Shown here in pieces: positions 1-64,000 of a stretch of DNA of 64,000 bases (within the stretch, counting starts at the first letter, position 1; each line of letters begins with the position of its first letter). The notes under the pieces were generated by a model that did not search any database, was not told the DNA's origin, and was given only the letters and a program-made list of their open reading frames with translations. This DNA is from Nanobdellati archaeon. GTDB lineage: Archaea > EX4484-52 > GLR71. Location of the stretch: the NCBI GenBank assembly GCA_019429005.1, contig JAHYJR010000002.1, forward strand, positions 40,752 to 104,751. Reading direction: 5' to 3'. Both the position numbers and the translations under genes were made by a program.

Positions 1-2
1 TT

Positions 3-185
3 GTAAGAAAGAAAGACTGTGAAGTTAATAAACATAATTTTGAATATGATAGTAATACTAAAATGACCACATATAAGTTCATAAATTCAGATAAAAAATC
101 CACACCAATACAAATTTCAAGATATTTTCACACAAAAAATTCCATTTCTGATCATCTAAAAACTGCAGGTTTCAATATAGAATAA
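3..185 (+). CDS. C-terminal end of a CDS cut by the window edge, possibly a SAM-dependent methyltransferase
   Basis: Open frame from the window edge: VRKKDCEVNKHNFEYDS...PIQISRYFHTKNSISDHLKTAGFNIE*. The ending resembles methyltransferase C-termini (RYF...L.TAGF). Weak. Confidence 0.4.
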   Translation, partial: VRKKDCEVNKHNFEYDSNTKMTTYKFINSDKKSTPIQISRYFHTKNSISDHLKTAGFNIE

Positions 186-304
186 ATTAGAAAATATAAA
201 GAACAATTATTTAGTGATTATTTGAGAACTATACCTTCTCAAAAAAAATCATCAATAATTTAATTGCTGGCTAAAAAATAATCCGATAAACAACAAAACA
301 AAAA

Positions 305-2743
305 TCACATATCAAATCCAAGTTTGATATCATAACCATTGCATTCTATATCACAATCATCTTTAAACTCAAGAGTTTCAGCTTTAACTGTATTTTGTAT
401 ATCTTCAGATACAGTATCAATCAAATCTTTTAGTTCATCACTACAAGAGATTCTTATCTTTTTTATAGGCTGATTCATAGACACATTTTGTATTGACTTG
501 TATTTTCTTACAGCCCCAATTATGGAACAAGCTATATCACCAGATTTTTCAGATGTTTTATCAATAAGATCTTTTTCAATTTCAGGCCAAGCAGTTATAT
601 GCACACTTTCAGATTTTTCGTTTTCTTTGAAAAATATCTGATAAATCTCTTCAGAAATATAGGGTGTAATTGGTGCAATCAATTTAACACACGCAAGAAG
701 AACTTTGTAAAGTGTATAATGTGCTGATTCTTTTGAACCTTTAGGATATTTATCAGGATTATATAATCTATCTTTTGCAATCTCAAGATAGTTATCACAT
801 AAATCTTGCCAGAAAAAGTTCTCAAACGCTCTTTTTGACTTTGAATATTGATATTCATCAAAAGCTTCAGTACACGTCTTAATTGTATCTGTCATCTTTG
901 AAAGTATCCATTTATCAATAGTATTGGTTACCTTAATTTTTTTAGGTTTATAATCTTCAAGATGTATAAATGCAAACTTAGACGCATTCCACATCTTTGT
1001 TACAAACTTGAGACCTGTTTTGATATCTTTCTCTTGATAAGACATATCATCTCCAAGCTTAGATTCAGATGCCCAGAAACGTAACGCATCAGCAGGATAC
1101 TTTTGAAGGACTGTAGATGGTTCAATTACATTTCCTTTTGATTTTGACATTTTTTTTCCGTGTGAATCTAGTGCAAATCCACTTATCATAGTATTTTTCC
1201 AAGGTATGTTATTTTCATGGAACATACTTTTTACAACAGTATTGAATAGCCATAATGTTATTATATCATGTGCTTGAGTTCGCAGGTCCATAGGGAATAA
1301 TTTTTTCATAGCATCTTTATCATCAATAAGACCTATTGCAATCTGTGGTGTAAGTGTTGAAGTTGCCCATGTGTTCATCACATCACGATCAGGTTCAAAA
1401 TCGGAGCTACCACATTTACATTTGTTTTTAGGTTTATCTGTTAAGGGATCAACAGGTAATTGACTTTCATCTGCTACGTTTATTTCTCCACATTTTTTAC
1501 AGTACCATACGGGGAAGGGTATACCAAAACTTCTTTGCATAGATATACACCAATCCCATTGAAGACCATTAATCCAATTATCATATCTTGTTCGCATATA
1601 TTCTGGATACCAATTTATCTTTTTTCCAGCATCAATAAATTCTTTTTTAAGATCAAGATATTTGATAAACCATTGGCTTGTCTTTAATATTTCAATTTCA
1701 GTATCACATCTTTCATGTACATTAACACTATGTGTTATCTTTTTAGAACTTTTGAGTATTCCCGCTTTCTCAAGGTCTTCAATTATAATTTTTCTAGCTT
1801 CTTTTATTTGCATACCTTCATATTTTCCAGCAATTTTAGTCATTTTTCCATCTTTAGTTATTGCAACCCTAAGTGGAAGTTTATGAGCCTTAAACCATTC
1901 AATATCAGTCTGGTCACCAAAAGTACAGCACATAACAAGACCTGTACCTTTTTCAGGATCAACACGTTCATCAAGTAAAACAGTCACATCATGTCCAAAT
2001 ATAGGTACTTTAGCTGTGGTGCCTTCAAGTTTTTTATATCGTTTATCATCAGGATGTGCAAAAAGTGCAACGCAAGCAGGAAGTAATTCAGGTCGTGTTG
2101 TGCTTATTATAGCATCTTTACCATCTTTAAGGGTAAATGCAAGATCATTAAAACTACTATCAAGTTCCTTATCTTGAAGCTCAATCTGTGCAATTGCAGT
2201 CTGACATGTAGGACACCATATATAAGGTGCTTCCATTCGATATTCTCGTCCCATTTTATAAAGATCAATAAAAGATTTCTGTGATATTTTTTGCGAATGT
2301 AAATCTATTGTAGAATAAGAAAGTGACCAATCTGCAGATATACCTATATTTTTCCAACCTTGTATAAAAGCATCACGAAGTTCATTGATTGTTGAATGAC
2401 AAAGTTTTACAAAATCACCTCTTTCCATTTTAGAGGATTTTACATTTTTCATTTTTTCAACAAGTTTTGCTGTAGGAAGTCCATTATCATCTGTTCCAAA
2501 AGGGAAAAATACACTAAAACCTCTCATTCTTTTGTATCTTGCGATAAAATCCATTTGTGAAAAAGAGAATGCATGACCCATATGCATATTTCCAGACATT
2601 GTAGGTGGTGGAGAATCAATTGAATATATCTTTTTTGAATTTATATCAAATTTATATATCTCTTTTTTATTCCATTTATCATTGATTCTATTTTCAGCAT
2701 CTTGCCATTCATATTTATTAGGAATTTCTCGCATAAATATCAC
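305..2743 (-). CDS. valS: Valyl-tRNA synthetase
   Basis: HIGH-like HMGH in PPPTMSGNMHMGHAFS, KMSKS motif, CPTC and CKKC...CKC zinc motifs. True start is probably the internal ATG (MREIPNKYEW), preceded by GTGAT. Confidence 0.95.
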   Translation of the reverse strand: MIFMREIPNKYEWQDAENRINDKWNKKEIYKFDINSKKIYSIDSPPPTMSGNMHMGHAFSFSQMDFIARYKRMRGFSVFFPFGTDDNGLPTAKLVEKMKNVKSSKMERGDFVKLCHSTINELRDAFIQGWKNIGISADWSLSYSTIDLHSQKISQKSFIDLYKMGREYRMEAPYIWCPTCQTAIAQIELQDKELDSSFNDLAFTLKDGKDAIISTTRPELLPACVALFAHPDDKRYKKLEGTTAKVPIFGHDVTVLLDERVDPEKGTGLVMCCTFGDQTDIEWFKAHKLPLRVAITKDGKMTKIAGKYEGMQIKEARKIIIEDLEKAGILKSSKKITHSVNVHERCDTEIEILKTSQWFIKYLDLKKEFIDAGKKINWYPEYMRTRYDNWINGLQWDWCISMQRSFGIPFPVWYCKKCGEINVADESQLPVDPLTDKPKNKCKCGSSDFEPDRDVMNTWATSTLTPQIAIGLIDDKDAMKKLFPMDLRTQAHDIITLWLFNTVVKSMFHENNIPWKNTMISGFALDSHGKKMSKSKGNVIEPSTVLQKYPADALRFWASESKLGDDMSYQEKDIKTGLKFVTKMWNASKFAFIHLEDYKPKKIKVTNTIDKWILSKMTDTIKTCTEAFDEYQYSKSKRAFENFFWQDLCDNYLEIAKDRLYNPDKYPKGSKESAHYTLYKVLLACVKLIAPITPYISEEIYQIFFKENEKSESVHITAWPEIEKDLIDKTSEKSGDIACSIIGAVRKYKSIQNVSMNQPIKKIRISCSDELKDLIDTVSEDIQNTVKAETLEFKDDCDIECNGYDIKLGFDM

Positions 2744-2807
2744 GTTTTATAATTTTTAGATATTTAATCATATAAATCTACTTATTTTTTTGTGTTTTAT
2801 AGAAAGA

Positions 2808-2830
2808 TATTTAAACGCTTGGTTTAAATA
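2808..2830. promoter_or_regulatory. Perfect inverted repeat TATTTAAAC-GCTTG-GTTTAAATA overlapping TATA-like sequence, candidate operator
   Basis: 9-bp arms read directly. It lies in the divergent intergenic region between valS and a winged-helix regulator. Confidence 0.55.
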
Positions 2831-2849
2831 ACTATTATGTAGTGATATC

Positions 2850-3869
2850 ATGACATATTTATATCCTAGTTATGGAGAATCCCTTGATTTTCCAACAGAT
2901 TTTGATGATAGATTAGATATTGTCTTATCAATTATAAATACAGAATCAAAATCTGCAATTCATGGATTTTGTTTAGATAATATTCCCAAAACAAAAGCTG
3001 AAATAAGAAATATTGCAAAAGATTATATGACAAACACTTCATCACTTCCAGACCCATCAACATTTGGAGAATATTGTAATTTTTTCTTTGAAAAAGGATC
3101 AGTTTCTAAAAGTAATATTTATTCAAAACCTAAAAAACAACCTAAGAATAAATTTAAATTATCTGAAGAAGGTTATAAATATATCAAACCATTATCACAA
3201 TTTTCACTTAAATATGCCGTTGATAATAATCTTAGTATGCAAGATATTTTTGGACAGACAAGTTCTAAAGGCTCTGGAAGCAGTCCATTTTATACTGGAA
3301 TAATATTGCTTGAACTTAATCAAAAGGATAATATAAGTATTCATGACATAAAAAATAATGTTAAAGTATATACAATTAATATAAGTAAACATCTTAAACG
3401 TCTTGAAAATTGTGGTTTTGTTGACTATGAATCTGTTTTTTCAGAAACATCAAATTGGTCTGAACAAGATATTAAAGCAAAATATATACCTTGCGAAATA
3501 CAATCAAATGTAATATTAACAGATAAAGGTCGCCAATTTATTGAAGAGTATCTTAAACCAGTATATCAATTCATAAGTGATTCGGATTACGATATTGTTA
3601 ATGATACAATTAAGGACATAGACCCTTATGCATATATTTCAAAAGGTTTCGAATTATATAAAAAGGCATCACCAAGATCTAAAGCTGAATCTTGTGAAAC
3701 AATCCAAAATAAAATTCTTGAAATTTTAAAAAATGGCGAAGTTAGAAAAAAGGATATCGATTCAATTCTAGAAAAAAAAGACACATCAAAATATCTTAAA
3801 CCCTTATTTGAGAATGGTATTCTCAACAAACGAAAATCAGGACTTGCTGTATTTTATTCTATTTTATAA
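2850..3869 (+). CDS. Predicted winged-helix transcriptional regulator, possibly two wHTH domains
   Basis: Pattern ISIHDIKNNVKVYTINISKHLKRLENCGFVDYES...VILTDKGRQFIEEYL plus a C-terminal RKKDIDSILEKKDTSKYLKPLFENGILNKRKSG module. SD-like GTGAT 3 nt before ATG. Confidence 0.6.
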   Translation: MTYLYPSYGESLDFPTDFDDRLDIVLSIINTESKSAIHGFCLDNIPKTKAEIRNIAKDYMTNTSSLPDPSTFGEYCNFFFEKGSVSKSNIYSKPKKQPKNKFKLSEEGYKYIKPLSQFSLKYAVDNNLSMQDIFGQTSSKGSGSSPFYTGIILLELNQKDNISIHDIKNNVKVYTINISKHLKRLENCGFVDYESVFSETSNWSEQDIKAKYIPCEIQSNVILTDKGRQFIEEYLKPVYQFISDSDYDIVNDTIKDIDPYAYISKGFELYKKASPRSKAESCETIQNKILEILKNGEVRKKDIDSILEKKDTSKYLKPLFENGILNKRKSGLAVFYSIL

Positions 3870-3907
3870 AATTAAAATACAATTTTAAAATAAAAATAAC
3901 AAAAAAT

Positions 3908-5050
3908 CTAAAACAAAATAAATGCTAAAGACACGATACCTGCGACAGAAAAACCAAAAAATATCTTTAGTATTGCATCTGATACAAGAAGGGTACATGC
4001 TAAAAATATAACTTTCCCTAGATTCATTGAAAATTCTTTAAATACTATAAATTCATCAGGATTTTTCTTATTTGCTTCATCAAAACTTACAGCAACAAAA
4101 GGAAGATCAATTAATACAATAATCAGACCACCTAAAAAGCTTAATATAAAATAATCAATTGTACCTTTTGAGAAAATTCTGACAAACCATAATATACCGA
4201 AAAGTAAACCGCCATAACGTATAAGTTTAAATTTATCCATGTTATCCGATTTTTTACCAATATAAAATGTAAATGCAATTATTCCAAGACTTGTTATAGT
4301 ATGAGATAACCCCATTCCAATTGTGCTTCCTTGAAGTCCCCAATATATGAAAATTGGCCAAAATAAATAACTAACTAGCGATTTGATACCATGAAACATA
4401 AAATATATTAAATATTTAAAATTATTTTTAAATTTCAACATTTTTTTAAATGAAAAATTAACATGAGTTTTTGTATCTTTTGTGAAAAATAAAGGTATAA
4501 TTGATATACAAACAAATACTGTTGTTGTTATAAAAAGTATATTAAAACCAAAAACAAGTGCGATTAGACCTCCAATTGTAGGACCTGCAAGCGATGCAAT
4601 TTGTGGTATGGAAAACAGTTTACTTGTTTGTGTTCCTCTATGTAATTTATTACTATGTTTAGCAAATATTGAATTTATTGAATTCCAATATAATGATGCA
4701 CTACCTCCACCAATTAATGCAAGTAAATATATTGATATTGAATATGTTTCTATAAAATTTAAACCAAGTAAAAATGTAATAAGGAATGGCACTCTTAACA
4801 TAATTATATGTTTAAAACCAATCTTGTTTGCAAGTGTTGCAGCAAATGGTGATACAAAACCAAGAGTACCTTCAAAAACAATAAAGAACATAATAACTTC
4901 ATTAAAAGAATAACCTAGTTTAAGAAGATATATCGGTATAAATACAGATACGAGAGATAATGCAAAGCTTTGTATTGATAAGTTCATGTATACCTCCGAA
5001 AGCTCATTCTTAAGTATATGAATCTTATGAAAATGATAATGTCTATGCAT
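3908..5050 (-). CDS. MFS-type transporter
   Basis: About 10-12 hydrophobic segments. MFS-like spacing and N-terminal half (SIQSFALSLVSVFIPIYLLKLGYSFNEV). Confidence 0.75.
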   Translation of the reverse strand: MHRHYHFHKIHILKNELSEVYMNLSIQSFALSLVSVFIPIYLLKLGYSFNEVIMFFIVFEGTLGFVSPFAATLANKIGFKHIIMLRVPFLITFLLGLNFIETYSISIYLLALIGGGSASLYWNSINSIFAKHSNKLHRGTQTSKLFSIPQIASLAGPTIGGLIALVFGFNILFITTTVFVCISIIPLFFTKDTKTHVNFSFKKMLKFKNNFKYLIYFMFHGIKSLVSYLFWPIFIYWGLQGSTIGMGLSHTITSLGIIAFTFYIGKKSDNMDKFKLIRYGGLLFGILWFVRIFSKGTIDYFILSFLGGLIIVLIDLPFVAVSFDEANKKNPDEFIVFKEFSMNLGKVIFLACTLLVSDAILKIFFGFSVAGIVSLAFILF

Positions 5051-5131
5051 ATTATCAGTATATTTAATCTAGTTTATATATTTTCGTGATGTTCCCTATT
5101 TAAAACGATAATTTTATAACCCTTAAAATAT

Positions 5132-5671
5132 ATTAAATATTATATAAAACAAAGAGCGTTAATACTAGTAGATTTTGAAAATGAATGGATTAATAAAAAT
5201 TCAGATTATTTTGTTGGAGATATTTCAAAAGTTATTGAAAAGACAAATAAGCTTATTGATTTTTGTAGAAAAAACAATTATAAAATAATATTCATTGCAC
5301 ATATTGAAAAAGATTCAAATAATGTATTTGCAGAAAATTCTGAAAACATAAAAATTATTAACGAAATCAAAAGACACGATACCGATGTATTAATTAAAAA
5401 ATATAAAATTATTCCATTTTTTAAGACGTCTCTTGAAGAAGAACTTCAAAGTATTAATGAAATTATTGTTTGTGGGATCTTAACAAATTTATGTGTTAGA
5501 AGTCTTATTCAAGATGCATATGATAGAGATTTTGAAATAAAAGTAATTAAAGATTGTTGTGTCGCTTTTGATGACAAAACACAAGAATTTACATTTAAAG
5601 ATTTAAAGGATACAAGAGAAGAAATCGAATTCATAGATTTGAATGATTATATTGAATTCAATTTAAATTAG
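5132..5671 (+). CDS. Isochorismatase/cysteine hydrolase family protein with non-canonical start (ATT 5132 or ATA 5144). Not in the ORF track
   Basis: Open frame reads ...KQRALILVDFENEWINKNSDYF...IIVCGILTNLCVRSLIQDAYDRDFEIKVIKDCCVAF...*. Family motif ILVDFENEW...CGILTNLCV. No ATG/GTG/TTG in the expected N-terminal region. Confidence 0.6.
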   Translation: MKYYIKQRALILVDFENEWINKNSDYFVGDISKVIEKTNKLIDFCRKNNYKIIFIAHIEKDSNNVFAENSENIKIINEIKRHDTDVLIKKYKIIPFFKTSLEEELQSINEIIVCGILTNLCVRSLIQDAYDRDFEIKVIKDCCVAFDDKTQEFTFKDLKDTREEIEFIDLNDYIEFNLN

Positions 5672-5764
5672 TTATTTTAACAATGTATTATCAGTCAAAT
5701 AATATGATTTTTTTAAAATAATTAAAATAGAAAACTATTTATTACACCTAGGTCAATTTAGATT

Positions 5765-6094
5765 ATGCACCGTCTGAATATATATCCAAAAGAGCTTAAT
5801 AAAAAGTCGAAGATTATAATTACATCTTTAATTATATTTTGTATATTATTAATTATAGTCTCTTTATATACATCAGGTAACATAAAAACGTTATTTTGTG
5901 AAAACGAAAAAGTACTTATAATAAATAGTAATGGCGGAACATTCGGCACACTTCTTGGAGAAGACAAAAATCATGTATTTCCAAATGGTGCTGTCGGCGG
6001 TTATAATATAATTTCACAGACTGGAGAAAACACATGGGTCATTTCAAGTACAGTAGATGGTTTTGCTCGTAAAGAAACAAGATGTATAAACTGA
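5765..6094 (+). CDS. Small protein with one N-terminal transmembrane helix, unknown function
   Basis: KKSKIIITSLIIFCILLIIVSLY hydrophobic helix followed by a soluble domain. Confidence 0.5.
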   Translation: MHRLNIYPKELNKKSKIIITSLIIFCILLIIVSLYTSGNIKTLFCENEKVLIINSNGGTFGTLLGEDKNHVFPNGAVGGYNIISQTGENTWVISSTVDGFARKETRCIN

Positions 6095-6216
6095 TAAGAT
6101 GTATAAACTGATTTGAGTATATATATTTTTGTTTTTAGTATTTCTCATTTTCTAATATATTTTTTCTAATATATTATAAATCTTATTTTTTTATAAATCA
6201 ATCTTTTTTTAAAATT

Positions 6217-6402
6217 TTATTTCATTTTTCGTGACACATAAAATATAATCACAGTTATAACAAAATAAATCAGCATATAATACAATATAGTACTTGTGCA
6301 TAACTGATCTTGTAGCTTTAAAAGGGTTAATATATAAGTTAAAGAAACTGCAAAAAGTATATATCCTATAACCTGTTTTTGTTTAATTTTTTTTATTATC
6401 AT
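6217..6402 (-). CDS. Small two-TM membrane protein, unknown
   Basis: 61 aa with two hydrophobic segments. Weak support. Confidence 0.35.
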   Translation of the reverse strand: MIIKKIKQKQVIGYILFAVSLTYILTLLKLQDQLCTSTILYYMLIYFVITVIIFYVSRKMK

Positions 6403-6415
6403 AAATAATCAGTTT

Positions 6416-6688
6416 CTAACAATATTTTCCTTTAATCTCTTCAAGCTTAACATACCATTCATTAACATCAAGTCGTTTCACATCAGGACCATGCAATAAT
6501 TCACCAGTTATAAGTTTGTTAAGAAGATATGGTGTTGCACATTTATCACAATCCGTATGACCTGCAAATTCACAGTAACTTTGTTGTTTCCATAGATTTA
6601 TGCAAAATTCAAGTTCAGAAACAAGTGTAGCTTTTGAAATATTTTCTTTATCATTTGAAACAGAGTCATAATTTTCCATAATAATCAC
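6416..6688 (-). CDS. Small Cys-containing protein, unknown function
   Basis: C..CxxC pattern (CEFAGHTDCDKCATPYLL). True start is probably the internal ATG (MENYDSV) behind GTGATTATT. Confidence 0.5.
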   Translation of the reverse strand: MIIMENYDSVSNDKENISKATLVSELEFCINLWKQQSYCEFAGHTDCDKCATPYLLNKLITGELLHGPDVKRLDVNEWYVKLEEIKGKYC

Positions 6689-6729
6689 AGAATATCATTA
6701 ATCTTAAATATTAATAACCTTATTGATTT

Positions 6730-7407
6730 TTAAAAAAAACATCGCATAAATTCTTTTTCCCAATCATCAAGATCATCATCTCCAATTTCATTTGAGACTT
6801 CTCGCTTTGCACGCGTTGTTTCTTTGTATTCTTTACGCCAATGATATGCAAAAAGACCACCTACAAAAAATCCGGTAAGATGTGCTACATGTCCAATATT
6901 GCTTGGCGTGAAAAGCCCAACAACATCAAAAACAATCCATAACCCCGCAAAAAAAGCCATAGGCAATGGAACACCACCCCAATATATCATCATCTTAGGC
7001 CTTAAAACACCAAGAATACCGATAACACCCATAATTGCACCAGATGCTCCAAGCGACATAGAATTAGGATAAGCGTAAATACTTGCTATAGCGGAAGTTA
7101 TACCTGCTATAAAATAAAGATGTAAAAATTTTCGTGAATCTATAACACGTTCAAGTATAAAACCAAACCATGCAAGTGCAAACATGTTATATACAAGATG
7201 TTCAATATCTGCATGCAAAAACATTGATGTGATAAGAGTCCATGGTGCAGATAATACATTTTCGGGATTTAAAGCAAATATTGGTACTATCCAAGGCGCA
7301 ACAGTTTCAATAAAAAAAATAATAAAATTAATAGCAACTAAAATCAATGAATAATAACCATGATATTCTTGTGTTTTCTTTTTAGTTGACATAGAAATAT
7401 ATTGCAT
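6730..7407 (-). CDS. Rhomboid family intramembrane serine protease
   Basis: Multi-TM with GASGAIMG catalytic Ser motif, HADIEHLVYNM and HVAHLTGFFVGG. Confidence 0.9.
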   Translation of the reverse strand: MQYISMSTKKKTQEYHGYYSLILVAINFIIFFIETVAPWIVPIFALNPENVLSAPWTLITSMFLHADIEHLVYNMFALAWFGFILERVIDSRKFLHLYFIAGITSAIASIYAYPNSMSLGASGAIMGVIGILGVLRPKMMIYWGGVPLPMAFFAGLWIVFDVVGLFTPSNIGHVAHLTGFFVGGLFAYHWRKEYKETTRAKREVSNEIGDDDLDDWEKEFMRCFF

Positions 7408-7434
7408 CTATTATTTTTATGTTTGTTTGTGTTT

Positions 7435-8217
7435 TTAAAGACCTTTCATTATCTCGCGAATATCTGTTATTATAGTTGATGGTTTCTCATCACCAACAGC
7501 ATTTTCTATTTTTTCCATATTTGCATTATCATGAACAAGAACGCCCGTAAATAACCCACTTATATTTCCAAGTTTTATATCTGTACTTATATTGCTTCCA
7601 ATAAGTATTGTATCTTCAGGAAATAAAAAAATATCATTTAATATACGCTCTTTCATATACCCTGAAGGTGAACCGAGTAATTGAATATTCTTACCAGTAA
7701 AGGTTTTAACGGCTGTAGAAAATGGTAATGCACCCGGATAAATCTCATCACCGACAGACCATCTACTATCAAGACCTGTTGTATAAAGTTTTGCTCCAGC
7801 GTCAACAAGATCGTATATTTTTTTAAGTTTCCAATAAGTAAAATTTCTATCAGTCCCAATAAGAACATGTTTTGCATCATCTTTTATTGAAATACCATAT
7901 TTGTTAAGTTCTTTTATTAAACCAGATTCACCGACAACATAAACTTCATCAATATTATTTTCTTCAAAATATTTTGCACATACATACCCTGTACTGATAA
8001 TTTCTTTTTCACCTGTTTTTATGCCTAATTTTGTTAATCTCTGTGCAATCTGTTCACGAGTACTTATAGAATTACTAGTAATATAATATATTTTTTTGCC
8101 ACGATTTTTTAATGTAGAAATAACCCTATTTACATGAGGGTAAAGCTCATTCCATTTCCATATAGTGTCATCTAAACTAAATATAAATGTTTTTATATTT
8201 GAATAATTAGTAATCAT
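7435..8217 (-). CDS. HAD superfamily hydrolase, IIA-type (NagD/phosphoglycolate phosphatase-like)
   Basis: FSLDDTIWKWNELYPHVNRVISTLKNRGKKIYYITSNS (motifs I and II) and DTILIGSNISTDIKLGNISGL (motif IV). Motif I second Asp reads SLDDT. Confidence 0.8.
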   Translation of the reverse strand: MITNYSNIKTFIFSLDDTIWKWNELYPHVNRVISTLKNRGKKIYYITSNSISTREQIAQRLTKLGIKTGEKEIISTGYVCAKYFEENNIDEVYVVGESGLIKELNKYGISIKDDAKHVLIGTDRNFTYWKLKKIYDLVDAGAKLYTTGLDSRWSVGDEIYPGALPFSTAVKTFTGKNIQLLGSPSGYMKERILNDIFLFPEDTILIGSNISTDIKLGNISGLFTGVLVHDNANMEKIENAVGDEKPSTIITDIREIMKGL

Positions 8218-8348
8218 GATTATCTTTTTGTTTAAGAAATAATTTAAAAGTATTGTTACTGTTTAAAAACATTATATTAAATTCAATTTGATTTAAAAAA
8301 AAATATACACAAAAATTAATTTTTATAGTTTTTTAAAATAAGTCTGAA

Positions 8349-9092
8349 TTAAGGCCCTAAAACAGTTTTTATTTTATCTAAAAAAGCAACGTTAATCTTA
8401 AGTTTATGATTCACAGCATCATCATAAGTTGTTTGGATAATATCAAGAAGTTCATCTCGTGCTTCATTTAATACAAATTTATTATCCTGAATTAAATCTG
8501 CAGATTTCAGTGCTTTTATATATAAACCATTATTATAATAAAATAAAATTTCAGTAACAAAATTATTATCTCTCAGTATCTCATGGTCTCTAAGAATCTG
8601 TGTTCGATAAAAACCATATTTCAAATGTGTTAAAGCTGTTTCCAAATCAAGATTTTTTGATTCTTTATAATACCTATAATAATCTCTAGTTAATTTTGTT
8701 AAATGTTTTATTCGATCATTAAAAAAAGGTGCAATTTCTTTCTTTTTCCTGAATAATTTTTTTTTAGACACATATTTATAATTTAAACCTGGAAATATGA
8801 ATCTAATTACGTTTATAATACTATTTGTTCCAATTTCACAATTTATATAAGGCGCATAATCTGAATTCATGAAATAAACATCATCATTAACTTTTGAAAT
8901 GATTTCAGTATTGACCAACTTATTTAATATAGCTATATTTTTTTCTTCAACAATAAAATTGAATTCACAAAAATCTTTGAACATGTCATACATTTGAATT
9001 ACATTAAAACTTTTACCTGGTTTAATATCAGTCAAATTCATGACATAGATTGCTACATCTTTCTTAATTTCATAGTCGTTATCCAAAATCAC
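8349..9092 (-). CDS. Uncharacterised protein
   Basis: Intact 247-aa ORF with no family recognised. Confidence 0.45.
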   Translation of the reverse strand: MILDNDYEIKKDVAIYVMNLTDIKPGKSFNVIQMYDMFKDFCEFNFIVEEKNIAILNKLVNTEIISKVNDDVYFMNSDYAPYINCEIGTNSIINVIRFIFPGLNYKYVSKKKLFRKKKEIAPFFNDRIKHLTKLTRDYYRYYKESKNLDLETALTHLKYGFYRTQILRDHEILRDNNFVTEILFYYNNGLYIKALKSADLIQDNKFVLNEARDELLDIIQTTYDDAVNHKLKINVAFLDKIKTVLGP

Positions 9093-9246
9093 ACCATTTT
9101 AGTTTATTTAACATTATAATTTAGATTTCAATGTTTTTATTTGTTTTAATTGTGATAAAATGTCAAAATAGCTATATAATATGATATTTATAGTTTTATT
9201 AACAAAAATAATAACACAATATATAATCAGATTAAATGTGGCATTT

Positions 9247-9991
9247 ATGAAAGAAGTCATAAAATTGAAAAACCTTACAAAGGTTTACAATGTTCCAAGA
9301 AAAGGATTAAAAAGCACTTTATAAAAATGGAAAATGGAAAAATTCAAAACATAAAGAAAAAATATATTGATTCTAAATTAATTGAAGTTGAATATAGGGA
9401 TTGTAAAGATGAAACACTTTATGATAAAGTCTTATAAGATGTTGAAGTTATAACGAAAAATAATACACTTTTGATTTTAAAAGTCAAAGAGAAAAACGTT
9501 TCAGATGTAATTGGCAATATTTTCAAATCTCTGAAAGTGATTGATATCAAAATACAAGAACCCAAATTAGAAAATGTTGTAAAAAAGATTTACAAAAAGA
9601 AAAAGAATTCATAAGGTAACTATTTATGGGTTATGTGTCTAAGCATCTAAAAATATTCTAGAGAATTTGTGTGCTTAGTTTTAAAACAGTAATTGAATAT
9701 CGTGCTAATTTTTTTACTAGTTTAGTAGGTCAAATAACACACCTCTTAATCAAACTTCTATTCTGGAGTATTATATTTTTGAATATTCCCTCATTTGCAT
9801 GATTGCAATTAAAAGATATACTAATTTTATTCATCTTTTTTGAAATTTCAGAAATGATATTTAATTTTCTTCATGGTTTTTGTAATTTGCCTAATAAAAT
9901 TGTGAAAGGTGGATTATCGCACTATTTATTTTATCACGCTTTATCTGGAAACTTGGAGCAAAACGGTTTGAGTCACAAGGCGGTTAAATAA
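9247..9991 (+). pseudogene. Decayed ABC-2 type exporter (ATPase remnant plus permease remnant)
   Basis: Ordered fragments: MKEVIKLKNLTKVYNVPRKGL (ABC N-term); then MENGKIQNIKKKYIDSKLIEVEYRD...DVEVITKNNTLLILKVKEKNVSDVIGNIFKSLKVIDIKIQEPKLENVVKKIY (ABC-2 ATPase C-term) with the Walker/signature core missing; then SFKTVIEYRANFFTSLVGQITHLLIK...LKDILILFIFFEISEMIFN (ABC-2 permease). Several stops. Confidence 0.75.
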
Positions 9992-10055
9992 TCCATGACT
10001 TAATTCATAACCCAAATACAATAACAATATAAACAAATAAAACCAATCTTAATCT

Positions 10056-10880
10056 ATGCGAGAACCTATAGCAGGAGGTTTTTATCCTGAAAATAAAGTA
10101 TTTCTTGAAATTATGTTAGATAAATTTATGTTAAAAAAGAATACAAAAAAATCAAATGTTATAGGTGCAGTTGTACCTCATGCAGGATATCTATATTCTG
10201 GAAATACTGCAGCAGAAGTGTATAACAATCTAAAGAAAAAGTATGATTCTGTTATAATTATAGGTCCAGACCATACAGGACTTGCAAAAAGTGTCTCTTT
10301 AAGTGATGAAGATTGGAACACACCGCTAGGTTCTATACAAATTGACATGGATCTTTCAAATAAAATTATCAAAAATTTAGATATTGCATCATTTGATAAC
10401 ACAGCTCATATGTATGAACATTCTATTGAAGTTCAACTTCCAATGCTTCTTAGAGTTCTTGGTAATTTCAAATTTATACCAATTATAATACCTTCAACAA
10501 TATCAGACATGGACACTCTTGAAAAGATTGGACTAGCATTACGAAAATCAATTGGTGATTTAGATGTTCTTGTAATTGCAAGTTCTGATTTTACTCATTT
10601 TGGTCGAGGTTATGGTTTTGTACCAGTTAAAACAGACGAAATAAAATGGATACATAATATGGATAAGACCTTGATAGATGACATAATAAACCTTAATCCA
10701 ATAAAACTAATTGAACATGCAGAATTAACTACAGCCTGTGGTATAGAACCTATATGTGTTATGTTATCTTGTATCAAAAAACAATCAAAAAAAGGAAAAT
10801 GTCTTAAATATACTACTAGTTTTGAAGTTTCAGGTATAAAAAATGCGATTGTTGGATATTCTGGAATCATTTTTGAATAA
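10056..10880 (+). CDS. MEMO1 family protein (AmmeMemoRadiSam system protein B-like)
   Basis: MREPIAGGFYPEN...VVPHAGYLYSGNTAAEVY...IIGPDHTG...EHSIEVQLPMLL...ASSDFTHFGRGYGF...CGIEPICVML. Confidence 0.93.
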   Translation: MREPIAGGFYPENKVFLEIMLDKFMLKKNTKKSNVIGAVVPHAGYLYSGNTAAEVYNNLKKKYDSVIIIGPDHTGLAKSVSLSDEDWNTPLGSIQIDMDLSNKIIKNLDIASFDNTAHMYEHSIEVQLPMLLRVLGNFKFIPIIIPSTISDMDTLEKIGLALRKSIGDLDVLVIASSDFTHFGRGYGFVPVKTDEIKWIHNMDKTLIDDIINLNPIKLIEHAELTTACGIEPICVMLSCIKKQSKKGKCLKYTTSFEVSGIKNAIVGYSGIIFE

Positions 10881-10977
10881 AAATTAACCCATTTAAACAC
10901 TCTTATTCTAAGAAAGTTATTTAAACTTTTTTAATATAATATTTAATACTTACTAATTGTAAAAAAGATGATATGTT

Positions 10978-11466
10978 ATGGATACAAAACAAATAAGTTT
11001 TTTAGACAAGTTATATACTTCAGTTACAGAAGAATTAGGTTTTATTTCAGAAAACCATGCTAAATACATTAAGGGTTCATCTCAATTAGATACAATTAAT
11101 CCTATTGAATTAAAAACACTTGATCTCTCATATGATTTTTTTAAAGAACACGCAGCACAGTATGGTATGACAGAACAGGTCGTATCTGAATATCTTAGAA
11201 ATAACGGCTATATAAAATTAAACATAATTGATATTGCAACAGAACAATTAAGTTCATATGGTTTTGCAAATAAAACTGCTATAAAAGAAATTGTTAATTC
11301 GGTCTTAAGAATGTCAGATCAAGAAATAACCTATTTAATAAAATATGGTGCTGATGATAATCCTATAATTAAAAATCTTGTAGATTCTGCACGAATTGAT
11401 GCTGTAGCACCAAGAGATGCTGAAGAGTCAGGAGCAACGTTTGATGTAAGAGAAAGATTATATTAG
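10978..11466 (+). CDS. Uncharacterised protein
   Basis: Intact 162-aa ORF. Closely followed by a second small ORF. Confidence 0.45.
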   Translation: MDTKQISFLDKLYTSVTEELGFISENHAKYIKGSSQLDTINPIELKTLDLSYDFFKEHAAQYGMTEQVVSEYLRNNGYIKLNIIDIATEQLSSYGFANKTAIKEIVNSVLRMSDQEITYLIKYGADDNPIIKNLVDSARIDAVAPRDAEESGATFDVRERLY

Positions 11467-11483
11467 AATTACAAGATGGTTTT

Positions 11484-11852
11484 ATGTCAAAATTAGGATT
11501 AAATACAATAAAAGATAGAGAACTTCAAATATATATGGACGCTTTTGATAAAATTCAAGAATATCCTATAACTGATAATACAATTAAAAAATTACCGAAC
11601 TTATTCCATAATAAAGGTATTCAATATATACATGCGTTAACTTATATTGCAGAACAATTAGTTACAGATGAAGGTATTTTTGTAGGAGATCAACATGTTG
11701 AAAAAATAATAAACTATCTTGAACATACACATTCTACACAAATCACAAATCAAAAAATACTTGATGATATTACAAAACAAATCTTAAAAGAAACATATAA
11801 TCAAGATAATATTATTGATAATAATTCTTTTGAAGAGTTTATATATCCATAA
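11484..11852 (+). CDS. Uncharacterised protein
   Basis: Intact 122-aa ORF 17 nt downstream of the previous ORF. Confidence 0.45.
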   Translation: MSKLGLNTIKDRELQIYMDAFDKIQEYPITDNTIKKLPNLFHNKGIQYIHALTYIAEQLVTDEGIFVGDQHVEKIINYLEHTHSTQITNQKILDDITKQILKETYNQDNIIDNNSFEEFIYP

Positions 11853-12023
11853 TATAGATTTTTTCGTTTTTTATGTGAATTAATCTATACAACAGTTTTA
11901 TATATGAATGAGTCACAATTATATACATATAAATAAACAAATAAATACAAATCATTTCTATAATTATCAAAACATACTAATTATTTTAATTTTGTAAATT
12001 GTAAATATAAAACGGTGATATAA

Positions 12024-13346
12024 ATTAGATTTTATGCGATAGGCGGATATAATGAAGTCGGAAAAAATATGAGTGCTCTTGAAGTCGAAAATGAAGTAGT
12101 CATATTCGATATGGGTGTCCATATGGAAAAGTTAATTGAGCTTAATTCTGAAAAGCTCGATTATACACAGTTAAGTACTGAAAAACTTAAAGCACTTGGT
12201 GTTTTACCAAATGATACCATATTAAATGGTAAGAATGTTATTGCAATTGTAATTTCACACGGTCATCTAGATCATGTAAATGCTATACCAAAACTAGCTG
12301 AAAAATATAATTGTCCTATAATTGGAACACCATACACAATAAAGATTATTGAAAACATTCTTAGAGATCATGGAAAAAAGAAACTTTTAGACAATCTTGT
12401 AGCTATAGAATATGGTGATTTGGCAGAAATCTCAAAAAAAATTCAAATTGAACTTGTCAGAACAACACACAGCATACCAGAACCATCTTTAATTGTAGTA
12501 CACACAAAAGAAGGTATTGCAACAATTGCATATGATTATAAGCTTGATAACACCCCTGTTTTTGGAGAAAAACCGGATTACAAAAGAATCAAAGAAATAG
12601 GAAAAGAAGGTGTAAAACTCCACCTCTCTGAATGTGTCCACGTTGCAGATGAAACTAGAACACCATCTGAAGAAATTGCAAAACATCTTATGAAAGATTC
12701 AATTGACCGTGCATATGAAGGCAACACATCCGTTTTTGTAACAACGTTTGCATCTCATATTGCAAGATTAACTGGTATTATTGAAGCAAATCAAAATCGT
12801 AGAAAAATCGTATTTCTTGGAAGGTCCCTTGATAATTACACAAGACCTGCTAAAGAATTAAACCTTATTGATTTATCTGATATTACAATTGAAGGACGAC
12901 CTAAAGGTGTAACTAAAGTTTTAAGTGATGTTGAAAAAAATCCGACACAATATCTTGTAGTATGTACAGGTAATCAAGGTGAACCTAATTCGGTTTTATC
13001 AAGAATATCAAATAAACAATACACTTTCAATTTCAGAAAAGAAGATCAAGTAATTTTCTCTTCAACTGTAATACCAAGTCCACTCAATAGAGCTAGTAGA
13101 TATACACTTGAACGTAATCTTAAATCTCAAGGCGTGAGAATCATTAAAGATGTACATGTCTCAGGTCATGCTATGCGTGAAGATCATAGAGACCTTATAC
13201 GAATGCTTAACCCAACACATATTATACCATGCCACGGTGAAACAGAACGTCTTGCAAACTTTGCAAGTCTTGCTGAAGAAGAAGGTTATGTTTTAGGTAG
13301 TACTGTGCATATATTAACAAACGGACGATATATTGATCTGAAATAA
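12024..13346 (+). CDS. Archaeal RNase J-like beta-CASP ribonuclease, probably initiating at ATT 12024
   Basis: SHGHLDHV metallo-beta-lactamase motif, VSGHAMREDHRDLI and HIIPCHGE. In-frame upstream TAA-ATT-AGA-TTT-TAT-GCG-ATA-GGC-GGA-TAT-AAT-GAA-GTC-GGA-AAA-AAT-ATG gives the family N-terminus IRFYAIGGYNEVGKNM. GGTGAT SD 4 nt before ATT. Confidence 0.9.
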   Translation: MRFYAIGGYNEVGKNMSALEVENEVVIFDMGVHMEKLIELNSEKLDYTQLSTEKLKALGVLPNDTILNGKNVIAIVISHGHLDHVNAIPKLAEKYNCPIIGTPYTIKIIENILRDHGKKKLLDNLVAIEYGDLAEISKKIQIELVRTTHSIPEPSLIVVHTKEGIATIAYDYKLDNTPVFGEKPDYKRIKEIGKEGVKLHLSECVHVADETRTPSEEIAKHLMKDSIDRAYEGNTSVFVTTFASHIARLTGIIEANQNRRKIVFLGRSLDNYTRPAKELNLIDLSDITIEGRPKGVTKVLSDVEKNPTQYLVVCTGNQGEPNSVLSRISNKQYTFNFRKEDQVIFSSTVIPSPLNRASRYTLERNLKSQGVRIIKDVHVSGHAMREDHRDLIRMLNPTHIIPCHGETERLANFASLAEEEGYVLGSTVHILTNGRYIDLK

Positions 13347-13417
13347 TTAATTTATTTCAGAACTTTTTCATTTTTTTTCTTTTTAACCTTTTTATAGAAT
13401 AATAACCAAATAAATAT

Positions 13418-13747
13418 ATGTTTGGTATACCAATTGAATCTTTTTTAATTGCAATAGTTCTAATTATTTCAGCTATACCTCTATATTTTTCAATCAAATT
13501 ATTAGGTGGACAAGCATCGTTTCTAAAAGTTATTCTAGTGAATCTTGCTGCGGGTTTAATACTATCAGTCTTTGAATTGATTTTAGGTGTCGGTGGTATT
13601 TTAGGATTTGTAATATTAATTTTTATATATAAAGAAATGTTTGATATGACTTACATTGGTGCATTCCTAGCTTGGTTATTACAATTTATAATTGCATTAA
13701 TACTAATTTTAATTTTTATTGTAATTGGAATTAGTGTAATTATATAG
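13418..13747 (+). CDS. Small integral membrane protein, unknown
   Basis: About 3-4 hydrophobic helices over 109 aa. Situated just upstream of gltX. Confidence 0.5.
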   Translation: MFGIPIESFLIAIVLIISAIPLYFSIKLLGGQASFLKVILVNLAAGLILSVFELILGVGGILGFVILIFIYKEMFDMTYIGAFLAWLLQFIIALILILIFIVIGISVII

Positions 13748-13781
13748 ATACTTTTTAATACTTGTTTTTAGAAATAATATT

Positions 13782-15455
13782 ATGTCTAAATCGATCGAAC
13801 AATTCATAAAAGAACAAGCATTGCTTAATGCAATTGAATATTCTGGAAAAGCGAACCCTAAAGCACTAATAAGTCGTGTAATCGGAGAATATCAAGAATA
13901 CAAATCAAAAATGAAAGAACTTATACCTCTAATTGAAAAAATTGTATCTGAAATCAATTCAATGTCTTCTAATGAACAAGCAAATGAAATCGAAAAATTA
14001 GGTGTTAAACTTAAAAAAAAACCAATAAAAAAAGACCTTTCAGATTTACCTGATGCAATAGATGGTAAAGTTATAATGAGATTTGCTCCAAATCCAAATG
14101 GTTCATTATCGTTAGGACATGCAAGACAATTGATACTTAATTGGCTTTATTCTAAAAGATATAATGGTAAATTTGTATTACGTCTTGATGATACTGATGC
14201 AAAAATAAAAACACCAATAAAAGAAGCATATAAATGGATTGAAGATGATGCTAAATGGCTTGGCATAATACCTGATGTTATTGTTAAAGCTTCAGATAGA
14301 TTTGATATCTATTATGATTATGCAAAAAAATTAATTGAAATGGATAAAGCGTATGTCTGTACTTGTGAAGCTGAAGAATTCAGAAAATTAAAAGCATCAG
14401 CTATAGCCTGTAAGTGTCGTGTTTTATCTTCAAAAGAGAATCTTAACCGTTGGAACAATATGTTTACAACCTATAAAGAAGGTGATGCTGTACTTAGAAT
14501 TAAAACAGACATAAAACATAAAAATCCAGCATTAAGAGATTGGCCTGCATTTAGGATAATAGATAACCCAAAACACCCCTACCTTAATGTAAAAGTATGG
14601 CCACTTTATGATTTCGCATCATCTATTGATGATCATCTTTTAGGTATTACACACATCATCCGTGGTATTGATTTTGTTGTAACTGAACAAAAACAAGGGT
14701 ACTTATATAAATATTTTAATTGGATATATCCAAAAAATCTAGTTACAGGAAAATTATTGGTTTCAGGTGTTAAAAGTACAACAGAATCACGAAGATTAAT
14801 AGCTGAAGGTGTATTTACTGGTTGGAATGACCTTAGACTTGGCAATTTAAAATCACTTCAAAGACGAGGATTTTGTCCTCAAGCAATTATAGATTTTATA
14901 AAAGCTATTGGAACAACTAAAGGCGATGTTAATATCTCGCTTGAAAACCTTTATGCTGTAAACAAAAAATACATTGATCCTGTCTCTGATAGATACTTTT
15001 TTGTTGCAAATCCAATCAAAATGGAAATTAAAGGTATAGATAAATATACAGCTGAACTTGTCAAGCATCCTGATAATAACTCACGTGGCACTCGTAAGAT
15101 TAAAATGAATGGTCCTGTTTTAGTATCAACTGATGACATTGAACTGTTTAAAAGCGGAAAAAAGATTAGACTAAAAGGACTTTTCAACATAATAATCAAA
15201 TCAGTATCAAAAGATCTAATTATTGCGGAATTTGTTTCACAAGAAATAGACAAAACAATACCGATAATACATTGGGTGCCTAATAAAGATAATATTGAAG
15301 CAGAAGTTATTATGCCTGATATGATATCAATCAAAGGAAATCTTGAGAATAATTGTAAAAATCTAAAAACTGGCACAATGATTCAACTTGAAAGATTTGG
15401 TTTTGCTAATCTTGAAAATAAAAAACCGTTTAGGTTCATATATACGCATAAATGA
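13782..15455 (+). CDS. gltX: Glutamyl-tRNA synthetase, archaeal type
   Basis: MRFAPNPNGSLSLGHARQLILNWLYSKRYNGKFVLRLDDTD; TKGDVNISLENLYAVNKKYIDPVSDRYFF. Confidence 0.95.
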   Translation: MSKSIEQFIKEQALLNAIEYSGKANPKALISRVIGEYQEYKSKMKELIPLIEKIVSEINSMSSNEQANEIEKLGVKLKKKPIKKDLSDLPDAIDGKVIMRFAPNPNGSLSLGHARQLILNWLYSKRYNGKFVLRLDDTDAKIKTPIKEAYKWIEDDAKWLGIIPDVIVKASDRFDIYYDYAKKLIEMDKAYVCTCEAEEFRKLKASAIACKCRVLSSKENLNRWNNMFTTYKEGDAVLRIKTDIKHKNPALRDWPAFRIIDNPKHPYLNVKVWPLYDFASSIDDHLLGITHIIRGIDFVVTEQKQGYLYKYFNWIYPKNLVTGKLLVSGVKSTTESRRLIAEGVFTGWNDLRLGNLKSLQRRGFCPQAIIDFIKAIGTTKGDVNISLENLYAVNKKYIDPVSDRYFFVANPIKMEIKGIDKYTAELVKHPDNNSRGTRKIKMNGPVLVSTDDIELFKSGKKIRLKGLFNIIIKSVSKDLIIAEFVSQEIDKTIPIIHWVPNKDNIEAEVIMPDMISIKGNLENNCKNLKTGTMIQLERFGFANLENKKPFRFIYTHK

Positions 15456-15901
15456 TTTTAATGAAACAGATATTATTTTTGGCTCTACTATTATTTGTAT
15501 CTTTTATAAATATTGATACAGCCTTTGCTGCATCTGCATCATTTGATGAGTATTACTTCAATCCATCTACTGATGAATGCATCAATCATTGGCGAGGTAA
15601 TGATTATACAAAATTTCCTATACCAGATAATTTCTACTTCTCAGGATATAATGACCCAAATTGCACACAACTAGAATTCAATCTTAAAGAATATAATACA
15701 TGTATATCTCTTAACGGCGAGTATATATTGAAATATAACTTTTATTACAAATGTTTCATATATGAAACAAAAACAATTGATATTGAAACAGACAAATTAA
15801 AAAAGAATATTGGTTCTTATCTACTTAAAGGCGTATCATTTTTATTTTTTATCCTTATTGTAAGCATATTTATTGACAGAGTTAATAAACATTTTATATG
15901 A
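15452..15901 (+). CDS. Predicted exported/membrane-anchored protein, unknown
   Basis: N-terminal signal-like segment (MKQILFLALLLFVSFINIDTAFA), C-terminal TM helix, several Cys. Confidence 0.5.
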   Translation: MILMKQILFLALLLFVSFINIDTAFAASASFDEYYFNPSTDECINHWRGNDYTKFPIPDNFYFSGYNDPNCTQLEFNLKEYNTCISLNGEYILKYNFYYKCFIYETKTIDIETDKLKKNIGSYLLKGVSFLFFILIVSIFIDRVNKHFI

Positions 15902-15913
15902 GCTGGGGGTTAA

Positions 15914-16379
15914 TCAATCAACCAAAAACCCAAACAATAATTGCCCATAACTATACTTTGATTTTGGATTTATATCCTCAAGATAACCCACTTTCTTAAA
16001 ACCTCTTTTTTTATAGAATTCAATAGCTTTATTACCATCATAATCTCCAGTTCCTACATGAATCATTGATATTTTTCATTTACACAATAATTAATAAGAT
16101 GTTCTATCAACAAAGTTCCAAACCCTTGACCTTGATATTCAGATCTAATTGCTAATTCTTCAATTATTACAGAACCTTGAAATGGTGTATCAAAAAGATG
16201 TTTCTCAAAATACAAATGCACTATATATTCAGTCTTATTTTCAAAAAAAAAATATTTTTTTGCTTAACACACATCTCAAAAAAATCATTATGCTTTGAAA
16301 ATACTATTTTTGGAAATACGTCTTTAAAAGTTTTAATGTAATCAATTTTATCAATTTTCTTAAAAAAACGTATTTTCAT
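15914..16379 (-). pseudogene. GNAT acetyltransferase broken by two frameshifts (or sequencing errors)
   Basis: Pieces: MKIRFFKKIDKIDYIKTFKDVFPK... / FENKTEYIVHLYFEKHLFDTPFQGSVIIEELAIRSEYQGQGFGTLLIEHLINYCVNE / IHVGTGDYDGNKAIEFYKKRGFKKVGYLEDINPKSKYSYGQLLFGFLVD*. First shift is in a 10-A run. Confidence 0.8.
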
Positions 16380-16479
16380 ACTAATTATTAAATTAAATAT
16401 TATAAATAAATCAAAATAATCTATCTAAATAATAATAAAACCAATAAAACTATAAAAATTTACTATTAAACATACACAT

Positions 16480-16956
16480 ATGGGTCAATTAGGTCAATTT
16501 ATTATGGATAAATCGGGAATAAGAACATTTGAAGTTTCAGACAAATCTTTACAGAAACATCTTTTAGAAGCAAAAACAAATTCAAACGCCTTTAGAGTAT
16601 ATCGTATAATTAAAGATAATGATTCTGATTATAAAATAGTGAAAGATCTTTGTAATCCTGTTGAATTTAAATACAAAATTGAAGAATTTGATGGTTACCC
16701 TGTAGAATTTCTCACATATGAACCTAGACCAATGAAACATCCAAGGATACGAACATTTAAGGATACTTATCTTGAACTTGATATTATTGACAAAATTATT
16801 ATACCTTCAAAAAGGATAATTGGACGCTCTTTTGGTCAAGATGCAATTCAACCTTTCTATTATATAGGTACTGAAGAAACTTTCATTTATGAACTGGATT
16901 ATGAGGTTGAATATCTCATATATAGATATGATATAATTAAAAGACACATTTCATAA
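16480..16956 (+). CDS. Uncharacterised protein
   Basis: Intact 158-aa ORF. Confidence 0.4.
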   Translation: MGQLGQFIMDKSGIRTFEVSDKSLQKHLLEAKTNSNAFRVYRIIKDNDSDYKIVKDLCNPVEFKYKIEEFDGYPVEFLTYEPRPMKHPRIRTFKDTYLELDIIDKIIIPSKRIIGRSFGQDAIQPFYYIGTEETFIYELDYEVEYLIYRYDIIKRHIS

Positions 16957-17002
16957 ATAATTTTTTTTTTAATAATAATACATATTATAAAAATAAGACA
17001 AA

Positions 17003-17389
17003 TTACACTTTAACATTAAAAAAACCAAGCTGACCTTTCTGATCTATCGGTTTATCAAATACCTGCACATTCTTAAGGACAAAACCATATATAGGTGTTT
17101 TAACAAAATGTTCAGAAAGATGTCTATATTTATCGTCCAAAAAAGAATCCGCAGAAGCATACATAATTACATCTTTTAATACTGCAGAGCCTAAAATCGC
17201 ACCAATCTTAAACGTTTTAATATCAAGATTAAACTGTTTAGCATATTGCTTATCAATTGTTTTTGATGCATGGATTAAGAACCGTCCTCGAAATTTTGTG
17301 TTCCATGTCCGCAATTCAATCGTTTTTTTACAAGATAATATCAGTTCAACCCATGGTTGTCGTATAGAAAGTGCTTTCATTTGAATCAT
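17003..17389 (-). CDS. ASCH domain protein
   Basis: MKALSIRQPWVELILSCKKTIELRTWNTKFRGRFLIHASKTID pattern typical of ASCH domains. Confidence 0.85.
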   Translation of the reverse strand: MIQMKALSIRQPWVELILSCKKTIELRTWNTKFRGRFLIHASKTIDKQYAKQFNLDIKTFKIGAILGSAVLKDVIMYASADSFLDDKYRHLSEHFVKTPIYGFVLKNVQVFDKPIDQKGQLGFFNVKV

Positions 17390-17442
17390 ATATATTTTGT
17401 TTAAAGGATTTATTAATTAAAGAATATAATAAAATAAAAAAA

Positions 17443-17834
17443 TTAAATACAATATTCCAAAAAAACACATTTTTTATCTGTTCCAATCTCTTTAAAGCCC
17501 ATTGATTTCCATACTGTTAAAGCAATAATATTATTAGAATATACATTTGTTTTAATTATCTTAACATTATTTGTGTTGAACCAATTAAGAACCATATTAA
17601 ATAAGACTTTAACTATACCTTTATTTCGATATTCCAAAATGATAAAAGTACTCGATAAGATTCCAACATCATTTTTAATATAAGATTCACAAAAACCAAC
17701 TGGTTTATTATCTTCATAAGCGATAAGATAAAGTGTATTATTATCAGATATTGCTTTTTTAATATTTTGTTTATATTTTTTTATTGTTTCATCATTTTTA
17801 TCAAAAAGTTAGATCTTGACGAATAAAATACATA
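17443..17834 (-). pseudogene. GNAT acetyltransferase with a 5' frameshift
   Basis: Continuous frame ...DKNDETIKKYKQNIKKAISDNNTLYLIAYEDNKPVGFCESYIKNDVGILSSTFIILEYRNKGIVKVLFNMVLNWFNTNNVKIIKTNVYSNNIIALTVWKSMGFKEIGTDKKCVFLEYCI*. The 5' end (MYFIRQDLTF) is in another frame, joined at a T run. Confidence 0.7.
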
Positions 17835-18043
17835 TTGTTTCCAACCATAAAATTTTAAAGGTATTTAAACATAACGTAATAAGCATAATATTGTTTAAAA
17901 TTAATATATAATTAATTAAAAACACATATTATTTTGTTATTTATAAATAGTAACTTTTATATAGTTATCTATATCAAATATTAAAACGATTATTAATTAA
18001 ATAATAAACATATCAAATTAAAACGATTAAAAAGGTACTTTAA

Positions 18044-18346
18044 ATGGAAAATAAAAATATATACGATATTCAGGAAGACGTATTTATACCGTTTTTTGAT
18101 TATCTAGATCAATTACAAGATATACAAATAATTCAAAATGATTATATAACATGGAGTAATCTTAGAGAATCATTATATCAAGCACATTTAAACAAAAAAT
18201 GGGATTTAGACCTAAAAAAGAAAGATGATATTTTAAAACAAAGAGATATTAAATCATGTCGAGACATGTTTACATATTTTAATAATATTGATAAACCAGC
18301 AACATATAGCGAAATGTTCGATCATCTTGATAATCTTTTAAATTAA
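18044..18346 (+). CDS. Uncharacterised small protein
   Basis: Intact 100-aa ORF. Confidence 0.4.
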   Translation: MENKNIYDIQEDVFIPFFDYLDQLQDIQIIQNDYITWSNLRESLYQAHLNKKWDLDLKKKDDILKQRDIKSCRDMFTYFNNIDKPATYSEMFDHLDNLLN

Positions 18347-18509
18347 TTAATCAAATAAAAATAATATAATATTATATTTATCGTATTTATAATTATTTTT
18401 TAAAATTTCTAAATATAAATCTTCTTAACAAGACTTTTATTTATATTATCATAATTTTAGTTATATCAATAATTAGAACATATATACAGTTCAAAAATAT
18501 AACAGGATA

Positions 18510-19829
18510 ATGGATAATATGAAACGTTTTTTTGAAAAACTCTTTGGTAAAAGAGAACCTATTGAAAAAGAATCACATAAACAAGTTAAAGTTAATCTTA
18601 ATTTAAATAATATCCTAAAATTTATTGAAGATGAAACCTCTGAATTTTCAAATAAAATTAATGATTCAATAAAGACATCTTTTGATCAAATTAAGACTCT
18701 TTTAGATGAATTAGAAATCAATTTAGATATTCTAGAAAAAGCTAAATCTGAAAAAGATGTTGATGATCGGCCAAAAATGTTTGCGTTAGACCATAGAATT
18801 GCTTTTATAAAAAGAGTACAGAGTTTTAAAAATACAATTAAACTTCCCGAAAGTGAAAATACTCAAAAAGTTTTTGAATTTAATAATCTCCTAATTGATG
18901 AATTAAACAATCTAATCAAAGACACAGCAAAAAACATATATTTTACAAAAATCTTGTTTTCAGAAGAAATTTCGGGTGTAGCGAGTACTTTGAAAAAAAT
19001 AAGTGGTTCTATAGACCAATCCAAAAAATATTTAGATGAAAACCGAGATAAAATTAAATTAATTATAGATATTAAAAAAAACATAACAGATATGGATAAT
19101 CAAATTAATATTAAGCAAACTGAAAATGATAATTTAAAACAACACAAATTAAATCTTATTAAACTAGAAGATGAAGAAAAAAAGATACATCATGATTTAA
19201 CACAATTAGATAAAAGCGGAGAATTGACTGATTTAAAGCAAAAACAAGCAAAATTAGACACTCTCAAAAAGGATATTGATGAATCAAAAACATATATCTT
19301 ACAAATGTTTTCCCCTATTATGAAAGCTTTGAAGAAATTTGAAAGATACACCACAGGACTCACAAAAGATGAAATACAAATCTTAGATACCTATATTGAA
19401 CATCCATCTGAGGGTCTGCTTATTGATACACATTTAAAAACACTTGATAAGATTCTTGAAAATATTGAAAGTTTAATTAATACAGATCAAATTCAATTAA
19501 AAGACAAACTAAAAGAAAAAGCGATTACACAAATTGAAAAATTTAAAAAACATTCTGAACTGGAATATTTTAAAACCAAATCTAAAACAACACAAGAAAC
19601 GATTAAAACTCTTGAAAATGAAATAAAAACAAATAAAACAAGTCATAAAATTGAATCAATAAGAACAAAATTCCAAGATATAAAAAACAAAATCAAAGAC
19701 GAAAAACAAGATATAGATAAACTTGAAGAGTATTTAAAAACACTTAATAATGACATTTCTGAGAAGATAAAAGAGTTAGAATCAGACCTTAAAGACATTT
19801 CAGATAAAACTGTAACAATTAAATTTTAA
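18510..19829 (+). CDS. Coiled-coil protein of unknown function
   Basis: 439 aa, K/E/D/I-rich heptad-like sequence throughout. No enzyme motif seen. Confidence 0.55.
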   Translation: MDNMKRFFEKLFGKREPIEKESHKQVKVNLNLNNILKFIEDETSEFSNKINDSIKTSFDQIKTLLDELEINLDILEKAKSEKDVDDRPKMFALDHRIAFIKRVQSFKNTIKLPESENTQKVFEFNNLLIDELNNLIKDTAKNIYFTKILFSEEISGVASTLKKISGSIDQSKKYLDENRDKIKLIIDIKKNITDMDNQINIKQTENDNLKQHKLNLIKLEDEEKKIHHDLTQLDKSGELTDLKQKQAKLDTLKKDIDESKTYILQMFSPIMKALKKFERYTTGLTKDEIQILDTYIEHPSEGLLIDTHLKTLDKILENIESLINTDQIQLKDKLKEKAITQIEKFKKHSELEYFKTKSKTTQETIKTLENEIKTNKTSHKIESIRTKFQDIKNKIKDEKQDIDKLEEYLKTLNNDISEKIKELESDLKDISDKTVTIKF

Positions 19830-19832
19830 AAA

Positions 19833-20480
19833 TTATATAGAATTTATTAACTCATTCTCTATTGATTTAACATACGATATAAATACATTTGTAAATGGTC
19901 CAGAAGAAACCTGTCCTTTAGATTCTCGTTTAACAAGGCCATAATTAGATAAATCATTCAAATGGACATTAACAGACATTTTTGTAAGACCTGTCTCACC
20001 CATTATATCTTTAACATTTGTTGACAATATAGTTATAATATAATTATAATTAATATCCTTTGTACCTATACGAATTAAGTCCAAGGCAAACTGATTAAGA
20101 TTACTATCATATACGTCATAACAAAAAGGATTCAAATATTTATCGAGACTTTTGTTTTTTATCTCAGATTTTAAAGAGTCGAAAGAGGCCATAAATACAT
20201 CTGTAAATGGTCCAGAAGAAACCGGTCCTTTAGATTCTCGTTTAACAAGGCCATAATTACCCAAATCATTCAAACGAATATTAACAGGCATTTTTGTAAG
20301 ACCTGTAATATTCATTATATTATCAATTTTAGTTGGTAAGTTAGTTATAATAGAATAATTAATTTCTTTTGTACCCATACGAATTAAATCTAAGGTTAAC
20401 TCATTAAAAGCAGCACATAATACTTCAGATTCATCATACACATAATTAAACTTTTGAGAATTACAATCATCTATAAACAT
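19833..20480 (-). CDS. Tandemly duplicated winged-helix-like DNA-binding protein
   Basis: Two near-identical modules: LTLDLIRMGTKEINYSIITNLPTKIDNIMNITGLTKMPVNIRLNDLGNYGLVKRESKGPVSSGPFTDVF and FALDLIRIGTKDINYNYIITILSTNVKDIMGETGLTKMSVNVHLNDLSNYGLVKRESKGQVSSGPFTNVF. Confidence 0.6.
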   Translation of the reverse strand: MFIDDCNSQKFNYVYDESEVLCAAFNELTLDLIRMGTKEINYSIITNLPTKIDNIMNITGLTKMPVNIRLNDLGNYGLVKRESKGPVSSGPFTDVFMASFDSLKSEIKNKSLDKYLNPFCYDVYDSNLNQFALDLIRIGTKDINYNYIITILSTNVKDIMGETGLTKMSVNVHLNDLSNYGLVKRESKGQVSSGPFTNVFISYVKSIENELINSI

Positions 20481-20544
20481 GTTTTTTATACACCCATTAC
20501 TAATGATTTTAAAAAAATTTAAAAAATATAGATTAAGTAAAAAC

Positions 20545-21498
20545 TCACTTCATCAAAGACAACATATGAATTCTTTTAACCATATTCGGATGAGTACTCA
20601 TCAGTTCCATAAACTTATCAGATTGTGTTATTGAGACTTTCCTATTTCTTATAGCTCTAAGTTCTCGCTCATCAATATCACCACTTCCATCAGTATCAAC
20701 TAATTTTAACTCCGTAAGTTCTCGTGATGCACGAGACGGATCATTTGCAAAAAATGCTTTCATACCCTCAACATGCTTAAGTTCTGCCTTTGAAACTCTT
20801 GCACTACCATAAACAAGTTTAAATAAAGCTGATGCAAGTGCAGTTGGCTTATTACCGAGTTCAACACTACCTAAATCTGCATAATATTCACGTACTCTTG
20901 ATGCATATAATACTATTAAATTAGTAAGTAAATAGATACCAAATGCAGCAATACCTATTGCAATAGTATTACCTCTATCCCTATCACCAGAAAACATAAA
21001 ATTCCATGCTAAATACCACGCAATCATAGGTACTACGCTTATAAGTGTTATAACAAGAACATCTCTATTCTTTATATGACTGATTTCATGCCCAATCACA
21101 GCCCTAAGCTCGTCCTCACTCAAAAGCTCAAGTATACCGTTTGTAACGCAAACTCTACTATCTGTCATCCAACGTCCAAATGCAAACGCATTAGGGATAT
21201 TCATATTTGAAATACCTACTTTTGGTTTAGGAATACCTGCTTTTTTAGATAATTCTTCAACCATTTTATGAAGCTCAGGATTTTCTGTTTTTGATACATA
21301 TTTGATTTTCATAGACCATTCGACAATTTTAGGGCCAATCATATACTGTACAAACATCATTACAGTTGCAAGAACTGCATAAAAAACAAAATTACCTATA
21401 CCTAAATAAGCACCAGCAAGAGTCATAAGCGTATATAATATTGCAAAAAGAACAGTCATTACGCCATACATTTTAAGTTGAAGCCACATAATAATCAC
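20545..21498 (-). CDS. htpX: HtpX-like M48 zinc metalloprotease with an embedded EF-hand-like loop
   Basis: HEISHIKNRD (HExxH), IPNAFAFGR, REYYADLGS, plus DTDGSGDIDERE. True start probably MWLQLK behind GTGATTATT. Confidence 0.92.
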   Translation of the reverse strand: MIIMWLQLKMYGVMTVLFAILYTLMTLAGAYLGIGNFVFYAVLATVMMFVQYMIGPKIVEWSMKIKYVSKTENPELHKMVEELSKKAGIPKPKVGISNMNIPNAFAFGRWMTDSRVCVTNGILELLSEDELRAVIGHEISHIKNRDVLVITLISVVPMIAWYLAWNFMFSGDRDRGNTIAIGIAAFGIYLLTNLIVLYASRVREYYADLGSVELGNKPTALASALFKLVYGSARVSKAELKHVEGMKAFFANDPSRASRELTELKLVDTDGSGDIDERELRAIRNRKVSITQSDKFMELMSTHPNMVKRIHMLSLMK

Positions 21499-21589
21499 TA
21501 AATATTATATGAAAACATTAATTTAAAAGGTTTTCTAAAGGAAATATTTTATACAAGGATTCAAGTAATCCATTAATCCCATAAAAACA

Positions 21590-23287
21590 TCAATCAAAAT
21601 ACGCATTCAGAACATACTGCTCAACCATACGGTGCGTATTGAAGAAAGACGCATTAAAAGCAATAGCATGTTTCATTATATTCCGCCATTCTTTAGAATC
21701 ATTATAATATTTAAAAATTATATTTTCTAATTTCTTATACATATCATCAGAATCTTCATGATTTGTATTTTCTTTTGGATTTCTGCACCCAATAGACCAT
21801 CCTGTAACATTTTCAACATGACCTTCAAGCCACCAACCATCAAGAACACTTAAGCTAGGTACACCATTATGGCATGCTTTCATTCCAGACGTGCCTGATG
21901 CTTCAAGAGGACGAAGAGGTGTATTTAACCATAAATCTCCACCAGCAACTAGTATCTTTGCAGTCTCCATATTATAATTTTCAATATAAACAACTTTTAT
22001 TGAATCTTTAAGATCTGTTACTTTTAAAAATATGTTCTTTATTATATCCTTTCCTGGCTGATCATTAGGATGCGCTTTTCCAGCATAAATTATTTGAAAT
22101 GCACCAACATTTTTAGAAATATCAATCAATTTTTTAATATCTGTAAAAAGAAGATCTGCCCGTTTATATGTTGCACTCCTACGAGCAAAAACAATTGTAA
22201 ATACATCAGGATCCATACCAACATTAGTCTTTTGATTTACAAAATCAATAAGATCTTTTTTGGCATTTTCATGTGTTTCCCAAATCTTCTGTTTAGGTAT
22301 ATTTAATGCATATCGTAATGTAAATGGATCCTTTTGCCAACCAGGTATAAATCGATCATAAAGTTCTTTAAAATGTTTAGATGTCCATGTTGCTGAATGT
22401 ACACCATTTGTTATTGAATCAATCATATAACCAGGAAACATTTGTCTTGAAATTTCTCCATGCTTTTTTGCAACACCATTTATATGTTTACTATAATCAA
22501 GTGCAAGATAAGTCAAATTAAGTGCACCGTCATGAAATAAAGGTTTCATTTCATCAAAAGGTATAATTTCCCCAACTACAGATCTAACAAGATCTTCTGA
22601 AAACGTATCATGTCCAGCAGGCACAGGTGTATGTGTTGTAAAAACACATTTATTCCTCACAGCTTCTCGTAATTTATTTCCAGTATGTTTAACTCTTTTT
22701 TTCCTAAGCAATTCAAGTATAAGAAGACTTGAATGACCCTCATTCATATGATATTTTTTAATATTTGAATATCCTAATTTATCAAGAATACGAATACCGC
22801 CAATACCAAGTATAATCTCTTGACAAAGTCGATATTTATGATCGCCACCATAAAGATAATCTGTGATATGCCTATCATTCTCAGCATTTTCTTCTAAATC
22901 AGTATCAAGAAAAATTACAGGCACTTGAAATTTATTCACACCTGTTACTTTGTATTTCCATGCTGTTACAGCAACTTCTCTTCCTTCAATAGTAACATAA
23001 ATCTTTTTATTAAGTTTATTAAGCTGTTTTTCAGGTTCCCAAATCACGGGTTCTTCAGTTTGTATGCCCTGTTCATTGAGTTTTTGTAAAAAATAGCCTT
23101 TACGATACAATAATGTAATTGCGACAAGAGGTACATTCAAATCAGCACAACTTTTTATGCTATCTCCTGCAAGTATACCAAGACCGCCACTATATGTCGG
23201 TATTTTTTCATCTAAACCGATTTCCATACTAAAATATGCAATTTTTCGTTCTTTTTTAGTCAATTTGTTTTTAGAAAATCGGTCCAT
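21590..23287 (-). CDS. glgP: Alpha-glucan (glycogen/maltodextrin) phosphorylase family protein
   Basis: AYFSMEIGLDEKIPTYSGGLGILAGDSIKSCADL, ITNGVHSATW, RRSATYKRADL, PLRPLEASGTSGMKACHNGVPSLSVLDGWW. Confidence 0.93.
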   Translation of the reverse strand: MDRFSKNKLTKKERKIAYFSMEIGLDEKIPTYSGGLGILAGDSIKSCADLNVPLVAITLLYRKGYFLQKLNEQGIQTEEPVIWEPEKQLNKLNKKIYVTIEGREVAVTAWKYKVTGVNKFQVPVIFLDTDLEENAENDRHITDYLYGGDHKYRLCQEIILGIGGIRILDKLGYSNIKKYHMNEGHSSLLILELLRKKRVKHTGNKLREAVRNKCVFTTHTPVPAGHDTFSEDLVRSVVGEIIPFDEMKPLFHDGALNLTYLALDYSKHINGVAKKHGEISRQMFPGYMIDSITNGVHSATWTSKHFKELYDRFIPGWQKDPFTLRYALNIPKQKIWETHENAKKDLIDFVNQKTNVGMDPDVFTIVFARRSATYKRADLLFTDIKKLIDISKNVGAFQIIYAGKAHPNDQPGKDIIKNIFLKVTDLKDSIKVVYIENYNMETAKILVAGGDLWLNTPLRPLEASGTSGMKACHNGVPSLSVLDGWWLEGHVENVTGWSIGCRNPKENTNHEDSDDMYKKLENIIFKYYNDSKEWRNIMKHAIAFNASFFNTHRMVEQYVLNAYFD

Positions 23288-23369
23288 AAATAATCACACT
23301 ACTATACATATTTAGTCTTAAGGGGTATATAAAAATATGTAATCTTAACCTATATTTGAATAATATTTA

Positions 23370-23483
23370 AATAATACATTAATAATACATTAATAATACA
23401 TTAATAATACATTAATAATACATTAATAATACATTAATAATACATTAATAATACATTAATAATACATTAATAATACATTAATA
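23370..23483. repeat. 11-bp tandem array, unit AATAATACATT, about 10 copies
   Basis: Read directly. Essentially perfect copies. Confidence 0.97.
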
Positions 23484-23508
23484 AATTAAATTCAATTAAA
23501 AAAACTCT

Positions 23509-23850
23509 ATGCATCTCAACGAATACTCAAAAGCTACAGGCATCAATCTTATTATAGCACTATCATTCACATCATCATATCTTATGCTTCTCGGATTATT
23601 ATTCCTAAAAGGTATTGTTAATTACATGTGGAACATATCCGCATGGACACTTATGTCAAAAATCGGTGAAAAAGAAAAAATTGAAGGTAGTGTTATTGGA
23701 GCATACGTTTCAATCGCAAAGATTGGTGCATTTCTAAGTTTTGTAGTAAGTGGTTTTATAGTCGCTTTATATGGGATACCAAGTCTGTTTATTATGAATG
23801 AATTATTGATATTGAAAGGTGTATTATTCGCATACCCCACTTATGCATAA
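23509..23850 (+). pseudogene. C-terminal MFS transporter fragment
   Basis: 113 aa with 3-4 TM segments resembling the C-terminal part of an MFS protein. Begins immediately after the 11-bp array. Confidence 0.5.
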
Positions 23851-23872
23851 TAAATTATAAAATAATCAATAA

Positions 23873-25006
23873 TTATTTTTTTCTGTTAATCATAACAGTA
23901 TGTGGGTATGGTATTTCAATTTTGGCTTTATCAAGAGCTGTTTTAATATTTTTAGTTACATCGTTTTGAATATTAATAATATCCTTTTTTAAGTCAACCC
24001 AACATCTTACTTCAAGATCAACAGAATAAGCACCATAAGCTTTCACAAGAATTTCTGTCGGCTTTTTTTCTGAAATAACACCATCTACTTTATTTACCTC
24101 TTTGATTATCGATTTAATTGCTTTTTCAACATCAGAACCATATGCTATACCAACAGGCACAGATATTCTTCTTATCGACTCTTTTGTATAATTTATCACA
24201 AGATCTGTTGTTATCATTGAATTTGGTATAATAACAAACTTATTATCAAACAATCTAATTACAGTCTTTCTCAAAGCAATATCATCAATTGTACCTATCT
24301 GATTTTGAATCTCTACTATATCACCAATTTTAAAAGGTTTGTCAATAATAATCATAAAACCGGATATCATATTTGAGACTACATCCTTTGCTGCAAAACC
24401 CACAGCAATACTTGCAATACCTGCACCTGTAATAAGGGTTGTGATTATCTCGCTAAATCCCATAATTGATAATGCTATAATTATTACAATTATATAAATA
24501 CTAGACCTAATTATAGTTTCTAATATGCTATATGTATTTTCTGAAAAATCCATTCGGAACACTTTCCTATCAAATTTCCGTACAATTTTAACAAGATAAT
24601 TTATAGTAATCTTTGCGATAAAATATAAAATTGCAAATTGATAAATCTTACTTTTAAAGGGATTCTCTATACCTATTAAAATAAAAGAAGCGTATACACC
24701 TGAAAGATATGTTATATATACTACCAAATCTTCAAAAAAATCATGAAATGTCTTTGAAAAATTAAACCATATTATTTTCTTATCAAGTTTCCTAAATATT
24801 GGTTTTAATATTCTAGCCATAAAATATGCAACAAGCATTATAATTATAACAGATGCAATAGTCGTAAGTAAATTACCTATATCATAACTATATCCTAACG
24901 CACCAACAGTATAACTAAAAGTTGTAATATTCATAATATTAATATGACCCTTATAATATTTATATAATAATGGGATATTATTAAATAATAAATTAAATAA
25001 TCTCAC
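23873..25006 (-). CDS. mscS: MscS family mechanosensitive channel
   Basis: AGIASIAVGFAAKDVVSNMISGFMIIIDKPFKIGDIVEIQNQIGTIDDIALRKTVIRLFDNKFVIIPNSMI. Confidence 0.93.
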   Translation of the reverse strand: MRLFNLLFNNIPLLYKYYKGHINIMNITTFSYTVGALGYSYDIGNLLTTIASVIIIMLVAYFMARILKPIFRKLDKKIIWFNFSKTFHDFFEDLVVYITYLSGVYASFILIGIENPFKSKIYQFAILYFIAKITINYLVKIVRKFDRKVFRMDFSENTYSILETIIRSSIYIIVIIIALSIMGFSEIITTLITGAGIASIAVGFAAKDVVSNMISGFMIIIDKPFKIGDIVEIQNQIGTIDDIALRKTVIRLFDNKFVIIPNSMITTDLVINYTKESIRRISVPVGIAYGSDVEKAIKSIIKEVNKVDGVISEKKPTEILVKAYGAYSVDLEVRCWVDLKKDIINIQNDVTKNIKTALDKAKIEIPYPHTVMINRKK

Positions 25007-25317
25007 TATAACGCATATTCACAAAGTTTCTTTTCTTTAGGTGTCCTTATGTTAGAAACGTCACCTGAAACATTTTTCAAAAATAACATTTTAATCAGTT
25101 CAAGATTATAATCCGGATAATTTCCAAGTATCCATGTTTCAGTCGCTCTAATTCTAGGACTATGATAAATTATTTGAATTTTTTTATTTTTTAATTTTAT
25201 ACCTAAGTTTTGAACTTGTTTAAATCCATTCAGAGATAGATGATCATCATAGTCTCCACCATACTAATCTTCTAAATCCCCCGTTTTTTCTCCATGCCTA
25301 ATAAGATCAATATTCAT
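25006..25317 (-). pseudogene. Histidine phosphatase (phosphoglycerate mutase-like) with in-frame TAG
   Basis: MNIDLIRHGEKTGDLED*YGGDYDDHLSLNGFKQVQNLGIKLKNKKIQIIYHSPRIRATETWILGNYPDYNL...*; RHG motif and SPRIRATET motif. Confidence 0.8.
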
Positions 25318-25383
25318 TATTCTAATTTAACAAAATTTACTTAAAAAACGTTCTTATAAATTAAGACTAATAAATATCATATA

Positions 25384-25463
25384 TAATATTAATAATATTA
25401 ATAATATTAATAATATTAATAATATTAATAATATTAATAATATTAATAATATTAATAATATTA
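25384..25463. repeat. 9-bp tandem array, unit AATAATATT, about 9 copies
   Basis: Read directly. Confidence 0.97.
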
Positions 25464-25502
25464 ACAAAAATCATATTTAAGTTACAAAATACAATAATAC
25501 CT

Positions 25503-26243
25503 ATGCACAAACGTTTCTATGAAATAGATGTCTTGCGAGGAATTGCAATTATCCTTATGATCTTATACCATATGGCATATGACCTTAATTATTTTGCTAG
25601 ATTCAGTTTAAACGTGCATTCAGGAACCCTTCTAGTAATTGGAAGACTTTCAGCAATAACATTCATATTTCTTGTCGGTGTCTCTCTCACTATAAGTCTC
25701 TCTAGAACACAAAAAAAACTTTCTAAAATTGATATTTATAAAAAATATATTAAAAGAGGTCTAAACATCTTTTCATTTGGATTAATAATCACTTTAATAA
25801 CATACATTTTCCTTGAAAGCGGAACAATCTATTTTGGAATACTTCATTTTATAGGCATATCAATTATATTAGCATACCCATTTTTAAAATACAAAAAACT
25901 TAATCTTGTACTTAGCATGTTTGTTATCGCGTTAGGTTTTCAAATAGAGCAATATACAATCAATTCATTATACCTTCTGCCTTTAGGTATACGACCAACA
26001 GTATTTTATTCCCTTGACTATTTCCCTTTATTCCCTTGGTTCGGTTTAATTTTATTTGGTATATTCATAGGTAATAATATTTATAAAGATGGTAAAAGAC
26101 AATTTAAACTCAAAGATTATTCAGAATACCTACAACCCTTATCCTTTATTGGCCAAAAATCACTTTTAATTTATCTTTTACATCAACCCATTTTAATTGG
26201 CCTGATTTATTTAGTTCAATATTTTCTAACTAACATTTTCTAA
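25503..26243 (+). CDS. Heparan-alpha-glucosaminide N-acetyltransferase-like (DUF1624) membrane protein
   Basis: RFYEIDVLRGIAIILMILYHMAYDLNYF, multi-TM, LIYLLHQPILIGLIYL. Confidence 0.85.
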   Translation: MHKRFYEIDVLRGIAIILMILYHMAYDLNYFARFSLNVHSGTLLVIGRLSAITFIFLVGVSLTISLSRTQKKLSKIDIYKKYIKRGLNIFSFGLIITLITYIFLESGTIYFGILHFIGISIILAYPFLKYKKLNLVLSMFVIALGFQIEQYTINSLYLLPLGIRPTVFYSLDYFPLFPWFGLILFGIFIGNNIYKDGKRQFKLKDYSEYLQPLSFIGQKSLLIYLLHQPILIGLIYLVQYFLTNIF

Positions 26244-26353
26244 CAAAAAGATTATAAATAAAATATTATAATTAAAAAATATCAAAAATATTCAGACTTT
26301 ATCGGCCAAAGATACACACCACTTTTAAATTATTATAATCTAAAACAATTCTT

Positions 26354-28309
26354 ATGGATAAGTTCAATCTTGTATCAAAATTTGAACCTAAAGGCGACCA
26401 GATAAACGCAATCAAACAGCTTACAGAAGGTCTTAAAAAAAACCATAGATACCAGACACTTAAAGGCGTTACAGGTTCAGGAAAAACATTTACAATCGCA
26501 AATGTAATTAATAATGTAAACAGACCAACTCTTATAATAACCCACAACAAGACTCTTGCAGCACAACTCTACAACGAGTTCAAAGAATTCTTTCCAGAAA
26601 ATGCAGTTGAATATTTTGTCAGCTATTATGATTATTATCAGCCTGAAAGCTATATCCCTCAAAAAGATTTATACATCGCAAAAGATGCATCAATCAATGA
26701 TAAGATAGATAAACTTAGACTTTCAGCCACAAGGTCTCTTATGACAAGACATGATGTTATAATTGTTGCAAGCGTTTCATGTATATATGGTCTGGGATCA
26801 CCCGAAGAATACAAAAAAATGATAGTTTCAGTAAAAGTAGGAGATACAATAGATATGGATCAATTAATTGAAGGTCTATGTAATATACAATATACACGAA
26901 ATGACACAGCTTTAGAGCGAACTAAATTCCGTATAAAAGGTGACATTGTAGACATCTATTTGAGCTATGATGATATTATAGTACGAATTGACTTTTTTGG
27001 TGACACAATAGAAAAAATATCAATATTAAATCCAATAACACAACAGGTAATCAGAACTGAAAATGAAATAGTCATATTCCCTGCAAAACATTTTGTAATG
27101 CCTGAAGAAAGAACCTTAAAAGCGATAAAGACAATCAAGAAAGAACTTGAAGAACGCCTAAAGGTATTGTATGGTAATGGCGAGATTGTTGAAGCAAAAC
27201 GACTTGATCAAAGAACTAATTATGACCTTGAAATGTTAAAAGAAATTGGATATTGTTCAGGAATTGAAAACTATTCAAGACATTTTGATAACCGTAAACC
27301 TGGAAGTCCGCCATCCACACTTATAGATTTCTTTCCTGAAGATTTTATGATTGTGATAGATGAATCTCACGCCACAATGCCACAAATAAGAGGTATGTTT
27401 TTTGGTGATCATTCAAGAAAGAAAAATCTGATTGATTACGGTTTCAGATTACCTTCCGCTTTTGATAACAGACCACTTCAATTTGATGAATTTAATAAAT
27501 TCAATAAAAACACAATATTTCTGTCAGCAACACCTGCAGATTATGAAAAAGATATTTCAAAAAAAATAGTTGAACAAATTATAAGACCAACTGGCTTAGT
27601 TGACCCTGAAATTTTTATACGTTCTGCAAAAGATCAAGTACAAGACGTTAAAAAAGAAATTTTAAATGAGATTAAAAAAGGTTTTAGAGTGCTTATAACA
27701 ACACTTACAAAAAAACAATCTGAAGACCTATCTGAACATCTTGAATCTGAAGGTATAAAGACACAATACCTTCATTCAGAAATAAATACTATTGAACGTA
27801 CCGAAATTATCCGAAATCTTAGACTTGGAAAATTTGATTGCCTTGTTGGTGTAAATCTTTTAAGAGAAGGTCTTGATATTCCTGAAGTGTCACTTGTTGC
27901 TATACTTGATGCAGATAAAGAAGGATTTTTAAGAAGTAAGACATCGCTAATCCAAACCATGGGTCGTGCCTCAAGAAATAGTGAAAGTCGAGTTATACTT
28001 TATGCAGATAAAATAACAGATTCGATTAAAGCTGCAAAAGATGAAACTGAAAAACGAAGAAAGATACAGATTAAATATAATCAGAAACATAACATCGAAC
28101 CCAAAACAATCATTAGAGACGTTCAAAAAAAGATTGTTGAAGATGACATAAAAACTGAAATTGATATATCTAAAATCCCTGCATCTGAAATAGAATTCAT
28201 GATATACGAACTTGAACTTGAGATGGATAATGCAGCAGAAAATCTTGAATTTGAGAAAGCTGCAGAATTAAGAGATACACTTAAGAAGCTTAAGGAAAGA
28301 CTTGATTAA
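26354..28309 (+). CDS. uvrB: Excinuclease ABC subunit B
   Basis: FEPKGDQINAIKQLTEGL, GVTGSGKTFTIANV, YYDYYQPESYIP, IVIDESHATMPQ, C-terminal UVR domain NLEFEKAAELRDTLKKLK. Confidence 0.98.
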   Translation: MDKFNLVSKFEPKGDQINAIKQLTEGLKKNHRYQTLKGVTGSGKTFTIANVINNVNRPTLIITHNKTLAAQLYNEFKEFFPENAVEYFVSYYDYYQPESYIPQKDLYIAKDASINDKIDKLRLSATRSLMTRHDVIIVASVSCIYGLGSPEEYKKMIVSVKVGDTIDMDQLIEGLCNIQYTRNDTALERTKFRIKGDIVDIYLSYDDIIVRIDFFGDTIEKISILNPITQQVIRTENEIVIFPAKHFVMPEERTLKAIKTIKKELEERLKVLYGNGEIVEAKRLDQRTNYDLEMLKEIGYCSGIENYSRHFDNRKPGSPPSTLIDFFPEDFMIVIDESHATMPQIRGMFFGDHSRKKNLIDYGFRLPSAFDNRPLQFDEFNKFNKNTIFLSATPADYEKDISKKIVEQIIRPTGLVDPEIFIRSAKDQVQDVKKEILNEIKKGFRVLITTLTKKQSEDLSEHLESEGIKTQYLHSEINTIERTEIIRNLRLGKFDCLVGVNLLREGLDIPEVSLVAILDADKEGFLRSKTSLIQTMGRASRNSESRVILYADKITDSIKAAKDETEKRRKIQIKYNQKHNIEPKTIIRDVQKKIVEDDIKTEIDISKIPASEIEFMIYELELEMDNAAENLEFEKAAELRDTLKKLKERLD

Positions 28310-28419
28310 AAATAAGGTAATATACAAAGATTATACTTAATTTAATAAGATTCGAATATAAATAAATAACATTTATATTATTTTTATAATAAGCATCATA
28401 ACATTAACAATTATGGTTT

Positions 28420-29580
28420 TAGGAATGGCACTCATAAAGAAAAAAAATACCGTTCTACACTTGATTCTTATATATTTGAATCTGTAATAAGAAAAGCTTC
28501 AGAGGAAATTAATAAAAGATATTATATAAGATATTCATTCTTATTTGGTTCAACTGTACACAGAACAGCAACAAAAAAAGATTATACTCAAAATTGAAAA
28601 GATGATAGTGATATTGATTGGATAATAGTCACAGATAAATCCGAAGATGCCGAAAATATAAATAAATATTTGAATGATTTATCTGAAAAAGAACACATAA
28701 AAATAAATGCCAATGTATATGGCGAAAAAAATATGTTTTATGATTATCTTGATGATATTATATCTAAAAAAGATGGTTGTATTGTTATAGTTCCAGATAA
28801 AAATTATCAACTACTTTCAGAAACAGCCATAAAAACCTTTTTCCAAAAACATATCAGATTACATACAGATCCAGAAATACAACAAAAAATAGATAATGTC
28901 AAAAATATTATTGGATATAATATTAAACAAGATTAAACATTCAAAAGTTATAATAAACGTCTAAGAACTCAAACACACATAATTAATAAAAAAATATTAG
29001 ATAAATATCAAAAACAACTTATAAATAGGGACACAAAAGGTACAATCAATAATGCATACCCTTGGCATCCAGCATATATTGAACTATTTGAAAAAATGAC
29101 ACGTCGCGGTAAAAAAACATTCAAAAAATCAAAACTAAATGCAAACGACCCAATCCATCGAAAAATTGTTGACATTTACCAAAAAACTGGTGGCGACACT
29201 AATAATTTACCTCTTATACAAAAACAGAATGTTGAAAATCTGAAATAACAGCGAATCGAAGATGCAAGACAAAAAAGACTTGAAGATATTGAAAATGGTT
29301 ATTCAATAAGCTCAAGATATGAATAACCACTAATAGAACCTGAAAATATTATTAAGACCTAAATCATAGAAATTGATATTGAAAAAAATCATGGATGTTA
29401 GGGTCATGGAAATTTGAATTTGCCAAATTTACCCACTTGTAAATTTAAAGTACATCAAGGTAAATCAGATCAAAGATACAGAGCATAAATAACAATGATT
29501 GATGGTGTACCCGAAATGAACTGACGATTAATCAAATTAGACAATTGTACATTAATTGATTCACTATCTAGGCCCTAAAG
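28420..29580 (+). pseudogene. Degenerate region containing a nucleotidyltransferase-like pseudogene and following coding remnants
   Basis: YRSTLDSYIFESVIRKASEEINKRYYIRYSFLFGSTVHRTATKKDYTQN*KDDSDIDWIIVTDK... (GS...DxD pattern) interrupted by TGA, then TAA. Downstream NNAYPWHPAYIELFEKMTRRGKKTFKKS... and NLNLPNLPTCKFKVHQGKSDQRYRA*ITMIDGVPEMN* with many stops. Confidence 0.7.
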
Positions 29581-29591
29581 GCCACTTAAGA

Positions 29592-29632
29592 CATAACCCT
29601 TTATAAAATAATTCATCAAATATAGGGTTATG
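29592..29632. promoter_or_regulatory. Perfect 9-bp inverted repeat CATAACCCT-N23-AGGGTTATG bracketing the TATA-like element and the uvrA start codon
   Basis: Arms 29592-29600 and 29624-29632. TTATAAAATA lies between them. The ATG of uvrA is inside the right arm. Confidence 0.6.
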
Positions 29633-32500
29633 AAAAAAACACCTAGTTCTAAAAAACTTGAAAATAAAACAATCTCAAGAGGAGACATAGTAATAAAAGG
29701 CGCACGAGAACATAATCTAAAAAATATAAATCTAACACTCCCACGAGATAAATTAATAGTTATAACGGGTCTTTCGGGTTCCGGAAAATCATCTCTTGCA
29801 TTTGATACAATCTATGCTGAAGGACAAAGACGTTATGTTGAATCTCTTTCAGCATATGCAAGACAATTTCTTGGATTAATGAACAAACCAGACATTGATT
29901 CAATTGACGGACTTTCACCAGCAATTTCAATAGAACAAAAAACTACAAGCAAAAACCCAAGATCAACAGTAGGTACAGTAACTGAAATCTATGATTACTT
30001 AAGACTTCTTTATGCAAGAATTGGAATACCTCACTGTCCAAAATGTGGTGACAAGATTGAAAAACAAACAGCTGATGAAATAGTTCAAAAGGTTCTTAAA
30101 TTTCCAAAAAGTTCAAAAATTCTTATAATCTCACCTGTTATAAGAAAACGAAAAGGTGAATATAGTAAATTTATTGCAGATCTAGGCAAAAAAGGATATC
30201 AACGTATCCGAATTGATGGTGATTTTTGTAATGTTACAGATGATTTCTTGCTTGATAAACAAATAAAACATGATATTGATATTGTAGTTGATAGATTAAT
30301 AATAAGAGATGGTATGAAAACAAGACTTCAAAGTGCAATTGAAGCAGCTTTAAGTGAATCAAAAGGTCTTGTAATAATCAGGATAGAATCTGAAAAAAAT
30401 AATGAAGAAATACTTTTTAGCCAAAATTTTGCTTGTGTTAAATGCGATATAAATCTTTCAGAATTTACACCAAGAATGTTTTCTTTCAATAATCCATTTG
30501 GTGCATGTCCATCATGCCATGGTCTTGGAGTAAAACTAGAAATTAATCAAGATCTAATAATACCAAACAAAGAACTTTCAATTGCACAAGGAGCTATTGC
30601 ACCTTGGAGCAAACATTTCAAAAGTTTCTATATGCAACGTCTTAATTCAATTGCAGAAAATTATGGCTTTGATATATACACACCAGTAAAAGATATGACA
30701 CAAGAACAGATAGATATCGTTATGCATGGTTCAGGCGAAAAAAAGATAAAAACCAGATATGAACATAAACATTCAGAAGGTCACTGGGAAACATTTACAA
30801 CATATGAAGGCGTAATTAATAACCTGAAAAGATTGCATAGAGAAACAAAATCAGAATATAGACGAAAAGATATTGAAAGCTATATGCAAGAAACACCTTG
30901 TCATTCATGTAATGGAAAACGTCTTAAACAAGAAGTACTTTCAGTAACTATTGCAAACAAATCAATATCTGAGGTTACAGATATGTCTATTACCGAAGCT
31001 AAAGACTTTTTTACAAATATTAAACTAACAAAACAAGAACAGATAATATCAAAACTAATCTTAAAAGAAACCAAAGAACGACTTAATTTTCTTATAAATG
31101 TAGGTCTTGAATATCTTACGTTATCAAGATCAAGCGGCACATTATCTGGTGGAGAATCACAGAGAATTAGACTTGCAACACAAATTGGTGCAAACTTAAT
31201 GGGTGTCTTATACATTCTTGATGAACCTAGTATTGGTCTTCATCAAAGAGATAATATGAGACTTATTAGCACATTAAAAAAATTAAGAGACCTTGGAAAT
31301 ACATTGATTGTTGTTGAACATGATTCCGAAACAATATTAAATTCAGATTATGTCGTTGATATAGGTCCTGGTGCAGGCGTTCATGGAGGTTATATCGTTT
31401 CAAGTGGTACACCACAAGAGCTTATGAACGACCCGAAATCAATAACAGGACACTATTTAAGTGGAAAAAAGAAAATATCAGTACCAAAAATAAGAAAACA
31501 ATCAAACGGACATTATATTGAAATTAAAGGTGCAAATGAAAACAATCTAAAAAATATTGACATCTCACTACCTCTTGGTATTTTAACCTGTATCACTGGT
31601 GTTTCAGGATCTGGAAAATCAACGTTAATAAATGAAACCATGTATAAAGCATTAAAAAATCAAATTTATAGTTCACGAGAACACACAGGAGAATTTAAAA
31701 GTATTACTGGTTTTGAACATATTGATAAAGTCATAAACATAGATCAATCACCCATAGGTAGAACACCACGATCAAATCCTGCAACATATACAAAAGTCTT
31801 TGATGAAATTAGACAACTTTTTGCAACAACTAAAGAAGCAAAAAAACGAGGTTATCTGAAAGGAAGATTCAGTTTTAATGTGCGTGGTGGAAGATGTGAT
31901 GCTTGTGACGGTGATGGATTAATTAAGATTGAAATGCACTTTTTACCTGACATATATGTTGAATGCGAAGTCTGTAAAGGTAAAAGATATAACAGCGAAA
32001 CATTAGAAGTCAAATACAAAGATAATAATATTGCAGACATTCTTGATATGACAGTTGAAGATGGACTGATATTCTTTGAAAATATTCCAAAAATAAAAAT
32101 TAAAATGAAAACTCTTAACGATGTAGGTCTTGGTTATATAAAACTAGGTCAGTCTGCAACAACACTTTCGGGTGGCGAAGCACAAAGAATCAAACTTGCA
32201 AGCGAACTCTCAAAAAGATCAACCGGAAAAACATTATATCTTCTTGATGAACCTACAACAGGATTACATACTGCAGATATAGAAAAACTTCTTACAATAC
32301 TTGACAAATTAAAAATGAGTGGAAACACAATAGTTGTCATTGAACATAATCTTGATGTAATAAAATATGCAGATTATATAATTGATCTTGGTCCTGAAGG
32401 TGGTGATAAAGGTGGCGAAATCATAGCTGAAGGCACACCAGAAGAAGTCGCAAAAGTGAAAAAATCTTATACAGGACAGTATCTTAAAAAAATACTTTAA
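29630..32500 (+). CDS. uvrA: Excinuclease ABC subunit A
   Basis: [109 protein letters not shown]. Confidence 0.98.
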
Positions 32501-32565
32501 CACATTTATATAACCAAAAATTTATTTACGGCAAGATATTTATATCTTTAATAATCATAATTCTT

Positions 32566-33081
32566 ATGAAAAAACTTTACCTTGATATCGAAACAACAGG
32601 GCTTAGCAAACACAGTGATATCATAACAGTCGTTGGAATGTATGATGGTAAAAATGTAACTCAGCTTGTAAATGGAATCAATCTTGAATTTGAGGAAATT
32701 AATAAAATTATATCTAAATCAAAAACAATTATAACTTTCAATGGTCAACGTTTTGATATGCCATTTATTCTACATCATTTCCCTGAACTTAATGTAAACC
32801 ATACAGAACACGAAGACCTTATGTATCTTGGATGGTCTTTAGGATTAAAAGGGGGCTTAAAAAGTATTGAGACACATTTTGATATTAGTAGAGATTCAGG
32901 GATAACCAATGGTCTTGAAGCTGTAAGATTATGGCACAGTTACAAAAAAGGCAATAGTAATTCTTTAAAAAAACTTCTTGAATACAATCGAGAAGATATA
33001 GTCAATCTTGAACAAATTGAAACATTAATGAATAACATGAAAAATGCTAATAGTATTAAAAATCAAGAAATAAATGATTAA
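32566..33081 (+). CDS. YprB-like ribonuclease H-like 3'-5' exonuclease
   Basis: MKKLYLDIETTGLSKHSDIITVVGMYDGKNV (DxE), IITFNGQRFDMPFI, LLEYNREDIVNLEQI (C-terminal D). Confidence 0.85.
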   Translation: MKKLYLDIETTGLSKHSDIITVVGMYDGKNVTQLVNGINLEFEEINKIISKSKTIITFNGQRFDMPFILHHFPELNVNHTEHEDLMYLGWSLGLKGGLKSIETHFDISRDSGITNGLEAVRLWHSYKKGNSNSLKKLLEYNREDIVNLEQIETLMNNMKNANSIKNQEIND

Positions 33082-34762
33082 CATGGATTTTGAAAAACTT
33101 ATTTCTTCAAATATAAATGATATCCACTTAAAAGATTTTTTAGAAGAATTACCAACTGACCCTGGAGTCTATCTAATGAAAAATGAGAAAAATGAAATTA
33201 TATATATAGGTAAAGCCAAAAATCTAAAAAAGCGAATTAAAAGTTATTTTATTATATCAAAAACACAACATATTAAAGTCGAAACAATGGTTTCGCACAT
33301 AAAATATGTAGATTTTATCGCAACGAATTCTGAAGTTGAAGCATTGATACTTGAATCCGAACTTGTTAAAAAATATAAACCTAAATATAACATATTACTC
33401 AAAGATGATAAGGGATTCCCATATATTGCAATAACAATGAATGAACAATATCCACGAATTCTTGTAACAAGACGTCTTACTAGCAAAAAAAATCTGTATT
33501 TTGGTCCATACACACAATCAATAATAAACACAGTAACGGTTCTAAGACAAATATTCAAAATACGAAATTGTAATTATAAAAATTTTAAAAAAAACAAAAG
33601 ACCTTGTTTAAGTTATGACATCAATAATTGTGAAGCACCCTGTCAAGATAAGATAACACAAAAAGAATATCTAAATAATATTGATAACTTGATTATGTTG
33701 CTTTCAGGCAAAGATGATTTTGTGATTAAAACACTTGAAGAAACAATGAAAAAATATTCTAAATCACACGAATTTGAAAAAGCTAAAGTTCTAAGAGATC
33801 GTATAATCAAAATAAAAAAACTTCTTGAAAAACAAGTCATTGTATCAGATAAAACGCATAATCAAGATGTTATAGGTGTATTTGGAGATAATGCTGGAAC
33901 TTTAATCAATATGATTTTTGTCAGAAATGGTGCAATAACAGGAAAACGCAGTTATATGTTTTCATCAGATAAACTTAATTATATACAAAATGAATCAAAA
34001 TTAATTTCAGAATTCATAAAACAATATTATAACACTCATGACAGATATATTCCTAAAGAGATATTATTACCCTCTGAAATTGATGATAATGAATTAATCG
34101 CAGAATGGCTTTCAAAAAAGACAAATAATAAGATTAATTTGAAATATCCAAAACGTGGAAAATTAAAAGCTCTTATTGAGATAGCCAATAAAAACGCAAA
34201 TTTAATGTATATACAATCTGAAGAAAAATCAATAAGAAATATTGAAATATTGAACAAACTAAAATCAATCTTAAAAATGGATAAAGTACCGCGTACAATT
34301 GAAGCCTTTGACATTTCAACATTACTTGGAAAAGATTCAGTAGCATCTTGCGTCAGATTTAAAAATGGTGTTCCAGACAAATCCAATTATAGAAAATTCA
34401 AGATTAAAACAGTTGAAGAACAAAATGATTTTGCTATGATGAACGAAGTAATTAAACGTAGATATAAACGAATCATTGATGAAAATAAAAAAATGCCAAA
34501 CCTAATTCTAATAGACGGTGGTAAAGGCCAACTAAAATTTGCTATTGACGCTTTAAAATCAATTGGAATACAAAATCAACCAATTATATCTCTTGCTAAA
34601 CGAGAAGAAGAAATACACATACCCTGGAGATCCGAACCTATTAAACTTGAACAAAAATCAGAAATATTGCATCTTCTAATGTACATTCGTGATGAATCCC
34701 ATAGATTTGCCTTAAGTTACCATAAAACTCTTAGAAAAAAAAGTTTTATTAAAAAACAATAA
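33074..34762 (+). CDS. uvrC: Excinuclease ABC subunit C lacking the C-terminal HhH domain
   Basis: LPTDPGVYLMKNEKNEIIYIGKAKNLKKRIKSYF (GIY-YIG), UVR-like HEFEKAKVLRDRIIKIKKLLEKQ, LILIDGGKGQLKFA, IRDESHRFALSYHKTLRKKSFIKKQ*. Confidence 0.95.
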   Translation: MINMDFEKLISSNINDIHLKDFLEELPTDPGVYLMKNEKNEIIYIGKAKNLKKRIKSYFIISKTQHIKVETMVSHIKYVDFIATNSEVEALILESELVKKYKPKYNILLKDDKGFPYIAITMNEQYPRILVTRRLTSKKNLYFGPYTQSIINTVTVLRQIFKIRNCNYKNFKKNKRPCLSYDINNCEAPCQDKITQKEYLNNIDNLIMLLSGKDDFVIKTLEETMKKYSKSHEFEKAKVLRDRIIKIKKLLEKQVIVSDKTHNQDVIGVFGDNAGTLINMIFVRNGAITGKRSYMFSSDKLNYIQNESKLISEFIKQYYNTHDRYIPKEILLPSEIDDNELIAEWLSKKTNNKINLKYPKRGKLKALIEIANKNANLMYIQSEEKSIRNIEILNKLKSILKMDKVPRTIEAFDISTLLGKDSVASCVRFKNGVPDKSNYRKFKIKTVEEQNDFAMMNEVIKRRYKRIIDENKKMPNLILIDGGKGQLKFAIDALKSIGIQNQPIISLAKREEEIHIPWRSEPIKLEQKSEILHLLMYIRDESHRFALSYHKTLRKKSFIKKQ

Positions 34763-34784
34763 AAACAAAAATTAATTATAAGAC

Positions 34785-34990
34785 AAAATAATTTATAATA
34801 AAAATAATTTATAATAAAAATAATTTATAATAAAAATAATTATAATCAAAATAATTATAATAAAAATAATTTATAATAAAAATAATTATAATAAAAATAA
34901 TTATAATAAAAATAATTATAATAAAAATAATTATAATAAAAATAATTATAATAAAAATAATTATAATAAAAATAATTATAACAAAAAAAT
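34785..34990. repeat. AT-only tandem array, unit AAAAATAATTATAAT (15 bp) with some 16-bp AAAAATAATTTATAAT variants
   Basis: Read directly. Directly downstream of truncated uvrC. Confidence 0.97.
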
Positions 34991-35019
34991 ATAATAAAAT
35001 AACAATCATTTCTCATAAA

Positions 35020-36258
35020 CTATTTACTTAAACTCTCAACAGGATTTAGATTTGCAGCTTGTCTTGCAGGGAAAATACCGGACACACTACCAATTACTGT
35101 TGAAAATACAATTACGGCAAGACTTAACATTATATCAAATTCAATATTCAGTATACCTGTTCCAACAGTCATTGCAGCTGCAAAACCAGCCATTTTTGCG
35201 ATACCGTAACCCACAATTGAACCTAAAACACCACCTGTAAAACCTAAAATACTAGATTCAATCAAAAAGATCAATAAAATATCATTATTTCTTGCACCAA
35301 TCGCTTTCATAATACCTATATCTTTTCTACGTTCAATTACTGAAGTATACATAGTATTCATTATACCAAGACCACCAACAAAAAGAGAGATACCAGCAAG
35401 ACCAATTAATATGACTTGCACAATATTCAATATAGTACCTAAACTATCCATCAATTCTTCAGTCGTTTGTATAGTAAAGTCTTCTTTACCTTCTTTAACA
35501 TCTCTATCTTTTCGCATAGCTTTCTTTATATCCTCAGCGACATCAGCAGGATTAAAATTATCTTTAACATCAACCATTATGATCATATAATCATCAGTCA
35601 TATTAAATACTTTTTTTGCAGTTTCAAGAGGTATAAATATATTTTGATCATCCATATTATTTCCAAGAGTCTCAAGAGAACCTATAACTTTTAAATCATA
35701 ACCATTTATTTCAATTTTACTTCCAATAGTGACTTCTTTACCAAAAAATTGTCCATGACGAACTCTTGTTCCAATAAGTGCATGATATGTATCAGTTGAT
35801 CTTGCATCACGACCATCTTCAATCACAAAATTACTCATCCTTTGAATAATCTTATATGATTCATCAATAGCAAATCCACTTATAAATGTGTTTTTTGATA
35901 TACCTTTAAATTTGACTTGTGCCTCTTTTGTTATCATGCCACCTGCCATATCAACACCCTTTACAGATTCAATCAGATCAATATCGTCATCTGTAAGTTT
36001 TCCTGTTGACATAGCACCAGGCATACCCATAGAACCCGCAGAACCCATAGCACTTCCAGGCATAATCATAAGTATATCAGTTCCAATCTCTTCAAATTGT
36101 TGCATAATTGCAGATTCAAGACCATTACCCATACTGATAAGAGAAACAACTGCAGCAATGCCTATAACTATACCTATCATCGTAAGATAAGATCTTGTCT
36201 GTCTTTCTCTTAAATTACGTAAAACGTAAAGGACATAATCATACAACATAAGCATCAT
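35020..36258 (-). CDS. MacB/FtsX-type ABC transporter permease
   Basis: LRNLRERQTRSYLTMIGIVIGIAAVVSLISMGNGLE, MNTMYTSVIERRKDIGIMKAIGARNNDILLIFLIES, FPARQAANLNPVESLS. Confidence 0.93.
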   Translation of the reverse strand: MMLMLYDYVLYVLRNLRERQTRSYLTMIGIVIGIAAVVSLISMGNGLESAIMQQFEEIGTDILMIMPGSAMGSAGSMGMPGAMSTGKLTDDDIDLIESVKGVDMAGGMITKEAQVKFKGISKNTFISGFAIDESYKIIQRMSNFVIEDGRDARSTDTYHALIGTRVRHGQFFGKEVTIGSKIEINGYDLKVIGSLETLGNNMDDQNIFIPLETAKKVFNMTDDYMIIMVDVKDNFNPADVAEDIKKAMRKDRDVKEGKEDFTIQTTEELMDSLGTILNIVQVILIGLAGISLFVGGLGIMNTMYTSVIERRKDIGIMKAIGARNNDILLIFLIESSILGFTGGVLGSIVGYGIAKMAGFAAAMTVGTGILNIEFDIMLSLAVIVFSTVIGSVSGIFPARQAANLNPVESLSK

Positions 36259-36716
36259 TTGTTTTGTATTAATATATAATTAATCATATCTTTGACTTTA
36301 ACTGCAGACGATTCACATTCAACACTTAATTTATCATGAAAACCTATTCTTTTAGGTTTTATGCCAATAAATATTATTTCAGCTTCAGAATTATTTTCAA
36401 GATATTTTATAAAAAGTTCTAATGGCAATTTATGCGTTGAAAGAGAAATATCACGTATTTCATTTCGTTTTATAATTTTAATTTCGCCAGGCAAACCTTT
36501 AAAATCAGCAGCATCAACAAGTATAATCTTTTTAGGTTCAAAAGAAATAATTTTTCCAACAAAATTCTCAGGAGCTAAACCACATTCAATTAAGTGTGCA
36601 TTAACATTATCATATCTTAAAAGATCTAATACATACGGCCCGATACTATCATCACCACGCATAGTATTTCCAATACCACAAATTACAACATTTTTTGAAA
36701 TATTGTTTAAGACCAT
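36255..36716 (-). CDS. Hydrogenase maturation protease (HycI/HyaD family)
   Basis: VICGIGNTMRGDDSIGPYVLDLL, ILVDAADFKGLPGEI, STHKLPLELFIKYLE, IFIGIKPKRI. Confidence 0.9.
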   Translation of the reverse strand: MVLNNISKNVVICGIGNTMRGDDSIGPYVLDLLRYDNVNAHLIECGLAPENFVGKIISFEPKKIILVDAADFKGLPGEIKIIKRNEIRDISLSTHKLPLELFIKYLENNSEAEIIFIGIKPKRIGFHDKLSVECESSAVKVKDMINYILIQNK

Positions 36717-36782
36717 AAAAATAATAGTTCATAAAAAGTTAAATAAACATTTGAGAACAAAAATATTGTTAAGGTAGATATT

Positions 36783-37100
36783 ATGCATGATGTTAAAGCT
36801 GTGAGATATGTTATTGAAGAACTTAAACAAATCAAAACCTATAAAGCCAAAATCATACTTGGAGAACTTGTTACAACAAAAGAATCATTTAAATCAATGT
36901 TTGATGAGATGGTTAAAAACACACAACTCGAAAAAATTAAACTTGATATAATTTCAATCAAACCAAGAATAAAATGTACTTGTGGTTATGAAGGAGGTAT
37001 AACAATACCAAAAGGTGCACACCTGCATTATGTAAGATGCCCTGATTGTAATAAAATTGCAGATATTATAGAAGGTAATGAGATTAAAGTTATAATCTAA
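36783..37100 (+). CDS. hypA: Hydrogenase/urease nickel incorporation protein HypA
   Basis: MHD start, IKPRIKCTCGYEG...HYVRCPDCN zinc module. Confidence 0.85.
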   Translation: MHDVKAVRYVIEELKQIKTYKAKIILGELVTTKESFKSMFDEMVKNTQLEKIKLDIISIKPRIKCTCGYEGGITIPKGAHLHYVRCPDCNKIADIIEGNEIKVII

Positions 37101-37169
37101 ATTTAATTATAAATAAAGGTCTTCAACAAAATATTTCATATTTATTAAACCCTTTAAACAAATAATTTT

Positions 37170-39524
37170 ATGTCCAATTTATATCTGTTTAAAATCAAAG
37201 GCACAGTTCAAGGTGTCGGATTCAGACCATACATCTATAACTGTGCAATAAAAAATAACTTAAAAGGATATATCAGAAACACAACAGATGGTGTTGAAAT
37301 ATTAATTGATAACAAAGATAAAATGATATCAATACTTAAAAACATCCCAAAAGCTGCTAACATAGAATCAATCAATATTCAAAAACAAGAGAACATAATA
37401 TTTGATAACAAAAAAGTTGATAACAAAACAGTTGATAACAAAACAACCAATAACAAAAAAGGTAATACAAATAAAAATGATAAGGATACAACTGTTTCAG
37501 ATTCATTCAAGATTATAAACAGCGAAACAAAAACAGATAAGATTTTATTATCAATACCTCCCGATTTAGATCTATGTAACGATTGTCTTAATGATCTAAA
37601 AAATAAAGATAATAAACGTTTTAATTATTTTTTTACAACTTGTACAAATTGCGGTCCACGATATAGCATAGTACACAAATTACCTTATGACCGCAATAAT
37701 ACTGCTATGACTTCATTTATTATGTGCCCTTCATGTAATACAGAATATAAAAATCCACAAAACAGACGATTTCATGCTCAAACAATAGCTTGTCCCTCAT
37801 GTGGTCCTGAAATAAATCTGTATTATAAAAATAAAAAAATAATATGCACAAACCCAATAAAAGAATGTGCTAAACTAATAACAGAAGGAAATATTATTGC
37901 AATAAAAGGTGTTGGTGGATTCCATCTTGCATGCAAAACAGACATAAAAATAATCAATAATTTAAGAACATTGACAAGACGAAAACATAAACCCTTTGCA
38001 GTTATGGTAAAAGACCTAAATATGGCTCAAGAGTTCACTAATATAAACAATCACGAAAAAAAAGCATTAGAAAGTATCGAAAAACAGATAGTTATCTTAA
38101 AAAAAAAAGATAAAACAATATTAAAACACGTTTCTGAATTAGACACAATTGGTATTATGTTACCATATACCGCATTACATCACCTTATATTTGATCATAT
38201 TGATTTTCCAATAATACTAACCAGTTCAAATATGCCCGGAGACCCTATTACATCAGATAAAAAATATCAAGATCCATTTACAGATTATGTTCTTGACAAT
38301 ACAAAAGAAATTATAAACACCGTTGATGATTCAATTGTAAAAATAATCTCAGATAAAACATTATTGCTTAGACGTTCAAGAGGATATGTACCTAAGACAA
38401 TTGATATTTCATTTATGACAAATAAGATTAATTGTAAAAATAAAAATTGTAAAAATTATAATTGTAAAAATAATTATACAAATCAAAACAATAAAATAAA
38501 TAATAAAGATCAATGCATTCTTGCAGTTGGTGTCGAAGACAATACAACATTTTGTATCTATAAAGACGGAAAAGCTATAATGTCACCATATTTTGGAAAC
38601 ACAAGAAATCTAAAAACATATGAGTATTTTAAAGAATCAATCACGAAATTTCTCAAATTCGTTGATGCTGTACCAGATAAAATAATTTGCGATTTTAATC
38701 CAACATATATGACATCAATTTATGCTAAAGAATTAGGATCTAAACTAAATATTCCCGTTTTAAATGTTCAACATCATCTAGCTCATATGTATTCTGCAGC
38801 AATCGAACAAGGGTTTAAATACAATACAAATTTCGTAGGTATCATTTGTGATGGCTCTGGTCTTGGACTTGATGGAAACATCTGGGGTGGTGAAGTATTC
38901 TATAAAGGTCAAAAAGTTGGAAGTCTCGAAGAACAATACCTTCTTGGTGGCTCAAGTGCTATTACAAATCCAAAAAAAATGTTATATTCAATACTCCGGA
39001 AATTTATGGACGATAAACAAATAACTGAATTTGGTTTCAAAAACAAGAACCTAAAAATATTTTCAAAACAATATAACACAAAAATAAATTCATCAATAAC
39101 TACAAGTTGTGGACGTATTCTTGATGCTGCATCTGCACTTCTTGATGTCTGTGATTATAGAGATTATGAAGGACGTCCAGCAATGCTTCTTGAATCCATA
39201 TCTACGAAACCATATGATTTTGAACCGATAATAAAAACATATCAGAACAAACAAATTCTTATGACAACACCACTATTTGAATACTTAATAAAAAATATTA
39301 AAAAAGATAAATCTCGTCTTGCAGCAACCGTCCAATTATATCTTGCAAAAGGATTATATACAATCGCAAAAAGTTTTAATAAAAACATTATATTTAGTGG
39401 TGGTTGTGCTTATAACAAGATAATGACCGAATTCATGATTAAAAATTCTGTTAATATTGCTCAAAAATCACCTTGTGGTGACGGAGGTATCAGTTTAGGA
39501 CAGATTGCATCTCAATTCTATTAA
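37170..39524 (+). CDS. hypF: Carbamoyltransferase HypF
   Basis: Acylphosphatase KIKGTVQGVGFRPYIYNCA; zinc fingers CNDCLNDL...CTNCGPRYSI and CPSCNTEY...CPSCGPE; YrdC-like AIKGVGGFHLACK; C-terminal QHHLAHMYSAAIEQ and FSGGCAYNKIM. Confidence 0.96.
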   Translation: MSNLYLFKIKGTVQGVGFRPYIYNCAIKNNLKGYIRNTTDGVEILIDNKDKMISILKNIPKAANIESINIQKQENIIFDNKKVDNKTVDNKTTNNKKGNTNKNDKDTTVSDSFKIINSETKTDKILLSIPPDLDLCNDCLNDLKNKDNKRFNYFFTTCTNCGPRYSIVHKLPYDRNNTAMTSFIMCPSCNTEYKNPQNRRFHAQTIACPSCGPEINLYYKNKKIICTNPIKECAKLITEGNIIAIKGVGGFHLACKTDIKIINNLRTLTRRKHKPFAVMVKDLNMAQEFTNINNHEKKALESIEKQIVILKKKDKTILKHVSELDTIGIMLPYTALHHLIFDHIDFPIILTSSNMPGDPITSDKKYQDPFTDYVLDNTKEIINTVDDSIVKIISDKTLLLRRSRGYVPKTIDISFMTNKINCKNKNCKNYNCKNNYTNQNNKINNKDQCILAVGVEDNTTFCIYKDGKAIMSPYFGNTRNLKTYEYFKESITKFLKFVDAVPDKIICDFNPTYMTSIYAKELGSKLNIPVLNVQHHLAHMYSAAIEQGFKYNTNFVGIICDGSGLGLDGNIWGGEVFYKGQKVGSLEEQYLLGGSSAITNPKKMLYSILRKFMDDKQITEFGFKNKNLKIFSKQYNTKINSSITTSCGRILDAASALLDVCDYRDYEGRPAMLLESISTKPYDFEPIIKTYQNKQILMTTPLFEYLIKNIKKDKSRLAATVQLYLAKGLYTIAKSFNKNIIFSGGCAYNKIMTEFMIKNSVNIAQKSPCGDGGISLGQIASQFY

Positions 39525-39607
39525 ATCCTTTAAATACAATATATTATTCCAATAAATACAATCTCTTTTAAATACAAATATTTAAACTAAAAAAACTAAA
39601 TATCCTT

Positions 39608-39775
39608 ATGTTAAACAGTTCAAGTGCATGGGGTATAGGATTTATACTTGCCGGATTATACATAGGAATATCAATAAAAGATATTAAAAATAGTATTGTA
39701 CTGTTATTGGTGGGTATTAGTTTAATTATTTTCAAAAATCGTGAAAATATTATTGAAGTGGTGAAAAAGAAATGA
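39608..39775 (+). CDS. 55-aa predicted membrane microprotein, not in the ORF track
   Basis: MLNSSSAWGIGFILAGLYIGISIKDIKNSIVLLLVGISLIIFKNRENIIEVVKKK*. Its TGA overlaps the ATG of the next gene (ATGA). Confidence 0.55.
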   Translation: MLNSSSAWGIGFILAGLYIGISIKDIKNSIVLLLVGISLIIFKNRENIIEVVKKK

Positions 39776-40092
39776 TTATTGTAACAACAGATTTTATTGA
39801 AGGGTATAAAATAACAAAAACATTAGGTGTTGTAGTTGGAAATACCGTTAGAGCTAAAAATATAGGTAAAGATATTATGGCAGGCCTTAAAAATATTGTT
39901 GGTGGCGAACTTAATGAATATACATCGATGCTTTCAGATGCAAGAGATGAATCCATGAACCGTATGATAAATAAAGCAACAGATCTTGATGCAGATGCAA
40001 TCATCAATATCAGATTTATGACTTCAGCAATAACTGGTGGTGCAGCAGAACTTATGAGTTATGGTACTGCTGTAAAGATTACAAAAAAATAG
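39772..40092 (+). CDS. YbjQ/UPF0145 family protein
   Basis: MIIVTTDFIEGYKITKTLGVVVGNTVRAKNIGKDIMAGLKNIVGGELNEYTSMLSDARDESMNRMINKATDLDADAIINIRF. Confidence 0.9.
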   Translation: MIIVTTDFIEGYKITKTLGVVVGNTVRAKNIGKDIMAGLKNIVGGELNEYTSMLSDARDESMNRMINKATDLDADAIINIRFMTSAITGGAAELMSYGTAVKITKK

Positions 40093-40139
40093 TTAAAAAT
40101 ATTTAGGTCAAAATAAAAAATTAACCTTTTAAAAATAAA

Positions 40140-40538
40140 TTAATTATATGTCATTTTAGTTCTTTGAATAAATACATCTTTATACTCATCTGCAAGTTCA
40201 ATAAACTGTTCATCCATTGTATTTTTTAAAGACACATTGGAACCACTATTATCCAAATCTTTAGACTGATTTTTAAATGCACCAACATCTACTGTTGTAA
40301 CACAATATAAATATTTATTTTCAAGACCCTTATCATTAAGATTATAATGTTTTGTCAACGCCCACCATACAGGATTTAAAACATTATTACCACTTAAATT
40401 ATATTCAAGTTTAAGTTCTTCAAGATAAACCCAAAAATCTAAATTAGATATTGAACCGCCTTGCGATTCTACCCTTCTTATTGCATCACTGCAAATTTCA
40501 TAGAATACTTCCCCTAACACACTTTTTTCATTAGCCAT
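40140..40538 (-). CDS. Uncharacterised protein
   Basis: Intact 132-aa ORF. Confidence 0.4.
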   Translation of the reverse strand: MANEKSVLGEVFYEICSDAIRRVESQGGSISNLDFWVYLEELKLEYNLSGNNVLNPVWWALTKHYNLNDKGLENKYLYCVTTVDVGAFKNQSKDLDNSGSNVSLKNTMDEQFIELADEYKDVFIQRTKMTYN

Positions 40539-40697
40539 ATTGAGCCTTATATATCTTTGATTCTTATATTTAAAAACATTTGTTATATTAAAAAAAATAC
40601 GAAAAAATTAAATAAATAAAACCAAAAAAAAGAAAAATAAATCAATTTAATATCAAAATCATTAAATTATGACATTGATATTAAATCCAATCTTAAA

Positions 40698-41264
40698 TTA
40701 TTTATCTTCAAGCTCCTTTGTTGCAATCATAATCATAATAACAGTCAAAGGCGTTGTAATCAAATTGAAAAATGGAATAAATCCACCCACTGCATTAATA
40801 CCAAATGTTACAAGAGTTAGGATAACTGTAAATAACAGGTTATTTTTTGCAATATTATAACTTGCACTCATACTATCTGTAACACCCATATTTTTTATTA
40901 TTGAAATTGGTATCGTATATATTAATAGGAAAGCTACAACAATTCCAGGTATAATAAACGCAATTACACCAATTACTACTAATATAAAAGTTAAAAGGAA
41001 AATACTCCAACTCCTAAAGAAATAATTGAATCCTTCAAAAACATCTTTTACTTCAGCTTTTTCTTTTTTGACAAGCTTATGACAAAGCATAAAGAATCCG
41101 TATGAAAGCGGTGCAATCGTTATTATAAAAATAGAACCTAATGCAACAATTAATGCTGAAATAACCAACATCACAAAATTATTTTTGAATATATTGAAAG
41201 CATCTGTAATAACAGTTTCAACTTTCAAATCTTTTATCTTCTCAACTTTTGCCATATAAATCAC
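40698..41264 (-). CDS. Multi-TM membrane protein of unknown function
   Basis: Several TM helices. True start probably MAKVEKIKDLK behind GTGATTT. Confidence 0.55.
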   Translation of the reverse strand: MIYMAKVEKIKDLKVETVITDAFNIFKNNFVMLVISALIVALGSIFIITIAPLSYGFFMLCHKLVKKEKAEVKDVFEGFNYFFRSWSIFLLTFILVVIGVIAFIIPGIVVAFLLIYTIPISIIKNMGVTDSMSASYNIAKNNLLFTVILTLVTFGINAVGGFIPFFNLITTPLTVIMIMIATKELEDK

Positions 41265-41348
41265 ATTTTTTTAATTAATATAATACTTAATTAATATAAT
41301 ATTTATTTGTTCTTAAGATATATAAAATAGTACATAATCAGAACATAA

Positions 41349-42335
41349 TCAACATATCCGCGGTATAATCCGACCTCGAGGATTTGAAAGTATTCTTTCA
41401 CCAAATTTTGTCTTAAGAACAACACCCTTACCCACACGAACAGAACCAATCACATCTGCATTAACATCAAATTCCCGTAATAAATTAACAACCTCTCGTG
41501 CATCATCTTTCTTAGCAACACAAACAAATCGACCTTCACATGCCATCTCATACGGACTTATACCAAGAACATCACAAAGAGATAAGACCTCTCGTTTAAC
41601 AGGAATCTTTGACTCATCAATATACAACTGAACTGAATCCTTTTCAGCCATTTCATTCAAAATTGCTGCAATACCACCCCTTGTTGGATCCTTTGCAACC
41701 TTAATCAGATGTTTAATCTTAAGAACTTCATCTACAATAGGTTTAGAATCTGTTTTGAGATTTGTATCGAAATCCAACCGCACTGCCATTAAACTTGCAC
41801 CATGATCCCCGATAGACCCAGACACGATAATTACATCGCCATCACATATAGATTCATCAAGAACCGTATCTGATATACCTACAGCAGATGTATTTATAAT
41901 AATTTTATCTATTTTCCCACATTCCATAACCTTCGTATCACCTGTAACAACTGGAATATTTGTAGCTTTTGAAACATCAGCAATAGACTTAATTATCTTA
42001 TCAAGATCGGATTTAGAAAAACCTTCTTCTATCACAAAACTTACAGAAATGCCAAGAGGTTTTGCACCCATAACAGCAATATCATTGATAGTACCACACA
42101 TTGCAAGATGACCAATATCCCTTCCATTGAAAAAAATAGGATCAACTACAAAAGAATCTGATGTAAAAAATATATATTTATCTCCAATAAGAATCGTAGC
42201 TGAATCATTATCAGAATTATTCCAATTACCACTACCACCAAAAGTATCTCTAAAAGTAGTAATAAGATTCTGCATTTCTTCTCCACCACTTCCCTCACTC
42301 AATGAGATCTTGTCATCTTTAATAAAAGAAACCAT
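41349..42335 (-). CDS. hypE: Hydrogenase expression/formation protein HypE
   Basis: ISLSEGSGGEEMQNLI, FTSDSFVVDPIFFNGRDIGHLAMCGTINDIAVMGAKP, C-terminal PRIC. Start reassigned from 42452 to MVSFIKDDK because the extension overlaps hypD out of frame. Confidence 0.95.
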   Translation of the reverse strand: MVSFIKDDKISLSEGSGGEEMQNLITTFRDTFGGSGNWNNSDNDSATILIGDKYIFFTSDSFVVDPIFFNGRDIGHLAMCGTINDIAVMGAKPLGISVSFVIEEGFSKSDLDKIIKSIADVSKATNIPVVTGDTKVMECGKIDKIIINTSAVGISDTVLDESICDGDVIIVSGSIGDHGASLMAVRLDFDTNLKTDSKPIVDEVLKIKHLIKVAKDPTRGGIAAILNEMAEKDSVQLYIDESKIPVKREVLSLCDVLGISPYEMACEGRFVCVAKKDDAREVVNLLREFDVNADVIGSVRVGKGVVLKTKFGERILSNPRGRIIPRIC

Positions 42336-42339
42336 AAAA

Positions 42340-43389
42340 TCACGAATACCTATAAGCAATTGAACATGTACCCTCATCTGAAACCATGCATGCCCCTTTA
42401 GGTGCTGATGATGTACAGACATTTCCAAAAAGCTTACAATCTTTAGGTTCAATAAGACCTTTCAAGATTTCAGAACATCTGCAAGCACTATTATCTTTTT
42501 CACTTTTAACATTTTTTAATATCTCTTGATACTTAATCTTTGCATTGCATTCATCATCTTTAGGTTCAAGCCCTGAATTTGGTATAACACCAATACCTCG
42601 CCATTCAGCGTCTGAAACCTTCATAGTTTTATTTATCAAATCATTTGCTTTAATATTACCATCACAAGTCACAACACTATCATAACAATTAACAACTGAC
42701 TTTTGCCCAGACTTTATCATTTTCAAGATCTCATATACAGATTCAAATATCTGTTTAGGTGAAAATCCGCTGATAGCTTGAGGTACATTTAATTCGTCCC
42801 AAACATTATAACCAATAATTGTTGACACATGCCCAGGATCAATAAAACCATCAATCTTAATTTCATCTTTAAGAAGTGCTTTCATTGGTGGTATCATCAA
42901 TTTATGCGTTGAGTACACACAAATATTTTTCTCTAAAAGATATGCAGTCATAGGTACTGTAGTCTCAAAACCTATACCAAAAAAGACAATATCTTTATGT
43001 TCTTTAGCTAAATCCAAAACATCAGTTGTGGATAAGACCTCAAATATTTTAGTACCATTTACTTTCACATCCTCAAGACTCATATTAGAACCTGGAACAC
43101 GAAACATATCACCATAAGTTGCAATCGGTACACCGCTTAAAGCAAGCGCAACAACCGAATCAATATCTTTCTGACTTGTGACACACACGGGACATCCAGG
43201 ACCCGATATTAATTTTATGTTTTTTGGAAGTAACGACCTAATACCATAACGCATTATAACATTTGTATGCCCACCACAAACTTCCATTATAGAAACATCG
43301 GGCATACCTTTTGCAATATTATGTATATCTCTAAGTAAAGACCCCACCATATCAAAACCCATCTCTAAATAAATCATTATTTCTATCAA
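42340..43389 (-). CDS. hypD: Hydrogenase formation protein HypD
   Basis: VSIMEVCGGHTNVIMRYGIRSLLPKNIKLISGPGCPVCVT, IVFFGIGFETTVP, PGHVSTIIG. Confidence 0.96.
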   Translation of the reverse strand: MIEIMIYLEMGFDMVGSLLRDIHNIAKGMPDVSIMEVCGGHTNVIMRYGIRSLLPKNIKLISGPGCPVCVTSQKDIDSVVALALSGVPIATYGDMFRVPGSNMSLEDVKVNGTKIFEVLSTTDVLDLAKEHKDIVFFGIGFETTVPMTAYLLEKNICVYSTHKLMIPPMKALLKDEIKIDGFIDPGHVSTIIGYNVWDELNVPQAISGFSPKQIFESVYEILKMIKSGQKSVVNCYDSVVTCDGNIKANDLINKTMKVSDAEWRGIGVIPNSGLEPKDDECNAKIKYQEILKNVKSEKDNSACRCSEILKGLIEPKDCKLFGNVCTSSAPKGACMVSDEGTCSIAYRYS

Positions 43390-43558
43390 AATCCTCTTTT
43401 AAAACTTTCTGTATAGCAAACCCTGCATGAACTAAAACATAATCATCAATAGAAACATCAACAAAAGAAATATTAGCATTTTTAGTTATGCCACCATAAT
43501 CAATTATCGCATCCTTACCTTCAATCTTTATTATTTTACCAATAGCCGCAAGACACAA
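43352..43558 (-). CDS. hypC: Hydrogenase maturation chaperone HypC
   Basis: MCLAAIGKIIKIEGKDAIIDYGGITKNANISFVDVSIDDYVLVHAGFAIQKV. Confidence 0.93.
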   Translation of the reverse strand: MCLAAIGKIIKIEGKDAIIDYGGITKNANISFVDVSIDDYVLVHAGFAIQKVLKEDFDRNNDLFRDGF

Positions 43559-43603
43559 AATTAAGTCACCTGATTATACATCTGATCGTCCGATTATAAA
43601 TTA

Positions 43604-43930
43604 TTAAAACCACATTAAAATAAAACCTATAATAATCAAACCAAATAAAACCCATAACAAATACATTGAAAGCTTACCGCTATGTGCTTGCTTGATTATA
43701 TCTAATTTGAAATAATTTATTATTGTCTTATAAAAAGAATGCTCATTGACCCTATATTGGTCAGGATCAGCCTTATTACCACAAACATACATCTCTCTTG
43801 ACGCTTTATCACGAAGAGAAGGTTCTCTTTCAATAATCCAATATATAAAAATTGAAAAAATTATAAATAACAGACTTGCTGTATAAAAACCATTTCCAAA
43901 AAAAGATGAAGAAACTATATTTAGACTCAT
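43604..43930 (-). CDS. Small membrane subunit, MbhI-like, of an Mrp/Mbh-type complex
   Basis: Two TM segments around a YVCGNKADPDQYRVNEHSFY motif. Position directly after the MrpD/MbhH-like gene. Confidence 0.55.
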   Translation of the reverse strand: MSLNIVSSSFFGNGFYTASLLFIIFSIFIYWIIEREPSLRDKASREMYVCGNKADPDQYRVNEHSFYKTIINYFKLDIIKQAHSGKLSMYLLWVLFGLIIIGFILMWF

Positions 43931-45390
43931 GACAAGACCCCCATTAAATATAAATCGCGACTTAAACTTAAATCAATTATGTTTTGTGATAATTGTAGAC
44001 CCAAATCAGGGAAAAAACCTAAAACCAACATAATAACTAACAAAACGGCTAACATAACCTTATGTGACAGCGGTATAAAAAGTGGTGTTTTCTCATAATC
44101 ACGCTTATCATTCAAAAATATAAGATGAAATGCCTTAAAACTATATGCTAAAGTGATTACTGACACGATAAAAGATACAAAAGCTGCAAATGGATATAGG
44201 CTCAAACTCACAATATACAACATCCATTTACTTGCAAAACCATTTAAAAAGGGTATACCTGTAAGAGATAGAAGAGCGACACCAAATGTTACAGTAAATA
44301 ATTTATTCTGTCTGGATATATAACCCATCTTTGACATATCACTTGTCTTAAAATGTTGCGATATAATATAAGCTGATATGAAAAGTACAGCATCAATAAT
44401 AACAGTATTTATAAGATGATATATAGCAGAAACAAAACCAATATTTTCCATCATACCAAGACCAAAACCAAAAAGTATGTATCCACTCTGGCTTATTGCA
44501 GAATAGGCAATCATTTTTTTAAGATCTTTCTGTTGAAGAGCCATAACAGCTCCAACAAACATGGTTAAAAGTGCAATATAAATCAACATTTTTGAAAAAT
44601 AAAATGCACCAAAAACAGTATATACAAATCTAAAAATAGCATACAATGAAACTGCTGTTGACGTTGCGGAAATTGCAAGACCAAATGACGCCGGATTTGA
44701 TTTGACAACATCAGGTTTCCAGGCATGGAATGGAACAATTGCACCTTTCATAAAAAGACCTGTAAGTATTAATGCAAGTGGTATATTATTTCCAAATCCA
44801 GGTACAATTTTCATCATAAGGTCTGCCATATTTAACGTGCCATACATCCCATAAAGCATAGCAATACCAATTAAAAATATTGATGATGCAAAACTCCCAA
44901 TAATGATATATTTAATTGAACTTTCAAAAGCAGGTTTATCACGATTAAATGATGATAATATATATGCAGACATACTTGAGATTTCTAAAAACACGAAAAA
45001 ATTAAAAATATCGCCTGTAATTGTCATACCCACAAGACCAACATTATAAAACATAAAAAGCGTATAAAACTGATATCTCCTTTTTTTGATTTCGTGTTTA
45101 GATATGAATGCAACTATTAGACCTATTAAAAAAATTAAAGACAATATCAAAAAACCAATACCATCAACAGCAACAGTTATACCAAATGGTGCCTGCCACC
45201 CACTTAATTGATAGATTATAATACCTTCATTAAGTAATTTTGGAAGTGACAATAATGTAAATATAAGTGATGATAATAACGCAATAATAGTAACATTAAA
45301 ATTTAATTTTTTGTATTTATGCCCAAGTGTAACTATTATAAACGCACTACATAAAAGCATAGGAACAATATATGAAATATAATTATACAC
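43927..45390 (-). CDS. MrpD/MbhH-like proton-translocating subunit (NuoN/NuoL family)
   Basis: Multi-TM; MKGAIVPFHAWKPDVVKSNPASFGLAISATSTAVSLYAIFRF; DLKKMIAYSAISQSGYILFG. Confidence 0.92.
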   Translation of the reverse strand: MYNYISYIVPMLLCSAFIIVTLGHKYKKLNFNVTIIALLSSLIFTLLSLPKLLNEGIIIYQLSGWQAPFGITVAVDGIGFLILSLIFLIGLIVAFISKHEIKKRRYQFYTLFMFYNVGLVGMTITGDIFNFFVFLEISSMSAYILSSFNRDKPAFESSIKYIIIGSFASSIFLIGIAMLYGMYGTLNMADLMMKIVPGFGNNIPLALILTGLFMKGAIVPFHAWKPDVVKSNPASFGLAISATSTAVSLYAIFRFVYTVFGAFYFSKMLIYIALLTMFVGAVMALQQKDLKKMIAYSAISQSGYILFGFGLGMMENIGFVSAIYHLINTVIIDAVLFISAYIISQHFKTSDMSKMGYISRQNKLFTVTFGVALLSLTGIPFLNGFASKWMLYIVSLSLYPFAAFVSFIVSVITLAYSFKAFHLIFLNDKRDYEKTPLFIPLSHKVMLAVLLVIMLVLGFFPDLGLQLSQNIIDLSLSRDLYLMGVLS

Positions 45391-45393
45391 GTT

Positions 45394-45753
45394 TTAACCC
45401 TCTAATTTATTTATTTTATTTGTATCTATTGTCTTAAATTTATCATATACAAGTGTGGCTGTTATCAAAGCAAGTGCTGTAACACTTAAATCTATCACGA
45501 TTGATGTCAGTACAAGAGCTTGCGGCAAAGGATCAACAGAACTAATAACAAAATAATTTGAATTCAATGCTGTAATAATTGGTGCGATACCATTCTCTTT
45601 AAATCCAATTATTATTAGAAATAGATGTATTCCCATCGTAAATATGTTCAAACCAATAATTTTTTTTATTAGATTCTCTTTAGAAACCACAGCATAAATT
45701 CCAAGTGCCATAAATATGACAGCAGCATAATAAGATATTACAATCATTTCCAA
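45394..45753 (-). CDS. MrpC/MbhG-like subunit (NuoK family)
   Basis: AVIFMALGIYAVVSKENLIKKIIGLNIFTMGIHLFLI...DPLPQALVLTSIVIDLSVTALAL. Confidence 0.92.
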   Translation of the reverse strand: MEMIVISYYAAVIFMALGIYAVVSKENLIKKIIGLNIFTMGIHLFLIIIGFKENGIAPIITALNSNYFVISSVDPLPQALVLTSIVIDLSVTALALITATLVYDKFKTIDTNKINKLEG

Positions 45754-46169
45754 TCATCCTCACGAGGTGGATACATTGTCATTATAAATGAATATACAAT
45801 TATAAGTATACCAAGAAGTACCATAAAACCACCAATTATATTTAAAAAGAATGTGAAACCGCCACTCCAAATCTCAAAAAAGTCCTGTGTTTTCAATATA
45901 TTATTTCTAATGATATATCCCTCAATAACAATCAAAAGAAGAAAAATCGCAAAACTACCCTTAAGATACATAACATTTTTTTTAGAAATCCTTGCATCAA
46001 TACTTGTCTCATCAGCACCTATAGCAAGAAGAAGAAATGCAGTTCCAAGAATAACACCTGCAGGAAACCCACCACCTGGTGTAATATGACCATTGACAGA
46101 AATATAAATACCAAATAATAAGATAACGGGAAATAATACTCTTGTTGCAGTCCTTATAATCGCATCCAT
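45744..46169 (-). CDS. MrpB/MbhF-like subunit
   Basis: FPVILLFGIYISVNGHITPGGGFPAGVILGTAFLLLAIG. Confidence 0.92.
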   Translation of the reverse strand: MDAIIRTATRVLFPVILLFGIYISVNGHITPGGGFPAGVILGTAFLLLAIGADETSIDARISKKNVMYLKGSFAIFLLLIVIEGYIIRNNILKTQDFFEIWSGGFTFFLNIIGGFMVLLGILIIVYSFIMTMYPPREDDWK

Positions 46170-46184
46170 ATATTACACATCTTA

Positions 46185-46532
46185 TTATATTTTTGTTATT
46201 TTTGTCAAAAGTTTAGATTTAGTTTTTTCTCCTTTTTTCTTATCTCTTCTATCAATACTTTTCCTAAGTGCTAAAGATAAAAAATATACACCTGTTGCTG
46301 CTATAAAAAGCACAGATTCTTCACCCAAAGTATCATAACCCCTAAAATCCCAAACAATAGAATTTACAATATTTGCAGACCCTGTCTCTTCAAGACCATT
46401 ATTAAGATAATATTGTGAAGCTGCTCTTGAATCAAAATCTGTTTGATATATCTTGCCCGATACTGTAATAACCATAATCACAAAGATAAATAAAAATATT
46501 AAAGTTGTGATTTGTATCTGATTAATTTTCAT
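46185..46532 (-). CDS. MbhE-like subunit (MrpA C-terminal/MrpB-like)
   Basis: ANIVNSIVWDFRGYDTLGEESVLFIAATGVYFLSLAL. Confidence 0.88.
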   Translation of the reverse strand: MKINQIQITTLIFLFIFVIMVITVSGKIYQTDFDSRAASQYYLNNGLEETGSANIVNSIVWDFRGYDTLGEESVLFIAATGVYFLSLALRKSIDRRDKKKGEKTKSKLLTKITKI

Positions 46533-46771
46533 TTTTCAAACCTCTCAGTTTTTTTAATTGCAACTACAAAAATCATTGTAACCACACCACCTATAACGGC
46601 AGCTTGAGTTATTGCTATATCGGGCGCTTTTAACATAAAAAATACAATTGCAATAATAAGATTTGTACTACCAAGCAAAATCACAGATTGCAACAGATCT
46701 TTCATCTCAATGGCTACAAGAGCCATGACAATCGCTGCAATCAGTAATGCTTCATAAAACATAATAATCAC
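46529..46771 (-). CDS. MbhD-like subunit (DUF4040-type, MrpA C-terminal)
   Basis: IEMKDLLQSVILLGSTNLIIAIVFFMLKAPDIAITQAAVIGGVVTMIFVVAIKKTER. Confidence 0.88.
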   Translation of the reverse strand: MIIMFYEALLIAAIVMALVAIEMKDLLQSVILLGSTNLIIAIVFFMLKAPDIAITQAAVIGGVVTMIFVVAIKKTERFEK

Positions 46772-47107
46772 TCACTTTACTTTTCGGTCCTTCATATTTA
46801 TATGTACTAATTCGTCTTTTACAACCAATGGCTTTATACCATTATCATAAGCAGACATAACAATTGCATGACTTGTAATGGGTGACGTTATCACGATAAA
46901 ACTTGCAATTATTAATATCTTTATTGAAAATTGAAGATTAAAAGGATTAAATGCAATAGCTATAAGCGAAAGAACAACACCACCAATAGTTATCATTGTT
47001 GCAGCATGAATTCTTGTATAGATATCAGGAAATCTAAAAAGCCCGAGTGCTCCAATTATCATAGATATTGTGGACAATATAAATAAGATATTAATTATAG
47101 TAATCAT
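46772..47107 (-). CDS. MrpG/MbhC-like subunit
   Basis: GALGLFRFPDIYTRIHAATMITIGGVVLSLIAI. Confidence 0.92.
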   Translation of the reverse strand: MITIINILFILSTISMIIGALGLFRFPDIYTRIHAATMITIGGVVLSLIAIAFNPFNLQFSIKILIIASFIVITSPITSHAIVMSAYDNGIKPLVVKDELVHINMKDRKVK

Positions 47108-47338
47108 TTAATTCACCCACCTAGCTATTGAAAGAACCCCTGTAAATGATAACAATGCGATAACCATAGCCACATCAAGATAAAATGAACTTTGTATTGC
47201 GATAGCATACACAACCATCATAAGAATTATGATATTACCAAAAATATCAATTGACATTATTCTGTCTGCAAATGTAGGTCCAAGTACAGCCCTTATAAGA
47301 CATAAAAGCCCAGTTATAAAAAATAGGTATTCAATCAT
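47108..47338 (-). CDS. MrpF/MbhB-like subunit
   Basis: IRAVLGPTFADRIMSIDIFGNIIILMMVVYAI. Confidence 0.92.
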   Translation of the reverse strand: MIEYLFFITGLLCLIRAVLGPTFADRIMSIDIFGNIIILMMVVYAIAIQSSFYLDVAMVIALLSFTGVLSIARWVN

Positions 47339-47841
47339 CTCAAAAACCTCTTTCCATATTTTTCAAATAATAAACCAACTTTAACATTATCATTTTTATC
47401 AAAATTAAGACAATGTACAAACAGATTGTCATCACATTTGACAGTAATAGTCCCTGGAGTTAATGTAATTGAATTTGAGAACATGCTTTTTCCAAATTCA
47501 GATTTAAAAGACGTCTTGACTTTAACAATTGCAGGATGAATTTTACCTGTAATAATCATTTTTGCAACATTAAGATGTGATATAATTTCCGTATAAATTA
47601 TAATGCAAATATAGGCAATCATATGTACCCAATTTATCGGATTAAACATCATATAAATTGAACGATAAGTGATAAAATGCATAGATATAACCGCAACAAG
47701 CATTGATGCCAAGAAACCTATAACTAGATTTCCTTGAATAGATACTGATGTAAGCAATTCATCAGAGGGTATTGTTAGTATAATCCATATCTCAAAAAGC
47801 AATAATGTCATAGGGATATATACCTTAAGCAATCTTTTCAT
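47335..47841 (-). CDS. MrpE/MbhA-like subunit
   Basis: TEIISHLNVAKMIITGKIHPAIVKVKTSF...NSITLTPGTITVKCDDNLFVHCL. Confidence 0.92.
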   Translation of the reverse strand: MKRLLKVYIPMTLLLFEIWIILTIPSDELLTSVSIQGNLVIGFLASMLVAVISMHFITYRSIYMMFNPINWVHMIAYICIIIYTEIISHLNVAKMIITGKIHPAIVKVKTSFKSEFGKSMFSNSITLTPGTITVKCDDNLFVHCLNFDKNDNVKVGLLFEKYGKRFLR

Positions 47842-47920
47842 ATAAGATTAATTGTGTTTTCAGTGTAAATAAAGGTTTGTGTGATTTGTATTGTATAGAC
47901 TAATTAAAAAGCTATAATAT

Positions 47921-47952
47921 AAAGATATATAAAGATATATAAAGATATATAA
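47921..47952. repeat. Short 10-bp tandem array, unit AAAGATATAT, about 3 copies
   Basis: Read directly. Confidence 0.85.
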
Positions 47953-48071
47953 CGATTTAAACAAAAGTTATCACTTAAATATAACAAAGTAATTCTATAA
48001 TACCACCTTTACCAAACATTAAAACATTATATCGGTTATATTGACCTCTTTTATAAACAATATTTCCAAAT

Positions 48072-48866
48072 ATTAAAATAAATTCTCTGCAAAAGGAATC
48101 AGATTATAATCTCAAAACAATCTTTAATGAATTTCTAGTTTCGGATTACAAAACAGTTAAAATTGATATCAACAAAGAATTTGGTGAAGGTGAAATCAAA
48201 TTAAATCATAATTGGTTCTCTGAAGCTAGTATCGAAATAGACTTCAAACCAACAAAAAAACATTATGAACATATATTGAACAATTTAGTTAATTGCATGT
48301 TTAGTCTTGAATTCAATAAAATTAAATCAGAAAACTATCTGTTAATCACAGCATTATTGCCTGGAGAGTCTTATGAAACAAAAAAAGATATTGATAATTT
48401 AAATAAAATCTTGTCAGACATAATCCCTTTTAATACTGAAGGTCTATTTTTTTATACTGAACCAGATAATTACAAAATCCCCATAGAACTAATAGACAAA
48501 CATGATGAGATTAAATTTACATTAAATAAATATAAAACATTTATTATTAAAGAATATAAAACAGAAGAACTTAAAAATACATTTGAAAAATTACCTTTAG
48601 GATATATAAAAAATCCCGAAATAAACAACTTAAATATTTCTAAAAAACGAATTTATGAAAAATATAATCATATATCTTCAAATCCAGATATATTCACTCC
48701 TATTGGAAACCGCCTTGTCAAATTGATTAGGTTTAAACCTATCAAGACCTTCTTTATATTGTGGATATTCGGGTCCAGAGGGTATACCATAACCAATTAT
48801 TTTATAATCACCAACATTAATAATTTTATGATGCACATCTACAAGATTATTAAGACAAACTATTAA
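48072..48866 (+). CDS. Uncharacterised protein with non-canonical start. The 3' part probably reads antisense into a phosphoesterase remnant
   Basis: In-frame open extension upstream of the TTG at 48276: IKINSLQKESDYNLKTIFNEFLVSDYKTVKIDINKEFGEGEIKLNHNWFSEASIEIDFKPTKKHYEHILNNLVN..., with TAA at 48054 and no ATG/GTG/TTG before 48276. Confidence 0.4.
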   Translation: MKINSLQKESDYNLKTIFNEFLVSDYKTVKIDINKEFGEGEIKLNHNWFSEASIEIDFKPTKKHYEHILNNLVNCMFSLEFNKIKSENYLLITALLPGESYETKKDIDNLNKILSDIIPFNTEGLFFYTEPDNYKIPIELIDKHDEIKFTLNKYKTFIIKEYKTEELKNTFEKLPLGYIKNPEINNLNISKKRIYEKYNHISSNPDIFTPIGNRLVKLIRFKPIKTFFILWIFGSRGYTITNYFIITNINNFMMHIYKIIKTNY

Positions 48867-49226
48867 TTTTTTATGATAATAATCATCTTTTAAAAATTTC
48901 CATGCATCTTTATCAGTATCCTTAGTCCAATCCCAACCCCCTGGAACTATATATACAGGCACATCAAATGAATTAAGATATTCTAAAATCTTACGCCCAT
49001 CTGAAATTTATTTATTAATCAATTTTTGTGATTCTCTTTTTCCCAACAAATTATACCATTCAATCTTTCTATTTTTAGGATTTTTTAAATAAAAATTAAG
49101 AGCTTGAAACATATAAGATCTTAATTCATCAGAACAAAAATCACCGAGTGCAATAATTGCATCATAATCATCATAATAAATATTTGGCATATTACCATGA
49201 AGATCTCCAACAATTAAAAATTTAAT
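48678..49226 (-). pseudogene. Metallophosphoesterase, in-frame TAA and probably truncated 3' end
   Basis: IKFLIVGDLHGNMPNIYYDDYDAIIALGDFCSDELRSYM...KRESQKLINK*ISDGRKILEYLNSFDVPVYIVPGGWDWTKD...HHKIINVGDYKIIGYGIPSGPEYP. GDLHGN and ALGDF motifs. Confidence 0.75.
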
Positions 49227-49317
49227 ACAATATATTGATTATAACAGATATAAAAAGAAAATAAAAGTTTATAAAATTAAAAACATTAATCCACACAACT
49301 AAAACAATAATCAACCC

Positions 49318-50025
49318 TTAAAAATACTCATCCAAACTATGATCAAACAATCCACATTTAACCTCATAAGGATCATCTTCATGCATCTCAGCATCAAGTG
49401 TGCCTACCTTAATCATATTCTGATATAAATCCTGTTCAAATGTATTAAGCATACGCTGAAAAAATTCATCAGTTATATAACGATTAATAAACACATCAAT
49501 ACCTAATGTTAAAGCAGCATTATTAAACCGTTGACAACAATCCGATTGATGAAAACCCCCTATAACTAATTTTTCAATATCACCAAGATTTTCCAAAACG
49601 TTTTTCTCATCAGGATATTTCCATTCCTTAATAAAATCAATATACTTAACATCAACATTAACCTTATAATCATCTTTTAAATCAAATACATCCGAAATAG
49701 TATAATTCTTAGGATCTGAAAACACAGCCCATATTATTTTATAATCATCATCACGATAAGGTTCAATTAATTTATTTATCAACCTAAACCTATCTCTAAA
49801 TACATCTTTGGTTATATCAAATACTTTTGACCAATAATCCCCCCATGTTGACAAATTAAACGAATTTACAGAAGTATCTCTTTCATCTCTATCAACAAAT
49901 TCTTTAAGAGGATACAACATCAATACAGCTTTCATATAAATATAATATAACAGTATAGATTTATAAAAACAATCATTTTTACAATGTAACCCTCCTAAAG
50001 GGTAACCCTTTGATATATTATACAT
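49318..50025 (-). CDS. Uncharacterised protein, possibly isochorismatase-like
   Basis: MKAVLMLYPLKEFVDRDERDTSVNSF...LVIGGFHQSDCCQRFNNAALTLGIDVFINRYITDEFF. Start is probably the internal MKAVLMLYPL (about 49935), since upstream residues overlap palindromic DNA. Confidence 0.5.
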   Translation of the reverse strand: MYNISKGYPLGGLHCKNDCFYKSILLYYIYMKAVLMLYPLKEFVDRDERDTSVNSFNLSTWGDYWSKVFDITKDVFRDRFRLINKLIEPYRDDDYKIIWAVFSDPKNYTISDVFDLKDDYKVNVDVKYIDFIKEWKYPDEKNVLENLGDIEKLVIGGFHQSDCCQRFNNAALTLGIDVFINRYITDEFFQRMLNTFEQDLYQNMIKVGTLDAEMHEDDPYEVKCGLFDHSLDEYF

Positions 50026-50049
50026 AAAAATAGTTTATATTATATCAAA
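49986..50049. promoter_or_regulatory. Cluster of palindromes in a divergent promoter region: AAAGGGT-A-ACCCTTT (49997-50011), direct repeat GTAACCCT x2 (49986, 50002), and TTTGATATA-N23-TATATCAAA (50009-50049)
   Basis: Read directly. Located between the 49318-50025 gene (real start further inside) and the TrmB-like gene at 50112. Confidence 0.5.
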
Positions 50050-50111
50050 AAACACATTATTTTATATACAAATAAATCAAAATTAAATAAAGTATTAATC
50101 CAGGTAATTAA

Positions 50112-50951
50112 ATGGAAGGTTATACCAACATTATTGATGAACTCAGACAGTTTGGTTTCACACAATATGAATCCAAAGCATATATCACCTTAATAAGTAA
50201 AGGTGTTCTTTCAGGACCAGATATATCAAAATTTAGCAAAATACCTAAAAGCAAAATATATGACGTTGTTAATAATCTTTTAACAAAAAGAATGATTGAA
50301 GAATTTCCAGGAACACCACGAAAATTTAAAGCACGAGCAATTGATAATGTTTTCAACGAAATACTTACAAACAAAAAAGAAAAAATTGACAATTTAGAAA
50401 AAACCGCTGAAACATTAAAGACACGAATAAAAGGAATGTTAAAATTTGCAGAAAAAACATATATTGAAAAAAATTCAGTAATCTGGACTGTAGATGGACG
50501 AAAAGCATTTCACGAAAAATTTGCTGAAATGGGTGACAAAAGCACAAAAGAAGTTTTTGTCATAACACCTTATTTCTCAAGAAATCCACTAATAGAAAGA
50601 AGCATAGAACATGCAAAAACAAGAGGAGTAACATTTCAGGGAATCACATCTATGAACGATGAAAATAAAGATCGTATACGATTTTATACAAACTTATTTG
50701 ATAATATATCGGTATTTAATGGTACTATACCTATGACAATCATAATTATAGACGATAAAGAATGTATATATAGGATGGAATATAAATCAAACGGACAGAA
50801 TAATTATATAGGCGTACATTCAACAAATCCAGGCCTTATAAATGCATTTAAACAATACTGGGATGGATTAATAAAAGACTCAAATTTGATTGAAGATACA
50901 GATTTAAAAATAGATCAAACATTTCTTTCTGAAAATAAAATAGGATTCTAA
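50112..50951 (+). CDS. TrmB-family transcriptional regulator
   Basis: LRQFGFTQYESKAYITLISKGVLSGPDISKFSKIPKSKIYDVVNNLLTKRMIEEFPGTPRKFKA, then an effector/PLD-like domain. Confidence 0.88.
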   Translation: MEGYTNIIDELRQFGFTQYESKAYITLISKGVLSGPDISKFSKIPKSKIYDVVNNLLTKRMIEEFPGTPRKFKARAIDNVFNEILTNKKEKIDNLEKTAETLKTRIKGMLKFAEKTYIEKNSVIWTVDGRKAFHEKFAEMGDKSTKEVFVITPYFSRNPLIERSIEHAKTRGVTFQGITSMNDENKDRIRFYTNLFDNISVFNGTIPMTIIIIDDKECIYRMEYKSNGQNNYIGVHSTNPGLINAFKQYWDGLIKDSNLIEDTDLKIDQTFLSENKIGF

Positions 50952-51128
50952 TTCATAAAGTAAAATCATAAGATTATCAAAATCCTTATCCAATTTTATT
51001 ATATTTATCACATATTTACAATAAAATAATGCTTTTTCAATCTCTTCAAAAAAAAGATCATCCTTTTTAGATATAAACGTCAATATGAGAATAATAGATA
51101 AAATATTCTGAAATTTAACAAGATCCAT
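50904..51128 (-). CDS. Small uncharacterised protein
   Basis: 74-aa ORF, convergent with and overlapping the TrmB gene tail. Weak. Confidence 0.3.
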   Translation of the reverse strand: MDLVKFQNILSIILILTFISKKDDLFFEEIEKALFYCKYVINIIKLDKDFDNLMILLYELESYFIFRKKCLIYF

Positions 51129-51246
51129 AAAACCACCAAATATAGATAACTATATTTGTTAATCGTGATTGGATGTTATAAACAACTAGTTACCACCATA
51201 AGTGGTTATTTAAATAATATATAAGAATATACACCTAAATTATCTT

Positions 51247-51525
51247 ATGAGCTTTATAGATAATCTAAAAAATCAGTTTAAACCAAATATTATCTCAATA
51301 TATATATTTATTATAGTTTTATCTATCACAATAATATTCTTTGGTCCATTTATTTCAGAAATAGGTATATTATTACTAATAATATATTCCTATATTTACT
51401 CGTCACACCTTAATAAAAAAATAAGAGATAAAAAAATAAAAAGGGTAAAAGAAACCCTAAATGATTTTATCTATTGGTATATAACACCTATTTTGCTGGT
51501 TCTTCTACTTTACTCTCTTCTGTAA
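51247..51525 (+). CDS. Small membrane protein, 3' end overlapping rps27ae antisense
   Basis: Three hydrophobic segments. Weak. Confidence 0.4.
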   Translation: MSFIDNLKNQFKPNIISIYIFIIVLSITIIFFGPFISEIGILLLIIYSYIYSSHLNKKIRDKKIKRVKETLNDFIYWYITPILLVLLLYSLL

Positions 51526-51775
51526 TAGGTTTAGTCTCTGTTTTAGGAGCAACATTCTCAAAAATAGTATATCCGCACCCACCGCAGAACTCTCTACCTC
51601 TAGCTTTAGCTAAGAGTTTTCCACATTTAGGACACGATTTGTTATTAATAACAAGCTTACCATCAGCAATTTTGTATAATTCCCATCTTTTTACATTATA
51701 ATGTTTACGAGATTTTTTGTCAGAACCTGATTTTTTGTCAGAACCTGATTTTTTGTCTGTTTTTTTTCCAGCCAT
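51488..51775 (-). CDS. rps27ae: Ribosomal protein S27ae
   Basis: HYNVKRWELYKIADGKLVINNKSCPKCGKLLAKARGREFCGGCGYTIFE. Confidence 0.92.
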   Translation of the reverse strand: MAGKKTDKKSGSDKKSGSDKKSRKHYNVKRWELYKIADGKLVINNKSCPKCGKLLAKARGREFCGGCGYTIFENVAPKTETKPITEESKVEEPAK

Positions 51776-51794
51776 ATTATCATCTATAATTTAT

Positions 51795-52091
51795 TTATTC
51801 AGCTTTTGTCTCTTCAGGTTTAGCTTCTTCAGTTGCTTCAACCCCCTCAACAACAGGTGCATCACGAACTGTTTTATCATAAACACTTGCAGTTCCAGTT
51901 GATTCCATCTTACCATAAACCTGATGTATTGTATCAATTACAATTTGCTCAGCTTTAACTTTCAATTTTGATACAAGCTCTTTAAGAACAACATCTTCTC
52001 TAGGTGTAGCACCACTCTGAACAATTTTAAACTCTATCTCGGTTCTCTCAAGAAGAGGATTTTTTACAGTTTTAATTATATCTAGTTCCAT
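51795..52091 (-). CDS. rps24e: Ribosomal protein S24e
   Basis: MELDIIKTVKNPLLERTEIEFKIVQSGATPREDVVLKELVSKLKVKAEQIVIDTIHQVYGKMESTGTASVYD. Confidence 0.92.
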   Translation of the reverse strand: MELDIIKTVKNPLLERTEIEFKIVQSGATPREDVVLKELVSKLKVKAEQIVIDTIHQVYGKMESTGTASVYDKTVRDAPVVEGVEATEEAKPEETKAE

Positions 52092-52113
52092 ACAACCACA
52101 TTTTAAATTAATA

Positions 52114-52293
52114 TTATATTACTTGAAGTGCATATTTTCCAGGTGTATCATGACCTGTTTTTTTAGCAATCTCTGAATTAACATCATATATTATAACAAC
52201 ACCTTTCCAATTCTTTGTTAAATCCTTGCTTTTACAAACGGGACATTCTGAGCCTTCAACAAGCCTTTTGCAAATTCTACATGCATTTTCCAT
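52114..52293 (-). CDS. spt4: Transcription elongation factor Spt4 / RpoE2, 59 aa, below the ORF-track cutoff
   Basis: MENACRICKRLVEGSECPVCKSKDLTKNWKGVVIIYDVNSEIAKKTGHDTPGKYALQVI*; two CxxC pairs and the Spt4 fold signature WKGVVIIYD. Confidence 0.93.
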   Translation of the reverse strand: MENACRICKRLVEGSECPVCKSKDLTKNWKGVVIIYDVNSEIAKKTGHDTPGKYALQVI

Positions 52294-52318
52294 AATTACA
52301 CCTTAAATATCACTTTAT

Positions 52319-52930
52319 TTATTTAACTTCCTTTTTATTCTTATTCTTATCTGTCTCTTTTATATCTTTCTTATTAGCTTCATTTATAACATTTTGTCTA
52401 TCATCTTCAAGCCATGAGATTGCACCAAGACCAGGTTGTCTCATTGTAAGATTAATTTTATTTATTTCTTTTTTATCAAGACTGACAGCTATAATCCTTG
52501 CTTTAATATTATCTCCAACTTTAAGACTCTTTTTTGATTCTCTTGATACAAGCATCTTTGATTTATCATCAAATGTAACAAAATCATTTATAACTTGAGA
52601 TACATGACAAAGACCATCAATTGGTCCAAAACGTACAAATACACCAAAACTTGTAATATCAACTACTTCACCAATTATAACTTCATGAAGTTTTGGATTA
52701 TACACCAATGCATTAAATTCAATATCATAATGAACACTTGCATCATCAATAATAATACGACCATCACCAATAGTATTTATACTAGATATAGCTAAAATAA
52801 CACCAATATCATTTATTATATTATTTTCATATTTATCTGCAAGACTCATCTTTACAGACGCATTTATATCTGTACCAAGATATTTTGGTAGTACTCTTAT
52901 AGTATCTTTAAATTCAACAAGTTCAAACAT
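52319..52930 (-). CDS. rpoE1: DNA-directed RNA polymerase subunit E' (Rpo7/RpoE1)
   Basis: MFELVEFKDTIRVLPKYLGTDINASVKMSLADKYENNI; S1 domain GEVVDITSFGVFVRFGPIDGLCHVSQV. Confidence 0.94.
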   Translation of the reverse strand: MFELVEFKDTIRVLPKYLGTDINASVKMSLADKYENNIINDIGVILAISSINTIGDGRIIIDDASVHYDIEFNALVYNPKLHEVIIGEVVDITSFGVFVRFGPIDGLCHVSQVINDFVTFDDKSKMLVSRESKKSLKVGDNIKARIIAVSLDKKEINKINLTMRQPGLGAISWLEDDRQNVINEANKKDIKETDKNKNKKEVK

Positions 52931-53085
52931 AATTAAAACCTTTAAACATTCTTATTTATAATTTTCTCAGTATATCCTAAAAGGAAACCATAATTCAAAA
53001 GAATTATAGAAAATAATATAATATACTTTAAGACAATAGACTTTTAAAACTTTTTATTTTATCATATTATTTCAAAATATCTTTA

Positions 53086-54069
53086 TCAATTTAAGTTTTT
53101 ATCAAGATATTCTGTAAGTGGTGGAACAACCTGTTTCTTACGTGATAACACACCTTTAAGATACATTTGATTGTTAATTAACTTTTCACCAAAAGTTTTC
53201 TCAATTAAATCGACTGAATCGGCCAAAGCAAACATAAGACACCCTTCTTTAATTATATCGGTTACCATAACAATAATACAATTAAGTTTTTTGTCATCCT
53301 TTATGAACTTCATCTTAAGAAGAATATCATTTTTACGCGTCTCTAAATCTGATGGATCAACAGTTTCAACTTGTGTTATTGCGAACCTAAAACTTTTTAC
53401 ATCATATTCCTTATAATCCGTATTAATTATCTCTAAGGTTGTCAAATTGCCCCAACAAGATTTTGCTTTAAAAGCATCTATACCAAACGATTCAATATTT
53501 TTAACACCCGCAATTTTAGCAAGTTTTTTTGCAATATCTTTATCAATATCTGTTGTTATTGGTGATTTAAATATAACAGTATCAGATAATATTGCACCAA
53601 GTAAAATACCAGCAATACCTTTTTTTAACAAAATATTTGAATCAAAATACATCTTTGCAATAATTGTAGATGTACTACCTAAAGGTTCTACATGGAATTG
53701 TATTGCTGTACCACTTGAAAAATTAACGTTATGATGATCAAGTATCTCAACAATGTTTTCAATTTCAACACCATCAACCATTTGTGCAGACTGATTATGA
53801 TCAACAAGTATAAGCTTTTTCCCTTTAGCATCTTTAAGCTGTATTGGTGCCTTTATATCAAAATAATCAAGTATAAACTGTGTCTCTAAATTAATATCAG
53901 AAGGTCTTGTTGCAACATATTTAATATTAAAATTGTTATTTAAATTTAATTTGTTTTTAAAATATGCATAAGCTATAGCTGCACAAACCGAATCAGTATC
54001 ATTATTTTTATGCCCTATAACATAGATTATATTATCATTATATACATTTTTTTCCATACAACACACCAT
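53086..54069 (-). CDS. ppaC: Manganese-dependent inorganic pyrophosphatase (DHH family)
   Basis: YVIGHKNNDTDSVCAAIAYAYFK, ILVDHNQSAQMVDGVEIENIVEILDHHN, EPLGSTSTIIAKM, LSRKKQVVPPLTEYL. Confidence 0.93.
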   Translation of the reverse strand: MVCCMEKNVYNDNIIYVIGHKNNDTDSVCAAIAYAYFKNKLNLNNNFNIKYVATRPSDINLETQFILDYFDIKAPIQLKDAKGKKLILVDHNQSAQMVDGVEIENIVEILDHHNVNFSSGTAIQFHVEPLGSTSTIIAKMYFDSNILLKKGIAGILLGAILSDTVIFKSPITTDIDKDIAKKLAKIAGVKNIESFGIDAFKAKSCWGNLTTLEIINTDYKEYDVKSFRFAITQVETVDPSDLETRKNDILLKMKFIKDDKKLNCIIVMVTDIIKEGCLMFALADSVDLIEKTFGEKLINNQMYLKGVLSRKKQVVPPLTEYLDKNLN

Positions 54070-54224
54070 ACTAAAAATAATATAATTTTAATATTTTTAA
54101 ACCTTGCTAATCAATAACTTAATCAATAACTAATAGATTATTAAAATAAAAGAATTTAAAAGAACAAAAAGCATTAACAAAATATATAATATAATACTTT
54201 GATTAACTATTTACAGGTGTTTCT

Positions 54225-55439
54225 ATTTTAAAAATAAATAAACGACAATTAAAAACAATAATAAAAGAATTGAAATCGCTACGTGGTAGACATACCGAGT
54301 TTATAACAATATCAGTCCCAGCAGGATATAATCTTAATGAAATCTCAAACCAAATACGTCAAGAAGCAGGAACAGCATCAAATATTAAATCAAAAAGCAC
54401 AAGAAAAAATGTTGAAAGTGCGTTAGCAAAAATGGACCAAGCATTAAAATCCGTAGCTTATACACCTGAAAATGGTCTTTGTATGTATTGCGGAAATATT
54501 AGTGAACAAGAAGGCGCAACAGATTTAAAATTATGGATGTTTGAACCACCAGAACCAATTAATCTTAGATTATACAGATGCGAACAAGTATTTCTCCTAG
54601 ATCATCTTTATGGACTTATAGAAGAAAAAGACGTCTATGGTCTTATGGCCATAGATAGTACTGAAGCAAGTATTGGTTTTGTTATTGGTACAGGAATACA
54701 CATATCAACACACTTAACATCTCATGTACCTGGCAAAACAGGAAAAGGTGGACAAAGTGCACAAAGATTTGAACGTGTACGTTCAGGATTATTACTAACA
54801 TTTTTAAAACAAATTGGTGAAGCAGCTACCAAAATCTTTGAAGAAAACAAATATCTAAAAGGTATCATTATAGGTGGACCTGGACCTGTTAAAGATAAAT
54901 TTGCTGCAGGTGAATTCTTATCAAATTCACTAAAACGTAAAATTCTTGGTATAAAAGACATGTCATATTCGGGAAATGAAGGTATATATGATCTTGTAAA
55001 TATTTCTGAAGATATTTTAAGAAATTCAAAAATAACTGATGAAAAAGCAATTATAATCAAATTTTTTGAACATTTAAAAAAAGATGATGGTCTTGTTGTT
55101 TACGGTTTTGTTGAAATAAAATATGCACTTGAACTTGGTGCTGTTGATAAGATTTTAATATCTGAAGATTTACCAATAAAAAATTTCTTATTAACCTGCA
55201 ATTCATGTGATTATAAAGAAGAAAAAATTACAAAAGAAACATCATTACCATCACATTGTCCTAAATGTAAAAATCAATTAAATAAAACAGAAAAAACGGA
55301 TTTTATAGAAGAACTTGAAGAAATGGCTATTTCAAAAGGTGCATCTATACTTGAAGTAACTAGTGAATCACCTGAAGGACAACAATTTTTACAACTTGGT
55401 GGTATCGGTGCATTTTTAAGATATAAAATACAAGTATAA
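54225..55439 (+). CDS. prf1: Peptide chain release factor aRF1, probably initiating at ATT 54225
   Basis: NIKS (ASNIKSKSTRKNV), GGQ (KGGQSAQRFERVR), YRCEQVF. The in-frame 5' extension ILKINKRQLKTIIKELKSLRGRHTEF restores the N-terminal helix. AGGTG SD 5 nt before ATT. In-frame TAA at 54204. Confidence 0.93.
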   Translation: MLKINKRQLKTIIKELKSLRGRHTEFITISVPAGYNLNEISNQIRQEAGTASNIKSKSTRKNVESALAKMDQALKSVAYTPENGLCMYCGNISEQEGATDLKLWMFEPPEPINLRLYRCEQVFLLDHLYGLIEEKDVYGLMAIDSTEASIGFVIGTGIHISTHLTSHVPGKTGKGGQSAQRFERVRSGLLLTFLKQIGEAATKIFEENKYLKGIIIGGPGPVKDKFAAGEFLSNSLKRKILGIKDMSYSGNEGIYDLVNISEDILRNSKITDEKAIIIKFFEHLKKDDGLVVYGFVEIKYALELGAVDKILISEDLPIKNFLLTCNSCDYKEEKITKETSLPSHCPKCKNQLNKTEKTDFIEELEEMAISKGASILEVTSESPEGQQFLQLGGIGAFLRYKIQV

Positions 55440-55562
55440 AATCCTAAAAAGGAAACTTAATTTTTATTTTAAAAAACTAATTAAATAATTTTTAATTTGC
55501 TAAATAATTTAAAAATTATAAATCTAATAATTATATATACCCAATCTGTTTAATTAAATAAC

Positions 55563-56291
55563 ATGCCAAACAAAAATATAAAAATCCTAAAAGATGAAAA
55601 TGAAACACTAAAAGATATAAATAGTGAAAAACTAATCGAACAAGACTCAAAACCTTTAACTAACAAACAAAATGATGAAAACGAAAATAATAATCGTAAA
55701 GACACTTCACAAACTCAAAATAACGAAACTGAAACAAAATCAAACATAACAATTAATACACTTAATTCTAAACTCGTTGATATTGAAAATGATATCTTAA
55801 ACATCCTAAAAGAAGAAAACAATGTACCTAAACCATTACCTAAATTTGAAACACAAGAACATTTCAATGTCATATCAGCAATAGAATTTAGCATAGATAC
55901 ATCAAAAAAAATATTTAATCAATGTATAAATACAATAGATCAACTTAAAACGGATTATAAAATAACAACAAAAGATAATAAATTAATAGAAAAAACAGCA
56001 AAAAACGAATTTTCAAAAGAAGATACAGATACAATAACATCTGTTTTAATAAATAAAGACAGTTCAGATATCGAAACAAAAATCAATATAGAATTTGAAA
56101 AAATAAAAATAATAAAAAAATATATATCTGAACTAGGAAATATAGAATCTAAAATATATAATGAAAAAAATAATCAAGCAAAATTAGCACTTACAAAAGA
56201 ATTTAGTAACATCAATAATCTTTTCGCAAAAATTATGTCAATATATGGATATAATAATGATATTGTTCCCCAATTCAAAATAAAACAATAA
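55563..56291 (+). CDS. Uncharacterised N/K/E-rich protein with disordered N-terminus and C-terminal helical domain
   Basis: 242-aa ORF. Low-complexity N-terminal part. Confidence 0.45.
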   Translation: MPNKNIKILKDENETLKDINSEKLIEQDSKPLTNKQNDENENNNRKDTSQTQNNETETKSNITINTLNSKLVDIENDILNILKEENNVPKPLPKFETQEHFNVISAIEFSIDTSKKIFNQCINTIDQLKTDYKITTKDNKLIEKTAKNEFSKEDTDTITSVLINKDSSDIETKINIEFEKIKIIKKYISELGNIESKIYNEKNNQAKLALTKEFSNINNLFAKIMSIYGYNNDIVPQFKIKQ

Positions 56292-56317
56292 CATACCATA
56301 TTAACCATTACAAATAA

Positions 56318-56842
56318 TTAATTTTTTGATAATTTATTTTTATTTTTACCTTTATTGATTAATAAAACACAATCTGCTGAATTTTGCAATGCTTTAGAAA
56401 ATCCGGGTTCTTGTCCCATAATTATAACTTCTTTACCTTTAGCTTTAGCTAATTGTATAACTGGAAGGAAATCAGCATCTCTTGTTGCAAGAGCAATAAT
56501 ATCAAAATGTTTACTATATATAGCTTCTACAGCAGCCATAGCAACATATACATCAACATCACTTGCTATATCATTTTTCTTTTCACCAAAACCAACTATA
56601 GCTTCAAAACCTTCATTAGAAATAGCTTCAACAAGTTTTGCAGGTGCAAATTGATTCAAAAGAACTTTTGCCATCCGAACATTACCATACTCACCAAGGT
56701 CCTTCAAAATAACCCTAAGATCAATATTAAATTCCTTTCTAAGAAGATTTGGCCCATCTATAATAAGAGCAATATTTTTTCGTGTTTTAAACAGTTTTTT
56801 AAGAAATCCAAACATAATTATCACCGATTTATATACTAGCAT
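56318..56842 (-). CDS. NYN/PIN-like domain protein (LabA-like)
   Basis: NIALIIDGPNLLRKEFNIDLRVILKDLGEYGNVRMAKVLLNQ...DIASDVDVYVAMAAVEAIYSKHFDIIALATRDADFLPVIQLAKAKGKEVIIMG. True start MFGFLKK behind GGTGATAATT. Confidence 0.9.
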   Translation of the reverse strand: MLVYKSVIIMFGFLKKLFKTRKNIALIIDGPNLLRKEFNIDLRVILKDLGEYGNVRMAKVLLNQFAPAKLVEAISNEGFEAIVGFGEKKNDIASDVDVYVAMAAVEAIYSKHFDIIALATRDADFLPVIQLAKAKGKEVIIMGQEPGFSKALQNSADCVLLINKGKNKNKLSKN

Positions 56843-56933
56843 TATCCTAATATATATATAATAGAGATTATAAGATTCAATGAAACTTATAGTTTTAAAT
56901 ATATGTCGAAACTAAAAATAAAAATTCAAAATG

Positions 56934-57635
56934 TTAAAAAAAACGTGAAATCTTAAGCCATTTTTGTGCTTCATTCATCTTTTCAAATAATTTTTCATCA
57001 GCTTTAAAATCCTTATGATGAACAATCTGACTTTTTCCAGTATATTTTGAATCATGTACAATATGAAGCATCTCATGATAAAGCACATAATCAAGAACAA
57101 ATTTAGGTATCTTTAATGAATCTAAAGTTTTACTTATTGAGATTAAATGTCTTGCAGGGTCATAATGTCCAAATTTACGATATGTCTTAATAGTACTCCA
57201 TGTCAATTTAGGTATTGCAAGCACACTTTCAAAATATTTATTATTTATACTTTCAAAACATTCATTAAGATTATATACAGTACCAATAGGATTTACTTTA
57301 ATATTATTTACACGATTTATACGCAGAACCATACATTTTTTTGATATATATTCCGAATTTACCCACGATTTATAAATCGTATTTGTTATTTTATTAACAG
57401 GTAATCTCTTTATCTTTGAGAAAAGTATAATCGCAAGACTCTTTATAACCTCTTTTGGTGCATCATCAAGAATATCGCTGATTCGTATAAAATATTTATT
57501 TTCTTTTTTCTTTATCGTACTTTTAATTGTAGAATACTTATAGAAACGTATAACTAATTGAATATTTTGATTATTACCAAGTTCAAAATATACATCTTCA
57601 AAGATTTTTGAAAGCTCAATAACATCCATACCCAA
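56934..57635 (-). CDS. SprT/YgjP-like zinc metalloprotease domain protein
   Basis: LDYVLYHEMLHIVHDSKYTGKSQIVHHKDFKADEKLF (HExxH...H). Confidence 0.8.
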   Translation of the reverse strand: MGMDVIELSKIFEDVYFELGNNQNIQLVIRFYKYSTIKSTIKKKENKYFIRISDILDDAPKEVIKSLAIILFSKIKRLPVNKITNTIYKSWVNSEYISKKCMVLRINRVNNIKVNPIGTVYNLNECFESINNKYFESVLAIPKLTWSTIKTYRKFGHYDPARHLISISKTLDSLKIPKFVLDYVLYHEMLHIVHDSKYTGKSQIVHHKDFKADEKLFEKMNEAQKWLKISRFF

Positions 57636-57670
57636 TTATAATGTTATAAACTAAAAAACATTACTATCAA

Positions 57671-59575
57671 TTAAAACGTAAAAAATTGTCTAATCTCTTC
57701 AGATAAATCATTACTAATATGAAAATACATATCTTTTGGAAGTATATTCCTATATGTATCCCACAAAAACCTTGAATCCATAAATACAATAACACCATAA
57801 TCCGTTTCAGACCGAATACATCTCCCGGCTGTTTGCAACACTTTATTCATTGCAGGATATGTATATCCATAATCAAGACCTTTATTGAATTTAGTATCAA
57901 AATAATTAATAAGGCCTTTAACTTTAAGATCTGGTTTCTGAAGAGGAATACCAACTATAACCACAGCTTTCATTAAATCTCCAGGAAAATCAACACCTTC
58001 AGAAAAATTTGCACCCACAACACCAAAAAGAGCACAACCATAAGTTTCAGTCTCATGATCAAGAACCACTTTCTTATCAAAAAGAGTTTTAAAACGTTCA
58101 AAAAGTACTTCTTTTTCATGCTTATTCATACCAGGTTGCTCAAGAAGTATTTCTTTTTTAGCTGTATTCTTAAGAATTTCATATATTTGATTACGGAGAT
58201 AATAACTTGGAAAAAATACACCCACATTTCCAGGAACATTATGTATGACCTTAATTACATTTCGTGCAATTTTCATAAATTCTTGTTCAGAACGTTTTGT
58301 AAACTGTGTTGTCGTATCATCAATTATCAAATTAAGCCGATTCTCTTTAGGAAAAGGTGATTCTAAAGTTAACATTTCTGTAACACTCTTATCCAACCCT
58401 AAAATATCAACATACATCTCAACAGGCAATAATGTACCAGACATAATAATTGTTGAATGTACCTGTTCAAATATAATTTTTGCTTTTAATGATGGATCAA
58501 GACATTCAATATTATAACTAAACTCAAAATGACCAATAACATCATTTTGACATCTACCAATTCTAATATAACCATCAGATACAACAGACCAAAGTATAAG
58601 GAAATTCGCAACACTATCAAGATAAGAAATCTTCTTATTTGAACGTATCTCATCACTTGTTTCTTTTAGTTCGTTAATAAAAATATCATAATTTCCAACT
58701 TTATTCACAATGTCAATAAGAATCTCACGACGAATTATTTTTTCATCTTTGATTGGTTTTTTTAAAAGATACTTCTCTAATTCACTTTTTATAAATTTAA
58801 GATCATCTTTCAAATGATCAATTTTATATTTCGCAGCCTCTTTTATTGCACGATTCAAAATTTCTGAACTTAATTTTGATGACATAATCTCACGTATTCT
58901 AGACGGAAGATTATGCGCTTCATCAACAATTATAATTGCATCAGATAACGATTTTTCACATTTGTTAAAAAAATATCTTTGTACTGCTGGATGAAAAACA
59001 TGATAATAATCAGCAACAATAACATCTGCATTTTTTGCAAGCTGAATAAATATTTCATGAGGACATAGATTTTTACATTTTGTTTTCAGATTATCTGCAG
59101 ACATAATATCCATTTCAATCTCTGATATCAATTTTTCAGCACTTGGTGAAATTAAATCTTTCTTTTCCCATACATTCTTATAGAATTTACAAGAATCCGT
59201 TTGTTTTAGACCCTTACACATTTCATAAAATTCCGAAGAATTCGTTTGAAAAAGATCAGGATGCTTACAAAGCCATCTTTTTCCAATAATATTTACAACT
59301 TTCAACTCTTTCCCAAGTTTTTTCTGTATATCATTTAATGTATCTATAACAATCTTATGTTGTGTATGACGAGGTGTTAGAAAAAATATTGTTTTAGAGT
59401 TTTCAAGAGCATATTCAACGGCAGGTGCTAAAACAGATACAGTCTTACCAATACCGGTTGGAGCATGTACAGCTAAATTTGTTTTATTATTTAATATAAT
59501 CTGTACTGTTTCTATAAATTCATCTTGACCAATCCTAGTTTTACCATAAGGAAATAGATTACATTTAAGATTCAT
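57671..59575 (-). CDS. XPD/DinG-like (DEAD_2) DNA helicase with Fe-S cysteines
   Basis: APTGIGKTVSVLAP (Walker A), VDEAHNLPSRIREI (DEAH), Cys cluster CKHPDLF...CKGLKQTDSC...CPHEI, GVVGANFSEGVDFPGDLMKAVVIVGIPLQKPD, QTAGRCIRSETDYGVIVFMDSRF. Confidence 0.93.
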   Translation of the reverse strand: MNLKCNLFPYGKTRIGQDEFIETVQIILNNKTNLAVHAPTGIGKTVSVLAPAVEYALENSKTIFFLTPRHTQHKIVIDTLNDIQKKLGKELKVVNIIGKRWLCKHPDLFQTNSSEFYEMCKGLKQTDSCKFYKNVWEKKDLISPSAEKLISEIEMDIMSADNLKTKCKNLCPHEIFIQLAKNADVIVADYYHVFHPAVQRYFFNKCEKSLSDAIIIVDEAHNLPSRIREIMSSKLSSEILNRAIKEAAKYKIDHLKDDLKFIKSELEKYLLKKPIKDEKIIRREILIDIVNKVGNYDIFINELKETSDEIRSNKKISYLDSVANFLILWSVVSDGYIRIGRCQNDVIGHFEFSYNIECLDPSLKAKIIFEQVHSTIIMSGTLLPVEMYVDILGLDKSVTEMLTLESPFPKENRLNLIIDDTTTQFTKRSEQEFMKIARNVIKVIHNVPGNVGVFFPSYYLRNQIYEILKNTAKKEILLEQPGMNKHEKEVLFERFKTLFDKKVVLDHETETYGCALFGVVGANFSEGVDFPGDLMKAVVIVGIPLQKPDLKVKGLINYFDTKFNKGLDYGYTYPAMNKVLQTAGRCIRSETDYGVIVFMDSRFLWDTYRNILPKDMYFHISNDLSEEIRQFFTF

Positions 59576-59755
59576 ACTGTTACTTTTTAACTCATGAATT
59601 TAAACGTTTGTAATATCTAAGGCCCATAACTTTTAAGAAACATATATAAAATTAAACAATAAAAGTATAATAATTACTACAGCTATATAGGTAATTAAAA
59701 AAAGCTGTTAAAATAACTTTTAAAACAACAAAAAGAGAAAACAAATATAAAGTTT

Positions 59756-59772
59756 TTATTACATAGTAATAA
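59756..59772. promoter_or_regulatory. Palindrome TTATTAC-ATA-GTAATAA upstream of a TrmB-like gene
   Basis: 7-bp perfect arms, about 22 nt before the ATG and just downstream of TATA-like AAATATAAAG. Confidence 0.5.
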
Positions 59773-59794
59773 TAATTAAAATTGGTGTGTTGAT

Positions 59795-60604
59795 ATGATT
59801 AGCGAAGAAACATTAGATAATCTCAAGGCAATTGGCCTTAACTTATATGAACGAAAAATTTATGCTGCACTTATCGCAAAAGGTGTAGGTTCTGCAGGTT
59901 CACTTGCTGAAATTGCTCAAGTTCCAAGATCCCGTGCATATGATGTTCTTGAAAGTCTTGCTGAAAAAGGATTTATTGTAGTTCAACACACAAAACCAAT
60001 AAAATATGTCGCTATTAAACCATCAACAGCAATGGATAACACAAAATCGATTCTTAAAAAAAACTTTACTACAAATGTTAAACGAATTGATACTTTTTCA
60101 GATAGTAAAGCATTAAATGAACTTGATCATCTTTATACTAACGGTGTTTCTTTAGTAAACCCTGCTGACTTAACAGGCACATTCAAAGGAAGTTATTCAA
60201 TTGAACTTCAACAGAATGCTATGTTCAAAAAAGCAACATCAACTATTGATATAATGACATCTGAACATGGTATTAAAAATCTTATAGAAGCACATTCAAG
60301 TATACTTCAAAAAGCAAAAAACAGAGGTATCAACATACGAATTGCAGCACCAATAACTGAAACAAATAAAAAATATACAGATATGCTTAAAGATATCGCA
60401 ACTGTAAAAGACCTTAATGATATTAAAAATAATATCCCTATAGGTAAAATGATAATTGTTGATAATAAACAAGCTATACTTGGACTTACAAATGAGAAAG
60501 ATACACATCCAACACAACAAGTATCACTATGGACTGCATCAGATCATTTTACAAGCAATTTCGCACATAATACATTCAATATAATATGGAAAAATCTAGA
60601 ATAA
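59795..60604 (+). CDS. TrmB-family transcriptional regulator
   Basis: LKAIGLNLYERKIYAALIAKGVGSAGSLAEIAQVPRSRAYDVLESLAEKGFIVVQHTKPIKYVAIKP. Confidence 0.9.
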   Translation: MISEETLDNLKAIGLNLYERKIYAALIAKGVGSAGSLAEIAQVPRSRAYDVLESLAEKGFIVVQHTKPIKYVAIKPSTAMDNTKSILKKNFTTNVKRIDTFSDSKALNELDHLYTNGVSLVNPADLTGTFKGSYSIELQQNAMFKKATSTIDIMTSEHGIKNLIEAHSSILQKAKNRGINIRIAAPITETNKKYTDMLKDIATVKDLNDIKNNIPIGKMIIVDNKQAILGLTNEKDTHPTQQVSLWTASDHFTSNFAHNTFNIIWKNLE

Positions 60605-60743
60605 ACTTTATTCTAGTTTTCCATTACATTTTTTCTTAAATATTTTTTTTATCTAATCAAAAATAATTATTCTTTAATATTAAATATAATCTTAATATCA
60701 ACAAAAGATAGACTTTTTAAATATATTATTTACATTAGTATTT

Positions 60744-62342
60744 ATGCCATACAAGATTATATCAGAAAAAGATAAAAAAGAACTTGAAAATATGTCTAAT
60801 ACAATTATAGAATCAATCTTATCTGAAAAAACAAATACATCTAAAGACCTTAGAAAATTAAAAATTAAACTTTCAAGAGAATTTAAATATAAAGGTCTAA
60901 TAAGCAATTCTGAAATATTAAACTTTGCAAAAACAACAGATAAAGATAAATTACAATTACTTCTTAAAAAACCCGTACGAACACTCTCTGGTGTTGCTAT
61001 AGTTGCAGTAATGTGTCCACCACATAAATGTCCTGGAGACTGTATCTATTGCCCAAATGTAAATAATGCACCTCGAAGTTATACAGGACGAGAACCAGCT
61101 GCTATGAGAGCTGAAATGTTTGATTTTGATGCATATAAACAAACATCACATAGACTAAAACAACTAAAAGCTATAGGTCACAACACATCAAAAGTTGAGA
61201 TTATCATAATGGGTGGTACTTTTCCATCAATTCCTTATGAAGATCAAAAATTGTTTGTAAAAAATATATTTGATGCCTTAAACGATAAAATCTCAAAAAC
61301 GTTACAAGAAGCACAAAAATTAAATGAGACTTCAGATAATAGATGTGTAGGGCTTACAATAGAAACGAGACCAGATAATATAAATAATAAAACAATTGAT
61401 AATTTTCTTGAAATTGGTGCAACACGAATAGAATTAGGTGTCCAAACCACCGAAAATAAAGTATATATTAAAGTCAAGAGAGGTCATACTATTGATGATG
61501 TTAGGAACGCAACACAAATCTTGAAAAATGCAGGATATAAGGTCTGCTACCATTATATGCCGGGTCTATTTGTCTCAAAAAAAGAAGACATATCAAATTT
61601 TAAAAAACTTTTTGATGATGAAACATTCAGACCAGATATGTTAAAACTATATCCTGTTCTTGTAACAGAAAATACAGGTCTTTACGAACTTTGGAAAAAA
61701 GGTGAATTTGAACCATACACAAATGAAGATGCGTCCGAAGTCATCTCAAAAATGAAAACATCAGTTCCAGATTATGTACGTATAATGCGAATACAGAGAG
61801 ACATACCTGCACAAAAAATCAAAGCCGGTGTGACTGCAGGTAATCTTCGTGAACACGTAAAAAAATACCTTGAAAACAATAATGAAATGTGCCATTGCAT
61901 AAGATGCAGAGAAGCTGGTCATAAAGGAATAAATACAATAGAAACACTATATTTTAATGAAGAATCATATAATGCATCAGAAGGTAAAGAATATTTCATA
62001 TCTGCAGATTCAAAAGACATAAAAGATCACAATAATAATGATTCTATATTGTTCGGATATCTAAGATTAAGATTACCAATAACATCAACAAGAGATGAAA
62101 TCACAAAAAATACCGCAATTGTAAGAGAACTTAAAGTTGTAGGTAAAATGACCAAAATTGGAAATAAAGACAAAAATGTACAACATATGGGTATTGGCCA
62201 GAAACTTATGAAAATTGCAGAAAATATTGCAAAAAAAGGGGGGAAAAATAAAATCGTAGTTATATCCGCAGTCGGCACAAGAGAATATTATAGACATTTA
62301 GGATATAAAGATGATGGCCCTTATATGAGCAAAATACTTTAG
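60744..62342 (+). CDS. elp3: Elp3 family tRNA uridine-34 modification enzyme (radical SAM + GNAT)
   Basis: VAVMCPPHKCPGDCIYCPNVNNAPRSYTGREPAAMRA, IETRPDNINNKTIDNFLEIGATRIELGVQT, C-terminal MGIGQKLMKIAENIAKKGGKNKIVVISAVGTREYYRHLGYKDDGPYM. Confidence 0.96.
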   Translation: MPYKIISEKDKKELENMSNTIIESILSEKTNTSKDLRKLKIKLSREFKYKGLISNSEILNFAKTTDKDKLQLLLKKPVRTLSGVAIVAVMCPPHKCPGDCIYCPNVNNAPRSYTGREPAAMRAEMFDFDAYKQTSHRLKQLKAIGHNTSKVEIIIMGGTFPSIPYEDQKLFVKNIFDALNDKISKTLQEAQKLNETSDNRCVGLTIETRPDNINNKTIDNFLEIGATRIELGVQTTENKVYIKVKRGHTIDDVRNATQILKNAGYKVCYHYMPGLFVSKKEDISNFKKLFDDETFRPDMLKLYPVLVTENTGLYELWKKGEFEPYTNEDASEVISKMKTSVPDYVRIMRIQRDIPAQKIKAGVTAGNLREHVKKYLENNNEMCHCIRCREAGHKGINTIETLYFNEESYNASEGKEYFISADSKDIKDHNNNDSILFGYLRLRLPITSTRDEITKNTAIVRELKVVGKMTKIGNKDKNVQHMGIGQKLMKIAENIAKKGGKNKIVVISAVGTREYYRHLGYKDDGPYMSKIL

Positions 62343-62353
62343 AGTGTTTAATA

Positions 62354-63319
62354 ATGAAAACGGGAGATATTACAATTGGAATATTTGGCGATGAAAGTTT
62401 AATCAAATCGCTTGGTAAAAAAGGAAATATAAACGATATTGCTTTATATAGTTTTGAACATACGTTCCCTGGCGGTTCAAAAGTTCACAGTTTTGTAAGC
62501 CCTAAATCAGAAAAAATAACACCACTTCTTCAAGCAATAGGTATGTCAGATATTTGCGTGATTTCAACTGAGACCTTAACAAAAGAACTTGGTGAAACAA
62601 TAATTGCAATCGATGCAGCTGCCATTAAACAAGGATTTATACTAACAAATTCTGATGAAATTAAAAATCAGATAACTCAAATTATTAAAGGTACAAATCT
62701 TGAAAAATATGAATTCCTTCCAAAAGATGCTGAAATACTAAAAGAAAAACTTTTTGAAATTGAAATTGAAAAAGATGAGAATGCCGATGTTTCAGTAACT
62801 ATCGATAACTCATTCTTGGTAAAAAGTGTAGGTACAGTAATACTTGGTTACGTTACAAATGGCACATTAAAAGAACATGATGAGCTTGTTGTCCAACCAT
62901 CAAATAAAGATGTAACTATAAAATCAATTCAATCACAAGATAAAAATGTAAAGATTGCGAATGCTGGAAAACGTGTTGGTTTATCACTCAAAGGCGCAAA
63001 AGTTGATGAATTAAGAAGAGGTTTTATCATAACTAAAAAAGATTCAATAAAAGAAGGAACTAAAATCGCTCTTGAATTAAAACGAAACAAATACTATAAA
63101 GGCGACATAAAAGAAGGTATGAAATTTTCACTTAATATTGGTCTACAAGTCATACAAGCAAAAATTATTTCAATTGAAACTGTTGATGAAACGAATTATA
63201 AACTATCAGTAGAAGCTGAAAAATCAATGGCATACAAAATTAATGGTAAATTCATATTTGCTGGTGATAATACAATCCCACGAATTGCAGGAAATGGTGT
63301 CATAATAGAAAACCTGTGA
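62354..63319 (+). CDS. EF-Tu/SelB-like protein with degenerate (P-loop-less) G domain
   Basis: Order of G-like domain, beta-barrel domain 2 (VTIDNSFLVKSVGTVILGYVTNGTLKEHDELVVQPSNKDVTIKSIQSQDKNVKIANAGKRVGLSLKGAKVDELRRGFII) and domain 3. The N-terminus ITIGIFGDESLIKSLGKKGN lacks GxxxxGK[ST]. Confidence 0.75.
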   Translation: MKTGDITIGIFGDESLIKSLGKKGNINDIALYSFEHTFPGGSKVHSFVSPKSEKITPLLQAIGMSDICVISTETLTKELGETIIAIDAAAIKQGFILTNSDEIKNQITQIIKGTNLEKYEFLPKDAEILKEKLFEIEIEKDENADVSVTIDNSFLVKSVGTVILGYVTNGTLKEHDELVVQPSNKDVTIKSIQSQDKNVKIANAGKRVGLSLKGAKVDELRRGFIITKKDSIKEGTKIALELKRNKYYKGDIKEGMKFSLNIGLQVIQAKIISIETVDETNYKLSVEAEKSMAYKINGKFIFAGDNTIPRIAGNGVIIENL

Positions 63320-63325
63320 TTAAGA

Positions 63326-63856
63326 ATGGAAGTAAAAACAGCAATAAAAAATAATAGAAGTATCAGAAAATATAAAGATACAATTGTTTCAAAAGACCTT
63401 ATTAAGAACATCCTTGAATCAGGTAGATTGGCACCTTCAGCAAATAACAAACAACCTTGGAAATATATGATAATTAATGATTTAGAAACAAAAACAAAAC
63501 TTAAAGAAAACAAAATATTTAAACAAGAGTTCGTATACAAAGCACCAACATTAATTATCTGTTGTGCTAACAGTAAAGCAGATTCAACAAAAGGATTCAA
63601 CAAAATATTTGATAATCCGTATGATATGCGAGTAATATGTGATTTAGCAATATCTTCTCAAAATATAATTTTAAGAGCAAAAGAACTTGGACTTGGAACT
63701 TGTTATATAGGTTGGATGAATAGAACAAAAATAAAAAAGATATTAAATATTCCTAAAAAATATATTATACCCTTTATTATCACTTTGGGTTACCCTGATG
63801 AAGAACCAAATGCAAGACCTAGAAAAGAATTAAATGAAATTATAATAAAAAATTAA
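63326..63856 (+). CDS. Nitroreductase family protein
   Basis: NRSIRKYKDTIVSKDLIKNILESGRLAPSANNKQPWKYMII, AISSQNIILRAKELGLGTCYIGWMN, LGYPDEEPNARPRKEL. Confidence 0.92.
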   Translation: MEVKTAIKNNRSIRKYKDTIVSKDLIKNILESGRLAPSANNKQPWKYMIINDLETKTKLKENKIFKQEFVYKAPTLIICCANSKADSTKGFNKIFDNPYDMRVICDLAISSQNIILRAKELGLGTCYIGWMNRTKIKKILNIPKKYIIPFIITLGYPDEEPNARPRKELNEIIIKN

Positions 63857-64000
63857 ATATTAAAAAATATAATTATTAAAAAATATAATTATTAAAAAAT
63901 ATAATTATTAAAAAATATAATTATTAAAAAATATAATTATTAAAAAATATAATTATTAAAAAATATAATTATTAAAAAATATAATTATTAAAAAATATAA
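63848..64000. repeat. 16-bp AT-only tandem array, unit ATTAAAAAATATAATT, running off the window end
   Basis: Read directly. At least 9 copies visible. Confidence 0.97.

Follow-up and report, generated by a model that had tools for sequence, protein, structure and literature searches.

The DNA analyzed here, a 64-kb window from the genome of a DPANN-type archaeon (GCA_019429005.1, contig JAHYJR010000002.1, positions 40,752 to 104,751), carries a gene for RNase J (rnj) whose reading frame opens at an ATT codon (Table 1). The frame runs for 440 codons without a stop (12024 to 13343). Upstream, a GGTGAT element is followed by ATAA (12020 to 12023), the last three bases of which form an in-frame TAA, and then by the ATT. 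Downstream of the ATT, the codons read AGA TTT TAT GCG ATA GGC GGA TAT AAT GAA GTC GGA AAA AAT ATG, the last of these being the ATG at 12069. Since the in-frame TAA directly precedes the ATT, no start upstream of it is possible; an in-frame GTG does lie at 12015, within the Shine-Dalgarno (SD) sequence, but TAA ends that frame two codons on. No in-frame ATG, GTG or TTG is present between the stop at 12021 and the ATG at 12069, as an earlier reading of this DNA made without database searches (the sequence-only reading) had noticed and the sequence itself confirms.

Table 1 Positions of the features discussed, in window coordinates unless a contig is named
Feature	Position	Strand	Evidence or remark
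Shine-Dalgarno GGTGAT of rnj	12014..12019	+	spacing 4 nt to ATT; pairs with own-genome 16S rRNA 3' end
In-frame stop TAA abutting the start	12021..12023	+	direct sequence
ATT start codon of RNase J (rnj), very likely real	12024..12026	+	ATG in all 27 same-phylum orthologues
RNase J CDS, 440 aa, stop TAA 13344-13346	12024..13346	+	TIGR00649; PDB 5haa; AlphaFold pLDDT 94
Conserved N-terminus RFYAIGGYNEVGKNM (strand beta-1 and invariant GG-x-x-EVG-x-NM)	12027..12071	+	alignment, AlphaFold
Internal ATG, codon 16, chosen by mechanical ORF calling; without SD	12069..12071	+	
aRF1 SD AGGTG, 5 nt before ATT	54215..54219	+	
aRF1 (prf1), apparent ATT start	54225..55439	+	TIGR03676, 441 bits
nrdG2-type radical SAM activase, apparent ATT start	contig 11 (C11) 70247-70960; L043:10247-10960	minus	TIGR02495, 191 bits
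AstE/AspA-like hydrolase, apparent ATC start	contig 10 (C10) 56518-57423; L087:7161-8066		

In this genome the 16S rRNA gene (L039) has a 3' end complementary to AGGAGGTGAT, so GGTGAT constitutes a six-base SD. The most frequent combination of SD and spacing at ordinary starts of this genome is GTGAT at 4 nt (n = 16), which bears out the earlier remark that the rnj spacing is that of ATG genes. By way of background, SD sequences of at least 6 bases lie 3 to 9 nt before 0.36% of positions (n = 984,416), and SD sequences of 6 or more bases lie exactly 4 nt before 0.06% of positions. Given that the rnj start is set independently by homology, placement of this SD by chance is unlikely (P about 0.004).

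RNase J N-terminus and its start codon in relatives

The encoded protein scores 423 bits against the TIGR00649 profile (curated cut-off, 400) over residues 1 to 439, with residue 1 at profile position 1, and both PF22505 and PF07521 are matched. Its best PDB match is 5haa, an archaeal RNase J (E = 2e-115), with the match beginning at residue 3. The catalytic HxHxDH motif and the later beta-CASP/RMMBL histidines are invariant in the alignment (H79, H81, D83, H84, H149, D171, H382 and H404), as are, at the N-terminus, Y4, G8, E11, V12, G13, N15 and M16 among 22 aligned proteins. In the AlphaFold model (overall pLDDT, 94), residues 2 to 7 form a strand of the core sheet (pLDDT, 93).

A start at the ATG at 12069 would delete strand beta-1 together with the invariant Y4, G8, E11-V12-G13 and N15, in agreement with the sequence-only reading, which held that this ATG removes the conserved N-terminus. 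The rival view, that the cell actually makes a short RNase J from ATG 12069 or some other internal codon, has in its favor that this ATG is the first standard start. We nevertheless regard this as extremely improbable, since no SD precedes ATG 12069, the GG-x-x-EVG-x-N motif would be lost with the strand, and Met16 is an internal residue in every RNase J orthologue compared. Because ATG 12069 lacks an SD and cuts into the conserved N-terminus, the AUU is the only credible rnj start, barring a base error in the metagenome-assembled genome (MAG).

To compare rnj starts codon by codon, orthologues were drawn from 34 genomes of the phylum (class and order searches give the same 34) and from GTDB contigs; the window's own genome was left out of the 27 phylum orthologues. 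The comparison of relatives' N-termini that the sequence-only reading had proposed gives ATG at the codon aligned to the ATT in 27/27 cases, including same-family proteins that are 64 to 65% identical (L003 to L005). The closest layout is that of L009, which reads GGTGATTAA-ATG-AGA-TTT-TAT-GCA, versus GGTGATATAA-ATT-AGA-TTT-TAT-GCG in the window. In two deep archaeal relatives (L027 and L030), rnj starts one codon earlier, at the position of the TAA in the window. The position of the rnj start, its SD, its homology and the lack of alternative starts are thus direct observations, and a RNase J start at ATT 12024, as originally proposed behind GGTGAT, is very likely real given the orthologue alignment, the SD and the genome's own 16S rRNA.

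The uniform ATG of the relatives also fits an assembly or sequencing error, in which case the true codon would be ATG and the start ordinary. Only one substitution (position 12026) separates the two readings, and the sequence comes from a single MAG, with no genome of the same genus among the relatives compared. We consider such an error unlikely, however, as the assembly bears no visible sign of many errors (93.6% complete, 15 contigs) and further genes, described below, bear on the same question. The DNA had no match in viral contigs. In genus g3 (G002 C21:51430-53818 and G006 C114:1554-4844), RNase J adjoins two RrnaAD (KsgA-like) genes, an arrangement not seen in the window.

Other SD-led ATT and ATC starts in the genome

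We scanned 492 kb, or 45% of the genome (the window plus contigs 10 and 11), for SD-led ATT, ATC or ATA codons whose first ATG, GTG or TTG lies at least 12 codons downstream. Four homology-backed SD-led ATT or ATC starts were found in these 492 kb: those of rnj, aRF1, nrdG2 and an AstE/AspA-like hydrolase. The aRF1 leader reads AGGTG-TTTCT-ATT (54225), and the earliest standard start, TTG 54270, falls within the conserved first helix. The nrdG2 start region, AGAGGTAATACAAA-ATT-AGC with GAGGT as its SD, overlaps the stop codon of the thioredoxin-like gene upstream; no standard start precedes the conserved residues, and the TIGR02495 profile match begins inside the part that would be lost at the first standard start. 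For the AstE/AspA-like hydrolase, the start region is TGTGATATAA-ATC-GAG, and its leader (GTGAT-ATAA-ATC) is nearly identical to that of rnj. Its frame opens at the ATC immediately after TAA, with GTGATATAA, and the first standard start is 90 codons in. That three genes besides rnj independently show an SD with ATT or ATC and no alternative argues against a base error at 12026.

SD-led ATH matches at window positions 28598 and 48057 and at C10 127177 were without homology support and were left uncounted. The frames at window positions 28598-29245 and 17446-17808, nucleotidyltransferase-like and GNAT, are interrupted or N-truncated and probably represent decaying genes. Separately, an isochorismatase-fold frame (window 5120-5668, + strand) has no ATG, GTG or TTG for 172 codons; ATT 5132 and ATA 5144 are candidates for a normal N-terminus, and neither has an SD.

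No convincing case of a comparable SD-led ATT or ATC start was found in 394 kb of the relatives G010 and G002. In regions upstream of the first standard start, an SD precedes 7/211 ATH codons versus 10/1202 other codons (P = 0.008, Fisher test), and the count for ATH in this genome differs from that in the two relatives (7/211 versus 1/210; P = 0.03). When only homology-backed genes are counted, the comparison is 4/431 ORFs in this genome versus 0/374 in the relatives (P = 0.08). The excess of SD-led ATH starts over the relatives therefore looks real but is modest. Together, the four genes suggest that this genome tolerates AUU and AUC starts well above the usual rate.

A recurrent ATT-stop pattern at the start of aRF1

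Of the 26 aRF1 genes that could be read in the phylum, 16 (L058 to L063, L065 to L067, L069, L071, L074 to L076, L080 and L081) carry an SD (GGTG or similar), 5 to 7 nucleotides, and then ATT followed by TAA or TAG, with the aRF1 frame at +1. At the window site (54210-54260), as in L068, the ATT is directly in frame with no stop after it. Read in the aRF1 frame, the pattern becomes NNA-TTT-AAC or NNA-TTT-AGC and is conserved down to the nucleotides. Although its A falls at a wobble position (TTA, GCA, ATA or GTA), it never varies, and neither does the TTT, even in G010, where TTT accounts for just 46% of Phe codons. A C follows the stop in 14/16 genes; in G002, for comparison, AAC makes up 24% of Asn codons and AGC makes up 8% of Ser codons. 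In most of the 16 genes, no ATG lies close to the start. Several genomes could use a GTG in the aRF1 frame instead of AUU, although L060, L066, L069, L071 and L081 have no in-frame GTG there. In G014, aRF1 (L072) has an ATC start with GGTGATTCT, and the sister genome G019 (L070) has ATG.

In bacterial prfB, an SD-like element and a shift codon precede a stop codon followed by C, and reading continues at +1. The aRF1 layout is similar, but the AUU start would here double as the shift codon. The pattern may possibly reflect a release factor that regulates its own synthesis through +1 recoding at the AUU. We know of no release-factor autoregulation described in archaea, and a literature search found none; if confirmed, the aRF1 pattern would be an archaeal example. 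It also supports the idea that AUU works as a start codon in this lineage and, given that the aRF1 ATT is common to relatives from independent assemblies, weighs further against a base error. Whether the phylum as a whole uses AUU as a real and partly regulated class of start, comprising about 1% of this genome's genes (those for RNase J, aRF1, nrdG2 and the AstE-like protein) together with aRF1 autoregulation by +1 recoding in 16 relatives, is a more doubtful proposition, which we put forward tentatively.

Origin of the rnj AUU start and comparison with known systems

The simplest account of the AUU and AUC starts would be drift to near-cognate codons rescued by the SD. The rnj ancestor would have had an ordinary SD-led AUG that became AUU by a G-to-T substitution at its third base. 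The six-base SD, still intact and at the favored spacing, would hold the 30S subunit over the AUU, and Met-tRNAi (anticodon CAU) would decode it with a third-position mismatch. The predicted product is the full-length 440-aa RNase J with the N-terminus (M)RFYAIGGYNEVGK, probably made at reduced yield. The same drift may have affected a few other genes of the genome (aRF1, nrdG2 and the AstE/AspA-like hydrolase), with an AT-rich genome (29% GC), strong SD sequences and little selection against lower yield as the simplest background. For rnj, we infer that initiation occurs in the cell at the AUU, that the first residue is Met, that the yield is lowered and that drift, not selection, produced the codon.

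Several changes in the initiation machinery were considered as causes of the AUU starts. An altered initiator tRNA is ruled out, as the tRNAi of this genome is canonical (A1-U72, GGG/CCC stem, CAU). Loss of KsgA/Dim1 has been reported to raise non-AUG initiation (PMC7897474), and its loss is ruled out by the presence of the gene in the genome; loss of aIF1 is ruled out in the same way. The basic loop of aIF1 reads RFRK here (L148), a Gly-to-Arg change relative to the RFGK of most relatives (L140 to L149 and L181 to L189). The same change is found in G001, G002 and G006, and G013 has Lys at this position. Because G002 and G006 carry the change and yet start rnj with ATG, it explains nothing alone.

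The sequence-only reading had raised discriminated or autoregulated initiation of rnj. On this reading, the AUU would be selected and regulated as in infC or pcnB, with aIF1 or RNase J tuning rnj translation. It draws on E. coli, in which AUU starts reduce pcnB expression and mediate infC autoregulation (PMC1780047, PMC9764084, PMC5472188), and on the RFRK loop of aIF1. The facts of this parallel are right and lowered expression is a reasonable part of it, but the parallel is only an analogy, being bacterial and involving other factors. The autoregulatory part did not hold up: the ATT at rnj is confined to this genome, with the codon conserved in no sister, and the aIF1 change is shared with relatives whose rnj starts with ATG. 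The rnj leader is unstructured, folding less well than shuffled versions of it (fold z-score, +1.34; 186/200 shuffles equal or better it), and we found no feedback element at rnj. The remaining genes with ATT or ATC starts are functionally unrelated, which argues for general tolerance, not RNase J-specific control. A regulatory role of the rnj AUU is thus not supported, and we consider it highly improbable; drift to a near-cognate codon is the reading that we prefer.

In 36 prokaryote genome triplets, a change to AUU was seen at only 1 of 61,358 ancestral AUG starts (PMC5622118), a frequency that makes several in one small genome unusual. Rare AUU starts are already known, and the interest of the present ones lies mainly in there being several in one archaeal genome and in the aRF1 pattern. 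A conserved archaeal enzyme gene that lacks an AUG but has an SD offers a natural test of how strictly archaeal initiation (aIF1, tRNAi and SD) requires AUG. Standard gene callers cut such genes short or overlook them; RNase J here would lose its first strand in the annotation. Our literature search turned up no report of a non-AUG start for an archaeal RNase J. Compared with the Methanolobus psychrophilus RNase J (PDB 5haa), which belongs to the same enzyme family and has the same N-terminal GGYNE-[VM]-G-[RK]-NM motif, the window protein is ordinary, and its initiation codon alone is unusual.

Among characterized AUU starts, that of E. coli pcnB, encoding poly(A) polymerase I, likewise lies on an RNA-metabolism gene, and it keeps expression low (PMC9764084, PMC1780047). 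The ribosome-binding site of pcnB is poor (PMC9764084), whereas rnj has a strong six-base SD, and where pcnB initiates with IF3, rnj would use an archaeal 30S subunit and aIF1. E. coli infC is, like rnj, a chromosomal gene with an AUU start. There, feedback depends on the rejection of AUU by IF3 (PMC5472188); RNase J, in contrast, does not belong to the initiation factors, and we found no evidence of feedback for it. For lepA of Borrelia burgdorferi and Bacillus licheniformis, the full-length conserved protein is obtained only if AUU is accepted (PMC1780047). Those cases, inferred by comparative annotation, are bacterial and isolated, whereas here several AUU and AUC starts appear within one archaeal genome.

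Follow-up and report, generated by a model that had tools for sequence, protein, structure and literature searches.

In this work we have examined the start of the gene for the archaeal release factor aRF1 in a window of 64,000 nucleotides from a Nanobdellati archaeon, together with the same gene in other members of its phylum. Translation of the window gene is well supported as starting at the weak codon AUU at 54225, as judged from family models and from alignment with relatives. In most of these relatives the corresponding AUU is followed directly by UAA or UAG and aRF1 continues in the +1 frame, an arrangement through which the factor might control its own synthesis. The window gene is probably an AUU-started aRF1 that has lost this feedback stop.

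The aRF1 gene of the window and its start codon

The window lies in a genome of 1,078,986 bases (1.08 Mb) with 29.7% GC. The product of the gene is a member of the aRF1 family by its TIGR03676 (aRF1 equivalog) score of 441 bits, against a cut-off of 234.7; the three eRF1 domains PF03463/4/5 are present, and the NIKS and GGQ motifs can be read in the translation. The first-pass annotation had proposed that the gene starts at an ATT with no canonical start between the bounding TAA at 54204 and the TTG at 54270, and its coordinates agree with the sequence: the codons after the TAA are CTA TTT ACA GGT GTT TCT ATT TTA AAA ATA AAT AAA CGA CAA TTA AAA ACA ATA ATA AAA GAA TTG, with no in-frame ATG, GTG or TTG between the two. 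The start region as assembled reads CTATTTTAAAAATAAA. It had also placed the ATT at Shine-Dalgarno (SD) distance, 5 nt from AGGTG, which holds against the rest of the genome. AGGTG is a true SD core, because the single 16S 3' end found in the genome is GGATCACCTCC, and no SD spacing precedes ATG more often than AGGTG-N5, which accounts for 39 of about 105 ATG starts with an SD. Of the genomic ATH triplets 0.9% are preceded by an SD at this distance, and with four in-frame ATH codons the chance of an SD-led one in the stretch is about 4%; given that figure from spacing alone, it is the comparative evidence that makes the AUU start convincing. A TATA-like element, AAATATATAA, would imply a leader of merely ~10-20 nt.

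Three alignments begin upstream of the TTG, which is residue 16 of the ATT-started protein: residues 6-402 match positions 2-403 of TIGR03676, the Pfam eRF1_1 match begins at residue 12, and that with the solved aRF1 3agk at residue 2. A start at the TTG was rejected, as it would remove the first helix, as had been claimed, and the beginning of the match to the aRF1 model with it. The gene thus shares with infC-type AUU starts an AUU at SD distance, the lack of a canonical start and a homologous N-terminus.

Table 1. Features of the window discussed in the text (all on the + strand).
Feature	Position	Strand	Basis
SD GGTGA of RNase J-type gene	12014-12018	+	sequence
Putative ATT start of RNase J-type beta-CASP gene, first codon after TAA	12024..12026	+	ATT is TIGR00649 profile position 1
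TATA-like AAATATATAA	54180..54189	+	sequence
In-frame TAA bounding the 5' end of aRF1	54204..54206	+	sequence
Shine-Dalgarno AGGTG	54215..54219	+	anti-SD from 16S end; spacing distribution
5-nt spacer TTTCT between SD and ATT	54220-54224	+	sequence
AUU start codon (well supported), at place of relatives' AUU (AUU-UAR start-stop)	54225..54227	+	alignment, SD spacing
aRF1 coding sequence read from ATT (404 aa + TAA)	54225..55439	+	coordinates verified, family models
UUU UAA, one base downstream of AUU frame, out of frame	54226..54231	+	sequence compared with relatives
First aRF1 helix, missing if the start is TTG 54270	54228..54272	+	family models and relatives align here
TTG, first in-frame canonical start, rejected as start (residue 16)	54270..54272	+	family models

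The putative start-stop in relatives

The sample comprised 34 genomes of the phylum, a set that was the same at the level of phylum, class and order, the relatives being metagenome-assembled where titles are given and many of them fragmented, and it provided 27 aRF1 genes with a readable start. In seventeen of these the start region reads SD-N5..7-AUU-UAR-Y and aRF1 follows in the +1 frame (as UUU ARY; codons TTT AAY/AGC), so that, taking AUU as the start, a stop stands in the initiating frame and the main frame is +1, as in the bacterial gene for RF2. An SD-like element and an NUU-U slip site (AGGTG-N5..7-ATTT) are likewise present, although their spacing is unlike that of prfB. The carriers include genera g2 and g3 of family f1, g11 of f2, family f3, and g10 and g12 of f6; the leader in g3 is AAGGTGTTCTTATTTAAC. 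The seven bases ATTTARY are invariant in the 17, whereas the codon before them (TTA, ATA, GCA or GTA) and the codon after them (GAT, TCT, GAA, ATA, AAA, ACA and others) vary, and shifts of the spacing among N5, N6 and N7 move the AUU and the stop together. Of the ATG genes with an SD, 9-17% have A[AG][CT] as their second codon, and in 23-29% the start is preceded by an A, but a product of these background frequencies overstates their independence and is too optimistic, since the genes share ancestry. The conservation of ATTTARY could also lie partly at the protein level (Phe-Asn/Ser codons) if a GTG upstream initiates in the N6 species. UAA and UAG alternate, even inside g3 (L009), and the following base is C or U in the 17 relatives. 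UGA never occurs at this place in them; aRF1 should read all three stop codons.

In the 324 kb of genome G002 that were sampled, an SD-led start-stop combined with a shifted frame is found at the start of aRF1 and of no other gene (G010, sampled for 400 kb, was likewise covered in part). This search was restricted to gene starts, because a broader scan for start-stops in frame-shifted ORFs gave mostly noise from inside genes.

In the aRF1 tree the layout is found in both deep clades of the phylum, in lineages divided by long branches, though some deep forks are weakly supported; it is lost in f2g4, f4, f5, f7 and the window genus. Where it is lost, an AUH or AUG stands in frame at SD distance (AUU in the window and in L015, AUC in L019, AUG in L010). 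All 20 archaea examined outside the phylum have an in-frame canonical aRF1 start. Comparison of g3 (AGGTG TTCTT ATT T AAC) with the window (AGGTG TTTCT ATT TTA AAA) shows an identical SD, spacer length and AUU, and the relatives' AUUUAA appears as AUUUUAA in the window, where an extra T and other changes put the AUU in frame. The RF2-like cassette is absent from the window gene, ATT TTA AAA being open and in frame. We infer that the out-of-frame UUU-UAA of the window is a remnant of the relatives' start-stop; the weak AUU and its SD would have stayed while the feedback stop was lost.

Candidate AUU, AUA and AUC starts in other genes

The first-pass annotation had suggested a genome-wide survey for SD-led ATT starts, and this yielded 15 ATT, ATA or ATC candidates, drawn from frames without an SD-led canonical start. 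Of 621 ATT, ATA or ATC codons, these 15 have an SD at the proper distance and precede every usable canonical start, as compared with 22 of 3212 for other codons (Fisher p = 0.0003). SD-led ATT was found in frame 20 times in the window genome and 3 and 4 times out of frame. Among the 628 genes scored, SD-led canonical starts number 145 for ATG, 18 for TTG and 6 for GTG; many genes of this genome have no SD.

The weak start is therefore not peculiar to the release factor, as RNase J, PorC, enolase, methionyl-tRNA synthetase (MetRS) and others share apparent AUU, AUA or AUC starts. In the RNase J-type gene (Table 1; G000:C4:52775 in genome coordinates) and in PorC (profile NF006321) the ATT corresponds to position 1 of the family profile. 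For enolase and MetRS the next ATG would cost 67 and 125 residues, respectively, but both also have an in-frame GTG within the SD, which makes them weaker cases alone. AUA or AUU occupies the same conserved SD-led position of MetRS in several genera (G000:C12:3111; L145, L148, L151-L155, L163, L165), and L153 has its GTG in another frame. We also noted apparent ATT or ATC starts in PorC, an NrdG2-like protein, a signal-peptide-like protein and an AstE/AspA-like protein (G000:C8:125947-126486 (-), C11:70244-70960 (-), C7:16566 and C10:56518), with the next canonical start 11-90 codons on. In G010 an aIF2 alpha-like gene (C1:184218-185024 (+); IRRYEEWPEKGELVMVKIVEVRPNS), whose identity was judged by eye, has an apparent ATC start after GGGTGAAGAAC, with a GTG inside the SD likewise in frame. 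A repetitive YFKSYFKS in a long open frame at about 8170 of G000:C6 looks like a short tandem DNA repeat and not a gene.

It may be that in this small archaeal phylum the ribosome, when positioned by an SD, can start at AUU, AUA or AUC. What could make start selection so lax? In Sulfolobus aIF1 favours canonical starts (PMC6237735), but loss of aIF1 was ruled out as the cause, the factor being present in 32 of the 34 genomes, including that of the window. If our reading is right, gene callers limited to ATG, GTG and TTG would mis-start or truncate the essential aRF1, MetRS, enolase and RNase J genes in the phylum, which would offer natural material for studying AUU, AUA and AUC initiation in archaea.

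A possible feedback at the initiation codon

The first-pass annotation had regarded a weakly started termination factor as a natural autoregulatory target, by analogy with E. coli infC and RF2; this does not apply to the window gene itself, in which AUU is simply in frame with no stop next to it, and it finds indirect support in the 17 of 27 relatives' genes with the RF2-like arrangement. Feedback is suggested because, in aRF1's own gene, the codon after the start is a stop recognized by aRF1 itself, and the conservation of the layout points to autoregulation at the start-stop. In most members of the phylum the aRF1 mRNA would start at AUU and meet UAA or UAG as its next codon. With aRF1 plentiful, termination at the start-stop would leave little aRF1 made; with aRF1 scarce, the initiator complex would slip by +1, from AUU to UUU, and read on into aRF1. 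The net effect would be a negative feedback as in bacterial RF2, but exerted on the initiation codon. The sequences themselves establish the position, the frames, the SD, the conservation and the taxonomic spread; AUU initiation, the slip and the sign of the feedback are deduced from them. We lean towards the account as a whole, from AUU initiation, start-stop, +1 slip and feedback to their loss in the window; that the whole phylum controls aRF1 in this way, with a near-cognate AUU before UAA or UAG and a +1 shift only when aRF1 is scarce, we hold to be an evenly balanced proposition. Because UUU is a poor match for the initiator anticodon CAU, it is not evident that the complex could readily slip onto it from AUU, and a further point against the slip is the distance from SD to slip codon, at least 5 nt as compared with 3 nt in prfB. 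We found no reports of aRF1 frameshifting or of AUU starts in archaea in the open-licence literature. If the proposal is right, movement of the initiator complex by +1 at the initiation codon would be a process undescribed in the open-licence literature that we searched.

Could the relatives instead start aRF1 at UUU (SD-N6), with no frameshift, and keep AUUUARY for, e.g., an unstructured start context? UUU is in the aRF1 frame at a usable SD spacing (2-4) in 17/17 and requires no slip. However, SD-led UUU is not enriched in frame (16 versus 5 and 16 in the window genome; 4, 3 and 4 in G010), unlike AUU in the window genome, and such a start leaves unexplained both the invariant A before UUU and the limit of codon 2 to AAY/AGC. 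Moreover, loss of the layout brings AUU, not UUU, into frame (window, L015), and we consider the UUU start unlikely. AUU is favoured as initiator over UUU or GTG by the frame loss of GTG, the in-frame AUH/AUG replacements and the lack of SD enrichment at UUU.

Another arrangement would begin in the same way, with a start at AUU and a stop at UAR, after which the same ribosome restarts one base on; aRF1 would then raise its own synthesis. An RF2-dependent start-stop of this kind has been demonstrated in E. coli at AUGUGA/GUGUGA sites (PMC9841429). There, however, the second start is a good NUG and here it would be UUU, and one would less readily expect a release factor to be under positive feedback, which leaves termination-reinitiation improbable.

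Canonical starts may also be used after all, the GTG inside AGGTG (leaderless-like) in the relatives and TTG 54270 in the window. The many genes without SD in the window genome would suit this, and in the N6 species (g3 except L006, g12, f3) the GTG does share the aRF1 frame (GTG TTC TTA TTT AAC). However, L018 (N7 to TTT), L012 and L016 (N8), L006 (AAGGTAG), L029 and the window either lack this GTG or have it in another frame, while all of them keep the SD and ATTTAR (ATTTTAA in the window). Since spacing changes put it out of frame or lose it, the GTG was ruled out as a shared start. In L018, L006 and L011 the first helix ends before any other canonical start is reached, and the window TTG truncates the family model, so that we give canonical starts equally little credence. 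We also considered a longer zero-frame leader ORF as in prfB; it is not general, as L006, L007, L009, L021-L023, L028 and L029 have a stop a few codons before the site and no canonical start in the interval, although an upstream canonical codon does exist in others (ATG in L005 and L012/L016; GTG in L018; TTG in L008 and L011/L013/L014).

Finally, an assembly error that hid a true ATG or another base count in the window is very improbable, for although the site is an A/T run (CTATTTTAAAAATAAATAAA) in a fragmented assembly, relatives from independent assemblies, in the comparative alignment that had been proposed, also lack an ATG there and have SD-N5-ATT in common with the window, the same start type recurs in many other genes of the window genome, and deletion of one T would fail to give back the layout seen in the relatives.

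Comparison with known systems

AUU starts with an SD are known from E. coli infC (IF3) and pcnB, infC being an autoregulatory weak start. A true parallel to infC would mean discrimination by an initiation factor, and aIF1 is present. The window genome differs from these in having AUH starts in many genes, and aRF1 is not known to act in start-codon choice.

Recoding is known in archaea, e.g. the -1 frameshift of the Sulfolobus alpha-fucosidase, where the full protein also needs a frameshift but the mechanism differs; no release-factor gene turned up among the archaeal cases looked at in a review (PMC8211752). Closer to the proposed start-stop is the E. coli narQ GUGUGA (PMC9841429), in which the stop overlaps the start codon, the frame is chosen at initiation and the outcome depends on a release factor. 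It has two NUG codons in place of AUU and UUU, and the expected sign of regulation is opposite.

The closest parallel is bacterial prfB, with its slip site CUU-U and a stop followed by C (PMC12421855). Both are release-factor genes with an SD-like sequence just upstream of an NUU-U slip site, an in-phase stop readable by the factor itself, a pyrimidine after it and coding that goes on in +1; both layouts appear ancient, with repeated losses. In contrast to prfB, where the stop is at codon 25 or so, the stop here directly follows the initiation codon; it is UAA or UAG instead of UGA, the slip site is AUUU instead of CUUU, the SD lies 5-7 nt from the slip codon, and the frameshift is a predicted one. 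Since aRF1 is archaeal and unrelated to RF2, the bacterial and archaeal factors would, if our account is right, have independently evolved feedback through a stop codon that each reads itself.
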